Both the position numbers and the translations under genes were made by a program. From a virus, in IMG/VR virus record IMGVR_UViG_3300034198_022040, positions 1-39,116 of that record: 39,116 nt of DNA, one strand, 5' to 3'. The notes under the pieces are model-generated. The model was not told where the DNA came from. It ran no database searches and worked only from the letters and a program-made list of their open reading frames with translations. The first letter of the stretch is position 1. The number at the start of each line of letters is the position of its first letter. This document shows, one piece after another, positions 1 through 39,116 of this stretch.

Positions 1-510
1 CCAAGCATCAGTGTAAGCGCAACTCCTAGCTCCACACCCGCTACATCTTCAAGCGTAACGCCTAGTATAACTCCAAGCATTACAGCTACATCTAGTGTAA
101 CACCAAGTATTAGTGTGAGTGTAACTCCTAGCGTAACACCAGAAGCATCTTCAAGTGTAACTCCTAGTGTAACTCCAAGCATTACAGCTACGTCAAGCGT
201 CACGCCAAGCATCAGCTTGAGCGCAACTCCTAGTGTTACTCCAAGTATTAGCTTGAGTGCAACTCCTAGTGTAACACCTAGTGTGACTCCAAGCATAAGT
301 GTAAGTGCTACACCTAGCGTGACACCAAGCATTACAACTACTCCAAGTATTACAGCTACACCTAGCATCACAGCTACACCAAGCATCACAGCCACACCTA
401 GCGTGACACCTAGTGTGACAACAACGCCTAGTGTAACACCAAGTCCTAGTTTGGCAGTAAGTCCAACACCACAACCAACACCTAGCGTGAGTCCAAGTAA
501 TAGTCCTGCG
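1..510 (+). repeat. Degenerate tandem repeat encoding SVTPS/SITATPS units
   Basis: Short coding repeats built from codons such as cct-agt-gta-aca and cca-agc-att-aca recur with many synonymous differences, giving units of 3-9 codons. The array continues beyond the left edge. The synonymous variation suggests the peptide pattern is under selection rather than being a fresh DNA-level expansion. Confidence 0.85.
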
Positions 511-1026
511 CCTGCTGGTGCTGTATTCTTTGTAATATATCCACAACCTTCGGCAGCACCAACACAAAATTCAACATGTCCAGATCCAGTTCCACCTGAA
601 TGTGTGTGTGGACATGCAGGCGAATATTGCAATAGTGGCAAAATTATAAGCCAAGGTTCTGGAACAGGTCAGGACAGTGGAAACGGAAAACTTGTATATA
701 CCAATGTAAACGCAAACTTGGAAGTGTTTCCACCACATGCCGCCGATTCATATGTGGCAGCACCTTATATTTTGGCAAGAGGTTGGTTCACCGCAGGTTT
801 TGTGGCTGACGCTACTGGTGCTACTACAATGGCTGCAACAATGATTTCTTACGGTCCAGATCCAGATACAGGTTGTTGTACTCAAGTGACTCCTAACCGT
901 TATGTCACCTTGACGTTCGGAGATTTGCAGAGTCAAATAGATGCCCCTGCTTGCGGATCTGGTACTGGAAGTGATCCTTACCGCATATTTATGCCTGGCG
1001 GAGTTGAATCTCGTCCTTGTGCATGA
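1..1026 (+). CDS. Pro/Thr/Ser-repeat (mucin-like) fibre protein, 5' end outside window
   Basis: The reading frame is open to the left edge, so the first codon in the window (Pro) is internal; a GTG at 115 is not needed as a start. Roughly the first 165 codons are degenerate tandem repeats of the types SVTPSVTPS, SITATPS and SISLSATPS. A non-repeat domain of about 170 residues follows, with several Cys residues (a CVCGHAGEYC stretch, a CC pair and a Cys next to the C-terminus). Position beside a propeller-type structural protein and a sugar-modification cassette suggests a tail fibre, whisker or surface decoration. Low-complexity Thr/Ser/Pro tracts are typical O-glycosylation substrates, but glycosylation here is inference. 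The C-terminal domain is not recognised. The leftward extent and N-terminus are unknown. Confidence 0.75.
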   Translation, partial: PSISVSATPSSTPATSSSVTPSITPSITATSSVTPSISVSVTPSVTPEASSSVTPSVTPSITATSSVTPSISLSATPSVTPSISLSATPSVTPSVTPSISVSATPSVTPSITTTPSITATPSITATPSITATPSVTPSVTTTPSVTPSPSLAVSPTPQPTPSVSPSNSPAPAGAVFFVIYPQPSAAPTQNSTCPDPVPPECVCGHAGEYCNSGKIISQGSGTGQDSGNGKLVYTNVNANLEVFPPHAADSYVAAPYILARGWFTAGFVADATGATTMAATMISYGPDPDTGCCTQVTPNRYVTLTFGDLQSQIDAPACGSGTGSDPYRIFMPGGVESRPCA

Positions 1027-1090
1027 GCACGATAATTGTTAAAATATAATTTGCAATTCTACATTTTGGTGCTAGAATTTGTTGTAAAGC

Positions 1091-1130
1091 TTGAATGAAT
1101 CACAGATATGTATAACTGTGTTTCATTTAA
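1091..1130 (+). promoter_or_regulatory. Long hairpin just upstream of the duplicated glycosyltransferase gene
   Basis: Arm 1091-1105 pairs with arm 1116-1130 around a 10-base loop. That is 15 pairs, with one T-T mismatch and one G-T wobble. It ends 6 bases before the ATG at 1137 and has no U tract after it, so it is not a classical terminator. It fills most of the region where a ribosome-binding site would lie. It could terminate fibre transcription, protect the mRNA or limit translation of the transferase; the sequence does not decide. Confidence 0.55.
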
Positions 1131-1136
1131 GTTGTT

Positions 1137-3755
1137 ATGTCTATGTCAAAAATATTTATACAAATTGCAAGTTACAGAGATAAAGAGTTGCTGCCAACTA
1201 TACGAGATTGTATAGCAAAAGCAAAATACCCAGAAAATTTAGTGTTTGCAGTTGCATGGCAACATGATGAAACTGAGACATTGGATGGTTACGACAAAGA
1301 TCCACGATTCAAAATCATAGACATTCCATACAAGCAAAGTAAGGGAGTTTGTTGGATTCGACACCAATTAAATTTGTTGTATTCTGGTGAAGATTATTGT
1401 TTGCAATTGGATAGTCATCATAGATTTGCTCAAGACTGGGATACACAAGCTATTGGAATGTTGCAAGATTTGTGTGCGGTTGGATACAAAAAGCCAGTAT
1501 TGACGGCGTATTTGTCTTCTTACGAACCAGAGAATGATCCAAAAGGTAGGGTCACAGAGCCTTGGATGATCTGTTTTGATAGGTATTTGCCTGAGGGGCC
1601 AATCTTTCCAACTCCAAGTGTTATACCAGATCACAATACGTTAGAGTTGCCAATTCCAGCACGATTTTTTAGCGGACATTTTGCTTTTGCACATGGATCG
1701 TTTGTAAAAGAAGTGGTGTATGATCCAAATTTGTATTTCCATGGCGAAGAAATCAACATGGCAGTTCGTGCATATACGCACGGATATGATTTGTTTCACC
1801 CTCACAAAGTTATAGCATGGCATTATTACCATCGATCTGGATCTATAAAGCAATGGGATGATGACAAGATTTGGGCAGACCGAAATGCAGCATCACACTT
1901 GCGTACAAGAAAATTGTTTGGTATGGACGGAGAAACCAAAAATATAGATTTTGGCGTATATGATTTTGGTAAAGTAAGAACACTTCAAGACTATGAAAAA
2001 TTTGCGGGTGTGCGATTCAAAGATCGTTCAGTCCAACAATACACATTGGATCAAAAAATTGCTCCTAATCCAGTAATCAGTGATCCAGAAGAATACGAAA
2101 AATCTTTGCTGCACATCTTTAAGTTCTGTATTGATATGCATGATGACAGTGTTCCAGAAAAAGATTATGATGCTTGGATCATTGCGTTCAAAAATGCCGA
2201 TGGAGTTGAAATTGTGCGAGTTGACGCTGGAGAAGCTGAGGTAGCTTCTTACAAAAATTCTTTGGCTGCGGATCGGTGGCATAGAATTTGGCGAGCATTT
2301 CACACAAAAGAAGTGCCAAAGACTTATGTATTTTGGCCACATAGTAAATCCAAGGGATGGATGGAAAAGATTGAGCGGTATATACCATCACCAGTAAAAC
2401 CTATTCCTCGCTCACCAGATCCAGAGAGTTTGTGGAAGCATAGCAAAAAGAATCAAAAGCAAAGAAACGAAAAGGTTGCTTTCAATTCTGACCCAAACAA
2501 GAGAAAAATCTTTGTTCACATTCCTGCTTACCGAGATCCAGAGTTGTTACCAACCATTGAAAGCGCATTGAAAAACGCTGCATACTCTGACCGATTGGTG
2601 TTTGGTGTTTGTCACCAAGTCAACAAAGCTGACAAATTTTCAAAGGATTTGGATAAGTTCAGAACCGATCCTAGATTCAGAATCATTGATATGGATTACA
2701 CCGCAGCAAAAGGGCTTCCTTTTGCACGATACCAAATCAACACTATGTTGCTGAATGAGGAGTATATTTTGCAATTGGACAGCCATCATAGATTTGCCAA
2801 AAATTGGGATTCTACGTTGATTGAGATGCACGATTCATTAAAAGCAGATGGTGTCAAAAAGCCGTTGGTGGCTGGATATTTGCCGTTCTATGATCCATCT
2901 GACGATCCAAACTCTAGAACCAAACAGCCATGGCAGTCAGTCATGTCATGTTTTTATCCACATGGAACTATCTTTATTCGACCAAGCTCGTTTAACAGTT
3001 CTGTGGATTTGACAAAGCCAGTACCAGGAAGATTTTTGTCTGGACATTTTTGCTTTGGTGATAATCATTGGGGAAAAACTATCAAACATGACTCAGATAT
3101 CTTTTTCAGCGGTGAAGAAATCAATCTGACTGTGCGTTCATTTACACATGGATATGACATTTATCATCCAAACAAGGTGGTAATTTGGCATTCTATGGCA
3201 AGAAAAGAACGAGATGGAATTTTGGTTTGGGATGACCAAGCAAAGCGTGGAGAAAATTGGAATGAGTTGCAATCCAAATCCCGAGCAAAAATTCGACAAC
3301 TTCTGCAAACCGAATACAACGGATATGATTTGAGTGGTTATGATTTGGGAACTGAGCGTTCATTGCATGACTATGAGTTGTATGCCGGTATATGCTTCAA
3401 AGAAAAGTCTGTGCAACCATATACTATGGACAATGGAGTTCCTCCAAACCCAAAGATGTCGGAAGAACAGTGGAAAGCTTCGCTTAAAAAGTCATTTTAT
3501 CATCTCGTCAACATTACCAAACAACAATTACCAGGCAACGACTATAGCAGTATTTTGGTTGCGTTTGATGATGATCAAGGTCAAGCAATTTCAGCAAAGC
3601 ATATCACTGGCAAAACTTTGGAGAAATTTTTGCAAGGTAAAGAAAACATTCACTATGAAGAATACTTCCTTACAGATAAATGGCCTGCTAGGGTTGTGTA
3701 TTGGGGAGTGAGCCAAAGCCGTGGTTGGGCAGAACGAGTAGAAATAAAACTATGA
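1137..3755 (+). CDS. Tandemly duplicated GlcNAc-transferase-family (GT60/PF11397-like) glycosyltransferase
   Basis: The 872-residue protein holds two copies of one glycosyltransferase domain. Copy 1 begins KIFIQIASYRD near residue 5 and copy 2 KIFVHIPAYRD near 457. Each has the nucleotide-sugar/metal motif LQLDSHHRF (D92 and D548) and, exactly 111 residues later, a GEEI motif (G203 and G659), followed by the RxxTHGYD and WH signatures. These match the family of Skp1 hydroxyproline GlcNAc-transferase and trypanosome mucin-type O-GlcNAc transferases, which use UDP-GlcNAc. Both copies look catalytically complete. A C-terminal extension of each copy ends in a similar WGVSQSRGW / WPHSKSKGW motif, so the duplication includes an accessory region. 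ATG 1143 is an alternative start. The neighbouring Thr/Ser/Pro-rich fibre is an obvious candidate acceptor, though a host or phage glycan is also possible. Confidence 0.85.
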   Translation: MSMSKIFIQIASYRDKELLPTIRDCIAKAKYPENLVFAVAWQHDETETLDGYDKDPRFKIIDIPYKQSKGVCWIRHQLNLLYSGEDYCLQLDSHHRFAQDWDTQAIGMLQDLCAVGYKKPVLTAYLSSYEPENDPKGRVTEPWMICFDRYLPEGPIFPTPSVIPDHNTLELPIPARFFSGHFAFAHGSFVKEVVYDPNLYFHGEEINMAVRAYTHGYDLFHPHKVIAWHYYHRSGSIKQWDDDKIWADRNAASHLRTRKLFGMDGETKNIDFGVYDFGKVRTLQDYEKFAGVRFKDRSVQQYTLDQKIAPNPVISDPEEYEKSLLHIFKFCIDMHDDSVPEKDYDAWIIAFKNADGVEIVRVDAGEAEVASYKNSLAADRWHRIWRAFHTKEVPKTYVFWPHSKSKGWMEKIERYIPSPVKPIPRSPDPESLWKHSKKNQKQRNEKVAFNSDPNKRKIFVHIPAYRDPELLPTIESALKNAAYSDRLVFGVCHQVNKADKFSKDLDKFRTDPRFRIIDMDYTAAKGLPFARYQINTMLLNEEYILQLDSHHRFAKNWDSTLIEMHDSLKADGVKKPLVAGYLPFYDPSDDPNSRTKQPWQSVMSCFYPHGTIFIRPSSFNSSVDLTKPVPGRFLSGHFCFGDNHWGKTIKHDSDIFFSGEEINLTVRSFTHGYDIYHPNKVVIWHSMARKERDGILVWDDQAKRGENWNELQSKSRAKIRQLLQTEYNGYDLSGYDLGTERSLHDYELYAGICFKEKSVQPYTMDNGVPPNPKMSEEQWKASLKKSFYHLVNITKQQLPGNDYSSILVAFDDDQGQAISAKHITGKTLEKFLQGKENIHYEEYFLTDKWPARVVYWGVSQSRGWAERVEIKL

Positions 3756-3913
3756 CTTTTGATATTAGCAACTTACGTTTTGTTTACTTTACAAATGAGA
3801 CCAATATTCCATTGATGGAATTGACGCTCAAAAACTTTTTCAAATACAACACACTGAAGAATGTGAAAGTAAGCGTCATAAGCAACTTCTATAAAGACAG
3901 TAATCTACCATAA
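3752..3913 (+). pseudogene. Short ORF, possible 5' remnant of a larger glycosyltransferase-like gene
   Basis: The ATG overlaps the preceding stop as ATGA, so it is positioned to be translated. The 53-residue product (MTFDISNLRFVYFTNET...) reads like the first strand and helix of a Rossmann-like GT-A domain: a hydrophobic strand RFVYFTN, a helix LMELTLKNFF, and a second strand VKVSVISN. It then stops at a TAA before any DxD or other catalytic motif. The next 60 bases show no continuation in another frame. I read it as a truncated gene, but a genuine 53-residue protein cannot be excluded. It sits in a cassette where gene turnover is expected. Confidence 0.45.
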
Positions 3914-3918
3914 AACTA

Positions 3919-3947
3919 TTGACAAAATTGATTGACTTTGATAAACT
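3919..3947 (+). promoter_or_regulatory. Possible sigma70-like promoter before the methyltransferase gene
   Basis: A perfect TTGACA lies at 3919-3924, and 17 bases later there is a weak -10 match TAAACT at 3942-3947. The spacing is right and transcription would begin about 20 bases before the ATG at 3976. The -10 is poor and the region is AT-rich, so chance is a real alternative. Confidence 0.3.
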
Positions 3948-3975
3948 ATCTTGAATTTACAACATACATATTATT

Positions 3976-4509
3976 ATGGCACATCAACAACAACGAGACT
4001 ATTGTATCAGCGTAAAAAATCGACACCCAACTCTATTCAAGAATACATCCGTTTTGGATGTTGGTTCTTTGGATATAAATGGATCAAATCATTATCTATT
4101 TGAAGAGAATTATGATTATGTTGGTATTGATATTATTGAGGGCAGAAACGTAAACTATATTGGTAGATCACACACATATCACCGAGAAGAACCATTTGAC
4201 GTGGCGATATCCACAGAGTGTTTTGAGCATGATGAGTTTTGGAAAGAGTCGTTTCAAAACATGTACAACCTATTAAAGCCAGCAGGTTTGTTGATGTTTA
4301 CATGTGCATCCGAAGGTAGAAACGAGCATGGTACGGCACGATGTGCTCCGTGGGATGCTCCTGGCGTTGCTCAGTTGGGTAATTACTATGGAAACTTGAC
4401 CGAAAAGATGTTCAAAGAGAATTTTGACATCGCAAGCATGTTTAGCGAATACGAATTCCAAGAAATTCCTCATATCTGGGACTTGTATTTTTACGGAATC
4501 AAGAAGTAA
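3976..4509 (+). CDS. Class I SAM-dependent methyltransferase (Methyltransf_11 type)
   Basis: The 177-residue product has the SAM-binding motif I VLDVGSLDINGS at about residues 26-37, an acidic residue ending strand 2 (GIDIIEG, D52), a post-motif EPFDVAISTECFEH, and a LLKPAGLLMFTCASEG strand typical of small-molecule methyltransferases. It lies between glycosyltransferase-like genes, so methylation of a sugar residue is the most natural role. The substrate is not visible in the sequence. No strong Shine-Dalgarno precedes the ATG. Near the C-terminus the protein is rich in aromatic residues, as is common when a sugar or nucleotide is bound. Confidence 0.8.
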   Translation: MAHQQQRDYCISVKNRHPTLFKNTSVLDVGSLDINGSNHYLFEENYDYVGIDIIEGRNVNYIGRSHTYHREEPFDVAISTECFEHDEFWKESFQNMYNLLKPAGLLMFTCASEGRNEHGTARCAPWDAPGVAQLGNYYGNLTEKMFKENFDIASMFSEYEFQEIPHIWDLYFYGIKK

Positions 4510-4516
4510 TATCATT

Positions 4517-5530
4517 ATGAAAAAACCTATAGTTACTACGTGGGGTATTGGAGACACTTATCGATCACGCATCAAAAGCAACATCGAAACTTGTCTAAAA
4601 AGTGGGTATGACAATACCATGGATTACGTCATACTCACCGACGTGCCAAGTGATTTTGACGAACTACGTATCACAACAAATAAAATTGTCGATGTAGTCA
4701 ATATTCACGAAGTACGTGAAGAGTATGCGTGGTCAAAAGACATAGAACATATTCCACAAAAACAAGAAACCTACGGTGATGAGTATCGGGCAAATATGAG
4801 CCGAGATAAACAGTTTTCATATTCGCTACATCGGTTTTCTTTGCCTAAAATTGCAGAGCTTGGATACACCAATTTTTTAATGCACGACCCAGATGCCGAC
4901 ATTCGATACGACAAAATCGTAAGCGGCGAGATCACAGAAGAAGAGTTTTGGGAACAATTCAATACTCCTGTTAGATCCATGAAGGGATGCTACAAAGAAG
5001 CTATTCAAGTTAGCTCTGAAAAGTTTGAGTGGGCAAGAGCAGTTGGACTACATCAATCACTGGTGGCATTGCAAACAGCGTCAATATTGATAGAAAAGTT
5101 AAACACAAAGTATAAAACCGATAGATATCCGATTGTTCCACGATTGGAAATTACGGAAGGTCCGTTTAGATACTACAATTTTTCATCAACTTCTGAGCTA
5201 AAAGAGTATTTTAACATTTGGAATGATACTATAAAGCTGAGCCTTTCAGACACATACCTTCGCAGAACTAATTTTTGTGGGGGATATATGTTGTGTGACT
5301 ATATTCCAATTGGTGCTGTGAATCTTTACTATAATATGAAGGTGTTGGATTTTAGCACCAAGTATTATACAATCGATCTGTATTGGACGGATCGGTATTT
5401 TATGCCCCGAGAAGGGGGCTTGCCAGATGGAATGAAATTTGAACCTGGCTCTACACTTGATGATTTCATGGAAAAAAATAAACACATTATTGATGCTTTG
5501 AAAGCACAAGGACGATGGCCAAAACTTTGA
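4517..5530 (+). CDS. GT-A-like glycosyltransferase candidate with DPDAD motif
   Basis: I start it at ATG 4517 (MKKPIVTTWGIGDTY), not at the upstream in-frame ATG 4424 that lies inside the methyltransferase gene; this leaves a 7-base spacer. The 337-residue protein opens with a hydrophobic strand and a GIGDTYRSRI helix, and has FLMHDPDADIRYD (D124, D126, D128), which resembles the metal-binding DxD of nucleotide-sugar transferases. The second half is rich in Tyr, Trp and Phe. I do not recognise a named family. The assignment rests on the DxD pattern and on the surrounding sugar-modification genes. It may instead be a non-catalytic glycan-processing protein. Confidence 0.5.
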   Translation: MKKPIVTTWGIGDTYRSRIKSNIETCLKSGYDNTMDYVILTDVPSDFDELRITTNKIVDVVNIHEVREEYAWSKDIEHIPQKQETYGDEYRANMSRDKQFSYSLHRFSLPKIAELGYTNFLMHDPDADIRYDKIVSGEITEEEFWEQFNTPVRSMKGCYKEAIQVSSEKFEWARAVGLHQSLVALQTASILIEKLNTKYKTDRYPIVPRLEITEGPFRYYNFSSTSELKEYFNIWNDTIKLSLSDTYLRRTNFCGGYMLCDYIPIGAVNLYYNMKVLDFSTKYYTIDLYWTDRYFMPREGGLPDGMKFEPGSTLDDFMEKNKHIIDALKAQGRWPKL

Positions 5531-5539
5531 TATAATACT

Positions 5540-6172
5540 ATGTATACAAACGAAAAAATAACAAGACGTTCAGATCTTGCAAATAACGATAGTCTGTCTT
5601 CTTATTTGGGTTATACGGCACAACAAAATCCAAATGCGTATGAGGCGTTTTACAAATTTATTCAAAACGTCAAACCAAAACGAATTCTTGAAATTGGGAC
5701 TGGATTAGGAGGGTTTTCTATGTTTTTGAAGCATGTGTGTGACGAGCTTCAATTAGATACTACAATCGTTACATACGACGTTAATTCAAGACAAGAATAC
5801 AAAACACTCTTGGACGTGGGAATTGATGTACGTATCGAAAATATTTTTAACGCTGGCTATACACAAGTATACAAACAAGTGTTGGATTATATCCAAGGTG
5901 ATGGTGTAACCTTGGTGTTGTGTGATGGTGGATACAAAATTGGAGAGTTCAACTTGCTTTCAGATCACATCAAAGTTGGTGATCTCATCATGGCTCACGA
6001 TTACGCACCGGATTCAAAGTTCTTTGCAGATGAAGTATACAAAAAACTGTGGAACTGGCACGAGATACAAGACTCCAATATTCAAGAATCCGTGAACCGA
6101 AACAAATTGGTGGCATATAACGCCGATGAGTTTGTTAAAGCTGTATGGGTTTGTAAACAAAAAGTACAATGA
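5540..6172 (+). CDS. Class I SAM-dependent O-methyltransferase, CmcI/rhamnosyl type
   Basis: The 210-residue product has motif I RILEIGTGLGGFSMFL (E51, G53, G55), a strand VTYDVNS ending in an acidic residue, and the strongly characteristic LVLCDGGYKIGEFNLLSD followed by GDLIMAHDY. This arrangement is typical of the CmcI-like and rhamnosyl O-methyltransferase group, whose D and H residues bind a metal. It probably caps a sugar made by the adjacent transferases. The stop overlaps the next gene by ATGA, so the two are translationally coupled. TATAAT preceded by TG lies at 5528-5536 directly before the start; this could be an extended -10, though the RNA would then begin at or after the ATG. Confidence 0.8.
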   Translation: MYTNEKITRRSDLANNDSLSSYLGYTAQQNPNAYEAFYKFIQNVKPKRILEIGTGLGGFSMFLKHVCDELQLDTTIVTYDVNSRQEYKTLLDVGIDVRIENIFNAGYTQVYKQVLDYIQGDGVTLVLCDGGYKIGEFNLLSDHIKVGDLIMAHDYAPDSKFFADEVYKKLWNWHEIQDSNIQESVNRNKLVAYNADEFVKAVWVCKQKVQ

Positions 6173-7860
6173 CAAACGATCTTACAATAGTTACCGGTTT
6201 GTGGAATATCAACAGAATTGGTAGACCATTCGATCACTATATCGAAAATCTAAACAAATTGCTAGATATTGATGCAAATTTGTTTTTGTATCTACCAAAA
6301 GAATTGGAACCTTTGGTGTGGAAAAAACGAACCAAAAAGAATACGTTTGTCAAGATCTATGAATTAAGTGATGTTCAAAACATGTACAAACCATTCTGGG
6401 ACAAAACTCAAAAATTGAGAACCGATCCAGCATGGATAAATAAGGCAGGTTGGCTTGCAGCTTCACCTCAGGCTTCACAAGAATGGTACAATCCAATTGT
6501 GCAATCCAAGATGTTTTTGTTGAATGACGTTACCATTTGGAATCCTTTCAATACCAAACACTTTATGTGGTTGGATGCTGGTATCACCAACACTGTATAC
6601 GAAAAATACTTTACAGACAACCGAGTACTGGATAAGATTGCACCATATCTAGAACAATTCTTGTTCTTGAGCTATCCATATGAAGCCAACTTGGAGATCC
6701 ACGGATTTGATTTTGATGCTATCAATAGATACAGTGGTAAGAAGGTAACTTACGTTTGTAGAGGCGGATTGTTCGGGGGCACTAAAGAGTCTATCAATCA
6801 AGCCAATGCCACCTATTATTCTCTTTTAGATAGAACACTCAACGATGGCTACATGGGTACAGAAGAAAGTGTGTTTACCATCATGTCATATTTGGAACCT
6901 GAGAAGTATAGACGCTACTCTCTGGATTCAAATGGTTTGATTGTGAAGTTTGTACAAGCACTATTGGACAACAAAGTGACGCTTGAACCAATCCCACAAG
7001 ATGTCAATATATACACTCCAAGAAAGCACGTTGATCCAGACAAGCTGAGGGTGTCTTTGTATATGCTAACGTTCAACTTTCCTCAACAAGTTGAACACAC
7101 TATACAAACTTGGCTAAAACATCCAAAGTGGATCACAAATACCCGCAACATTTTGATTGACAACTCAACTGACGAAACTGCAAGAACGGTCAATGCTGAA
7201 TTGTGCAAAAAATACAATTTTGAACATATCATCAACAACAAAAATTTGGGTATCAACGGTGGTAGGTTTCAAGTGGCAGAACATTTTCAAAACTCTGATA
7301 GTGACTATTATGTGTTTTTGGAAGATGATATGGGAATTCACCCACCCGAAAAAAACGTGTGTCGCAATGGATTTAGCACCTATATTCCAAACTTGTATGA
7401 CAAAGTATTAAAAATCATCGGCGGCGATGTTGATGTTGATTTTTTGAAATTTTCTTATACCGAGGTATACATGGACAACAATATCCAAGTTTCTTGGTAT
7501 AACGTACCCAAGGTGGTGCGAGCGGAGGTTTGGCCTCATTATACTAAATTGCCTGTGTCTGGTTTGGACCCAAATTGCCCAAGAACAAAGTTTGACACAA
7601 TAGAGGTTGTGGATGGATTAAGTTATATAAAGGGCGATGTATATTATGCAAACTGGCCAATGATTGTGGGTAAAAGTGGCAATAAAAAGATGTTTTTGGA
7701 TACTACATGGGCATATCCATATGAACAAACTTGGATGAGTCACATGTTCCAAGAAACAAAAAAAGGTAACTTGAAACCGGCTGTTCTACTAGCAAGTCCT
7801 ATCCATCATAACAGAATTGCTTATTATAAACCAGAAGAAAGAAAAGAAAATGCTGGTTGA
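6169..7860 (+). CDS. Two-domain protein: HtrL/YibB-like domain fused to GT2-like glycosyltransferase
   Basis: Residues 1 to about 290 match the HtrL/YibB (WlaTC) pattern: LTIVTGLWNINRIGR at the N-terminus, then NPIVQSKMFLL and HFMWLDAGITN, the latter containing the D-x-G core. From about residue 297 a second domain begins with RVSLYMLTFNFPQQVEHTI and continues with LIDNSTDETA, NKNLGINGGRF and YVFLEDDMG (E385-D386-D387), the order of motifs in GT2-family transferases. Both halves are therefore nucleotide-sugar enzyme-like. HtrL/YibB proteins occur in bacterial surface polysaccharide loci. The gene is the last of the cassette and starts by a 4-base overlap with the methyltransferase. The biochemical product cannot be predicted. 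Confidence 0.75.
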   Translation: MTNDLTIVTGLWNINRIGRPFDHYIENLNKLLDIDANLFLYLPKELEPLVWKKRTKKNTFVKIYELSDVQNMYKPFWDKTQKLRTDPAWINKAGWLAASPQASQEWYNPIVQSKMFLLNDVTIWNPFNTKHFMWLDAGITNTVYEKYFTDNRVLDKIAPYLEQFLFLSYPYEANLEIHGFDFDAINRYSGKKVTYVCRGGLFGGTKESINQANATYYSLLDRTLNDGYMGTEESVFTIMSYLEPEKYRRYSLDSNGLIVKFVQALLDNKVTLEPIPQDVNIYTPRKHVDPDKLRVSLYMLTFNFPQQVEHTIQTWLKHPKWITNTRNILIDNSTDETARTVNAELCKKYNFEHIINNKNLGINGGRFQVAEHFQNSDSDYYVFLEDDMGIHPPEKNVCRNGFSTYIPNLYDKVLKIIGGDVDVDFLKFSYTEVYMDNNIQVSWYNVPKVVRAEVWPHYTKLPVSGLDPNCPRTKFDTIEVVDGLSYIKGDVYYANWPMIVGKSGNKKMFLDTTWAYPYEQTWMSHMFQETKKGNLKPAVLLASPIHHNRIAYYKPEERKENAG

Positions 7861-7899
7861 TTAGCACAATTCTTTTGCAGAATATTTGCTTTTGAACAA

Positions 7900-7907
7900 T
7901 ATTTATA
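7900..7907 (+). promoter_or_regulatory. TATTTATA octamer before the propeller gene
   Basis: The octamer lies 4 bases before ATG 7912, with AGGA overlapping its end. Its reverse complement is the T4 late-promoter core TATAAATA. It belongs to a set of similarly placed octamers on both strands. Confidence 0.4.
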
Positions 7908-7911
7908 GGAA

Positions 7912-10482
7912 ATGTCAAATCTGCTGAACATCTATAACGAGAACTTTGGATACCAAGTTGCAACAAACGGAACTTATGTTGCTGTGGGAAATCCAAATTC
8001 AAAGCCATATACTTGCCAAGAAGGATATGCTAGACTTGGTGAGGTGGTGTTGTATCGTAAAAATCAATTTAATACAAACTATTCATTGGCCAAAAAATAC
8101 CGCAAAACGGCAACAGCCGATGTGGGATTTTTTAATACGTACTATACCGAACAAAGCTCTAGTGGGATATTCACATCGTCACTTATAACAGAACAAAGTG
8201 GTAGTGTGTATGGAGAGTCTGCTGACCGTGCATTCAACTCTTGCAGCTTCTATATCTTGGAATCTGGTAACACCATCACTATGCAAAATGGTTATGGAAG
8301 ATCAGTTGCGTTGTGTGAAAAATACATGGCAATAGGTGATATGGCGTTTAGTGAAAGTATTGCCAATGTTACACAATCATTCGCATCTGTCGATGTATAT
8401 CAAATAACCGATACCAGCACTTCGTCTGGATGTGACAATTCTGATCCAGCAACGTTTACATTACCATCAATCCCATTCTGCACCATAACTGGGGCTGCTT
8501 ACGAACAATTTGGTAAAGCGGTTGCAATTTCAAATAAGTTTCTATTGATTGGTGCTCCTACCGCTCTTTCAGGCAAAGGCCGTGTATATGTTTATGAAAA
8601 AACCGAATCTGGAGGTTGTGGTTATTCATATCATTCTACTTTGACATGTGGTAATGGTGTTGGTGACAAGGGACAAAAACTGTTTGGTTCGGCGGTATCA
8701 GTTGACAAAATATCCCAGAAAAAAATTGCGGTGGGTACATTGTCCACAACTCAAAGTCGAGTGTATGTATACGAACTTTCATCAGATGAAAATTCTTGGA
8801 CTCGTATTCAAACACTTGAGCAAAATACTTCATCTGTGTGGCTAAATACGTCCGCTGATGGTTTTGTACAATTTTCTGCATCATTTCCACAAACCGCAAG
8901 TGCATATGGATATTCAGTGGCTATTACTGAAAACGCATTGGTCGTGGGTGCTCCTCACGATTTGATTTATCAAGAGTACAGCGGATCTGGCATCAATCAC
9001 CAACGTGGTGCGTTCTATTTTTACTATCAATCTTCTGGTTCACATCAGTATGTTCTACAAAAGAAGTTTTATGGTGATACAAATACTCTAAAAGACAACA
9101 TGTTGGGTTATAGTGTTGATGTGACCGATAGGTATATTTTGGTTGGTTCACCAAAACCATATTTTCCATTCTCAAGTTTGTATCTGTCGTCGTCTGTGTA
9201 CAAGTTTAACACCAACTTTGAAACCAATGATTTTGGTGCAAGTACATTCAACGGTCAGGCACTATTGTACAAATGGAAAGCAAATCCATGTTCTGGATCT
9301 GCACTATTTGAACTAGCAACAACATCACCAATTGGTTATAGAAAACGTATTGGAGAAAGCTTTTCTGGCTTTGGTGCATCTGTTGCAGTGTCTAACGATA
9401 ATCTAGTGGTTGGATCTCCTGCAATACTGGATGACGATTTGTATTTGGCAGCACCAATTTTGGCAGAGCAAAGTGGTAGTGTGCCAGTTGTATGTGATGA
9501 TCCAGATCCAGATCCCGACGTTGTGGAACTTTTGATGGAAGATTCAATCTGCGATTGTGAAGGTAACACAGTTGATGTGGCGTATGTGTTTGAACAACCT
9601 GTTGTAGACGAAATCCAAGGTCGAGCATTCATTTACAACTTTTCTGATCTTCAAGCTAATGCTGTTGTTGGTAATATTTTCTATAACAACGACAGAATGG
9701 TGATCAACAATACTGGTAGTATATTGAAAGATTTGTTGCGTAGCCCACTTAATCCTTTGCAGGGATATGTGTACGGCACTTACGACAGCGAAGTAACGTT
9801 AAACGAAAAGCAATACATCTGTACAGTTGAGCCTGGTGAATTTAACGTATCCACCAATCCAACGGCAATTACTGGATCTGCATTTTCATACGGAATCATC
9901 AATAAAGCTACATTTGACTTTAGCAATCTAGATATTATTTTGAGATACATCAACTATAAGCTTACAATTCCACATCAAGAATCTTGGTGGAATGTTTTGG
10001 TTGAAGGTGATGTTCAACAAAGCATGTTTGGATTCTTTTCGTCGTCGGTTTACAACTACAATCAAAACAGATTGACTCCTGATTTGCGTTGTGGACTATC
10101 TACAAAAGATTTTGACGTAAACAAAGATGGTATTGTTGATTATGCTGACGCATTTTTGATTTGGAATTATTATATCGAAAATCTGCAAGTGACCAATTAC
10201 AAACAATATTTGTCACCAATCAGCCGTCGTCAAAACTACGATGATATTATCAGATTCTTGGATGTTAATACTGGAAAAGGAACTGGTGATGATATCAAAC
10301 CAGATTTCTTCTCATACCATTTGAGTGCGTCGATGGACCCTACGGGATCATATTTGGCACCATACATAACTCAAGTTGGTTTGTATGCTGGTGCTGACTT
10401 GGTTGCCGTTGGTAAGATTGCAAATCCTATCAAAAATACTGGTCAGATTCCAGTCAATATTGTGGTGAAATGGGATACATGA
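7912..10482 (+). CDS. FG-GAP beta-propeller tail/fibre protein with dockerin-like EF-hand
   Basis: The first 530 or so of 856 residues contain about seven repeats of the pattern YGxSVAxxxxxLxVGxP followed some residues later by GxVYVYE. Examples are FGKAVAISNKFLLIGAP, YGYSVAITENALVVGAP and FGASVAVSNDNLVVGSP. This is the FG-GAP/integrin-alpha propeller signature. Near residue 735 there is a canonical calcium loop DVNKDGIVDYAD (ligands D735, N737, D739, D743, D746) followed by a hydrophobic helix, as in type I dockerins, and a second degenerate DVNTGKGTGDD about 50 residues later. The C-terminal 60 residues end YITQVGLYAG...VVKWDT, resembling the ends of other T4-like tail structural proteins. 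A host-adhesion or baseplate-peripheral role is likely. Confidence 0.75.
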   Translation: MSNLLNIYNENFGYQVATNGTYVAVGNPNSKPYTCQEGYARLGEVVLYRKNQFNTNYSLAKKYRKTATADVGFFNTYYTEQSSSGIFTSSLITEQSGSVYGESADRAFNSCSFYILESGNTITMQNGYGRSVALCEKYMAIGDMAFSESIANVTQSFASVDVYQITDTSTSSGCDNSDPATFTLPSIPFCTITGAAYEQFGKAVAISNKFLLIGAPTALSGKGRVYVYEKTESGGCGYSYHSTLTCGNGVGDKGQKLFGSAVSVDKISQKKIAVGTLSTTQSRVYVYELSSDENSWTRIQTLEQNTSSVWLNTSADGFVQFSASFPQTASAYGYSVAITENALVVGAPHDLIYQEYSGSGINHQRGAFYFYYQSSGSHQYVLQKKFYGDTNTLKDNMLGYSVDVTDRYILVGSPKPYFPFSSLYLSSSVYKFNTNFETNDFGASTFNGQALLYKWKANPCSGSALFELATTSPIGYRKRIGESFSGFGASVAVSNDNLVVGSPAILDDDLYLAAPILAEQSGSVPVVCDDPDPDPDVVELLMEDSICDCEGNTVDVAYVFEQPVVDEIQGRAFIYNFSDLQANAVVGNIFYNNDRMVINNTGSILKDLLRSPLNPLQGYVYGTYDSEVTLNEKQYICTVEPGEFNVSTNPTAITGSAFSYGIINKATFDFSNLDIILRYINYKLTIPHQESWWNVLVEGDVQQSMFGFFSSSVYNYNQNRLTPDLRCGLSTKDFDVNKDGIVDYADAFLIWNYYIENLQVTNYKQYLSPISRRQNYDDIIRFLDVNTGKGTGDDIKPDFFSYHLSASMDPTGSYLAPYITQVGLYAGADLVAVGKIANPIKNTGQIPVNIVVKWDT

Positions 10483-10485
10483 TCC

Positions 10486-10493
10486 TATTTATT
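10486..10493 (+). promoter_or_regulatory. TATTTATT octamer with downstream Shine-Dalgarno
   Basis: It lies 20 bases before ATG 10514, with AAGGA at 10496-10500 in between, so a short leader containing a ribosome-binding site would be made if transcription starts just after the octamer. Confidence 0.4.
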
Positions 10494-10513
10494 ATAAGGA
10501 ACACTAGAAACAT

Positions 10514-11002
10514 ATGGCAACCTCATCAGACAGCAAAGTAATTGATCGTGAATCTTCCAACATGAGCTTGGCAGATCGCTATTTGTCTGGACAACCAGCA
10601 GGTGGTGCATACCAACCAGTTCAAAAAAACGTACAAACTGGTAATGGATCAAACCAACTTTCGGTTGGCACCAGCACCGCAGATATTCAATATACTGCGA
10701 CAAAAGGATTCAAGCTACGTGCCAACACTGGTACTGAGAACTTTAACGACAAAGCTTTGAATTACAGTGACACCATCAATGGTGGTGTTAGAACCGACGG
10801 TGTAAACAAGATTTCTGTTAACTGGAACGGTCAAGGTGCTATTCAAGACGCATTGTATACTGTGGACCCAGGTTTCAAGCTAAAAGCTCCTGTTGGTCAA
10901 ACCCAATTCAAAGATGCTATCGGAAACCAATCCAAGCAATTGTCACTTTATACAAAAGGGTTCAACAATAAGAAGTATAGCGACGGCAAGTTTACTAGAT
11001 AA
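10514..11002 (+). CDS. Small virion-associated protein candidate with internal repeat
   Basis: The function of this 162-residue protein is not recognised. It is Gly/Asn/Thr/Ser-rich without Cys, a composition usual for phage structural proteins. Two imperfect copies of a 20-residue block occur: GFKLRANTGTENFNDKALN from residue 65 and GFKLKAPVGQTQFKDAIGN from residue 120, suggesting a repeated beta structure. It follows the propeller gene by about 30 bases and precedes the replication genes, so it is probably the last gene of the tail-fibre block. It has its own AAGGA and upstream octamer, in keeping with strong late expression. Confidence 0.65.
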   Translation: MATSSDSKVIDRESSNMSLADRYLSGQPAGGAYQPVQKNVQTGNGSNQLSVGTSTADIQYTATKGFKLRANTGTENFNDKALNYSDTINGGVRTDGVNKISVNWNGQGAIQDALYTVDPGFKLKAPVGQTQFKDAIGNQSKQLSLYTKGFNNKKYSDGKFTR

Positions 11003-11025
11003 TCATACTATGTATTAGTATGGTT
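11001..11025 (+). promoter_or_regulatory. Hairpin that contains the start codon of the resolvase gene
   Basis: CATACTA (11004-11010) pairs perfectly with TAGTATG (11016-11022) around a 5-base loop, and three more pairs (one wobble) extend the stem. The ATG at 11020-11022 is the last three bases of the perfect arm. There is no U tract, so it is not a standard terminator. It could keep translation of the resolvase low. Confidence 0.5.
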
Positions 11026-11532
11026 ATACTCGGTTTAGATTCTTCCACATCAGTAACAGGCTGGGCATTCAGAGAGGATAAAAAAATCCTCTCTGCTGGC
11101 TTTGTAGATACCAAAAAATTCGATACCACCAAGGAAAAAACTTTCCAAGTAATTGCTGAACTGGAAAAAGATCCCAATATTTCCAAGATTGACCACATCA
11201 ATCTGGAAGCTGCATTGAGTGGTTTTGCTGGCGGATTCACATCGCAACAAGTTATTATCACACTGGCTCGACACAATGCTGTATTTGCATACATCTTGGA
11301 AGAGCATTTCAAGAAAAAGGTCAACTTGTTGAGTGTGACCACCATGCGCAAGCATTTGTTTGGTAAATGTCGTGTCAAGGGTATCAAACCAAAAGATTTT
11401 GTGCGTGAACAAATTGAAACGTTGATGCCCGATATTACCAAGTTCACGGTTAAAAATAAAAAGGGTAACTGGGATGAACGTAATAGTGATATGTACGACG
11501 CAATAGTGTGCGCCATGTACGACGAAAAATAA
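11020..11532 (+). CDS. RuvC-like Holliday-junction resolvase (RNase H fold)
   Basis: The 170-residue product begins MVILGLDSSTSVTGWA, the first strand of RuvC-type nucleases with catalytic D7. INLEAALSGF supplies the second acidic residue (E63), and NSDMYDAIVCAMY near the C-terminus supplies D157 and D160. The length agrees with RuvC (about 170). It would cleave branched DNA formed during recombination-dependent replication or before packaging, a task that T4 performs with the unrelated gp49. It is followed immediately by primase and Mre11-Rad50 genes, which fits. No Shine-Dalgarno is visible and its start codon is inside a hairpin, suggesting weak or regulated translation. Confidence 0.8.
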   Translation: MVILGLDSSTSVTGWAFREDKKILSAGFVDTKKFDTTKEKTFQVIAELEKDPNISKIDHINLEAALSGFAGGFTSQQVIITLARHNAVFAYILEEHFKKKVNLLSVTTMRKHLFGKCRVKGIKPKDFVREQIETLMPDITKFTVKNKKGNWDERNSDMYDAIVCAMYDEK

Positions 11533-11576
11533 AAAGTTGATTCTCCGCCGTTGTCGTGTATGATAGGGTCAGACGT

Positions 11577-12491
11577 ATGGTGGATACATCGGTTATAGAA
11601 ACTCTAGCAAGACTTTTCAAGCATAAGCCTCACATTCAAAAAGGTGGTGAGGAAGTTATGTTTTTTTGTCCTAAGTGTAACCACTACAAACGCAAGCTCA
11701 ATGTTAATACACTGAGTGGATATTATCACTGTTGGGTCTGTAATTTCAGTGGCAAAAGCTTCAAAAGCTTGCTCAATAAAATTCATGCGTCTGGTGAGTT
11801 CTATCCTATCTTGTGCAAGATCAAAGCACCAAAACGCACAGACGAGCACTTTGAAAAACGATTGGAGTTGCCTCCAGAGTTTAAGCCATTGTACAAACAG
11901 ACCAATTCTGTGATTCAAAAGCATGTGTTGAGTTATTGTTTCAAGCGTCATTTGACTGCACATGATATTATTCGATACAACATCGGATATTGTGAAGAAG
12001 GTACGTTTGCAAATCGTGTGATTGTGCCATCATACTCTGACACTGGAGATTTGAATTTTTATTGTGGTCGTGATGTTTTCAACAGCAAGATGAAATATCG
12101 TTTGTGTGATTCCACAAAGGATATTGTTGGATTTGAAATGATCACAGATTTTGCACAACCATTGACTTTGGTGGAAGGTGTGTTTGATGCATTTTCTGTA
12201 AAATACAACGCCATTCCGTTGTTTGGAAAAACACTATCCAACAAATTGAAACTCAAATTGATTTCCAACAGACCACCGAGAGTCAATGTGTTGCTGGACA
12301 ATGATGCGTTGAGTAGCAGTCTGGAGATATGCAAATTTTTGTTGGAAAATCAAATACCTACACATTTGGTTTTGTTGAACGGTAAAGATCCCAATGATAT
12401 TGGGCATGAAAAAACTTGGCAAGCCATTGAATCTAGTGATAGAATGGATGAAAGCAAACTTTTTAAGTTGAAGGTAAAATACAAGCTATGA
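11577..12491 (+). CDS. DNA primase, zinc-finger plus Toprim (T4 gp61-like role)
   Basis: I choose ATG 11577, 9 bases after AGGG, over the in-frame GTG 11556, which has no ribosome-binding site. The 304-residue protein has a zinc-binding CPKC...CWVC arrangement (C31, C34, C52, C55). It is followed by a Toprim domain: LTLVEGVFDA with E200, VNVLLDNDAL with D241 and D243, and a final KDPNDIG motif. This is the layout of DnaG-type and T4 gp61-type primases, which make RNA primers for the lagging strand. A gp41-like helicase partner is not in the window. The stop overlaps the next start by ATGA, coupling it to the recombination nuclease. Confidence 0.85.
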   Translation: MVDTSVIETLARLFKHKPHIQKGGEEVMFFCPKCNHYKRKLNVNTLSGYYHCWVCNFSGKSFKSLLNKIHASGEFYPILCKIKAPKRTDEHFEKRLELPPEFKPLYKQTNSVIQKHVLSYCFKRHLTAHDIIRYNIGYCEEGTFANRVIVPSYSDTGDLNFYCGRDVFNSKMKYRLCDSTKDIVGFEMITDFAQPLTLVEGVFDAFSVKYNAIPLFGKTLSNKLKLKLISNRPPRVNVLLDNDALSSSLEICKFLLENQIPTHLVLLNGKDPNDIGHEKTWQAIESSDRMDESKLFKLKVKYKL

Positions 12492-15400
12492 TCGTACTAA
12501 AAAACACAGAGACGAAGATCGACAATGTAATTCAGGTTTCTGATATTCACATGCGGTTGACAAAACGCCATGATGAGTATGAATCTGTCTTTAACAAATT
12601 TTATGATGTACTGGACAAGCTCGCAAAAAACACTCGTTTGGTTTGTGTTATTACCGGAGACTTGTTTCACAACAAAGTTGATTTGTCACCAGAATGCGTT
12701 AACTTGGGTGCGCAATTTTTGAAGAATTGTGCTGACCGAGTTCCCACAATTTTGATTGCTGGTAATCATGATGCGTTGCTCAACAACAAAGCACGATTGG
12801 ACAGTCTTACTCCAATTGTACGTGGATTGAATCACAAGAACTTGTATTATCTAAAGGATACCGAGGTTTACCGATACGAAAACATTTTGTTCAATCATTT
12901 TGGTGTGTTTGATGAACCAGATAAGTACATCAACTATGACACCATTCCTTCAAAGTATAGGTTGGAAACTGATCATCACATTGGACTGTTTCATGGACCT
13001 GTCAACGAAGCCGTCACAGATGTGGGATACACTGTCAGCAATCGTGCAATTACAAACGAAATGTTTGATGGACACCATATTGTGATGTTGGGTGACATTC
13101 ACAAACATCAAGTATTGCAAGAATACAATGACAATGATGGTAAGCCAGTTATTGTGTATGCTGGATCGATGATTCAACAAAACCATGGTGAAGAACTCAA
13201 GGGTCATGGATTTTTGTTGTGGGATCTAAAGCGTAGACTGTTCAAACATTACGAATTGGAAAACGATTATGGTTTCTATACTGTGGAAATTAATAAGGGT
13301 AAGTTGATTACCGACATTTCCAATATACCTAAGAAAGCCCGTGTTCGTACCAAGTGTTTTGAAACGATTCCTTCTCAAGTAAAAGAAGTAATCAACGAAA
13401 TCAAGACTAAGTGCGAGATTCTTGAATCAACCTTTATTCGTGTTGATGATTTTCAGAACCAAGCAACCAACGCTGGTCAAGTGTTGGATATTCACAATAT
13501 TTTTGATGTTGATTATCAAAACAAGTTGATTACAGATACTTTGACCGCAAAGAAGGTAGAAAAGCCTTTGTTGGACAAAGTTCTTGAACTCAATAAGTTG
13601 ACCAATACGCAGATTCCCAAAGATAAAACTCCAAAGAATATTCGATGGAAACCCAAGACCTTTGAGTTTGACAACATGTTTAGTTATGGCGAAGGCAACG
13701 TAATTGACTTTACCAAACTCAAGGGAACTATTGGTTTGTTTGCTCCAAATGCTAGTGGTAAGTCTAGTATCATGGATGCTTTGGCATTTTGTGTATTCGA
13801 TAAGTTTAGTAAAGGTTACAAAGCTGTTCACGTCATGAATACCCAAAAAATGGGATTCAAGTGTAAGTTCAATTTTGAAATCAGCGGGGTGGATTATTTT
13901 ATTGAACGCAAAGGAACTGCTGACAAGAAGGGTAATGTAAAAGTCGAAGTCAAATTCTACAAAATGGAGAATGACATGGAAGTGCCTTTGAACGGTGAAG
14001 CACGTCGCAGCACCAACGACATCATCCGAGATTATCTTGGAACATATGATGATTTTATTTTGACAGTGTTGAGCATTCAAAATAGCAAGACTGGATCTTT
14101 TGTTGATCTTGGTAATACTGAGCGCAAGGACTTGCTGTGTCAGTTTATGGGTCTTACTGTATTTGATCAGTTGTACAACATTGCTAACGAGCAGTTCAAA
14201 GAGATCAATACTTTGTTGAAGAATTACAGCAAAGATGAACTTGTGGCTTCACTGGAAAGTATTTCTCACTCTATCAAGACCAATGAAAACTCTATAGTTG
14301 AATTGAACAATTTTGTGGGGGAATTGGAATCTAAAAAGGATGATTACAACAAAAAATTGTTGGAGTTGAGCAATGATATTGTCAAGACCGAGACATTTGC
14401 GTTTGATATTACCAAGCTAGAATCCGAAAAGATTGACTATTCCAACAAGATTGAAATAGCACAATCTGATATTGTAGCTCAAAAGGAAAAGTTGGCGACG
14501 ATTGAGAATAGTCTAACAAACTTCAGTTCTTCACTAAATCTATACACTGATATTGAGTCTAAATACGAACAATATCAAAGCGACAAACAATCTGCACAAT
14601 CAACTCAAACTGAAATTGATAAGTTGAAGGTTGTGATTCGCAATAAGATTGACAAGCTCAAAAAGCTTGAGGAACACAAGTACGATCCAAACTGCAATTA
14701 TTGTGTAAACAACGTCTTTGTAAAAGACGCTATTGCCACAAAGCTGGAACTGGAAGAACAAAAGTCTCATGCTGCACAAGTGGTTGTTGAGTTTCAAAAC
14801 ATCAAAAAGACAGTTTCAGATTATGGTGATATTGAGCAGCAGTATAAGGCATATCAAAAGATGTTGACCGACAAAGCTACTTTTGAGAAAAACAAGGCTG
14901 CTATTAACAACATCATTTTGAGACTGGAAAACAATTTGATTGAACTCAAAAACAAGTTGAAGCTGGTTTCTGACAATATTGACGTGTTTTACAAAAACAA
15001 AGACATTATTGAAAACAACAACAAACTGTTGTCTGAGATTGCTGATGTTAAAGATTTTATCAAATCAGTTGAACTTGATATTAAGTCTGCCAACACAGAT
15101 TTGTTCAAAGCGTCTACTCAAAAGGGTAAACTGGAACTGGAGCAAAAGACCACAGAAGCTCAACTCAAGAAGTTGTTGGAGCTTGAAGCTTCTTATGAAG
15201 CCTACAAGCACTATACCGCTGTTGTGAGCCGTGATGGTATTCCTTACGATGTTATTACAAAAACTCTACCCGAGATCGAAAAGGAAGTTAACAATATTCT
15301 TCATCAAGTGGTGGAGTTTACTGTTACGCTACAAACCGACGGCAAAAACATCAACAGCAACATTGTTTATGATGACAAGTGTTGGCCTTTGGAAATGGGT

Positions 15401-15670
15401 AGTGGTATGGAAAAGTTTATTAGTGGACTTGCAATTCGTGTTGCACTGATCAATATCAGCAATCTACCTAGACCAAATATCATTTGTATTGACGAAGGAT
15501 TTGGTTGTGCAGACAGTGATCATTTGGGTCAAATGGGTGCATTGTTTACCTATTTGAAGCATCAGTTTGAATTTATCTGGATTATCAGTCATTTGGATCA
15601 AATGCGAGACATGGTTGACATGCATTTGGAGATCAAGAAAGAAAATGGGTATAGCAAGATCACTTTTTAA
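12488..15670 (+). CDS. gp47-gp46: Single-chain Mre11-Rad50 (gp47-gp46/SbcD-SbcC) fusion nuclease
   Basis: One uninterrupted 1060-residue frame joins both subunits of the recombination nuclease. Residues 1 to about 380 are the Mre11/SbcD/gp47 phosphoesterase: SDIHM (D19, H21), GDLFH (57-61), AGNHD (91-95), FHG (168-170) and GDIHKH (202-207). From about residue 390 the Rad50/SbcC/gp46 ATPase follows: Walker A APNASGKS (419-426), long heptad-rich coiled coils, a zinc hook CNYC (736-739), the ABC-signature-like GSGMEKFISG, Walker B IICIDEGFG (D1002, E1003) and the H-loop ISHLD. In T4 the two are separate genes (339 and 560 residues). The complex resects DNA ends for recombination-dependent replication. 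No stop, frameshift or internal start that would separate the parts is evident. Confidence 0.92.
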   Translation: MIVLKNTETKIDNVIQVSDIHMRLTKRHDEYESVFNKFYDVLDKLAKNTRLVCVITGDLFHNKVDLSPECVNLGAQFLKNCADRVPTILIAGNHDALLNNKARLDSLTPIVRGLNHKNLYYLKDTEVYRYENILFNHFGVFDEPDKYINYDTIPSKYRLETDHHIGLFHGPVNEAVTDVGYTVSNRAITNEMFDGHHIVMLGDIHKHQVLQEYNDNDGKPVIVYAGSMIQQNHGEELKGHGFLLWDLKRRLFKHYELENDYGFYTVEINKGKLITDISNIPKKARVRTKCFETIPSQVKEVINEIKTKCEILESTFIRVDDFQNQATNAGQVLDIHNIFDVDYQNKLITDTLTAKKVEKPLLDKVLELNKLTNTQIPKDKTPKNIRWKPKTFEFDNMFSYGEGNVIDFTKLKGTIGLFAPNASGKSSIMDALAFCVFDKFSKGYKAVHVMNTQKMGFKCKFNFEISGVDYFIERKGTADKKGNVKVEVKFYKMENDMEVPLNGEARRSTNDIIRDYLGTYDDFILTVLSIQNSKTGSFVDLGNTERKDLLCQFMGLTVFDQLYNIANEQFKEINTLLKNYSKDELVASLESISHSIKTNENSIVELNNFVGELESKKDDYNKKLLELSNDIVKTETFAFDITKLESEKIDYSNKIEIAQSDIVAQKEKLATIENSLTNFSSSLNLYTDIESKYEQYQSDKQSAQSTQTEIDKLKVVIRNKIDKLKKLEEHKYDPNCNYCVNNVFVKDAIATKLELEEQKSHAAQVVVEFQNIKKTVSDYGDIEQQYKAYQKMLTDKATFEKNKAAINNIILRLENNLIELKNKLKLVSDNIDVFYKNKDIIENNNKLLSEIADVKDFIKSVELDIKSANTDLFKASTQKGKLELEQKTTEAQLKKLLELEASYEAYKHYTAVVSRDGIPYDVITKTLPEIEKEVNNILHQVVEFTVTLQTDGKNINSNIVYDDKCWPLEMGSGMEKFISGLAIRVALINISNLPRPNIICIDEGFGCADSDHLGQMGALFTYLKHQFEFIWIISHLDQMRDMVDMHLEIKKENGYSKITF

Positions 15671-15690
15671 CAGGAAAAAATTAAAGATGA

Positions 15691-15698
15691 TATAAATA
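15691..15698 (+). promoter_or_regulatory. T4-type late promoter core TATAAATA upstream of the sheath gene
   Basis: A perfect match to the T4 late-promoter core in sense orientation, 87 bases before the sheath start and just after the recombination gene. It fits a switch from middle to late genes. A TATTTATA copy follows at 15724-15731, and a small hairpin (AACTTCTAA pairing with TTAGAAAGTT, 15742-15762) lies in the leader before AAAGGA at about 15770. Confidence 0.6.
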
Positions 15699-15723
15699 GT
15701 TGGTTCTTCCACTTTTTAGAGCA

Positions 15724-15731
15724 TATTTATA
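15724..15731 (+). promoter_or_regulatory. TATTTATA octamer in the sheath leader
   Basis: Second octamer in the 115-base spacer before the sheath gene, 54 bases from the ATG. It may be an additional start point or simply AT-rich leader. Confidence 0.35.
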
Positions 15732-15785
15732 AAGTAAACATAACTTCTAATGTTAGAAAGTTAGCGTTGAAAGGAACAATAACAT

Positions 15786-18700
15786 ATGCCAATACAAGAA
15801 GGTGGACGCTGGAGTCCAGAACAAACAATAGTAAGTCCTGGTGTTTTCACCAGAGAAAATGATCTATCGGGGCTCGCTCAAGGCGTAGCCAACATCGGAG
15901 GTGCAATCGTCGCTCCATTTGCTGACGGACCTGCATTTTTTCCAAATATTATCACCGACGTAGCTACACTTGAACAACGCTTCGGCCTTGCTGATGGTGT
16001 GTATTACGGCCCATATACTGCCAAAGAATATCTTGTTCAACAAGGTATTGTAACCATCGTTCGTGTGGGTGGTTTGACTGGTTACTGGCAAAAGAATCCA
16101 TTGGTTGTATATGCACAACCAGGTTACTGGGAACGTACCAGCGACAAAGGTGCATTGACAACTGGTTCATTCATGTATTTGAATGGAGACAGTCTTACAA
16201 CCAACATTAAATATGTACACAGTAGCTCTGGTTGGGAAGTTCCAGCCGACGGTGGTACTGGTATTCCTACACCTGGCAACAACTCGTATGGTGTTGATGC
16301 AACAGCTACACCAACTACCAAAGCACAAATAACCAGCTTTTTGGGTGCATATTCATATTTGCCAAACATCAACAGCTTGAGTTCTTCTTTGGGCAATGCT
16401 CTTAAGAACCGCAAGTTGGTAAGTGTTACTACCACCAATGCATACGCAGCATTTAGTTCATCAGTTGGTGACGCTGGCAAGAAAATTACCAAGTTGAATG
16501 GTGGTTCTGACCACGCAATTGCGTGGTTTGACGTACAAAAGTTTATTCCACAAGGTACTTTGTATTTCAGTGGTAGTGGATATATTCAAAATACGAAGTC
16601 CATTGCAGCAGTATTGAATGGTACTTATGGTGGTAGTGGTGCTGACCAATCTCGTACCTGGCCAGCAAACTCAGGTTCATATTTGACTGCATCTATCACA
16701 CAAACAAACGGACAAGTCAATTGGCCATTTGTGTTTTTGCAAACTGCATATCCATCTGGTGTTGCTAATTTGTCTGGTTATGCATACAATAAAAAGGCTG
16801 GTGACGTGTATAACTTGTTTAATCCAGCACTCATGTATGATAAATCATATTTGTCATTTACGGGTGATATCAACGCTAGATTTGGTAGTGCAAAGTTGAC
16901 CAGCGGATTCCCTGCTAGTTACGATGGTACTGGTAATTTGAGTGGTAGCCAACTTTACGGTGGTAAGCAACTCAACTTGGGTACTGTTACCACTGGTAAG
17001 TTGGTTCGTAAGTTTGCTGATTCTGGAGATGAAGATGCTGGTGTTGGATATTTTTATCTAACTTCAAGCGCACAAGGCAAGCAAACTGTTGAGGAAACTC
17101 AACTTTCAACCGCAATCAATGAAAGCTCAGAAACCAAGTGGTTGTTGAGTTCTTCGTTGTTGAATCTCCTTGGTGTCACGGACGATCTTACGTTGGATTA
17201 CAATATTGACGCTATTGACGCAACTGATGATCTCGTTGTTCGTAGTGCAAGCTTTGCAACTGTTCGCAGTGCAGCAACTTGCGGTGCAGCATTGAGATTC
17301 TTGGGTATCGTAACTGGTGAATATGGTCCATACAATGGAACATTCGTACCTGCTGGAGACAGTGGTTCCGATCCATGTAACCCAAACACAGATGCTCGTA
17401 AAAACATGGTGTTGAGTGTTCTTGCAAATACTCAAAACGCATCAACTCAATTTGACAACAACTACTCGGTCTACGGATTCGTAGATTCGTCTGTTGCTCA
17501 ATTGACAAGCTCTGTATATCCTTACAAGGGACAAATCAATCCAAACGACAACCAATACCAATTGGCTCTTCGTTACAACTTCACTGATGACAGCGGCAAC
17601 ACATCTGCTGGCACATATGGTTATTACGACTTCTCTCTTGAAGAGAACGCAAATAACTACATCAAGGAAGTGTTTGGTATGGACCCAACTGTTGGCAATC
17701 CAGCAAAACAAGTTCAAGGCCAAAAGATTGAAGCTGCATACAACTATGTGTTGTTTGAAGACAGCATCAAGCGTTTCTTGGCTGAAAAGACTCGTCCTGA
17801 GTCCAAGGGTGGTGGTTGGAGACTACAAGTTGCAACCGCACCATCTAGTGGATTCAGCGTTGGCGAATCTATGAAGTTTGTGGATCAATATTCATATGAT
17901 CCAAACAGTGGTGATTCTCAATTTGCAATCACCAACGCAAAAACTCCTTGGATCTATTCACAAGCAATTGCTCCGTTCAAGGGAAGTGCAGACGAAAGCG
18001 CAAACCCAACCAAGTTCAAGTTGTTCAAGGTTCACACTTTGAGCGATGGTACTTTGGCAAACCGCAAGTACAAGATCGAAATCAGCAATGTTAAGTTGGC
18101 TGGTACGGTCACTGGCAGCGAATGGGGTAGCTTCACTCTTGCAGTTCGTGCATACAGCGACACTGATAAGCGTCCTAAGTATTTGGAAATCTTCCAAAAC
18201 TTGAACCTCAACCCAGACAGTGCAAACTTCGTAGCACGTCGTATTGGTGATCGTTACGCATACATTACCTTCGCAGGTAAGATTGTGGAATACGGAACTT
18301 ATGTCAACTTGAGTAAGTATATTCGTATTGAAATGATCGACCTACCATATCCAGTAAGTGTTGTACCTTACGGATTTGAAGGTTACTACACACCAGTTGA
18401 CGGTACTTTGGGTAACTTGCTGCCAGCAGTTCGTTACAGCAAAGCAAGTATCTATGGTTTGGCACCTGGTAAGTATCCATCTGGTACAGTGTTTGGTGAA
18501 GTACCAGAAGCCGGTGAAGAAATTGCCGCTCTGTATCCAACCTCGTCATTTGGAGTTGGTGTTGACACCGACACTAAGCAATGGTTCAAGCCACTTCCAT
18601 ACTACGGCGGAAACGATCAAAACGGTGACAACATCGACTTTGATCTTGAAGCCAAGGTTTGGGGTTATCCAGATGCACCTTACTATGCCCAAGGCGTTGC

Positions 18701-19787
18701 CGCAAGCACTGGTTCGTTGCTCGCTCCAGAGTTGAGTGGTAGTATTCCAAGTCTCTACGATCCAGTAAATGAACCAATCTACGTTCGTTTGCGTAAGTTC
18801 GTGGTTGGCTTCCAAGGTGGATTTGATGGTCAATGGCCAGCAATTCCAATCAATGTTGGTAGCGACATTACTGCGGGTAATACCCAAGGTTTGGATTGTA
18901 CCACCATCAAGAGCCCTGGTAGCATTGCTTACAAGCAATGTATTGCAGCCCTCAGCAATGCTGATGAGTGGGATATCAACATGATTGTGTTGCCTGGTAT
19001 CTTCTGTGAACAACACAGCTATGTTACCAACTTGACGATCACTATGTGTGAAGCCCGTGGCGATTGTTTCTACATCATGGATAACGTGGTGTTCCCAGCA
19101 AGCAATCAAAGCGTAGGATTGATTGATGCCGCAATCAACAGCGTGGCAACAATTGATAGCAACTATGTTGCAACCTACTATCCTTGGGTCAAGATCCTCG
19201 ACACAAACTTGAACAAGATCATCTCTGTTCCACCTTCTGTGGTGTTGCCAGCAGTTTACGCTGCAAACGACAACGCAGCAGCAGAATGGTATGCTCCAGC
19301 AGGTTTGAATCGTGGTGGTATTCCACAAGCTGTCCAAGTGTTGGATCGCTTGACTCACCAAGAACGTGACACTCTCTATGAGAACCGTGTCAACCCAATC
19401 GCAGCATTCCCAGGTCAAGGCATTGTGGTGTGGGGTCAAAAGACTCTGCAAATCAACCCAAGCGCACTGGACCGTGTGAACGTTCGCCGTTTGTTGATCA
19501 ACTTGAAGAAGTTCATTGCAAGCAGCAGCAACTACCTTGTTTTCGAACAAAACGTTGCAGCAACTCGCAACCGCTTCTTGAGCATTGTCAATCCATATCT
19601 TGAAAGCGTACAACAACGCAATGGTATCTATGCATACCAAGTCAAGATGGATGCTGAGAACAACACTCCAGACTTGATTGATCGTAATATTCTCTACGGT
19701 CAAATCTACATCCAACCAACCCGTACCGCAGAATTTATCCTCTTGGATTTCAACATTCTGCCAACTGGTGCAAGTTTCAGTGCCTAA
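15786..19787 (+). CDS. gp18: Contractile tail sheath protein (T4 gp18-like), greatly enlarged
   Basis: The N-terminus has the sheath hallmark IVSPGVFTRENDLSG (residues 15-29), then VANIGGAIVAPFADGPAF and a TAKEYLVQQG helix. The last 150 residues contain the conserved sheath C-terminal domain: LTHQERDTLYENRVNPI, FPGQGIVVWGQKTL, VNVRRLLINLKKFI, and the final YIQPTRTAEFILLDF strand that links neighbouring subunits. At 1333 residues it is about twice T4 gp18 (659). The extra sequence lies in the middle and is Gly/Ser/Asn-rich, like surface-exposed insertion domains. It has AAAGGA ahead of the ATG, a late promoter, and C-ending codons increasingly common toward the 3' end, all indicating high expression. 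No tail-tube gene follows, unlike in T4. Confidence 0.9.
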   Translation: MPIQEGGRWSPEQTIVSPGVFTRENDLSGLAQGVANIGGAIVAPFADGPAFFPNIITDVATLEQRFGLADGVYYGPYTAKEYLVQQGIVTIVRVGGLTGYWQKNPLVVYAQPGYWERTSDKGALTTGSFMYLNGDSLTTNIKYVHSSSGWEVPADGGTGIPTPGNNSYGVDATATPTTKAQITSFLGAYSYLPNINSLSSSLGNALKNRKLVSVTTTNAYAAFSSSVGDAGKKITKLNGGSDHAIAWFDVQKFIPQGTLYFSGSGYIQNTKSIAAVLNGTYGGSGADQSRTWPANSGSYLTASITQTNGQVNWPFVFLQTAYPSGVANLSGYAYNKKAGDVYNLFNPALMYDKSYLSFTGDINARFGSAKLTSGFPASYDGTGNLSGSQLYGGKQLNLGTVTTGKLVRKFADSGDEDAGVGYFYLTSSAQGKQTVEETQLSTAINESSETKWLLSSSLLNLLGVTDDLTLDYNIDAIDATDDLVVRSASFATVRSAATCGAALRFLGIVTGEYGPYNGTFVPAGDSGSDPCNPNTDARKNMVLSVLANTQNASTQFDNNYSVYGFVDSSVAQLTSSVYPYKGQINPNDNQYQLALRYNFTDDSGNTSAGTYGYYDFSLEENANNYIKEVFGMDPTVGNPAKQVQGQKIEAAYNYVLFEDSIKRFLAEKTRPESKGGGWRLQVATAPSSGFSVGESMKFVDQYSYDPNSGDSQFAITNAKTPWIYSQAIAPFKGSADESANPTKFKLFKVHTLSDGTLANRKYKIEISNVKLAGTVTGSEWGSFTLAVRAYSDTDKRPKYLEIFQNLNLNPDSANFVARRIGDRYAYITFAGKIVEYGTYVNLSKYIRIEMIDLPYPVSVVPYGFEGYYTPVDGTLGNLLPAVRYSKASIYGLAPGKYPSGTVFGEVPEAGEEIAALYPTSSFGVGVDTDTKQWFKPLPYYGGNDQNGDNIDFDLEAKVWGYPDAPYYAQGVAASTGSLLAPELSGSIPSLYDPVNEPIYVRLRKFVVGFQGGFDGQWPAIPINVGSDITAGNTQGLDCTTIKSPGSIAYKQCIAALSNADEWDINMIVLPGIFCEQHSYVTNLTITMCEARGDCFYIMDNVVFPASNQSVGLIDAAINSVATIDSNYVATYYPWVKILDTNLNKIISVPPSVVLPAVYAANDNAAAEWYAPAGLNRGGIPQAVQVLDRLTHQERDTLYENRVNPIAAFPGQGIVVWGQKTLQINPSALDRVNVRRLLINLKKFIASSSNYLVFEQNVAATRNRFLSIVNPYLESVQQRNGIYAYQVKMDAENNTPDLIDRNILYGQIYIQPTRTAEFILLDFNILPTGASFSA

Positions 19788-19808
19788 ACTGAACTAGCAT
19801 AAATCAAG

Positions 19809-19837
19809 ACCCCGCCCGTAAAAAGGCGGGGTTTTTT
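19809..19837 (+). terminator. Rho-independent terminator after the sheath gene
   Basis: An 8-pair GC-rich stem, ACCCCGCC with GGCGGGGT, encloses the loop cgtaaaaa and is followed by a run of T (19832-19837). It lies about 20 bases after the sheath stop. Confidence 0.93.
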
Positions 19838-19849
19838 CATTTGTATAGA

Positions 19850-19857
19850 TATTTATA
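19850..19857 (+). promoter_or_regulatory. TATTTATA octamer before the flavodoxin-like gene
   Basis: It sits between the sheath terminator and the next gene, exactly where a new promoter is needed, 5 bases before ATG 19863. It overlaps the alternative ATG 19857. Confidence 0.45.
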
Positions 19858-19862
19858 TGAGA

Positions 19863-20627
19863 ATGATCAGTCTAACAGACCTTTTATTAGAAGCTAAATT
19901 GCCAGCAAGTGAGCAAGATATGGACTTGTATGCTCGTAAATACAAGAAGACCATCGATTATTTGCGTGATAAGAAAAAGGTATTGTTGCTGACCACCAGC
20001 AATAGGTGGGTTCAACACAAAGAAGATGTTCCCAAGAGTAGCCAGCTTGCCATTAAAATTCAAGATTTATTGGGTAAGGAGAAGGTAACTCTTATCGACA
20101 CCACCAAACTACACATTGTTCCATGTGAAGGTAACGTAAGCAGCAATAAAGAGTTTGGCGGCAATCACTGTGGGTCTGCTGGAGCGTTGTTAAAAAACAA
20201 AGAGCAAAATCCAAGTGGACATCATCGTTGTTGGGCTAGTGTCAATGAAAAAGGGGATGAACTTTGGAAGATCAGCAAAGAGTTGTTTGAGAGTGATTGT
20301 GTACTATTTTTTGCAAGCGTTAGATGGGGTCAAGCAAACGGTTATTATCAAAAGTTGATTGAGCGTTTGACTTGGATTGAAAATAGACACACCACTTTGG
20401 GTGAGTCCAATCTGGTTAAAGATATTGATGCTGGATTTATTGCTGTGGGACAAAACTGGAACGGTAAGCATGTTGTGGAAACACAAAAGAGCGTTCTTGA
20501 CTTTTTTGGATTTAAGACACCAGATCCTTTGTTTTGGAACTGGCAATTTACAGACAACGCTTTGGACGAAACCAAAAAGTCCTACAACAAAGCAATTACA
20601 GTATTTGACAAAACATTTCTTAAGTAA
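19863..20627 (+). CDS. Flavodoxin-like/NAD(P)H-FMN reductase-fold protein with capsid-targeting-like leader
   Basis: The start at 19863 gives MISLTDLLLEA, the leader shared by many proteins downstream; ATG 19857 would add two residues. After the leader there is a first strand and loop KKVLLLTTSNRW at about residue 36, a helix, IQDLLGKEKVTLIDTTKL, and the characteristic SDCVLFFASVRWGQANGYYQKLIERL, which matches the FMN-reductase pattern of a strand, an aromatic WG loop and a helix ending in DR/ER. A His/Cys-rich GGNHCGSAG...HHRCW segment is unusual for the family. It probably binds FMN or a related cofactor; the electron partner and substrate are unknown. No Shine-Dalgarno is visible. Confidence 0.6.
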   Translation: MISLTDLLLEAKLPASEQDMDLYARKYKKTIDYLRDKKKVLLLTTSNRWVQHKEDVPKSSQLAIKIQDLLGKEKVTLIDTTKLHIVPCEGNVSSNKEFGGNHCGSAGALLKNKEQNPSGHHRCWASVNEKGDELWKISKELFESDCVLFFASVRWGQANGYYQKLIERLTWIENRHTTLGESNLVKDIDAGFIAVGQNWNGKHVVETQKSVLDFFGFKTPDPLFWNWQFTDNALDETKKSYNKAITVFDKTFLK

Positions 20628-20632
20628 ACTAT

Positions 20633-21685
20633 ATGATTAAACTACATAGCATTTTGTTGGAAGTATTGAGAGAAGGTGGTGCTGGTGGACACATGGCACA
20701 TCCATTCGACTTCACATCAAACGGCAAACAACTGGTGGATGTTTTTGCCAAGTCAATTGAGTCTTTGAAAAAAGGAGTTGGTAGTGTAAAAATTGACGGT
20801 GTTAACGCCAGCATTCGTTTGGTCAACGGACGATTTGTTATGGATCGTGGCAGTGCCAAGCCATTTGACGTTCAAGGTATGCGACCAGAAGATTTGGCGG
20901 CACGTTGGCCAACAGATCCAGCTACGGGTCAAGAGCACGGATTTGTCAAGATCGGTGCCAAAGTCATCAACATTTTTGATGAAGCAATTCCAAGTACACA
21001 AGCTGAATTGAAGAAACTTGGTCTTGCCACCAATCCAAATATTTTGCTCAATATTGAATATGTAGAAGGTCAAACCAACGTTGTTGGATATGGAGACATT
21101 GGAAACTTTTTGGCAATTCACGGTCTCAAAGAAATCAAACCAAAAAACATTGGTAAAGACGGTCAAGTCAAGAGTCGTGTGGCTACAGAAATTCCTTACG
21201 ACAAAGCTGCTATGCAAAGCTACATCAACAAGCTGAATGTGGTTGCTCAAAAGCATGGCTTCAAAGTATTGGGTAGTGTAGGTACAACTTTCAAGAGTGA
21301 ACCAAACCTTACTCGTCCTCTTGGAGAAAAGGTTACTTTGTATCCAAACGGTACAGCAGTTACCAAGAGTTTGAAGGACTGGCTGAAAGATGTTACTATT
21401 GAAACTCCACTTATTACCCGTGAGGAGTTCTTGAAAGCACAAAAGAGCAAAAACATTGCTAAGGATTTTGCGGGTCAAGACATTCGTAAGGTTGTTAATG
21501 ATACGATTGTTTATATTGCCACTGTGAAGCTTGGCGATGAAATTCTAAAGAATGCAACCAGTGAAATTGGTGATCTTGAGAAACATGAAGGTATAGTTAT
21601 TCGTGATCCAAAAATCTACAGCAGTCCATTCAAAATAACTGGAAGTTTCATTATTAAAGGACTACAAAGCGGTTTTGGTAAATAA
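20633..21685 (+). CDS. Polynucleotide (RNA/DNA) ligase-like nucleotidyltransferase with capsid-targeting-like leader
   Basis: The 350-residue protein shows the covalent-nucleotidyltransferase motifs in order: motif I VKIDGVNASIR (nucleophile K53, then D55-G56), NGRFVMDRGS, motif III ILLNIEYVEG (E142), motif IV HEGIVIR (E319-G320), and motif V FKITGSFIIKG (K334, K342). These are the ligase/capping-enzyme superfamily motifs, used to seal nicks through an AMP-lysine intermediate. The N-terminus MIKLHSILLEV carries the shared leader, then a Gly-rich AGGHMAHPFD segment. Motif I as KxDGVN is closer to RNA-ligase-like proteins than to replicative DNA ligases. It starts 5 bases after the flavodoxin-like gene and is probably co-expressed with it. 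The substrate (RNA or DNA) is undecided. Confidence 0.75.
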   Translation: MIKLHSILLEVLREGGAGGHMAHPFDFTSNGKQLVDVFAKSIESLKKGVGSVKIDGVNASIRLVNGRFVMDRGSAKPFDVQGMRPEDLAARWPTDPATGQEHGFVKIGAKVINIFDEAIPSTQAELKKLGLATNPNILLNIEYVEGQTNVVGYGDIGNFLAIHGLKEIKPKNIGKDGQVKSRVATEIPYDKAAMQSYINKLNVVAQKHGFKVLGSVGTTFKSEPNLTRPLGEKVTLYPNGTAVTKSLKDWLKDVTIETPLITREEFLKAQKSKNIAKDFAGQDIRKVVNDTIVYIATVKLGDEILKNATSEIGDLEKHEGIVIRDPKIYSSPFKITGSFIIKGLQSGFGK

Positions 21686-21693
21686 AATAAATA
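21686..21693 (+). promoter_or_regulatory. AATAAATA late-promoter-like element
   Basis: A 7-of-8 match to TATAAATA, 10 bases before ATG 21704, directly after the ligase-like gene. It would place an mRNA start just ahead of the packaging genes. The sequence is AT-rich, so support is modest. Confidence 0.3.
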
Positions 21694-21703
21694 CATATTG
21701 GTT

Positions 21704-22351
21704 ATGAAAAGAGCACAAGGCAAAAGCAATCTTGATATCATTCGAGATTATGTAAATGGAGAACGACCTTTTGTACAGGTCGGTTATAGTGACGATCTAA
21801 ACAATGCAAAGCGCAAAGAAGGCGAGCAATGGGAAGATAGTCAAGGACGCAAATGGGTTTTGAAAAATGGCTCTAAACGCAGAGTACCAAAGAAATCTGT
21901 ATTTGTTATAGAAAAACGTTGCAAACAATGCAAGTGCGACGTTCGTTGGGGCAACTATCTTGATGATCGTGTGTGGCCCAAGACACAATTGTGTTATGAT
22001 TGTTTTACCAAGAACGAAACTCAAATGAAATTGGATGGCACTTGGGAATATTTTGACAATGCCCGAGATTTGCGCAACGAGCGAAGTGTTTTGCTTGAAT
22101 ACAAAAAGAAGTTTGATGAAACATTAAAGTGGTGTGAAGACCATGACGGTAAACCACTAGAGTTTGTCAATGAAGATGGTAGTCGTGAAGAATGGCAAAC
22201 TGGTGCTGATATTACAAAAATCCGTGAAGATGTTACCAGCGATTTGAAAATTATCAATGCACGACTAGCAGAACTAGACGGTTTTATTGCAGATATGGAA
22301 AGCAAATATGAGTCAACAAAATTACAGAGAGCTAATAAAAGCCGAGTATAA
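21704..22351 (+). CDS. Zinc-binding conserved phage protein upstream of terminase
   Basis: The start is ATG 21704 rather than the TTG at 21698. The 215-residue product has two CxxC pairs about 40 residues apart (RCKQCKCDVRWG and LCYDCFTKNE), most likely one zinc ribbon, followed by a charged helical C-terminal half with coiled-coil character. I recall similar proteins before the large-terminase gene in aquatic T4-like phages, but no function is established. By position it could fill the place of the small terminase subunit gp16, yet gp16 has no zinc ribbon. It overlaps the terminase start by 44 bases, so the two are probably translationally coupled. Confidence 0.7.
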   Translation: MKRAQGKSNLDIIRDYVNGERPFVQVGYSDDLNNAKRKEGEQWEDSQGRKWVLKNGSKRRVPKKSVFVIEKRCKQCKCDVRWGNYLDDRVWPKTQLCYDCFTKNETQMKLDGTWEYFDNARDLRNERSVLLEYKKKFDETLKWCEDHDGKPLEFVNEDGSREEWQTGADITKIREDVTSDLKIINARLAELDGFIADMESKYESTKLQRANKSRV

Positions 22352-23930
22352 GAAGTGTATTGAAGATCCCATATACTTCATGAAGAAGTATGTGAAGATT
22401 CAACACCCTATACGTGGCACTTGTAATTTTGATCTGTATCCATTTCAAGAAAAAGCCTTGAATGATTTGGTTGATTTTGATCTCAACATCATTCTCAAAA
22501 GTCGTCAGATGGGTATTAGTACCCTAGTGTCGGCATATAGTTTGTGGTTGATGACATTCTTCAACGACAAAAACATATTGTGTATCAGTATTACACAAGA
22601 AACTGCAAAAGAAATTGTTACCAAGGTACGTTTTGCAAATGACAACCTACCACCATGGTTAAAGGTTCAATGCGTTGAAGACAATCGTTTGAGTCTGCGT
22701 TTGAAAAATGGTAGTCAAATCAAGGCAGTGTCAAGTGCTGGTACTGCTGGTCGTTCAGCAGCACTGTCATTGTTGGTGATTGACGAAGCTGCATTCATCG
22801 ACAACATCGAAGAAATTTGGTTGTCGGCACAATACACACTGTCAACTGGTGGTCGTGCAATTGTGTTGTCAACTCCAAATGGTGTTGGTAACTTCTTTCA
22901 CAAAACTTGGGTTGCTGCTGAGGCAGGCGAGAACAAGTTCAACACCATCAGTTTGCCGTGGAATTTGCATCCAGAGCGTGATCAAGCTTGGCGTGACAAA
23001 CAAACAGAATTGTCGGGTGTAAAAGGTGCAGCACAAGAATGTGATTGTGATTTTAGCACATCTGGTAATCAAGTTGTTAGTGTTGATACATTGGAGTTTT
23101 ACAAAAAGACTCATGTTGTTGAACCTATTGAAAAACGTGGTGCTACACAAGATTTGTGGATTTGGCAACGACCAGATTACAGCAAAAACTATATGGTTGT
23201 TGCTGACTGTGCCCGTGGTGATGGTGCTGACTATAGTGCATTTCATGTATTTGATGTAGACACATTGGAGCAAGTTGCGGAGTATAAAGGACAGATTACC
23301 ACCAAGGACTATGGTAACTTGTTGGTAACGATATCTACAGAATACAACAATGCTTTGTTGGTAATTGAAAACAACAATATTGGTTGGGCATCATTGCAGC
23401 AAGTTATTGACAGAAACTATCCAAACTTGTATTACAGTTCTTCAGACCTCAAGGTTGTTGATATTGAGCGCAGCTACAGCAACAAAATCAATAGCTCTGA
23501 AAAGAAAGCTGTGCCTGGATTCACTACAACCAATGTAAATCGTCAGTTGATTATCAATAAGATGGAAAGCTTTTTCCGTGAACGTCAAATTATAATTCAC
23601 AGTATTCGATTGTATGAAGAGTTGATGGTATTTATTTGGAATGGTGCCAAAGCCGAAGCTATGAAAGGATACAACGACGACTTGGTTATGTCGTTGGGTA
23701 TTGGTTTGTGGGTTCGTGACACCGCATTAAAAATAAGAATGGAACAAATGGCCTATACCAAAACAATGCTGAGTGGCATCAAAAAGGTGGTCAATAACAC
23801 TCCAGGGCCAGCAAATCAATCCAAGGTTGTACAAAACCCACAAGAAACTTGGCAGTTTGATGTGGGAGCAGTTGTATCGGGTGCTGGACCTGTTACAGGT
23901 AAAAAAGAGTCACTAAAGTGGCTTTTGTGA
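22308..23930 (+). CDS. terL: Terminase large subunit (T4 gp17-like)
   Basis: ATG 22308 (MSQQNYRELIK) is chosen over the TTG at 22287. The 540-residue protein has the ATPase P-loop LKSRQMGIST (64-72), in which the usual Lys of GKT is Ile and a Lys stands at the start of the loop (K64), as in the deviant P-loop of lambda gpA. Walker B is LLVIDEAAF (D159, E160). The nuclease domain has VVADCARGDGADYSA (D300), LLVIENNNIG (E354) and YNDDLVMS (D457, D458), the acidic residues of the RNase H fold that cuts concatemers. It drives DNA into the prohead through the portal encoded just downstream. The length is a little below T4 gp17 (610). Confidence 0.93.
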   Translation: MSQQNYRELIKAEYKKCIEDPIYFMKKYVKIQHPIRGTCNFDLYPFQEKALNDLVDFDLNIILKSRQMGISTLVSAYSLWLMTFFNDKNILCISITQETAKEIVTKVRFANDNLPPWLKVQCVEDNRLSLRLKNGSQIKAVSSAGTAGRSAALSLLVIDEAAFIDNIEEIWLSAQYTLSTGGRAIVLSTPNGVGNFFHKTWVAAEAGENKFNTISLPWNLHPERDQAWRDKQTELSGVKGAAQECDCDFSTSGNQVVSVDTLEFYKKTHVVEPIEKRGATQDLWIWQRPDYSKNYMVVADCARGDGADYSAFHVFDVDTLEQVAEYKGQITTKDYGNLLVTISTEYNNALLVIENNNIGWASLQQVIDRNYPNLYYSSSDLKVVDIERSYSNKINSSEKKAVPGFTTTNVNRQLIINKMESFFRERQIIIHSIRLYEELMVFIWNGAKAEAMKGYNDDLVMSLGIGLWVRDTALKIRMEQMAYTKTMLSGIKKVVNNTPGPANQSKVVQNPQETWQFDVGAVVSGAGPVTGKKESLKWLL

Positions 23931-23954
23931 TACTTATATATTAGTTAGTAAATT

Positions 23955-25850
23955 ATGGACGAAAAATCATTTCAAGAGCTAAAGAACAGATCGCTGTACG
24001 CAAGACTCAAGCGATTGTTCAGCAACGACGTTATTGTTCGTAACGTTGGTGGTAAAAAGCTCAAGGTCATCGACACAGATGAAATTTTTTACGCAACTGA
24101 TAGAAACAGTTTGCGTGATAGGTTTAATCGTCTTCGTACCACCGCATACAATCAGTACACCCGTGATTTCAATTTGTCATATCAAAGCAGTCGTGTAGAA
24201 CTGTTTCGTGATTATGATACAATGGACATGGACCCAATTTTGGCGTCTGCTTTGGACATTTATGCAGATGAATGTACGACTCGTAACGAAATGGGAGATG
24301 TTATTACAGTTCGCAGCAGCAACGATGACATCAAGAGTGTTCTAAACAATTTGTTCTATGACATTCTAAACATTGAGTTCAACCTTTGGTCGTGGACTCG
24401 CAGTATGGTCAAGTATGGTGATTTTTATTTGAGAATGCACATCAGTCCAGAGTATGGTGTGTACATGGTTGAACCACTCAGTTCGTATTATGTTACCCGT
24501 GTAGAAAACGCACATATTCAAAATCGTAACTTTGTTAAGTTTCAAGTCAATCTGCCAAATGGTAACAAGATCGAAGACATTGAAAATTATCAAATGGCGC
24601 ATTTTCGTTTGATCAGTGACAGCAACTTTATGCCATACGGCAAAAGTATGTTGGAAGGTGCTCGTCGTGTTTGGAAGCAATTGAGTTTGATGGAAGACGC
24701 AATGTTGATCCATCGTATCATGAGAGCACCCGAGAAGCGCATCTTCAAGGTTGATATTGGTAACATTCCACCAAATGAAGTTGATAACCACATGGAGCGT
24801 ATCATTCAACAAATGAAAAAGACTCCATATTTGGATCAAAACACTGGTGATTACAATTTGCGCTTTAACCTACAAAACATGGTGGAAGACTTTTTCTTGC
24901 CAGTTCGTGGTGGCGACAGTGGCACTAGCATCGACAACTTACCAGGTCTTGAATGGACTGGTACAGACGATATTGAGTATCTGCGCAACAAAATGATGGC
25001 AGCACTCAAGATTCCAAAAGCATTTTTGGGTTACGATGAGTCATTGAGTGGTAAAGCAACTTTGGCAGCAGAAGATATTCGTTTTGCTCGTACTATTCAA
25101 CGTGTTCAAAGAATCATCATCAGCGAGCTAAACAAAATTGCCGTAGTTCATTTGTACAGCCAAGGATATCGTGATGATTCTCTTGTTGACTTTAGTTTGG
25201 AGTTGACCAACCCATCCACAATCTTTGAAAAGGAAAAGATTGATGTGTGGAAGAGCAAGATTGAAGTTTGCAAAGATATGGCTGAACAAAAGATGTTCAG
25301 CAAAAAGTGGATGTATGAAAAAGTGTTTGGTCTCAGCGATCAAGACATGATCCTGTTGCAAAAACAACTTGTTGATGACGCTAAGGGAAATTACCGCTTC
25401 AAGCAAATTGAAGATGAAGGTAATGATCCAGCATTGGAATTTCTGAAGGCGACGGATAAAGGAGAAGGAGAAGGTTCGCCTGAAGGAGAGGGCGGCACTG
25501 GCGGAGGCGAAGCAGCAGGTGGAGAAGCAGGTGGTGCAGAAGCAGGTAAAGGTGAAGCTGAAACCAGTGCCGCACCTACTGGCGGCGAAGCTCCTAAGCT
25601 AACTGAACGTGATCAAACTGGTAGGAAAAAGGCCAGCGATTACGCATTTGGTGAAGATCCATTGGGTACATTGGAAATGAACAGCAGATCCGATTTGTCG
25701 GTAAGCCACAAATACAAAAAGCGTTCACCACTGTCGTTGGAAAACATGCAATCGCTGGAGTCATTGATGAAATCAGCCGATTCAGCCAAAGAAATTTTGA
25801 AGGAAGGACACACTAAATCATATATGGATGAGACAAATATCACTGAGTAA
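23955..25850 (+). CDS. gp20: Portal vertex protein (T4 gp20-like)
   Basis: The 631-residue protein matches the T4-type portal: an N-terminal YARLKRLFSNDVIVRN, RVELFRDYDTMDMDPILASALDIYADE, then MEDAMLIHRIMRAPEKRIFKVDIGN, PYLDQNTGDYNLRFNLQNMVEDFFLPVRGG, and KIPKAFLGYDES with a following helical stem. It forms the dodecameric ring at the packaging vertex. After about residue 495 there is a Gly/Glu/Ala-rich low-complexity stretch (GEGEGSPEGEGGTGGGE), about 50 residues, then a charged tail not seen in T4 gp20 (524 residues), which explains the greater length. It starts 24 bases after terminase, the usual late-gene order except that sheath and tube genes are absent in between. Confidence 0.93.
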   Translation: MDEKSFQELKNRSLYARLKRLFSNDVIVRNVGGKKLKVIDTDEIFYATDRNSLRDRFNRLRTTAYNQYTRDFNLSYQSSRVELFRDYDTMDMDPILASALDIYADECTTRNEMGDVITVRSSNDDIKSVLNNLFYDILNIEFNLWSWTRSMVKYGDFYLRMHISPEYGVYMVEPLSSYYVTRVENAHIQNRNFVKFQVNLPNGNKIEDIENYQMAHFRLISDSNFMPYGKSMLEGARRVWKQLSLMEDAMLIHRIMRAPEKRIFKVDIGNIPPNEVDNHMERIIQQMKKTPYLDQNTGDYNLRFNLQNMVEDFFLPVRGGDSGTSIDNLPGLEWTGTDDIEYLRNKMMAALKIPKAFLGYDESLSGKATLAAEDIRFARTIQRVQRIIISELNKIAVVHLYSQGYRDDSLVDFSLELTNPSTIFEKEKIDVWKSKIEVCKDMAEQKMFSKKWMYEKVFGLSDQDMILLQKQLVDDAKGNYRFKQIEDEGNDPALEFLKATDKGEGEGSPEGEGGTGGGEAAGGEAGGAEAGKGEAETSAAPTGGEAPKLTERDQTGRKKASDYAFGEDPLGTLEMNSRSDLSVSHKYKKRSPLSLENMQSLESLMKSADSAKEILKEGHTKSYMDETNITE

Positions 25851-25883
25851 TTACAATTCATGATGATTTTGCAAATTTCAATA

Positions 25884-25891
25884 TATTTATA
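25884..25891 (+). promoter_or_regulatory. TATTTATA octamer before the post-portal gene
   Basis: Sense orientation, in the 54-base spacer after the portal gene, 13 bases before ATG 25905. No Shine-Dalgarno follows. Confidence 0.4.
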
Positions 25892-25904
25892 ATAATAGAA
25901 CTAT

Positions 25905-26777
25905 ATGCGTAAGAAAGCTAAACATTCAAAGTTTAAGAATAGCGGAGTATTATTTGAGCTGCTTACTCGCCAAATCACCGCAGATATTTTGGCTGGGCGT
26001 GATGAATCTTTCACCAAAAACTTGATGTTCAAGTATTTCAATGAAGGCACGTCGTTGGGTAAAGAGTTTCAACTGTACAATTTTGTTGTAAACCAGTCGT
26101 CAAAAAATGCGGAGACTGCCGAGCGAGTGCTAAACGTTGTTCTTCAAGCACGTTCAAAACTAAACGAGCGTGATCTTAATGCCGAAAAGTACAACTTGAT
26201 CAAAGAAATCAAGGAGCAATTCAACATAGATGAATTTTTGAAAAATAAGATTCCAAACTATAAGTTGTATGCCAGTGTGTACAAGCTGTTTGAAAATCAA
26301 ACAGTTGATGATTTGAAATTTGAAGTGGAAGAACTGGTGGAAGCCAGAGAGTGTGTTATTGAAAATTTGATACGAGAAAAGAAATCTGAGGAGCCTACAT
26401 TAGACGTATATAGTTCTCAACCAGCCGAAGTAAAGCTTCTTGCATATAAATTCTTGATCGAAAACTTCAATCAAAAATACGCTTCTTTGCTACCATCTCA
26501 AAAGCAATTGCTCAAAGCGTTTATTACCAATGTATCCAACACTCACAAGTTTACTGAATTTGTGAACAAGGAATATAAGCGTGTTGCAACTTCTTTGAAA
26601 GATCGTTCTGTTTTGGTCAAAAGCGATGTTATCAAAATCAAGCTAAACGAAACAATTGCACAGTTGTCAAACAAAACCATCCATGGTGTGGTTAAAGAAA
26701 ATCAATTGACCAGCTTGCTTAGTGCATATGAGTTGATTGAAGAATTGAATAATCTTGCCAATGAAAAAACTGCTTAA
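25905..26777 (+). CDS. Conserved T4-like head-region protein of unknown function
   Basis: The 290-residue product is largely alpha-helical, begins MRKKAKHSKFKNSGVLFELL, and is rich in Lys, Glu and Leu. I recall related proteins located directly after the portal gene in aquatic T4-like phages, but no experimental role. The T4 genes in this place (67 and 68) encode small prohead core proteins, so a core or assembly role is plausible by position. It does not carry the MIKL-type leader. It overlaps the next gene by 17 bases, implying translational coupling. Confidence 0.7.
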   Translation: MRKKAKHSKFKNSGVLFELLTRQITADILAGRDESFTKNLMFKYFNEGTSLGKEFQLYNFVVNQSSKNAETAERVLNVVLQARSKLNERDLNAEKYNLIKEIKEQFNIDEFLKNKIPNYKLYASVYKLFENQTVDDLKFEVEELVEARECVIENLIREKKSEEPTLDVYSSQPAEVKLLAYKFLIENFNQKYASLLPSQKQLLKAFITNVSNTHKFTEFVNKEYKRVATSLKDRSVLVKSDVIKIKLNETIAQLSNKTIHGVVKENQLTSLLSAYELIEELNNLANEKTA

Positions 26778-27921
26778 AGAATCGGGCGATCCATTTAGAG
26801 ATATTGTTAAACAATATGCTAAGATGTATCGTGATAACGAACTAGCACGTATTGACAAAGAACAATACTACTCTTGGTTGCAAGCACATGCCGATAAAAT
26901 TGGTCCAACCACCAGAGCAGCTATTGAAAAAAAAGTGGACGCCCAGATCGGCAAGAAAAATGAAGCTTCAACATCCAGTGCAGTAGGTGGTGTGATGACT
27001 CCGTTTGCATTTAGCAAGCGTGGTACTGGCAATGTTCGTGCAGCTACACAACTTGGCTATAAACTTGCCAAAACTGTTCCAAGAGACAAGGACTTGTCTT
27101 TGGAAAACCAAATGTATAGTGAACCAGCTTATGTTTCTCCAGCACAAGATATTGAACCCGTAGATACTTGGGTAGACAAGCACGGTTTGGTTCAACATGG
27201 AGATCCAGAGCTAGATCCCGCTCTTGCTGGATACAAACAAGGAAGACTTCCATTTACCGAGGTAGATAGCAAGTTCAAACAAATTTCCAAAATTGTGGAA
27301 GGTTTGAATAGTTTGCGCTATCGTCTAAAAGAAGCAGACGCTCCAGTTGCCGCACAACCTGCGCCAGCAGCACAGCCTGCTCAACCAGCACCTCAACAAG
27401 CTGCTCCAAAAGCAACTGGCGAACCAAATGTTCAAGTACAAACCTATAATCTACAACCAGATTTTACTGACTTTGACACACAGCTAAAGAACAGTACCGA
27501 GGACTTGAAGCTAAAGTTGCAAAAAGAAATTCAAGATAACATCTTGAACAAAAAAATTGTGGTGCGAGCAAGCAAAGGATTTAAGCAACCAGAAACAGAC
27601 TATACCATCAATGTAACTGGAGTCAACATCGATTACTACTATGATCGTTATGTTATCATCATTGTTGGCAGAGAAGAAAACAAACAAAAGACCGCAAAGT
27701 TTTTTGTGAAGCCTGGATACAAGATCAAGATTTTGGGATCTGCTGATGTTAAGCCAAAGGACAAATATCAAATCGCCAAATCAAAAGCCTTGGTTGAACC
27801 AAAGTCTCAATCAGCAGCAACAGGAAGCAACACCGTAACCAGCGATGAGCCAACTCCTCAACCAGAGCAACCTCAAGATAAAACTGGAGCACAACCAGCA
27901 CCAGCAACTACTACTGCGTAA
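26761..27921 (+). CDS. Head-region protein with short capsid-targeting-like leader and Ala/Pro/Gln linker
   Basis: ATG 26761 gives MKKLLKESGD; the TTG at 26755 is less likely. The leader has an L-K-E motif ending at residue 7, a potential site for the prohead protease encoded next. The 386-residue protein has a helical N-terminal part, a linker of Ala/Pro/Gln repeats near residues 195-220, a folded beta-rich domain (IVVRASKGF, YVIIIVGREE), and a disordered Pro/Gln/Thr tail. No family is recognised. Its place between portal and protease, 3 bases before the protease gene, suggests an internal head or core protein. Confidence 0.65.
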   Translation: MKKLLKESGDPFRDIVKQYAKMYRDNELARIDKEQYYSWLQAHADKIGPTTRAAIEKKVDAQIGKKNEASTSSAVGGVMTPFAFSKRGTGNVRAATQLGYKLAKTVPRDKDLSLENQMYSEPAYVSPAQDIEPVDTWVDKHGLVQHGDPELDPALAGYKQGRLPFTEVDSKFKQISKIVEGLNSLRYRLKEADAPVAAQPAPAAQPAQPAPQQAAPKATGEPNVQVQTYNLQPDFTDFDTQLKNSTEDLKLKLQKEIQDNILNKKIVVRASKGFKQPETDYTINVTGVNIDYYYDRYVIIIVGREENKQKTAKFFVKPGYKIKILGSADVKPKDKYQIAKSKALVEPKSQSAATGSNTVTSDEPTPQPEQPQDKTGAQPAPATTTA

Positions 27922-27924
27922 TTT

Positions 27925-28533
27925 ATGAAAAACATACTGATAGATGTATTACCATTTGAATTCAAGAAAAGCTCACTGAATGAGTCTGTGAGCAATGGTA
28001 AACTACTTGTGACTGGCACATTGCAACGTGCTGATGCCAAGAATCAAAATGGACGTGTGTATCCAAAAGAAATTTTGGAACGTGAAGCCACAAAATACAT
28101 GGACAACTTTGTCAAGCAACGTCGTGCTATGGGTGAATTGGATCATCCAGAGAGCAGCGTTGTTAACCTAAAAAACGTCAGCCACAACATCGTTGATATG
28201 GGTTGGGACGGCGATGATTTGGTTGGCACTGTTGAAATTCTTCCAACACCAAGCGGCAACATTCTCAAGGATTTGTTGAAGGCAGGTATTTTGTTGGGTA
28301 TCAGCAGTCGTGGATTGGGTAGCGTCAAAAAAGATATGCGTGAAGGCGCAGACGTTGTTCAAGATGATTTTGATTTGATTGCATTTGACTTTGTAAGCAA
28401 TCCATCAACTCAAGGTGCATTCATGTATCCTCAAGGAAAACTTGATGAAAGTGTGATTCACACCTCAAACAAAATTGTAAACCCATACAATAATATTGAG
28501 AGAATTATCCACGATATTATCTCTGAATTGTAA
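27925..28533 (+). CDS. gp21: Prohead core serine protease (T4 gp21-like)
   Basis: The 202-residue protein has the gp21/herpesvirus-assemblin-type signature: NQNGRVYPKEIL, GELDHPESS with catalytic-type H74, then GILLGISSRGLGSV with the serine nucleophile at S127 or S128, and FDLIAFDFVSNPS. The length is close to T4 gp21 (212). It degrades the scaffold and trims capsid proteins after L/I-x-E. It contains LNE at residues 18-20 and LDE at 173-175, candidate self-processing sites near both ends. It lies directly upstream of core, scaffold and capsid genes, whose products carry L-x-E sites. Confidence 0.93.
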   Translation: MKNILIDVLPFEFKKSSLNESVSNGKLLVTGTLQRADAKNQNGRVYPKEILEREATKYMDNFVKQRRAMGELDHPESSVVNLKNVSHNIVDMGWDGDDLVGTVEILPTPSGNILKDLLKAGILLGISSRGLGSVKKDMREGADVVQDDFDLIAFDFVSNPSTQGAFMYPQGKLDESVIHTSNKIVNPYNNIERIIHDIISEL

Positions 28534-28543
28534 AATTGATATC

Positions 28544-28551
28544 TATTTATA
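28544..28551 (+). promoter_or_regulatory. TATTTATA octamer before the core-protein gene
   Basis: Lies within the palindromic-looking CTATTTATAG in the 22-base spacer after the protease gene, 4 bases before ATG 28556. No Shine-Dalgarno is present. Confidence 0.45.
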
Positions 28552-28555
28552 GCAT

Positions 28556-29047
28556 ATGATCAAGCTCAAACATCTAGTAGAAAATGCAACTGAAACTGCA
28601 TATGCTCCTTTGACCAAGGAGGAGAAAATCAAGCTGCGTGAAACCATCAAAGCTTACAATCAATATCGTAAGGCACTAAAGGCTGAAAATGTTTATGCTA
28701 CTGCCAACAAAATTATGGAGGCAGTAAATCTTGCAGAGCGTTATGCTTTGAAGGAATGTAATGAATGGATGGAAGCCAAGATGGTTGAACGTGATATGAA
28801 GGAAATCAAAAAGTCCGCAGCCAAGTTGTACGAAGAAGCACACAAGATCAAATCTATCGAACAACAACTCGAAATGTTGTACGAAGAAGTTGGCGTTCGT
28901 TTGGAGCGTTATTTTGAGATTGCTGATCCTATTCAAGAAGCACCAAAGGCATATCAAACTCAAACTGACAGAGTGCCAGTGAGTTTGGAGCCAAACTTTC
29001 CAGAAGACCAACAAGCTGCTGGTCAAGATGGACAAGTTGTGAAGTAA
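28556..29047 (+). CDS. Helical prohead-core candidate with capsid-targeting-like leader
   Basis: The 163-residue protein starts MIKLKHLVEN (L-V-E ending at residue 9), then is almost wholly charged alpha-helix with coiled-coil character (residues 20-125) and a short Gln/Pro/Asp-rich tail. No family is recognised. It is encoded between the prohead protease and the scaffold gene, the position of core components in T4-like phages. A core or internal head protein that is trimmed by the protease is the simplest reading. Its stop faces that of a leftward gene with no spacer, inside a 14-base palindrome GAAGTAATTACTTC (29041-29054). Confidence 0.65.
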   Translation: MIKLKHLVENATETAYAPLTKEEKIKLRETIKAYNQYRKALKAENVYATANKIMEAVNLAERYALKECNEWMEAKMVERDMKEIKKSAAKLYEEAHKIKSIEQQLEMLYEEVGVRLERYFEIADPIQEAPKAYQTQTDRVPVSLEPNFPEDQQAAGQDGQVVK

Positions 29048-29416
29048 TTACTTCGATGGATTGTTCTTGATATCGGTTGGAATGCTATCAATAAATTCCA
29101 ACATCTTATCGAAAGATTCAAATACGTAACGGCGGGTAGTCTCAAGGACATACCCGTCTTCGTTTTTATATACCTTCACTGGCATCTTTTCAGTTTCCAG
29201 TTCCAATGATGGCACGTCAATTTCGCACACCATATCAGTGTCGTTGTCGATTTTGAATCCCATATCACCCAGCGTATCAATTTCATTGAAGTTCCAACCA
29301 TTTGGATGGTCAATTTCAATCAACTTATACTTTGGTTCTTCTTCTGATTCTTCACCAGTTGATTTCTTCAAAAAGTTGCTGAGTTTTACTTGTGAGTATA
29401 GGTGTTTATAGTCCAT
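29048..29416 (-). CDS. Hypothetical acidic protein
   Basis: ATG at 29416 (MDYKHLYSQVKLSNFL) is preferred over the TTG at 29434 because it follows the stop of the upstream gene with an 11-base overlap. The 122-residue product is acidic, with an N-terminal helix, an EESEEEPKYKLIEIDHP segment, and VYKNEDGYVLETTRRYVFESFDKMLEFID. No known family is recognised. It is one of two minus-strand genes that interrupt the rightward head operon and is co-transcribed with the DUF3008-like gene. Its convergent partner is a core-protein gene. Confidence 0.6.
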   Translation of the reverse strand: MDYKHLYSQVKLSNFLKKSTGEESEEEPKYKLIEIDHPNGWNFNEIDTLGDMGFKIDNDTDMVCEIDVPSLELETEKMPVKVYKNEDGYVLETTRRYVFESFDKMLEFIDSIPTDIKNNPSK

Positions 29417-30002
29417 ATGAGTTGATTCGATCAATAAAGTCGGTTAGCACTTTGGTTTTTTCTCTGTCGGTGTCATCAAATACTGTGCTCAAAGTATACA
29501 CAATTTTTGGTTGAGATTTTTCATCTCCGCTGGATCTGATCTCAACAAAACACGCATAGTTTTTCATACCATCATGTTTGTTGTTGGACAGTTTTTTGAA
29601 CACATAAATTTTGTTGGTTTCGTTGCTGTTTACTTCAGCACTAATTTCGTTGCTGCTTTTCTTGTGTACAAAATTTACTTTTCCAAAACCACCAAATCCA
29701 TTTTGTTTGTTTTGAAATGCAAGCAGTTCATCTTTGTCAAATTTCAAACCAGAGTTTTCTCCCAGCACTTGGTCAAAAGTTTTGCCTGGTTCAACTTCTT
29801 TCATTTTGCTGGTGCTGTATTCAGACTCGCCCAAATTTTTCAATAGTTCTTTGAGTTTGGTGAAATCTTTCACAGCTTTTGGCGACATGCTTTTGGCTGT
29901 TTTTCTCAAGTTTTGAGATACATCCTTGGCGGGTACATCACCTTTTTGAACGGCTCTTACGAGTCTAAAGTATCGTGCTTGTTTTTCAGATTTTGCTGGC
30001 AT
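29406..30002 (-). CDS. Protein with DUF3008-like N-terminus
   Basis: The first 50 or so residues (MPAKSEKQARYFRLVRAVQKGDV, then KTAKSMSPKAVKDFTK) follow the small DUF3008 family pattern common in phages. The remaining 140 residues form a separate beta-rich part that is not recognised (FGGFGKVNFVHKKSS, KNYACFVEIRSSGDE, IVYTLSTVFDD). The DUF3008 function is unknown. It is the first gene of the minus-strand pair, read from the divergent region before the scaffold gene. A TATTTATA octamer (minus strand 30015-30008) lies 5 bases before its ATG. Confidence 0.65.
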   Translation of the reverse strand: MPAKSEKQARYFRLVRAVQKGDVPAKDVSQNLRKTAKSMSPKAVKDFTKLKELLKNLGESEYSTSKMKEVEPGKTFDQVLGENSGLKFDKDELLAFQNKQNGFGGFGKVNFVHKKSSNEISAEVNSNETNKIYVFKKLSNNKHDGMKNYACFVEIRSSGDEKSQPKIVYTLSTVFDDTDREKTKVLTDFIDRINSYGL

Positions 30003-30007
30003 ACATC

Positions 30008-30015
30008 TATAAATA
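30008..30015 (-). promoter_or_regulatory. TATTTATA octamer (minus strand) before the DUF3008-like gene
   Basis: On the minus strand the octamer precedes ATG 30002 by 5 bases, matching the arrangement seen for plus-strand genes. On the plus strand the same bases read TATAAATA, so it could also serve rightward late transcription toward the scaffold gene. Confidence 0.45.
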
Positions 30016-30048
30016 GCAAAAAATTTTGAATTTTGTATTTTTATACTC

Positions 30049-30056
30049 TATTTATT
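30049..30056 (+). promoter_or_regulatory. TATTTATT octamer upstream of the scaffold gene
   Basis: In the 153-base divergent spacer, 99 bases before ATG 30156. The spacer otherwise holds AT-rich sequence, and AGGAAAGG (30137-30144) serves as a strong ribosome-binding site for the scaffold. Confidence 0.35.
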
Positions 30057-30155
30057 ATCAAATACATCAATGTCTTTGATGTCAGTGTAATTCAATCTTC
30101 TTTGGAGTTCTCCAATAACTTCACAACAACAAACACAGGAAAGGTATAATTTAAT

Positions 30156-31274
30156 ATGAGCGATCTATTGAAAGAAAGCATTGCAGACGCAAAAGCAGTA
30201 CGTGATACTGCAATTGCAAACGCAAAAACCTTCCTTGAGGAAAACTTCGCAAAGAGCATGAAAGAAATGTTCGCAGAGAAGCTCAAGGAAGATTCAGAAC
30301 AACAACAAGACGAAGCAGCTAAGGAAGAAGAAGGCAAGATTGAAGAAAAATTGGCTTCTTCTAACATTGGTAAAGAACATGGCAACGTTGCAAGTAAGCA
30401 ACATCCAGTTCAACCATCCACCGCTGCAAAGAAGAACACCACTCCAGCAGGCAAGCAAGAATTTGATGCTACCTTGGAAGAGGGTGAAGAAATCACCAGC
30501 GAAGAGTTGGATGAAATCCTAGCAGAACTTGAATCCGAAGGCGCAAGCGCAGGTCAACAAGTTGTTGCTGAAGAAGAAGGTCACGAAGAAGAACAAAAGG
30601 AAGACGGTACAGAAGTGAATCTTGATGAACTTCTTGCTGAACTTGAAGAAGAAGGTGCAGCACCAGTAGCAGATCCTACTGCCGTTGCAGCACAAGCTGT
30701 GGCACCAGTTGCAGCAGCACCAGTTGCAGCACCAGCACCAGTTGCTCCAGTGCAAGGACAAATTCCTTCGCCATCTGAAGGTGAAGAATGCGACGAATGT
30801 GGATACGAAGAGGGTGCAGATGTAACCCCTGAAGAGATTGCTGAAGCACTTGTTGCTTTGAGCGAAGAAAATGAATCTCTCAAGAAGAAATTGGCAGAAG
30901 CAAACGAAGGTTTGCGTTATGTCAAGAGTGTTCTAGAAGAGAGCAACATCTTGAATGCAAAATTGTTGTACACCAACAAGTTGTTCAAGACCAAGAATTT
31001 GACCGAAGACCAAAAGTTGAAGGTCATCAGCACGTTTGATCTCACCAAGACATTGCGTGAAATCAAGCTTGCATACACCGTTTTGGCCGAATCATTTAAT
31101 GCCGGTGGATCGGTTGCCAAGAAGAAAACTTCTGCAAATGCAACTGTCTCAACTATCACCGAAGGTTTGGCAAGCAAACCAGTACCATCAACAAAGCCTG
31201 CGTCTACCATTGTAGAACCTCAAGCTGAAGAGATGGCTTCTAGATTCCAAAAGCTCGCAGGAATCAAGAAGTAA
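30156..31274 (+). CDS. gp22: Prohead core scaffold protein (T4 gp22-like)
   Basis: The 372-residue protein is very acidic, helical and rich in Glu/Ala, with an Ala/Pro/Val tract near residues 170-205. The conserved C-terminal part NILNAKLLYTNKLFKTKNLTE...TLREIKLAYTVLAES matches gp22-type scaffolds, and it ends QKLAGIKK. The N-terminus MSDLLKES has an L-K-E site at residue 7 like other packaged proteins. The scaffold fills the prohead and is then degraded by the gp21-like protease at L/I-x-E sites, several of which are visible. It is longer than T4 gp22 (269), mostly through the acidic and Ala/Pro regions. It lies immediately upstream of the capsid gene, with which it is probably co-transcribed. 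Confidence 0.9.
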   Translation: MSDLLKESIADAKAVRDTAIANAKTFLEENFAKSMKEMFAEKLKEDSEQQQDEAAKEEEGKIEEKLASSNIGKEHGNVASKQHPVQPSTAAKKNTTPAGKQEFDATLEEGEEITSEELDEILAELESEGASAGQQVVAEEEGHEEEQKEDGTEVNLDELLAELEEEGAAPVADPTAVAAQAVAPVAAAPVAAPAPVAPVQGQIPSPSEGEECDECGYEEGADVTPEEIAEALVALSEENESLKKKLAEANEGLRYVKSVLEESNILNAKLLYTNKLFKTKNLTEDQKLKVISTFDLTKTLREIKLAYTVLAESFNAGGSVAKKKTSANATVSTITEGLASKPVPSTKPASTIVEPQAEEMASRFQKLAGIKK

Positions 31275-31325
31275 TTTGTTTGCGAGTAAAAGAAACAAAC
31301 CAACAGATATAGAGATAGGAAATAT

Positions 31326-33068
31326 ATGGATATTAAAAATCTATTGACAAACAACCAAAACCCACAGGCTAAGCTGATGGCTGAAACCCGTGGTCTTCAA
31401 CAAAAGTGGGAGAAGACAGGTCTGCTCGAAAGTTGCCAAGGCATCGAACGTGCTCACATGTCAATCCTCTTGGAAAACCAAGCAAACCAACTTTTGACTG
31501 AAGCAACCTCAACCGGTACTAGTGCAAACAGTGAACAATGGGCAGGCGTTGCTCTTCCATTGGTTCGCCGTGTGTTCGCAGAAATCGCTGCTAAGGAGTT
31601 CGTCTCGGTTCAACCAATGAACCTCCCAAGCGGTCTGATCTTCTATCTAGACTTCAAGTATGGTTCTACCAACCATCTTGGCCACACCGTTGGCGAAAGC
31701 TTGTTCGGTGGTACTCAAAAGAAGCTTGGTTCTACCAACGCAGCAGTAAACGGTCTTTACGGTCAAGGTCGCTATGCGTACTCTGAACGTACCGTTAGTA
31801 GCTCCAACTTCGCAGCAGGCTATGCAACCGTAGCAACTGCAAGCTGGAACGATCTACAATTTGCTGATCAATTCAGCTCTTCTGTTGATCCTGTAACTGG
31901 TGACGTTGCTGGTGTGTTTAAGCTTACCTACAACTTGGATGACAACACCCAAGCTGGCGCAAGCGCAAGCACCGGTAACGCATGGAATGTTGACCTCAAT
32001 GCAGTTCGTTCTTTCCAAGCACAACGTGGTGGAACCGCATTGACCATCCTCAACACCTATGCAACCGCAGTGAACACTGGTAGCTTGGCAAACCCATACT
32101 ATCAAATCAATTTGTTCACCACAACCACTGGTTTGGCAGCAAGCCAAAGCACCTTGCGTTTGAATTACACAATTCAACCTTCGGACAACCTCCGTGGTGA
32201 CTTCGAAGCAGGCAAGACTGCTGGTGAAGGTTCTGGTACTTCAAACAACCAACCTTACCAAAGCATCGATACCGACATCGGTATTCCAGAAGTCAACCTC
32301 GATCTTAAGAGCGAACCAATCGTTGCTAAGACTCGTAAGTTGAAGGCAGTCTGGACCCCAGAATTGGCTCAAGACTTGAACGCATACCACTCTATTGATG
32401 CAGAAGCAGAATTGACTGCATTGTTGAGTGAATATGTTTCGATGGAAATCGACCTCGAAATCCTCGACATGTTGAACGAGTCCGTAACCGGTGTCACCAC
32501 CGAAGCTTGGAGTGCTGCAATTGGTACTGAGTTCACCAAGAGCATCAATTCAACCACCGACGTAGCAACCTTCACTCGTAATGCAAACAGTTCACCAAAC
32601 CGTACTGCATACGTGAAGAGCACTTGGTATCAAACTCTTGGTAACAAGATCCAAAAGGTCTCTAACAAGATTCACCAATTGACTCTACGTGGTGGTGCAA
32701 ACTTCTTGGTCTGTTCGCCAGACGTAGCAACTATCTTGGAATCTATTCCAGGTTACGTTGTGAACACTGACGGTGATCAAGCAAAGTTCGCAATGGGTGT
32801 GAGCCGTGTTGGTAGCTTCGCAAGTCGCTTCCAAGTCTACAAGAACCCATACATGACCGATAACGTGATCTTGGTTGGTTTCCGTGGAAACAACTTCCTC
32901 GAAACCGGTGCTGTGTATGCTCCATACATCCCACTCATCCAAACTCCATTGGTCTATGATCCAGTGAACTTCACTCCACGCCGTGGTGTGATGACCCGCT
33001 ACGCTAAGAAGGTAGTCCGCCCTGAGTTCTACGGCAAGGTCTTGATTGCAGACCTCGACACTGTGTAA
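31326..33068 (+). CDS. gp23: Major capsid protein precursor (T4 gp23-like)
   Basis: The 580-residue protein has the gp23 pattern: a helical N-terminal propeptide, then WAGVALPLVRRVFAEIAAKEFVSVQPMNLPSGLIFYLD, parallel to T4's MVRR...VQPMN region. LLTEATSTG places a probable protease cut after E59, giving a mature protein of about 521 residues. Further conserved parts are AELTALLSEYVSMEIDLEIL, GANFLVCSPDVATILE and FTPRRGVMTRYAKKVVRPEFYGKVLIADL near the end. A TAGGAA site precedes the ATG. The gene uses C-ending codons (aac, ttc, acc, gtc) far more than its neighbours, in line with very high expression. A terminator follows directly. Confidence 0.95.
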   Translation: MDIKNLLTNNQNPQAKLMAETRGLQQKWEKTGLLESCQGIERAHMSILLENQANQLLTEATSTGTSANSEQWAGVALPLVRRVFAEIAAKEFVSVQPMNLPSGLIFYLDFKYGSTNHLGHTVGESLFGGTQKKLGSTNAAVNGLYGQGRYAYSERTVSSSNFAAGYATVATASWNDLQFADQFSSSVDPVTGDVAGVFKLTYNLDDNTQAGASASTGNAWNVDLNAVRSFQAQRGGTALTILNTYATAVNTGSLANPYYQINLFTTTTGLAASQSTLRLNYTIQPSDNLRGDFEAGKTAGEGSGTSNNQPYQSIDTDIGIPEVNLDLKSEPIVAKTRKLKAVWTPELAQDLNAYHSIDAEAELTALLSEYVSMEIDLEILDMLNESVTGVTTEAWSAAIGTEFTKSINSTTDVATFTRNANSSPNRTAYVKSTWYQTLGNKIQKVSNKIHQLTLRGGANFLVCSPDVATILESIPGYVVNTDGDQAKFAMGVSRVGSFASRFQVYKNPYMTDNVILVGFRGNNFLETGAVYAPYIPLIQTPLVYDPVNFTPRRGVMTRYAKKVVRPEFYGKVLIADLDTV

Positions 33069-33093
33069 TAGCAGTTGTTGACATAAATTAAAC

Positions 33094-33124
33094 AAAAAAC
33101 CCCAGTCGCAAGGCTGGGGTTTTT
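33094..33124 (+). terminator. Rho-independent terminator after the capsid gene
   Basis: An A tract is followed by CCCCAG (33100-33105), the spacer tcgcaagg, CTGGGG (33114-33119) and a T run (33120-33124). It is about 30 bases after the capsid stop. The A tract allows it to work to some extent on the other strand too. Confidence 0.93.
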
Positions 33125-33125
33125 C

Positions 33126-33133
33126 TATTTATT
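33126..33133 (+). promoter_or_regulatory. TATTTATT octamer immediately after the capsid terminator
   Basis: Lies 5 bases before ATG 33139 and just past the terminator T run, where a new promoter must act if the next gene is expressed late. No Shine-Dalgarno lies in between. Confidence 0.5.
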
Positions 33134-33138
33134 ACTAT

Positions 33139-34143
33139 ATGACCCAAAATGATCTAAAGCAACTCATCCAAGAAGTTATCAAAGAAGTTATCCAAGAAGC
33201 TTATGAGGATAAAATCAAAGATGCTAAAGAAAGAATGGCATATCTAGCATTGAGAAAGCAAGAAAAGGATTATATTAGCAAGAGCAAGCAAAGCAGTAGT
33301 CCAATCAAGAAGCAACATTATATGGATATGTCTAAGCAAGTATTGGATAAAGCACTTGATATTCTCAGAAAGCATGGCATTGTTGATGAGGCCAATACCA
33401 AAGAATTGCAAAAGCTGGGCTTTGAGCCAGTAAAAGAAGGTCGTATGAAAGACATTGCTATGGATCTTGAAGATCTTAGCGATGACGAATTTACACAAAA
33501 ATATGGACAATCAAAAGCAGAGATTCAAGCTTTGCTTGGCGCACCAGAACCAGATTCTTTGGATGAATCATTTGGTGTGTGTGCTATGAAGTTGACCGAG
33601 AACATTTCGGTCAGCAAACCATTGGCATATCATTTGACCAAAAATCTTTCGCTCACAGAAAACGTATTCAGAACCTACAGCGATGCATATTTTGATTTGC
33701 TCAACGAAGTTCGTGATTTGTATTTTGCCAACAAGATTGAATTGTGCGATGTAGATGCAGAACTAGTGGAAAGCGATCTAGGCAAAAAAGCACTGTTCAA
33801 CGGTCGCACTGTGTATTTGGATGCTCCTATCGAAGAAGCCGAAAATTTGGTGATGGAGTTGAAACATCGTGGCAAGAATGTACATTTGAGCCGTCCATTC
33901 AGAACTCCAGGTGGACCAAAGAAGTATGCTGTGTATGTAAAGAGCAAAGGTGGCAACGTCAAGAAGGTGACATTTGGTGATCCAAACATGAGAAGCAGAG
34001 CTAGTAGCAAAGCACGTCGTAAAAGCTTTGCAGCACGTCACAAGTGCAGTCAAAAGAAGGATCGTACAACAGCAGGTTATTGGAGTTGCCGCAGCCACAG
34101 AATCAAGAGTCTTGGCAACAAGGGACATGGTAAATACTGGTAA
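33139..34143 (+). CDS. Conserved T4-like phage protein with C-terminal FGDPNM/ARHKC motif
   Basis: The 334-residue product begins MTQNDLKQLIQEVIKEVIQEAYEDK, an amphipathic helix with an I-Q-E site. The central domain (LTENISVSKPLAYHL, SLTENVFRTYSDAYFDLLNEVRDLY) and the basic C-terminus (KKYAVYVKSKGGNVKKVTFGDPNM, KARRKSFAARHKCSQ, GYWSCRSHRI) resemble a conserved protein I recall from aquatic T4-like phages, function unknown. The C-terminus has paired Cys and His residues and many Lys/Arg, so nucleic-acid binding is possible. It follows the capsid gene and terminator, suggesting a late or virion-associated protein. Confidence 0.7.
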   Translation: MTQNDLKQLIQEVIKEVIQEAYEDKIKDAKERMAYLALRKQEKDYISKSKQSSSPIKKQHYMDMSKQVLDKALDILRKHGIVDEANTKELQKLGFEPVKEGRMKDIAMDLEDLSDDEFTQKYGQSKAEIQALLGAPEPDSLDESFGVCAMKLTENISVSKPLAYHLTKNLSLTENVFRTYSDAYFDLLNEVRDLYFANKIELCDVDAELVESDLGKKALFNGRTVYLDAPIEEAENLVMELKHRGKNVHLSRPFRTPGGPKKYAVYVKSKGGNVKKVTFGDPNMRSRASSKARRKSFAARHKCSQKKDRTTAGYWSCRSHRIKSLGNKGHGKYW

Positions 34144-34406
34144 TGAATCGTCCCTACAAAGAAACCGCATTGGGCAACAATCAGTACATACGAGAGTTTA
34201 GTGCTGATGCATACACCGATGAGCTAGAGTGGCACTTGGACAAAGAGGACCGCATTGTAGAAGTTATAGAGGATGGTGGCTGGCAGTTTCAACTAGACAA
34301 TGAACTGCCAGTGCCTCTTGTCAACAAAGTGTTTGTGCCTAAAGAAACTTACCACCGAGTATTGAAAGGCAACGGTAATCTTGTGATCAAACTGACCAAG
34401 CTTTAG
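34143..34406 (+). CDS. Small cupin-like conserved phage protein
   Basis: The 87-residue protein has IREFSADAYTDELEWHLDKEDRIVEVIEDGGWQFQLDNELPVPL and ends with VFVPKETYHRVLKGNGNLVIKL, an arrangement of short strands with a conserved WH and YHR that resembles a minimal cupin barrel. Proteins with this pattern are frequent in T4-like phages but their function is unknown. The start overlaps the preceding stop (TAATG), so translation is coupled. Its stop overlaps that of the convergent minus-strand gene by 3 bases. Confidence 0.6.
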   Translation: MNRPYKETALGNNQYIREFSADAYTDELEWHLDKEDRIVEVIEDGGWQFQLDNELPVPLVNKVFVPKETYHRVLKGNGNLVIKLTKL

Positions 34407-35185
34407 TTTGCAAAGAAATCGTTGGTAGATTCAACAGTGTGTTCAGTGACCACTTCTTTGAATCCCGTACCTTTGATGTATGGCAACACTTTGTGTTTCA
34501 AAGATTTGGTTAGACGTTTGTTTTCGATCTTACCACAAATAAACTTGACGTAACGGTGCTTGCCGCTTTCACGCTTGCGCCAGAACGTCTTACCAATGCG
34601 TTCTTTTAGCTTTTCAACATTGTGTGTCTTCCAGCGGCTATAAACGCTTCTGCTGTGAATCCATTTGTAGTTGGGAGGTCCATCCAGACTGACGCTGTAA
34701 TTGGGCATCAGTGCAATGTCTACGTAGTTGTCGCCTTGATACAGAAAACCAGTGGCTTGATAGATGGTGCCACGATGACCTTCTTCACTATCTGCATAGG
34801 TCAGAATGCATTTGACCTCGGGATAGTCTGTGTTTAGACGACGAAAGCTTTCTGCCAAGCAATAGCTTTCAATGTTTTTTCCGTATCCGTCAGCAACCCA
34901 AACTCGGGTCAATTCAAACACGTTTTTGTTTTCCAGCAACGGACTTATGCTTTTGCTGGCACTGCGTCCCACAGCATTACCATATACAATAACACCAATT
35001 AGTTTGGTATTGTATCCACCAAAGAAAGTGCTTTCAACGAGTTCTTTGTAATACACGCCATACGCCACAGTGCAACTTGTCCACTTGTGGGTGTAATGGT
35101 TCTTTTCGATCATTTGTCGAGCTATCTGTTTGGAGATAGGTTCGATATAGACCAAAGATGTATCACAATAACTGGTTTCAGCCAT
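34403..35185 (-). CDS. GNAT-fold, Mom-like DNA-modification candidate
   Basis: The 260-residue protein has an acetyltransferase-type core: YIEPISKQIARQMIEKNHYTHKW, LIGVIVYGNAVGRSASKSI, FELTRVWVADGYGKNIESYCL, ILTYADSEEGHRGTIYQATGFLYQG. The last two motifs are characteristic of the Mom family from phage Mu, which converts adenine in DNA to a carbamoylmethyl-type derivative and protects against restriction. The C-terminal third (WRKRESGKHRYVKFICG) is basic. It is on the minus strand behind the lipoprotein gene. Its stop overlaps the convergent plus-strand gene. Alternative: another GNAT enzyme acting on protein or tRNA. Confidence 0.6.
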   Translation of the reverse strand: MAETSYCDTSLVYIEPISKQIARQMIEKNHYTHKWTSCTVAYGVYYKELVESTFFGGYNTKLIGVIVYGNAVGRSASKSISPLLENKNVFELTRVWVADGYGKNIESYCLAESFRRLNTDYPEVKCILTYADSEEGHRGTIYQATGFLYQGDNYVDIALMPNYSVSLDGPPNYKWIHSRSVYSRWKTHNVEKLKERIGKTFWRKRESGKHRYVKFICGKIENKRLTKSLKHKVLPYIKGTGFKEVVTEHTVESTNDFFAN

Positions 35186-35222
35186 GCAGCTATGATAACA
35201 TTAGATTGATGTTGGTCAACCT

Positions 35223-36173
35223 TTATTTTTTCCAACGCAGCATTGTCTTGAGTTCTTTGATTACGTCTTTATCGGATTGGTCAAGTTCTCGGTCAAAATG
35301 AGACAGTACCTCATCAAGCAACACTGGTTTGCCTTCTTTTGCCAATACTTGAATTTCTTCAATATTGTCAACAAGCTTTGCCAATGTATCTTTGTATTTT
35401 TGCACTTCAACAGATGGTGAAAAACCACTGAAACTGAGTGATTTAGGTGCCAAACCACGAACAATTTGGATTATGGATGCACCAATGATGTTAAATACTG
35501 CAAATGCACCAGCAGCAATAGGATTGCTTGCTGCAAGTAGTCGTAGTACCAAAAAGGCTACGCTGAATATCAATATACCTACGATGCAGGTTGTTACAAA
35601 ACGCTTCAAACCATAAAATACTGCGCCCAGACCAAACCATTTATTGACGTTATCAACAACTACTTTGTTGTTGTCGTTTTCTTCAGCTTGCTTTTTTGCG
35701 ACTTTTGTTAGATCATCAATACGTTTTTGCAACGCAGCCTTTAGATCTTCTTTTTCTTTTTGAATAGTGGCAATCTCCGCATCTTTTGCGGTCAAAAGCT
35801 TGGCACCTTTTTCTCGTTCTTTCTTGACTTCGCTGTTCAAAAGGTCTACAGTTAACTTGATTCTGTTCATTTCATCAACGTCTGGTGATCCAGCAATGCT
35901 GATGATTCTGTTGTTCAACTGTTTGGCAGTTTCAATTTCATTGACTTTGTTGGTCAATGGAACACGGTCTAGGCTGTACCCTACACCAAAACTTAAACCT
36001 GATACTTGTGTTAGTTTTTCTTCGGTATTTTTGGCAATATTTTCTTTGGCTTTTTCAACTGCCTCAGTTTTGGTTGCCATCTTTTTTTGGTTGTCATTTT
36101 TGTTATCTGGAATGATTGTACCGCAACCGTTCAACAACAACCCAATCAACAATATTGATAAAAACTTCTTCAT
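35223..36173 (-). CDS. Phage-encoded lipoprotein with coiled coil and two membrane segments
   Basis: The N-terminus MKKFLSILLIGLLLNGCG is a lipoprotein signal with lipobox LNGC (C17 would be lipidated). After a polar region (20-100), residues 105-170 are strongly charged and heptad-like, probably a coiled coil. Two hydrophobic segments follow, about 192-214 and 218-240, and then a helical C-terminal 75 residues. The family is not recognised. An envelope-spanning role in superinfection exclusion or lysis control is plausible, but this is inference. The lipobox implies a host with a conventional lipoprotein pathway, most simply Gram-negative. AAGGAG lies about 14 bases before the start. It is co-directional with the Mom-like gene 37 bases downstream. 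Confidence 0.65.
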   Translation of the reverse strand: MKKFLSILLIGLLLNGCGTIIPDNKNDNQKKMATKTEAVEKAKENIAKNTEEKLTQVSGLSFGVGYSLDRVPLTNKVNEIETAKQLNNRIISIAGSPDVDEMNRIKLTVDLLNSEVKKEREKGAKLLTAKDAEIATIQKEKEDLKAALQKRIDDLTKVAKKQAEENDNNKVVVDNVNKWFGLGAVFYGLKRFVTTCIVGILIFSVAFLVLRLLAASNPIAAGAFAVFNIIGASIIQIVRGLAPKSLSFSGFSPSVEVQKYKDTLAKLVDNIEEIQVLAKEGKPVLLDEVLSHFDRELDQSDKDVIKELKTMLRWKK

Positions 36174-36176
36174 GTA

Positions 36177-36184
36177 TATAAATA
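36177..36184 (-). promoter_or_regulatory. TATTTATA octamer (minus strand) before the lipoprotein gene
   Basis: In a 38-base divergent spacer, 3 bases before ATG 36173. AAGGAG lies just upstream of it on the minus strand, so here the octamer would be between ribosome-binding site and start, which argues against it being the promoter of this gene alone. Confidence 0.35.
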
Positions 36185-36206
36185 TCTCCTTTTTATACTC
36201 AAACCA

Positions 36207-36214
36207 TATTTATG
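36207..36214 (+). promoter_or_regulatory. TATTTATG octamer at the start of the 2H phosphoesterase gene
   Basis: Overlaps ATG 36212. If it is a promoter, the RNA would begin downstream of that ATG, and translation from ATG 36260 (with AAGGA 6 bases before) would be favoured. Confidence 0.35.
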
Positions 36215-36733
36215 TGTATGCTACTAAACGAAAATAGACATGTTGAAAAAGGATGTTTGATGGCTTACGTCGATCCCACTTACGGACCACGTATCAGTGC
36301 CACTGGACAACGTATTGTTCCGCCGCAAAATTTGTACACCGATCCAGAAGATCCTACTTTTGGCTACGAAAATGAACCACACGTCACAGTGAAATATGGT
36401 TTTGAACCAGATATTGATAAACTTGATGTTGCCCGTATTTTGAAGGGTGTGGCACCATTTATGGTAAAATTAAAAGCACTCAATTTGTTTGAGAATGATA
36501 AATTTGATGTGGTTAAGTTTGAAGTTGATCATCACCCAATCTTGGCAGAATTGCGCAAACGTTGTGATGCGTATCCAAACAGTGACAAGTATCCAGACTA
36601 CAAACCCCACATGACTTTGGCGTATGTAAAGAAGGGTACATTTCCGCATATTCGTGAAGGATTGAATATTGCAGTGCCAATTACACGATTCAAATATAAT
36701 GGACCAAACGGTAAGTATTTTGTTAACCTATGA
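36212..36733 (+). CDS. 2H phosphoesterase (2'-5' RNA ligase/cyclic phosphodiesterase-like)
   Basis: Two HxT motifs define the 2H fold: EPHVTVKYGF near residues 56-65 and KPHMTLAYVKKG near 139. The first motif sits after an N-terminal region with GCLMAYVDP and LYTDPEDPTFGYENEPH, resembling phage 2H proteins I have seen. 2H enzymes cleave 2',3'- or 2',5'-linked phosphates and act in RNA repair or degrade cyclic-nucleotide signals; the phage T4 anti-CBASS protein Acb1 belongs to this fold. The first ATG gives 173 residues, while ATG 36260 with a good AAGGA gives 157. The GCLM segment before the second start looks conserved, so I keep the longer form. The stop overlaps the next start by ATGA. Confidence 0.75.
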   Translation: MCMLLNENRHVEKGCLMAYVDPTYGPRISATGQRIVPPQNLYTDPEDPTFGYENEPHVTVKYGFEPDIDKLDVARILKGVAPFMVKLKALNLFENDKFDVVKFEVDHHPILAELRKRCDAYPNSDKYPDYKPHMTLAYVKKGTFPHIREGLNIAVPITRFKYNGPNGKYFVNL

Positions 36734-36990
36734 TCAAGTTTAGCAAGATTATAGAAAGTCTTGACTTGAAGTGGATCGTGGGGTATATTGATAATTACGG
36801 TGCAGTGCATTTCAAGGCTGTAAAACAAAACGATTCTGTAGATTCTCATAATCAAATTTGGCCTGGTCCACGGCAACAAAAGTGGCGTTGGGTTCCAAGC
36901 GATCCTTATCATATCAACACGTATGGTAATGATTTGGACCCAGAAGATGAAGATAAAATCTGGAAAATAGTGGACCGATATAGAGTATGA
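36730..36990 (+). CDS. Small protein with capsid-targeting-like leader
   Basis: The 86-residue product starts MIKFSKIIES (I-I-E ending at residue 9), followed by a compact aromatic-rich domain: WIVGYIDNYGAVHFKAV, IWPGPRQQKWRWVPSD, and a final helix EDEDKIWKIVDRYRV. No family is recognised. It overlaps both neighbours by ATGA, so it is translated with the 2H phosphoesterase and the CCA-adding-type enzyme. If the leader is cleaved, a 77-residue protein would be released inside the head. Confidence 0.6.
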   Translation: MIKFSKIIESLDLKWIVGYIDNYGAVHFKAVKQNDSVDSHNQIWPGPRQQKWRWVPSDPYHINTYGNDLDPEDEDKIWKIVDRYRV

Positions 36991-38429
36991 TCAAATTTAG
37001 CAATTTATTGAGGGAAGGTGCCAAGGAAAATGCTGCACTGGATTACCTGCAACAACTGGTCCAGAGTGGTCCTTTCAAGGGACGAGTGTATCTTGCTGGT
37101 GGTGCTGTGCGAGATATGCAGCTTGGCAAAGATCCAAAAGACCTTGACGTGGTTGTGACTGGCGGACTCAACGCTGGTATGGACTTTGCAAAGTGGGCAA
37201 CTCAAACCATGGGCAACGCCAGCGATGGCAACCCCGTGTTGTTTCCTACCTATGGTACTGCCAAGTTTACTCTCAAGGGTATTCAGCACAACGGCTTTGA
37301 CCTAAGTGATGTTGACATTGAAGCTGTGGCTACCCGCAAGGAAAAGTACACTGCTGGTAGTCGCAAGCCAGAAGTCAGTGCTGGTGATCTTGAAGATGAT
37401 GTACATCGTCGTGATTTCACGGTCAACAGTTTGCTCAAGGATTTGACCACTGGTGAAATTCTTGACTTGACTGGCAAGGGCAAAGAAGACATTCGTAGGG
37501 GTATTGTGCAAACGCCATTGAATCCCGATGTGATTTTCACAGAAGATCCATTGCGTATGCTACGTGCTGTTCGCTTTACCATGAAGTATGGTTGGGAACT
37601 GCCTATGTTTATGATTCGTGCTTTGAAGCGCAACGCACCACAGTTGAAAAACATTAGTGCCGAGCGTATTCGTGACGAAATGGACAAAATGCTGGTTACT
37701 GGCAGTCCAGATCGTGCAATCAAGTTGTTGCGTATTACTGGATTGTTGAACTTCATCATTCCAGAGTTTAGTGCGGCATACAAGATGACGCAGAACGTTC
37801 ATCACAAGCGAGATGTGTTTGGTCACACCTTGGATGTGTTGAAGGGTACCAATCCAGTATTGTTGCAGCGTTTGATGGCATTGTTTCACGACATTGGCAA
37901 GACTGTGACTCGTAGTGTGACTCCTACTGGAGTGCATTTCTATGGACACGAAGATGCTGGTGCTGACATGACCAGAGACATTATGCGTCGTTTGAAGTAT
38001 CCAAACGAACTGATTGATGCTGTTGTGGCTGGTGTTCAAAACCACATGAAACTAAAGCATGGTGGTGATGACGCTGTGAAACTCAGCGACAAGACTTTGC
38101 GTAAGTTCAAGATTGCATTGGGTGACAAGCTGGAAGATGTGTTGAATGTTATTCATGCAGACAACACTGCTCACAGTGAAGCAAGCAGTATGCCCAATCA
38201 GATTGCGAATGTGCGTAGCCGTTTGAAAGGCTTGGAATCAACTACTCCTAGCGAGCCAAAGCTGCCAATTACTGGTGGCGATTTGATTGCTATGGGATTG
38301 AAGCCAGGTCCAGTATTTAGCAAAATTCTTAGTGCCGTGACTGAAAAGTGGTACGAGAATCCAAACATTACAAAAGATCAAGCTATGCACATTGCTAAAA
38401 GCATTGCTAATTCTACACCAAAAAAATGA
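36987..38429 (+). CDS. cca: tRNA nucleotidyltransferase/poly(A) polymerase family with HD domain and capsid-targeting-like leader
   Basis: The 480-residue protein has class II CCA-adding enzyme motifs: LAGGAVRDMQLGK, the catalytic DLDVVV (D-x-D), DDVHRRDFTVNSLL, and EDPLRMLRAVRF with a following ISAERIRDEM helix. A C-terminal HD phosphohydrolase domain has FGHTLDVL, LFHDIGKT and GHEDAG, as in bacterial CCA enzymes such as that of E. coli. It could repair CCA ends of host or phage tRNAs or tail RNA. The N-terminus MIKFSNLLREG carries the shared leader with L-R-E ending at residue 10. It lies in an ATGA-linked chain beside a 2H phosphoesterase, suggesting RNA repair. Whether it adds CCA or poly(A) cannot be read from the sequence. 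Confidence 0.85.
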   Translation: MIKFSNLLREGAKENAALDYLQQLVQSGPFKGRVYLAGGAVRDMQLGKDPKDLDVVVTGGLNAGMDFAKWATQTMGNASDGNPVLFPTYGTAKFTLKGIQHNGFDLSDVDIEAVATRKEKYTAGSRKPEVSAGDLEDDVHRRDFTVNSLLKDLTTGEILDLTGKGKEDIRRGIVQTPLNPDVIFTEDPLRMLRAVRFTMKYGWELPMFMIRALKRNAPQLKNISAERIRDEMDKMLVTGSPDRAIKLLRITGLLNFIIPEFSAAYKMTQNVHHKRDVFGHTLDVLKGTNPVLLQRLMALFHDIGKTVTRSVTPTGVHFYGHEDAGADMTRDIMRRLKYPNELIDAVVAGVQNHMKLKHGGDDAVKLSDKTLRKFKIALGDKLEDVLNVIHADNTAHSEASSMPNQIANVRSRLKGLESTTPSEPKLPITGGDLIAMGLKPGPVFSKILSAVTEKWYENPNITKDQAMHIAKSIANSTPKK

Positions 38430-38932
38430 ATATCAAAATCAAAGACCTACTAAAAGAAGTCGTCAACGCAGACATCGACAAGATTGCCCAATCATTGGTT
38501 TTCAAGCCAGTGACCAAGCAAAAGCTTGTTTACAAGTTTATTGACGGAGGAGATATTGACAATATGCCTCCACTGTCATATACTGTATCTGACAAGCAAC
38601 AGCCAGTTGTTACTGTTACCAGTGATGGTAAAGAAACGCAATCTGTTGCTGAAAAAGGTGACATCATTTTTAGTGGTGTACACCAAGAAAAGTATACAAT
38701 CAAAGCGGCTAAATTGCCAAAACTATATGTTGGTAATGTTGGTGGCGACATTCATCCAGAACAGTCGCCTCGACAAGTTGCGGTGTATAGTGGAGAACCC
38801 GTGTTGTTTAAGGCACCATGGGGTGAAGATATGATAATTAAGCCTGGGGATTATTTGGTGAAAGATCCAGCAAACACGGGATATTATCGTATTGCAAAAG
38901 CGGAGTTTGAAAAAACGTACAACAAACCATGA
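38426..38932 (+). CDS. Hypothetical protein with capsid-targeting-like leader and PGDY motif
   Basis: The 168-residue protein starts MNIKIKDLLKEV (L-K-E ending at residue 11). The body is beta-rich: VYKFIDGGDIDNMPPLSYTV, then GDIIFSGVHQEKYTIKA, and near the end IIKPGDYLVKDPANTGYYRI followed by AEFEKTY. The last part resembles the small PGDYG-type domain; its function is unknown. ATGA overlaps at both ends couple it to the nucleotidyltransferase and to the next gene. Confidence 0.6.
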   Translation: MNIKIKDLLKEVVNADIDKIAQSLVFKPVTKQKLVYKFIDGGDIDNMPPLSYTVSDKQQPVVTVTSDGKETQSVAEKGDIIFSGVHQEKYTIKAAKLPKLYVGNVGGDIHPEQSPRQVAVYSGEPVLFKAPWGEDMIIKPGDYLVKDPANTGYYRIAKAEFEKTYNKP

Positions 38933-39116
38933 TTAAGTTGACAGACATTCTGAAAGAGTCAGCCTCAAAGCTCAAAGAGGGTGGCAAACTATTTGGTAGT
39001 AGGGCACAGCGTGTGACCACTGCCGAAATGAATGCTATTTTTGATGAGCTTAAAAAGAGGTTGGGTGACCAATTTGATAAGTTCCAATTGAGCAAAGCTT
39101 TGCCATCCAAGGCAGA
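38929..39116 (+). CDS. Partial protein with capsid-targeting-like leader, 3' end outside window
   Basis: ATG 38929 overlaps the preceding stop (ATGA). The visible 62 residues begin MIKLTDILKES (L-K-E ending at residue 10), then a Gly/Lys segment and two helices (AEMNAIFDELKKRLG, FDKFQLSKALPSK). The frame stays open to the right edge. The layout slightly recalls phage nucleotidyltransferase-type proteins, but the catalytic region would be beyond the window, so no function is assigned. Confidence 0.65.
   Translation, partial: MIKLTDILKESASKLKEGGKLFGSRAQRVTTAEMNAIFDELKKRLGDQFDKFQLSKALPSKA

Follow-up and report, generated by a model that had tools for sequence, protein, structure and literature searches.

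The gene at positions 34403..35185 on the minus strand of the window, by which we mean the whole 39-kb (39,116-nucleotide) stretch of viral DNA analyzed here, very probably encodes a Mom enzyme. Mom adds a bulky group to adenines of phage DNA, which bacterial restriction enzymes then cut poorly, and most work on it concerns a single temperate phage. We consider it highly probable that the window encodes a standalone Mom, that its gene is a regular and selected component of a phage clade and that a sigma-70-type promoter of its own would give rise to a leaderless mRNA.

The mom open reading frame opens with ATG and encodes 260 amino acids, at the position and on the strand given in a preliminary description that had proposed a Mom-like DNA-modification protein. 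The Pfam family Mom (PF25680) matches the protein at 144.4 bits (cut-off 27.1; E=4.8e-42) and covers profile positions 3-200 of 202, and PHROG 1384, 'Mom-like DNA modification protein', matches it at E=3e-42. No family other than Mom was found in Pfam or PHROG at E values up to 1, and the only PDB sequence match within the same limit is Mom of phage Mu (8bv8, E=8.3e-12). Two peptides that had been read as a Mom/GNAT pattern, LTRVWVADGYGKN (residues 92-104, window 34874-34912) and LTYADSEEGHRGTIYQATGF (residues 128-147, window 34745-34804), are both located in this frame, in stretches that can be aligned with Mu Mom. The frame is single-domain, with no nuclease domain joined to Mom. We thus assign the protein with high confidence to the Mom family as a new member.

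The predicted structure leads to the same family. An AlphaFold2 model that was built from 55 aligned sequences of the window and IMG/VR (mean pLDDT 87.9) adopts a GNAT fold that is nearest to Mu Mom. VIA-align superimposes the model on Mu Mom (8bv8_A) with a Z score of 20.0 and an rmsd of 3.2 over 173 residues, compared with 12.4 for the next GNAT chain, and Foldseek ranks the Mu Mom structure first (E=5.9e-13), ahead of the next molecule at 2.8e-4. Any closer resemblance to a GNAT of different function, which would have spoken against the preliminary assignment, was sought in these sequence and structure comparisons and not found. In the model, the first beta strand starts approximately 10 residues past the ATG, and the matching stretch aligns with Mu Mom; a much later start of mom is therefore unlikely.

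The active-site residues of Mu Mom are retained. Roles of H48, R101, D139 and Y149 in Mu Mom were reportedly described by Karambelkar et al. in 2020. The corresponding residues His30 (codon 35096..35098, minus strand, as for the following codons), Arg94 (34904..34906) and Tyr142 (34760..34762), along with Tyr31, which aligns with Mu Y49, are invariant in 96/96 distinct sequences, and Asp132 (34790..34792; Mu D139) is found in 91/96. Ser107 (34865..34867; 95/96) aligns with the serine that is mutated in the inactive Mu crystal mutant S124A, as named in the 8bv8 entry title (241-aa numbering). The 96 sequences derive from 186 open reading frames, with identical proteins counted once (some contigs were fetched by two scans); 17 loci without an ATG near the aligned start or without a stop, a locus identical to the window (L081) and four fusion loci (L092-L095) were left out. 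The five exceptions at Asp132 are Roseobacter phage CRP-902, which has Glu, and four relatives (L151, L153, L154 and L159) in which Asn replaces Asp132 together with Lys for Gln143. As Asp132 is the catalytic position, these four relatives possibly have another chemistry or are inactive. mom is under purifying selection, with a median dN/dS of 0.078 and a highest value of 0.165 for any pair (430 pairs with pS of 0.1-0.6, from 46 distinct sequences). It is extremely unlikely that mom is dying or inactive, an alternative to which the continued avoidance of palindromes would lend itself and which the retained active site and these low dN/dS values oppose.

Within a common clade of uncultured T4-like phages, mom is a regular gene under selection. 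The window, an uncultured virus record, matches the tail sheath, large terminase, portal, head maturation protease and major head protein families, in agreement with the T4-like origin that had been suggested for it. The major capsid (gp23-type) gene is located at 31326..33068 on the plus strand, and two genes separate it from mom. Its product is closest to those of the uncultured phage LR756508 (51.6%), Microcystis phage Mel-JY01 (50.6%) and Flavobacterium phage immuto (50.0%); no Mom match was found across the whole records of Mel-JY01 and immuto. We compared 80 capsid loci, of which 39 have a capsid identity of at least 72% (the clade) and 41 have 64-71% (the sister clade). Encoded on the other strand, mom lies downstream of the capsid gene in 32 of the 39 clade loci, and the contigs of the other seven stop within 1,317 bp of the capsid gene. 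mom follows the capsid gene in 0/41 sister-clade loci in the stretch examined, 19 of which have more than 4 kb downstream. One locus of the sister set (L222) stops at the capsid gene, and its other genes resemble those of a clade member. In whole-contig searches, full-length Mom was detected in 16/16 and then 5/5 clade contigs, and no standalone Mom was detected in 11 sister contigs, which are fragments, so that a gene missing from them may still be present in the phage. The distances of Mom correlate with those of the capsid protein (Spearman coefficient 0.52 over 33 loci, the pairs of which are not independent).

Relatives of the window protein occur among named phages as well. They are encoded by 236 of 50,697 named phage records, with the Mom-like protein of Polaribacter phage P12002L (NC_028924; 41.4%) as the closest. 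In P12002L, a 49-kb phage, the gene adjoins one for a DNA methyltransferase, whereas the window mom is found by a T4-type capsid gene. A scan of IMG/VR yielded 289 relatives, 80 of which were retained (75-83% identical), and a second scan with a family alignment yielded at least 579, with 80 retained and identities down to 42%. Among bacterial genomes, a single relative (43%) came from a metagenome-assembled bacterium, on one of its contigs. A further Mom-family gene, distinct from the window-type mom, is 99-100% identical in nine contigs and is present in two clade contigs that carry the window-type mom too (loci L098, L099 and L272-L280).

The lone 260-residue window protein also differs from Mom domains that are embedded in longer frames. 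Mom-domain matches in LR756508 and in three of the 11 sister contigs are located in frames of 510-929 aa; those of the sister contigs are shorter matches inside frames of 519-929 aa. In LR756508, a 484-kb phage, four such matches (L092-L095) occur in frames of 510-797 aa, two of them above the family cut-off, and their long N-terminal regions appear by eye to be zinc-finger-like and nuclease-like. Nuclease-Mom fusions are reported for jumbo phages in an excerpt of PMC7824862, and they have the Mom domain in common with the window protein. The long Mom-domain frames of the sister contigs resemble the fusions described there.

How is mom transcribed in this clade? A gap of 37 bp separates mom from the upstream gene and contains TTGACC (35214..35219, minus strand), a 16-bp spacer, TATCAT (35192..35197, minus strand) and 6 bp before the ATG. 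This layout of -35 box, -10 box and ATG is repeated in relatives whose leaders otherwise differ. Dereplication of 130 mom leaders at 80% identity over 50 nt left 21, among which T is found at -12 (counted from the A of the ATG) in 95%, A at -11 in 86% and T at -7 in 90%, and an A-rich stretch lies at approximately -37 to -44. The pattern TANNNT occupies -12 to -7 in 18/21 mom leaders and in only 1/94 leaders of eleven neighbor genes from the same contigs, three of which (p334, cca and p168) contributed one or two leaders each (Fisher P=5e-17). A -35 box with at least 4/6 matches accompanies this -10 box in 15/21 leaders; three leaders have no -10 box at this position, and six do not have the combination. 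Thus, mom in this clade seems to have its own sigma-70-type promoter that touches the ATG.

The position of the -10 box fits a transcription start at the A of the ATG, and host RNA polymerase should therefore produce a leaderless mom mRNA. A Shine-Dalgarno core is present in one of the 21 mom leaders and is also missing in 61/94 control leaders, and its scarcity is weakly consistent with a leaderless message. A structured 5' end like that of Mu was considered and rejected: the first 60 nt of the mom message are no more folded than shuffled sequences in any of the eight sequences tried. Leaderless transcription as a phage-wide practice was considered and rejected: of 338 distinct strong promoter matches in clade loci (at least 10/12, spacer 16-17), the 15 that end 6 nt ahead of an ORF start are without exception those of mom. 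When a box at -12 to -7 was combined with a -35 box of at least 5/6, mom was the only ORF of at least 40 aa selected in a 132-kb clade contig. In a 99-kb contig (G001), the same combination selected mom, a 75-aa ORF (position 394) and an ATG inside the portal gene; in the window, it selected an ATG inside the portal gene besides mom. Neither leaderless mom nor the mom of this clade was the subject of any paper retrieved from the open-licence literature.

The upstream gene (35223..36173, minus strand) encodes a protein with a lipoprotein-like N-terminus, and its arrangement with mom on the same strand across the 37-bp gap raises the possibility that a real Mom is expressed mainly by read-through, as part of one late unit, with the -10/-35 match little used. 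This possibility draws further support from the conserved TATTTAT of the lipoprotein-like gene, which is located 11-15 nt before its start in 11/11 dereplicated leaders. However, read-through does not account for a promoter match that keeps a constant distance to the ATG in otherwise differing leaders, nor for a -10 box placement that is nearly confined to mom relative to the controls. We regard predominant read-through as rather unlikely and favor transcription of mom from its own promoter.

Upstream of the lipoprotein-mom pair, a T4-type late promoter, the motif of which we take to be TATAAATA, was sought and rejected as a candidate; TATTTAT was found instead on the coding strand, a motif that corresponds to the T4 late promoter core in reverse complement. 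TATTTAT precedes the lipoprotein-like gene in every dereplicated leader and mom in 0/21, which places mom outside the TATTTAT class. Thus, mom appears to be under its own host-type control, with adjoining genes under another motif. In the window, TATTTAT is found on the coding strand 7-62 nt ahead of ten gene starts, at 7900, 10486, 15724, 19850, 25884, 28544, 33126 and 36207 on the plus strand and at 30015 and 36184 on the minus strand. Thirteen of its 17 copies are located in the 1,461 bases of the window outside the gene list, and two genes retain it upstream in 11/11 and 10/10 dereplicated leaders. TATTTAT possibly represents a promoter or leader element specific to the phage.

The predicted control of the clade mom departs from that of Mu. 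In the Mu com-mom cassette, a Com-type zinc-finger frame overlaps the mom start, and GATC (Dam) sites cluster upstream of mom. We examined as much as 250 nt before each of 21 clade mom genes, including that of the window: no CxxC pair that would indicate a Com-like frame was found in the forward frames, and the same 21 leaders contain only 0-2 GATC sites (none in the window). According to excerpts of PMC4461284, Mu mom is a late gene that requires the activator C and is kept in check because its untimely or excess expression leads to cell death; an excerpt of PMC6483171 adds that Com, a zinc-finger protein acting on a hairpin, is needed for its translation. Mu mom therefore needs C and Com, whereas the clade mom has a sigma-70-type promoter match at its ATG and no detected Com-like frame. 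From the position statistics, the regulation of mom in this clade looks new relative to Mu.

We propose that host RNA polymerase transcribes the clade mom from the gene's own sigma-70-type promoter, so near the ATG that the mRNA would be leaderless, and that Mom is possibly produced as soon as infection begins, with no need for a phage activator or for a translation factor of the Com type. The enzyme very likely binds acyl-CoA in its GNAT fold and would attach a methylcarbamoyl-type group to adenines in the phage DNA, which host restriction enzymes would then cut poorly. We give roughly even chances to the further proposal that leaderless host-polymerase mRNA supplies Mom at the start of infection and thereby reverses the late, Com-gated logic of Mu. 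If this proposal holds, early production of Mom would not have to be harmful, and the DNA would be protected from replication onward instead of only shortly before packaging. A clade mom with a host-type promoter and a predicted leaderless start would constitute a second, differently controlled Mom system, in which the timing of Mom and the harm of early Mom are directly testable. The clade also supplies diverged Mom enzymes for work on the chemistry.

What does the window enzyme modify? The window protein and Mu Mom have the fold, the active-site residues and the single-domain design in common and differ in sequence (approximately 27% identity), in an insertion near residues 45-60 and in a longer C-terminus of the window protein. 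Given this low identity, the target sequence and the chemical group may differ from those of Mu. Adenine modification is likely, and virion DNA would be expected to contain a modified adenine.

The restriction palindromes of the clade bear on protection. We compared 15 Mom-clade contigs (234 kb), picked by capsid identity and a length of at least 8 kb, a few of which may end before mom, with 18 sister contigs (252 kb). The observed-to-expected ratio of 4-mer palindromes is 0.964 in the Mom clade versus 0.931 in the sister clade (P=0.038, uncorrected), and that of 6-mer palindromes is 0.866 versus 0.850 (P=0.18), an ambiguous signal as to relief from restriction. Overall avoidance is near the sister-clade level, and this does not fit full restriction protection. 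Since palindromes are still avoided in the Mom clade, protection may be partial or directed against other enzymes, or something else may cause the avoidance. Four 6-mers are more strongly depleted in the Mom clade (contigs L179-L215) than in the sister clade. On both strands of the Mom-clade contigs, GTCGAC occurs 0 times (33 expected), GACGTC 0 times (24 expected), GTGCAC twice (36 expected) and CGATCG twice (29 expected), versus 12 (33 expected), 4 (25 expected), 16 (52 expected) and 8 (19 expected), respectively, in the sister clade. These depletions suggest host enzymes that target the four sequences.

The continued avoidance of palindromes would also suit a Mom-fold acyltransferase that acts on a non-adenine target, such as another base, RNA or protein, and both the versatility of GNATs noted in an excerpt of PMC8072286 and the modest identity to Mu Mom leave room for such an enzyme. 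However, the retention of the Mu active-site residues and the clear lead of Mu Mom among the structural matches to the model argue against a different substrate, and we consider it improbable. Adenine remains the favored target.

Two further regions of the window were observed beside the mom locus. The stretch 1137-7860 contains genes for an 872-aa protein, in which a phage glycosyltransferase domain occurs twice, and for a SAM-dependent methyltransferase, along with three more genes that match no PHROG. At 12488-15670, SbcD-like and SbcC-like halves, corresponding to the functions of T4 gp47 and gp46, are joined in one frame of 1060 aa.
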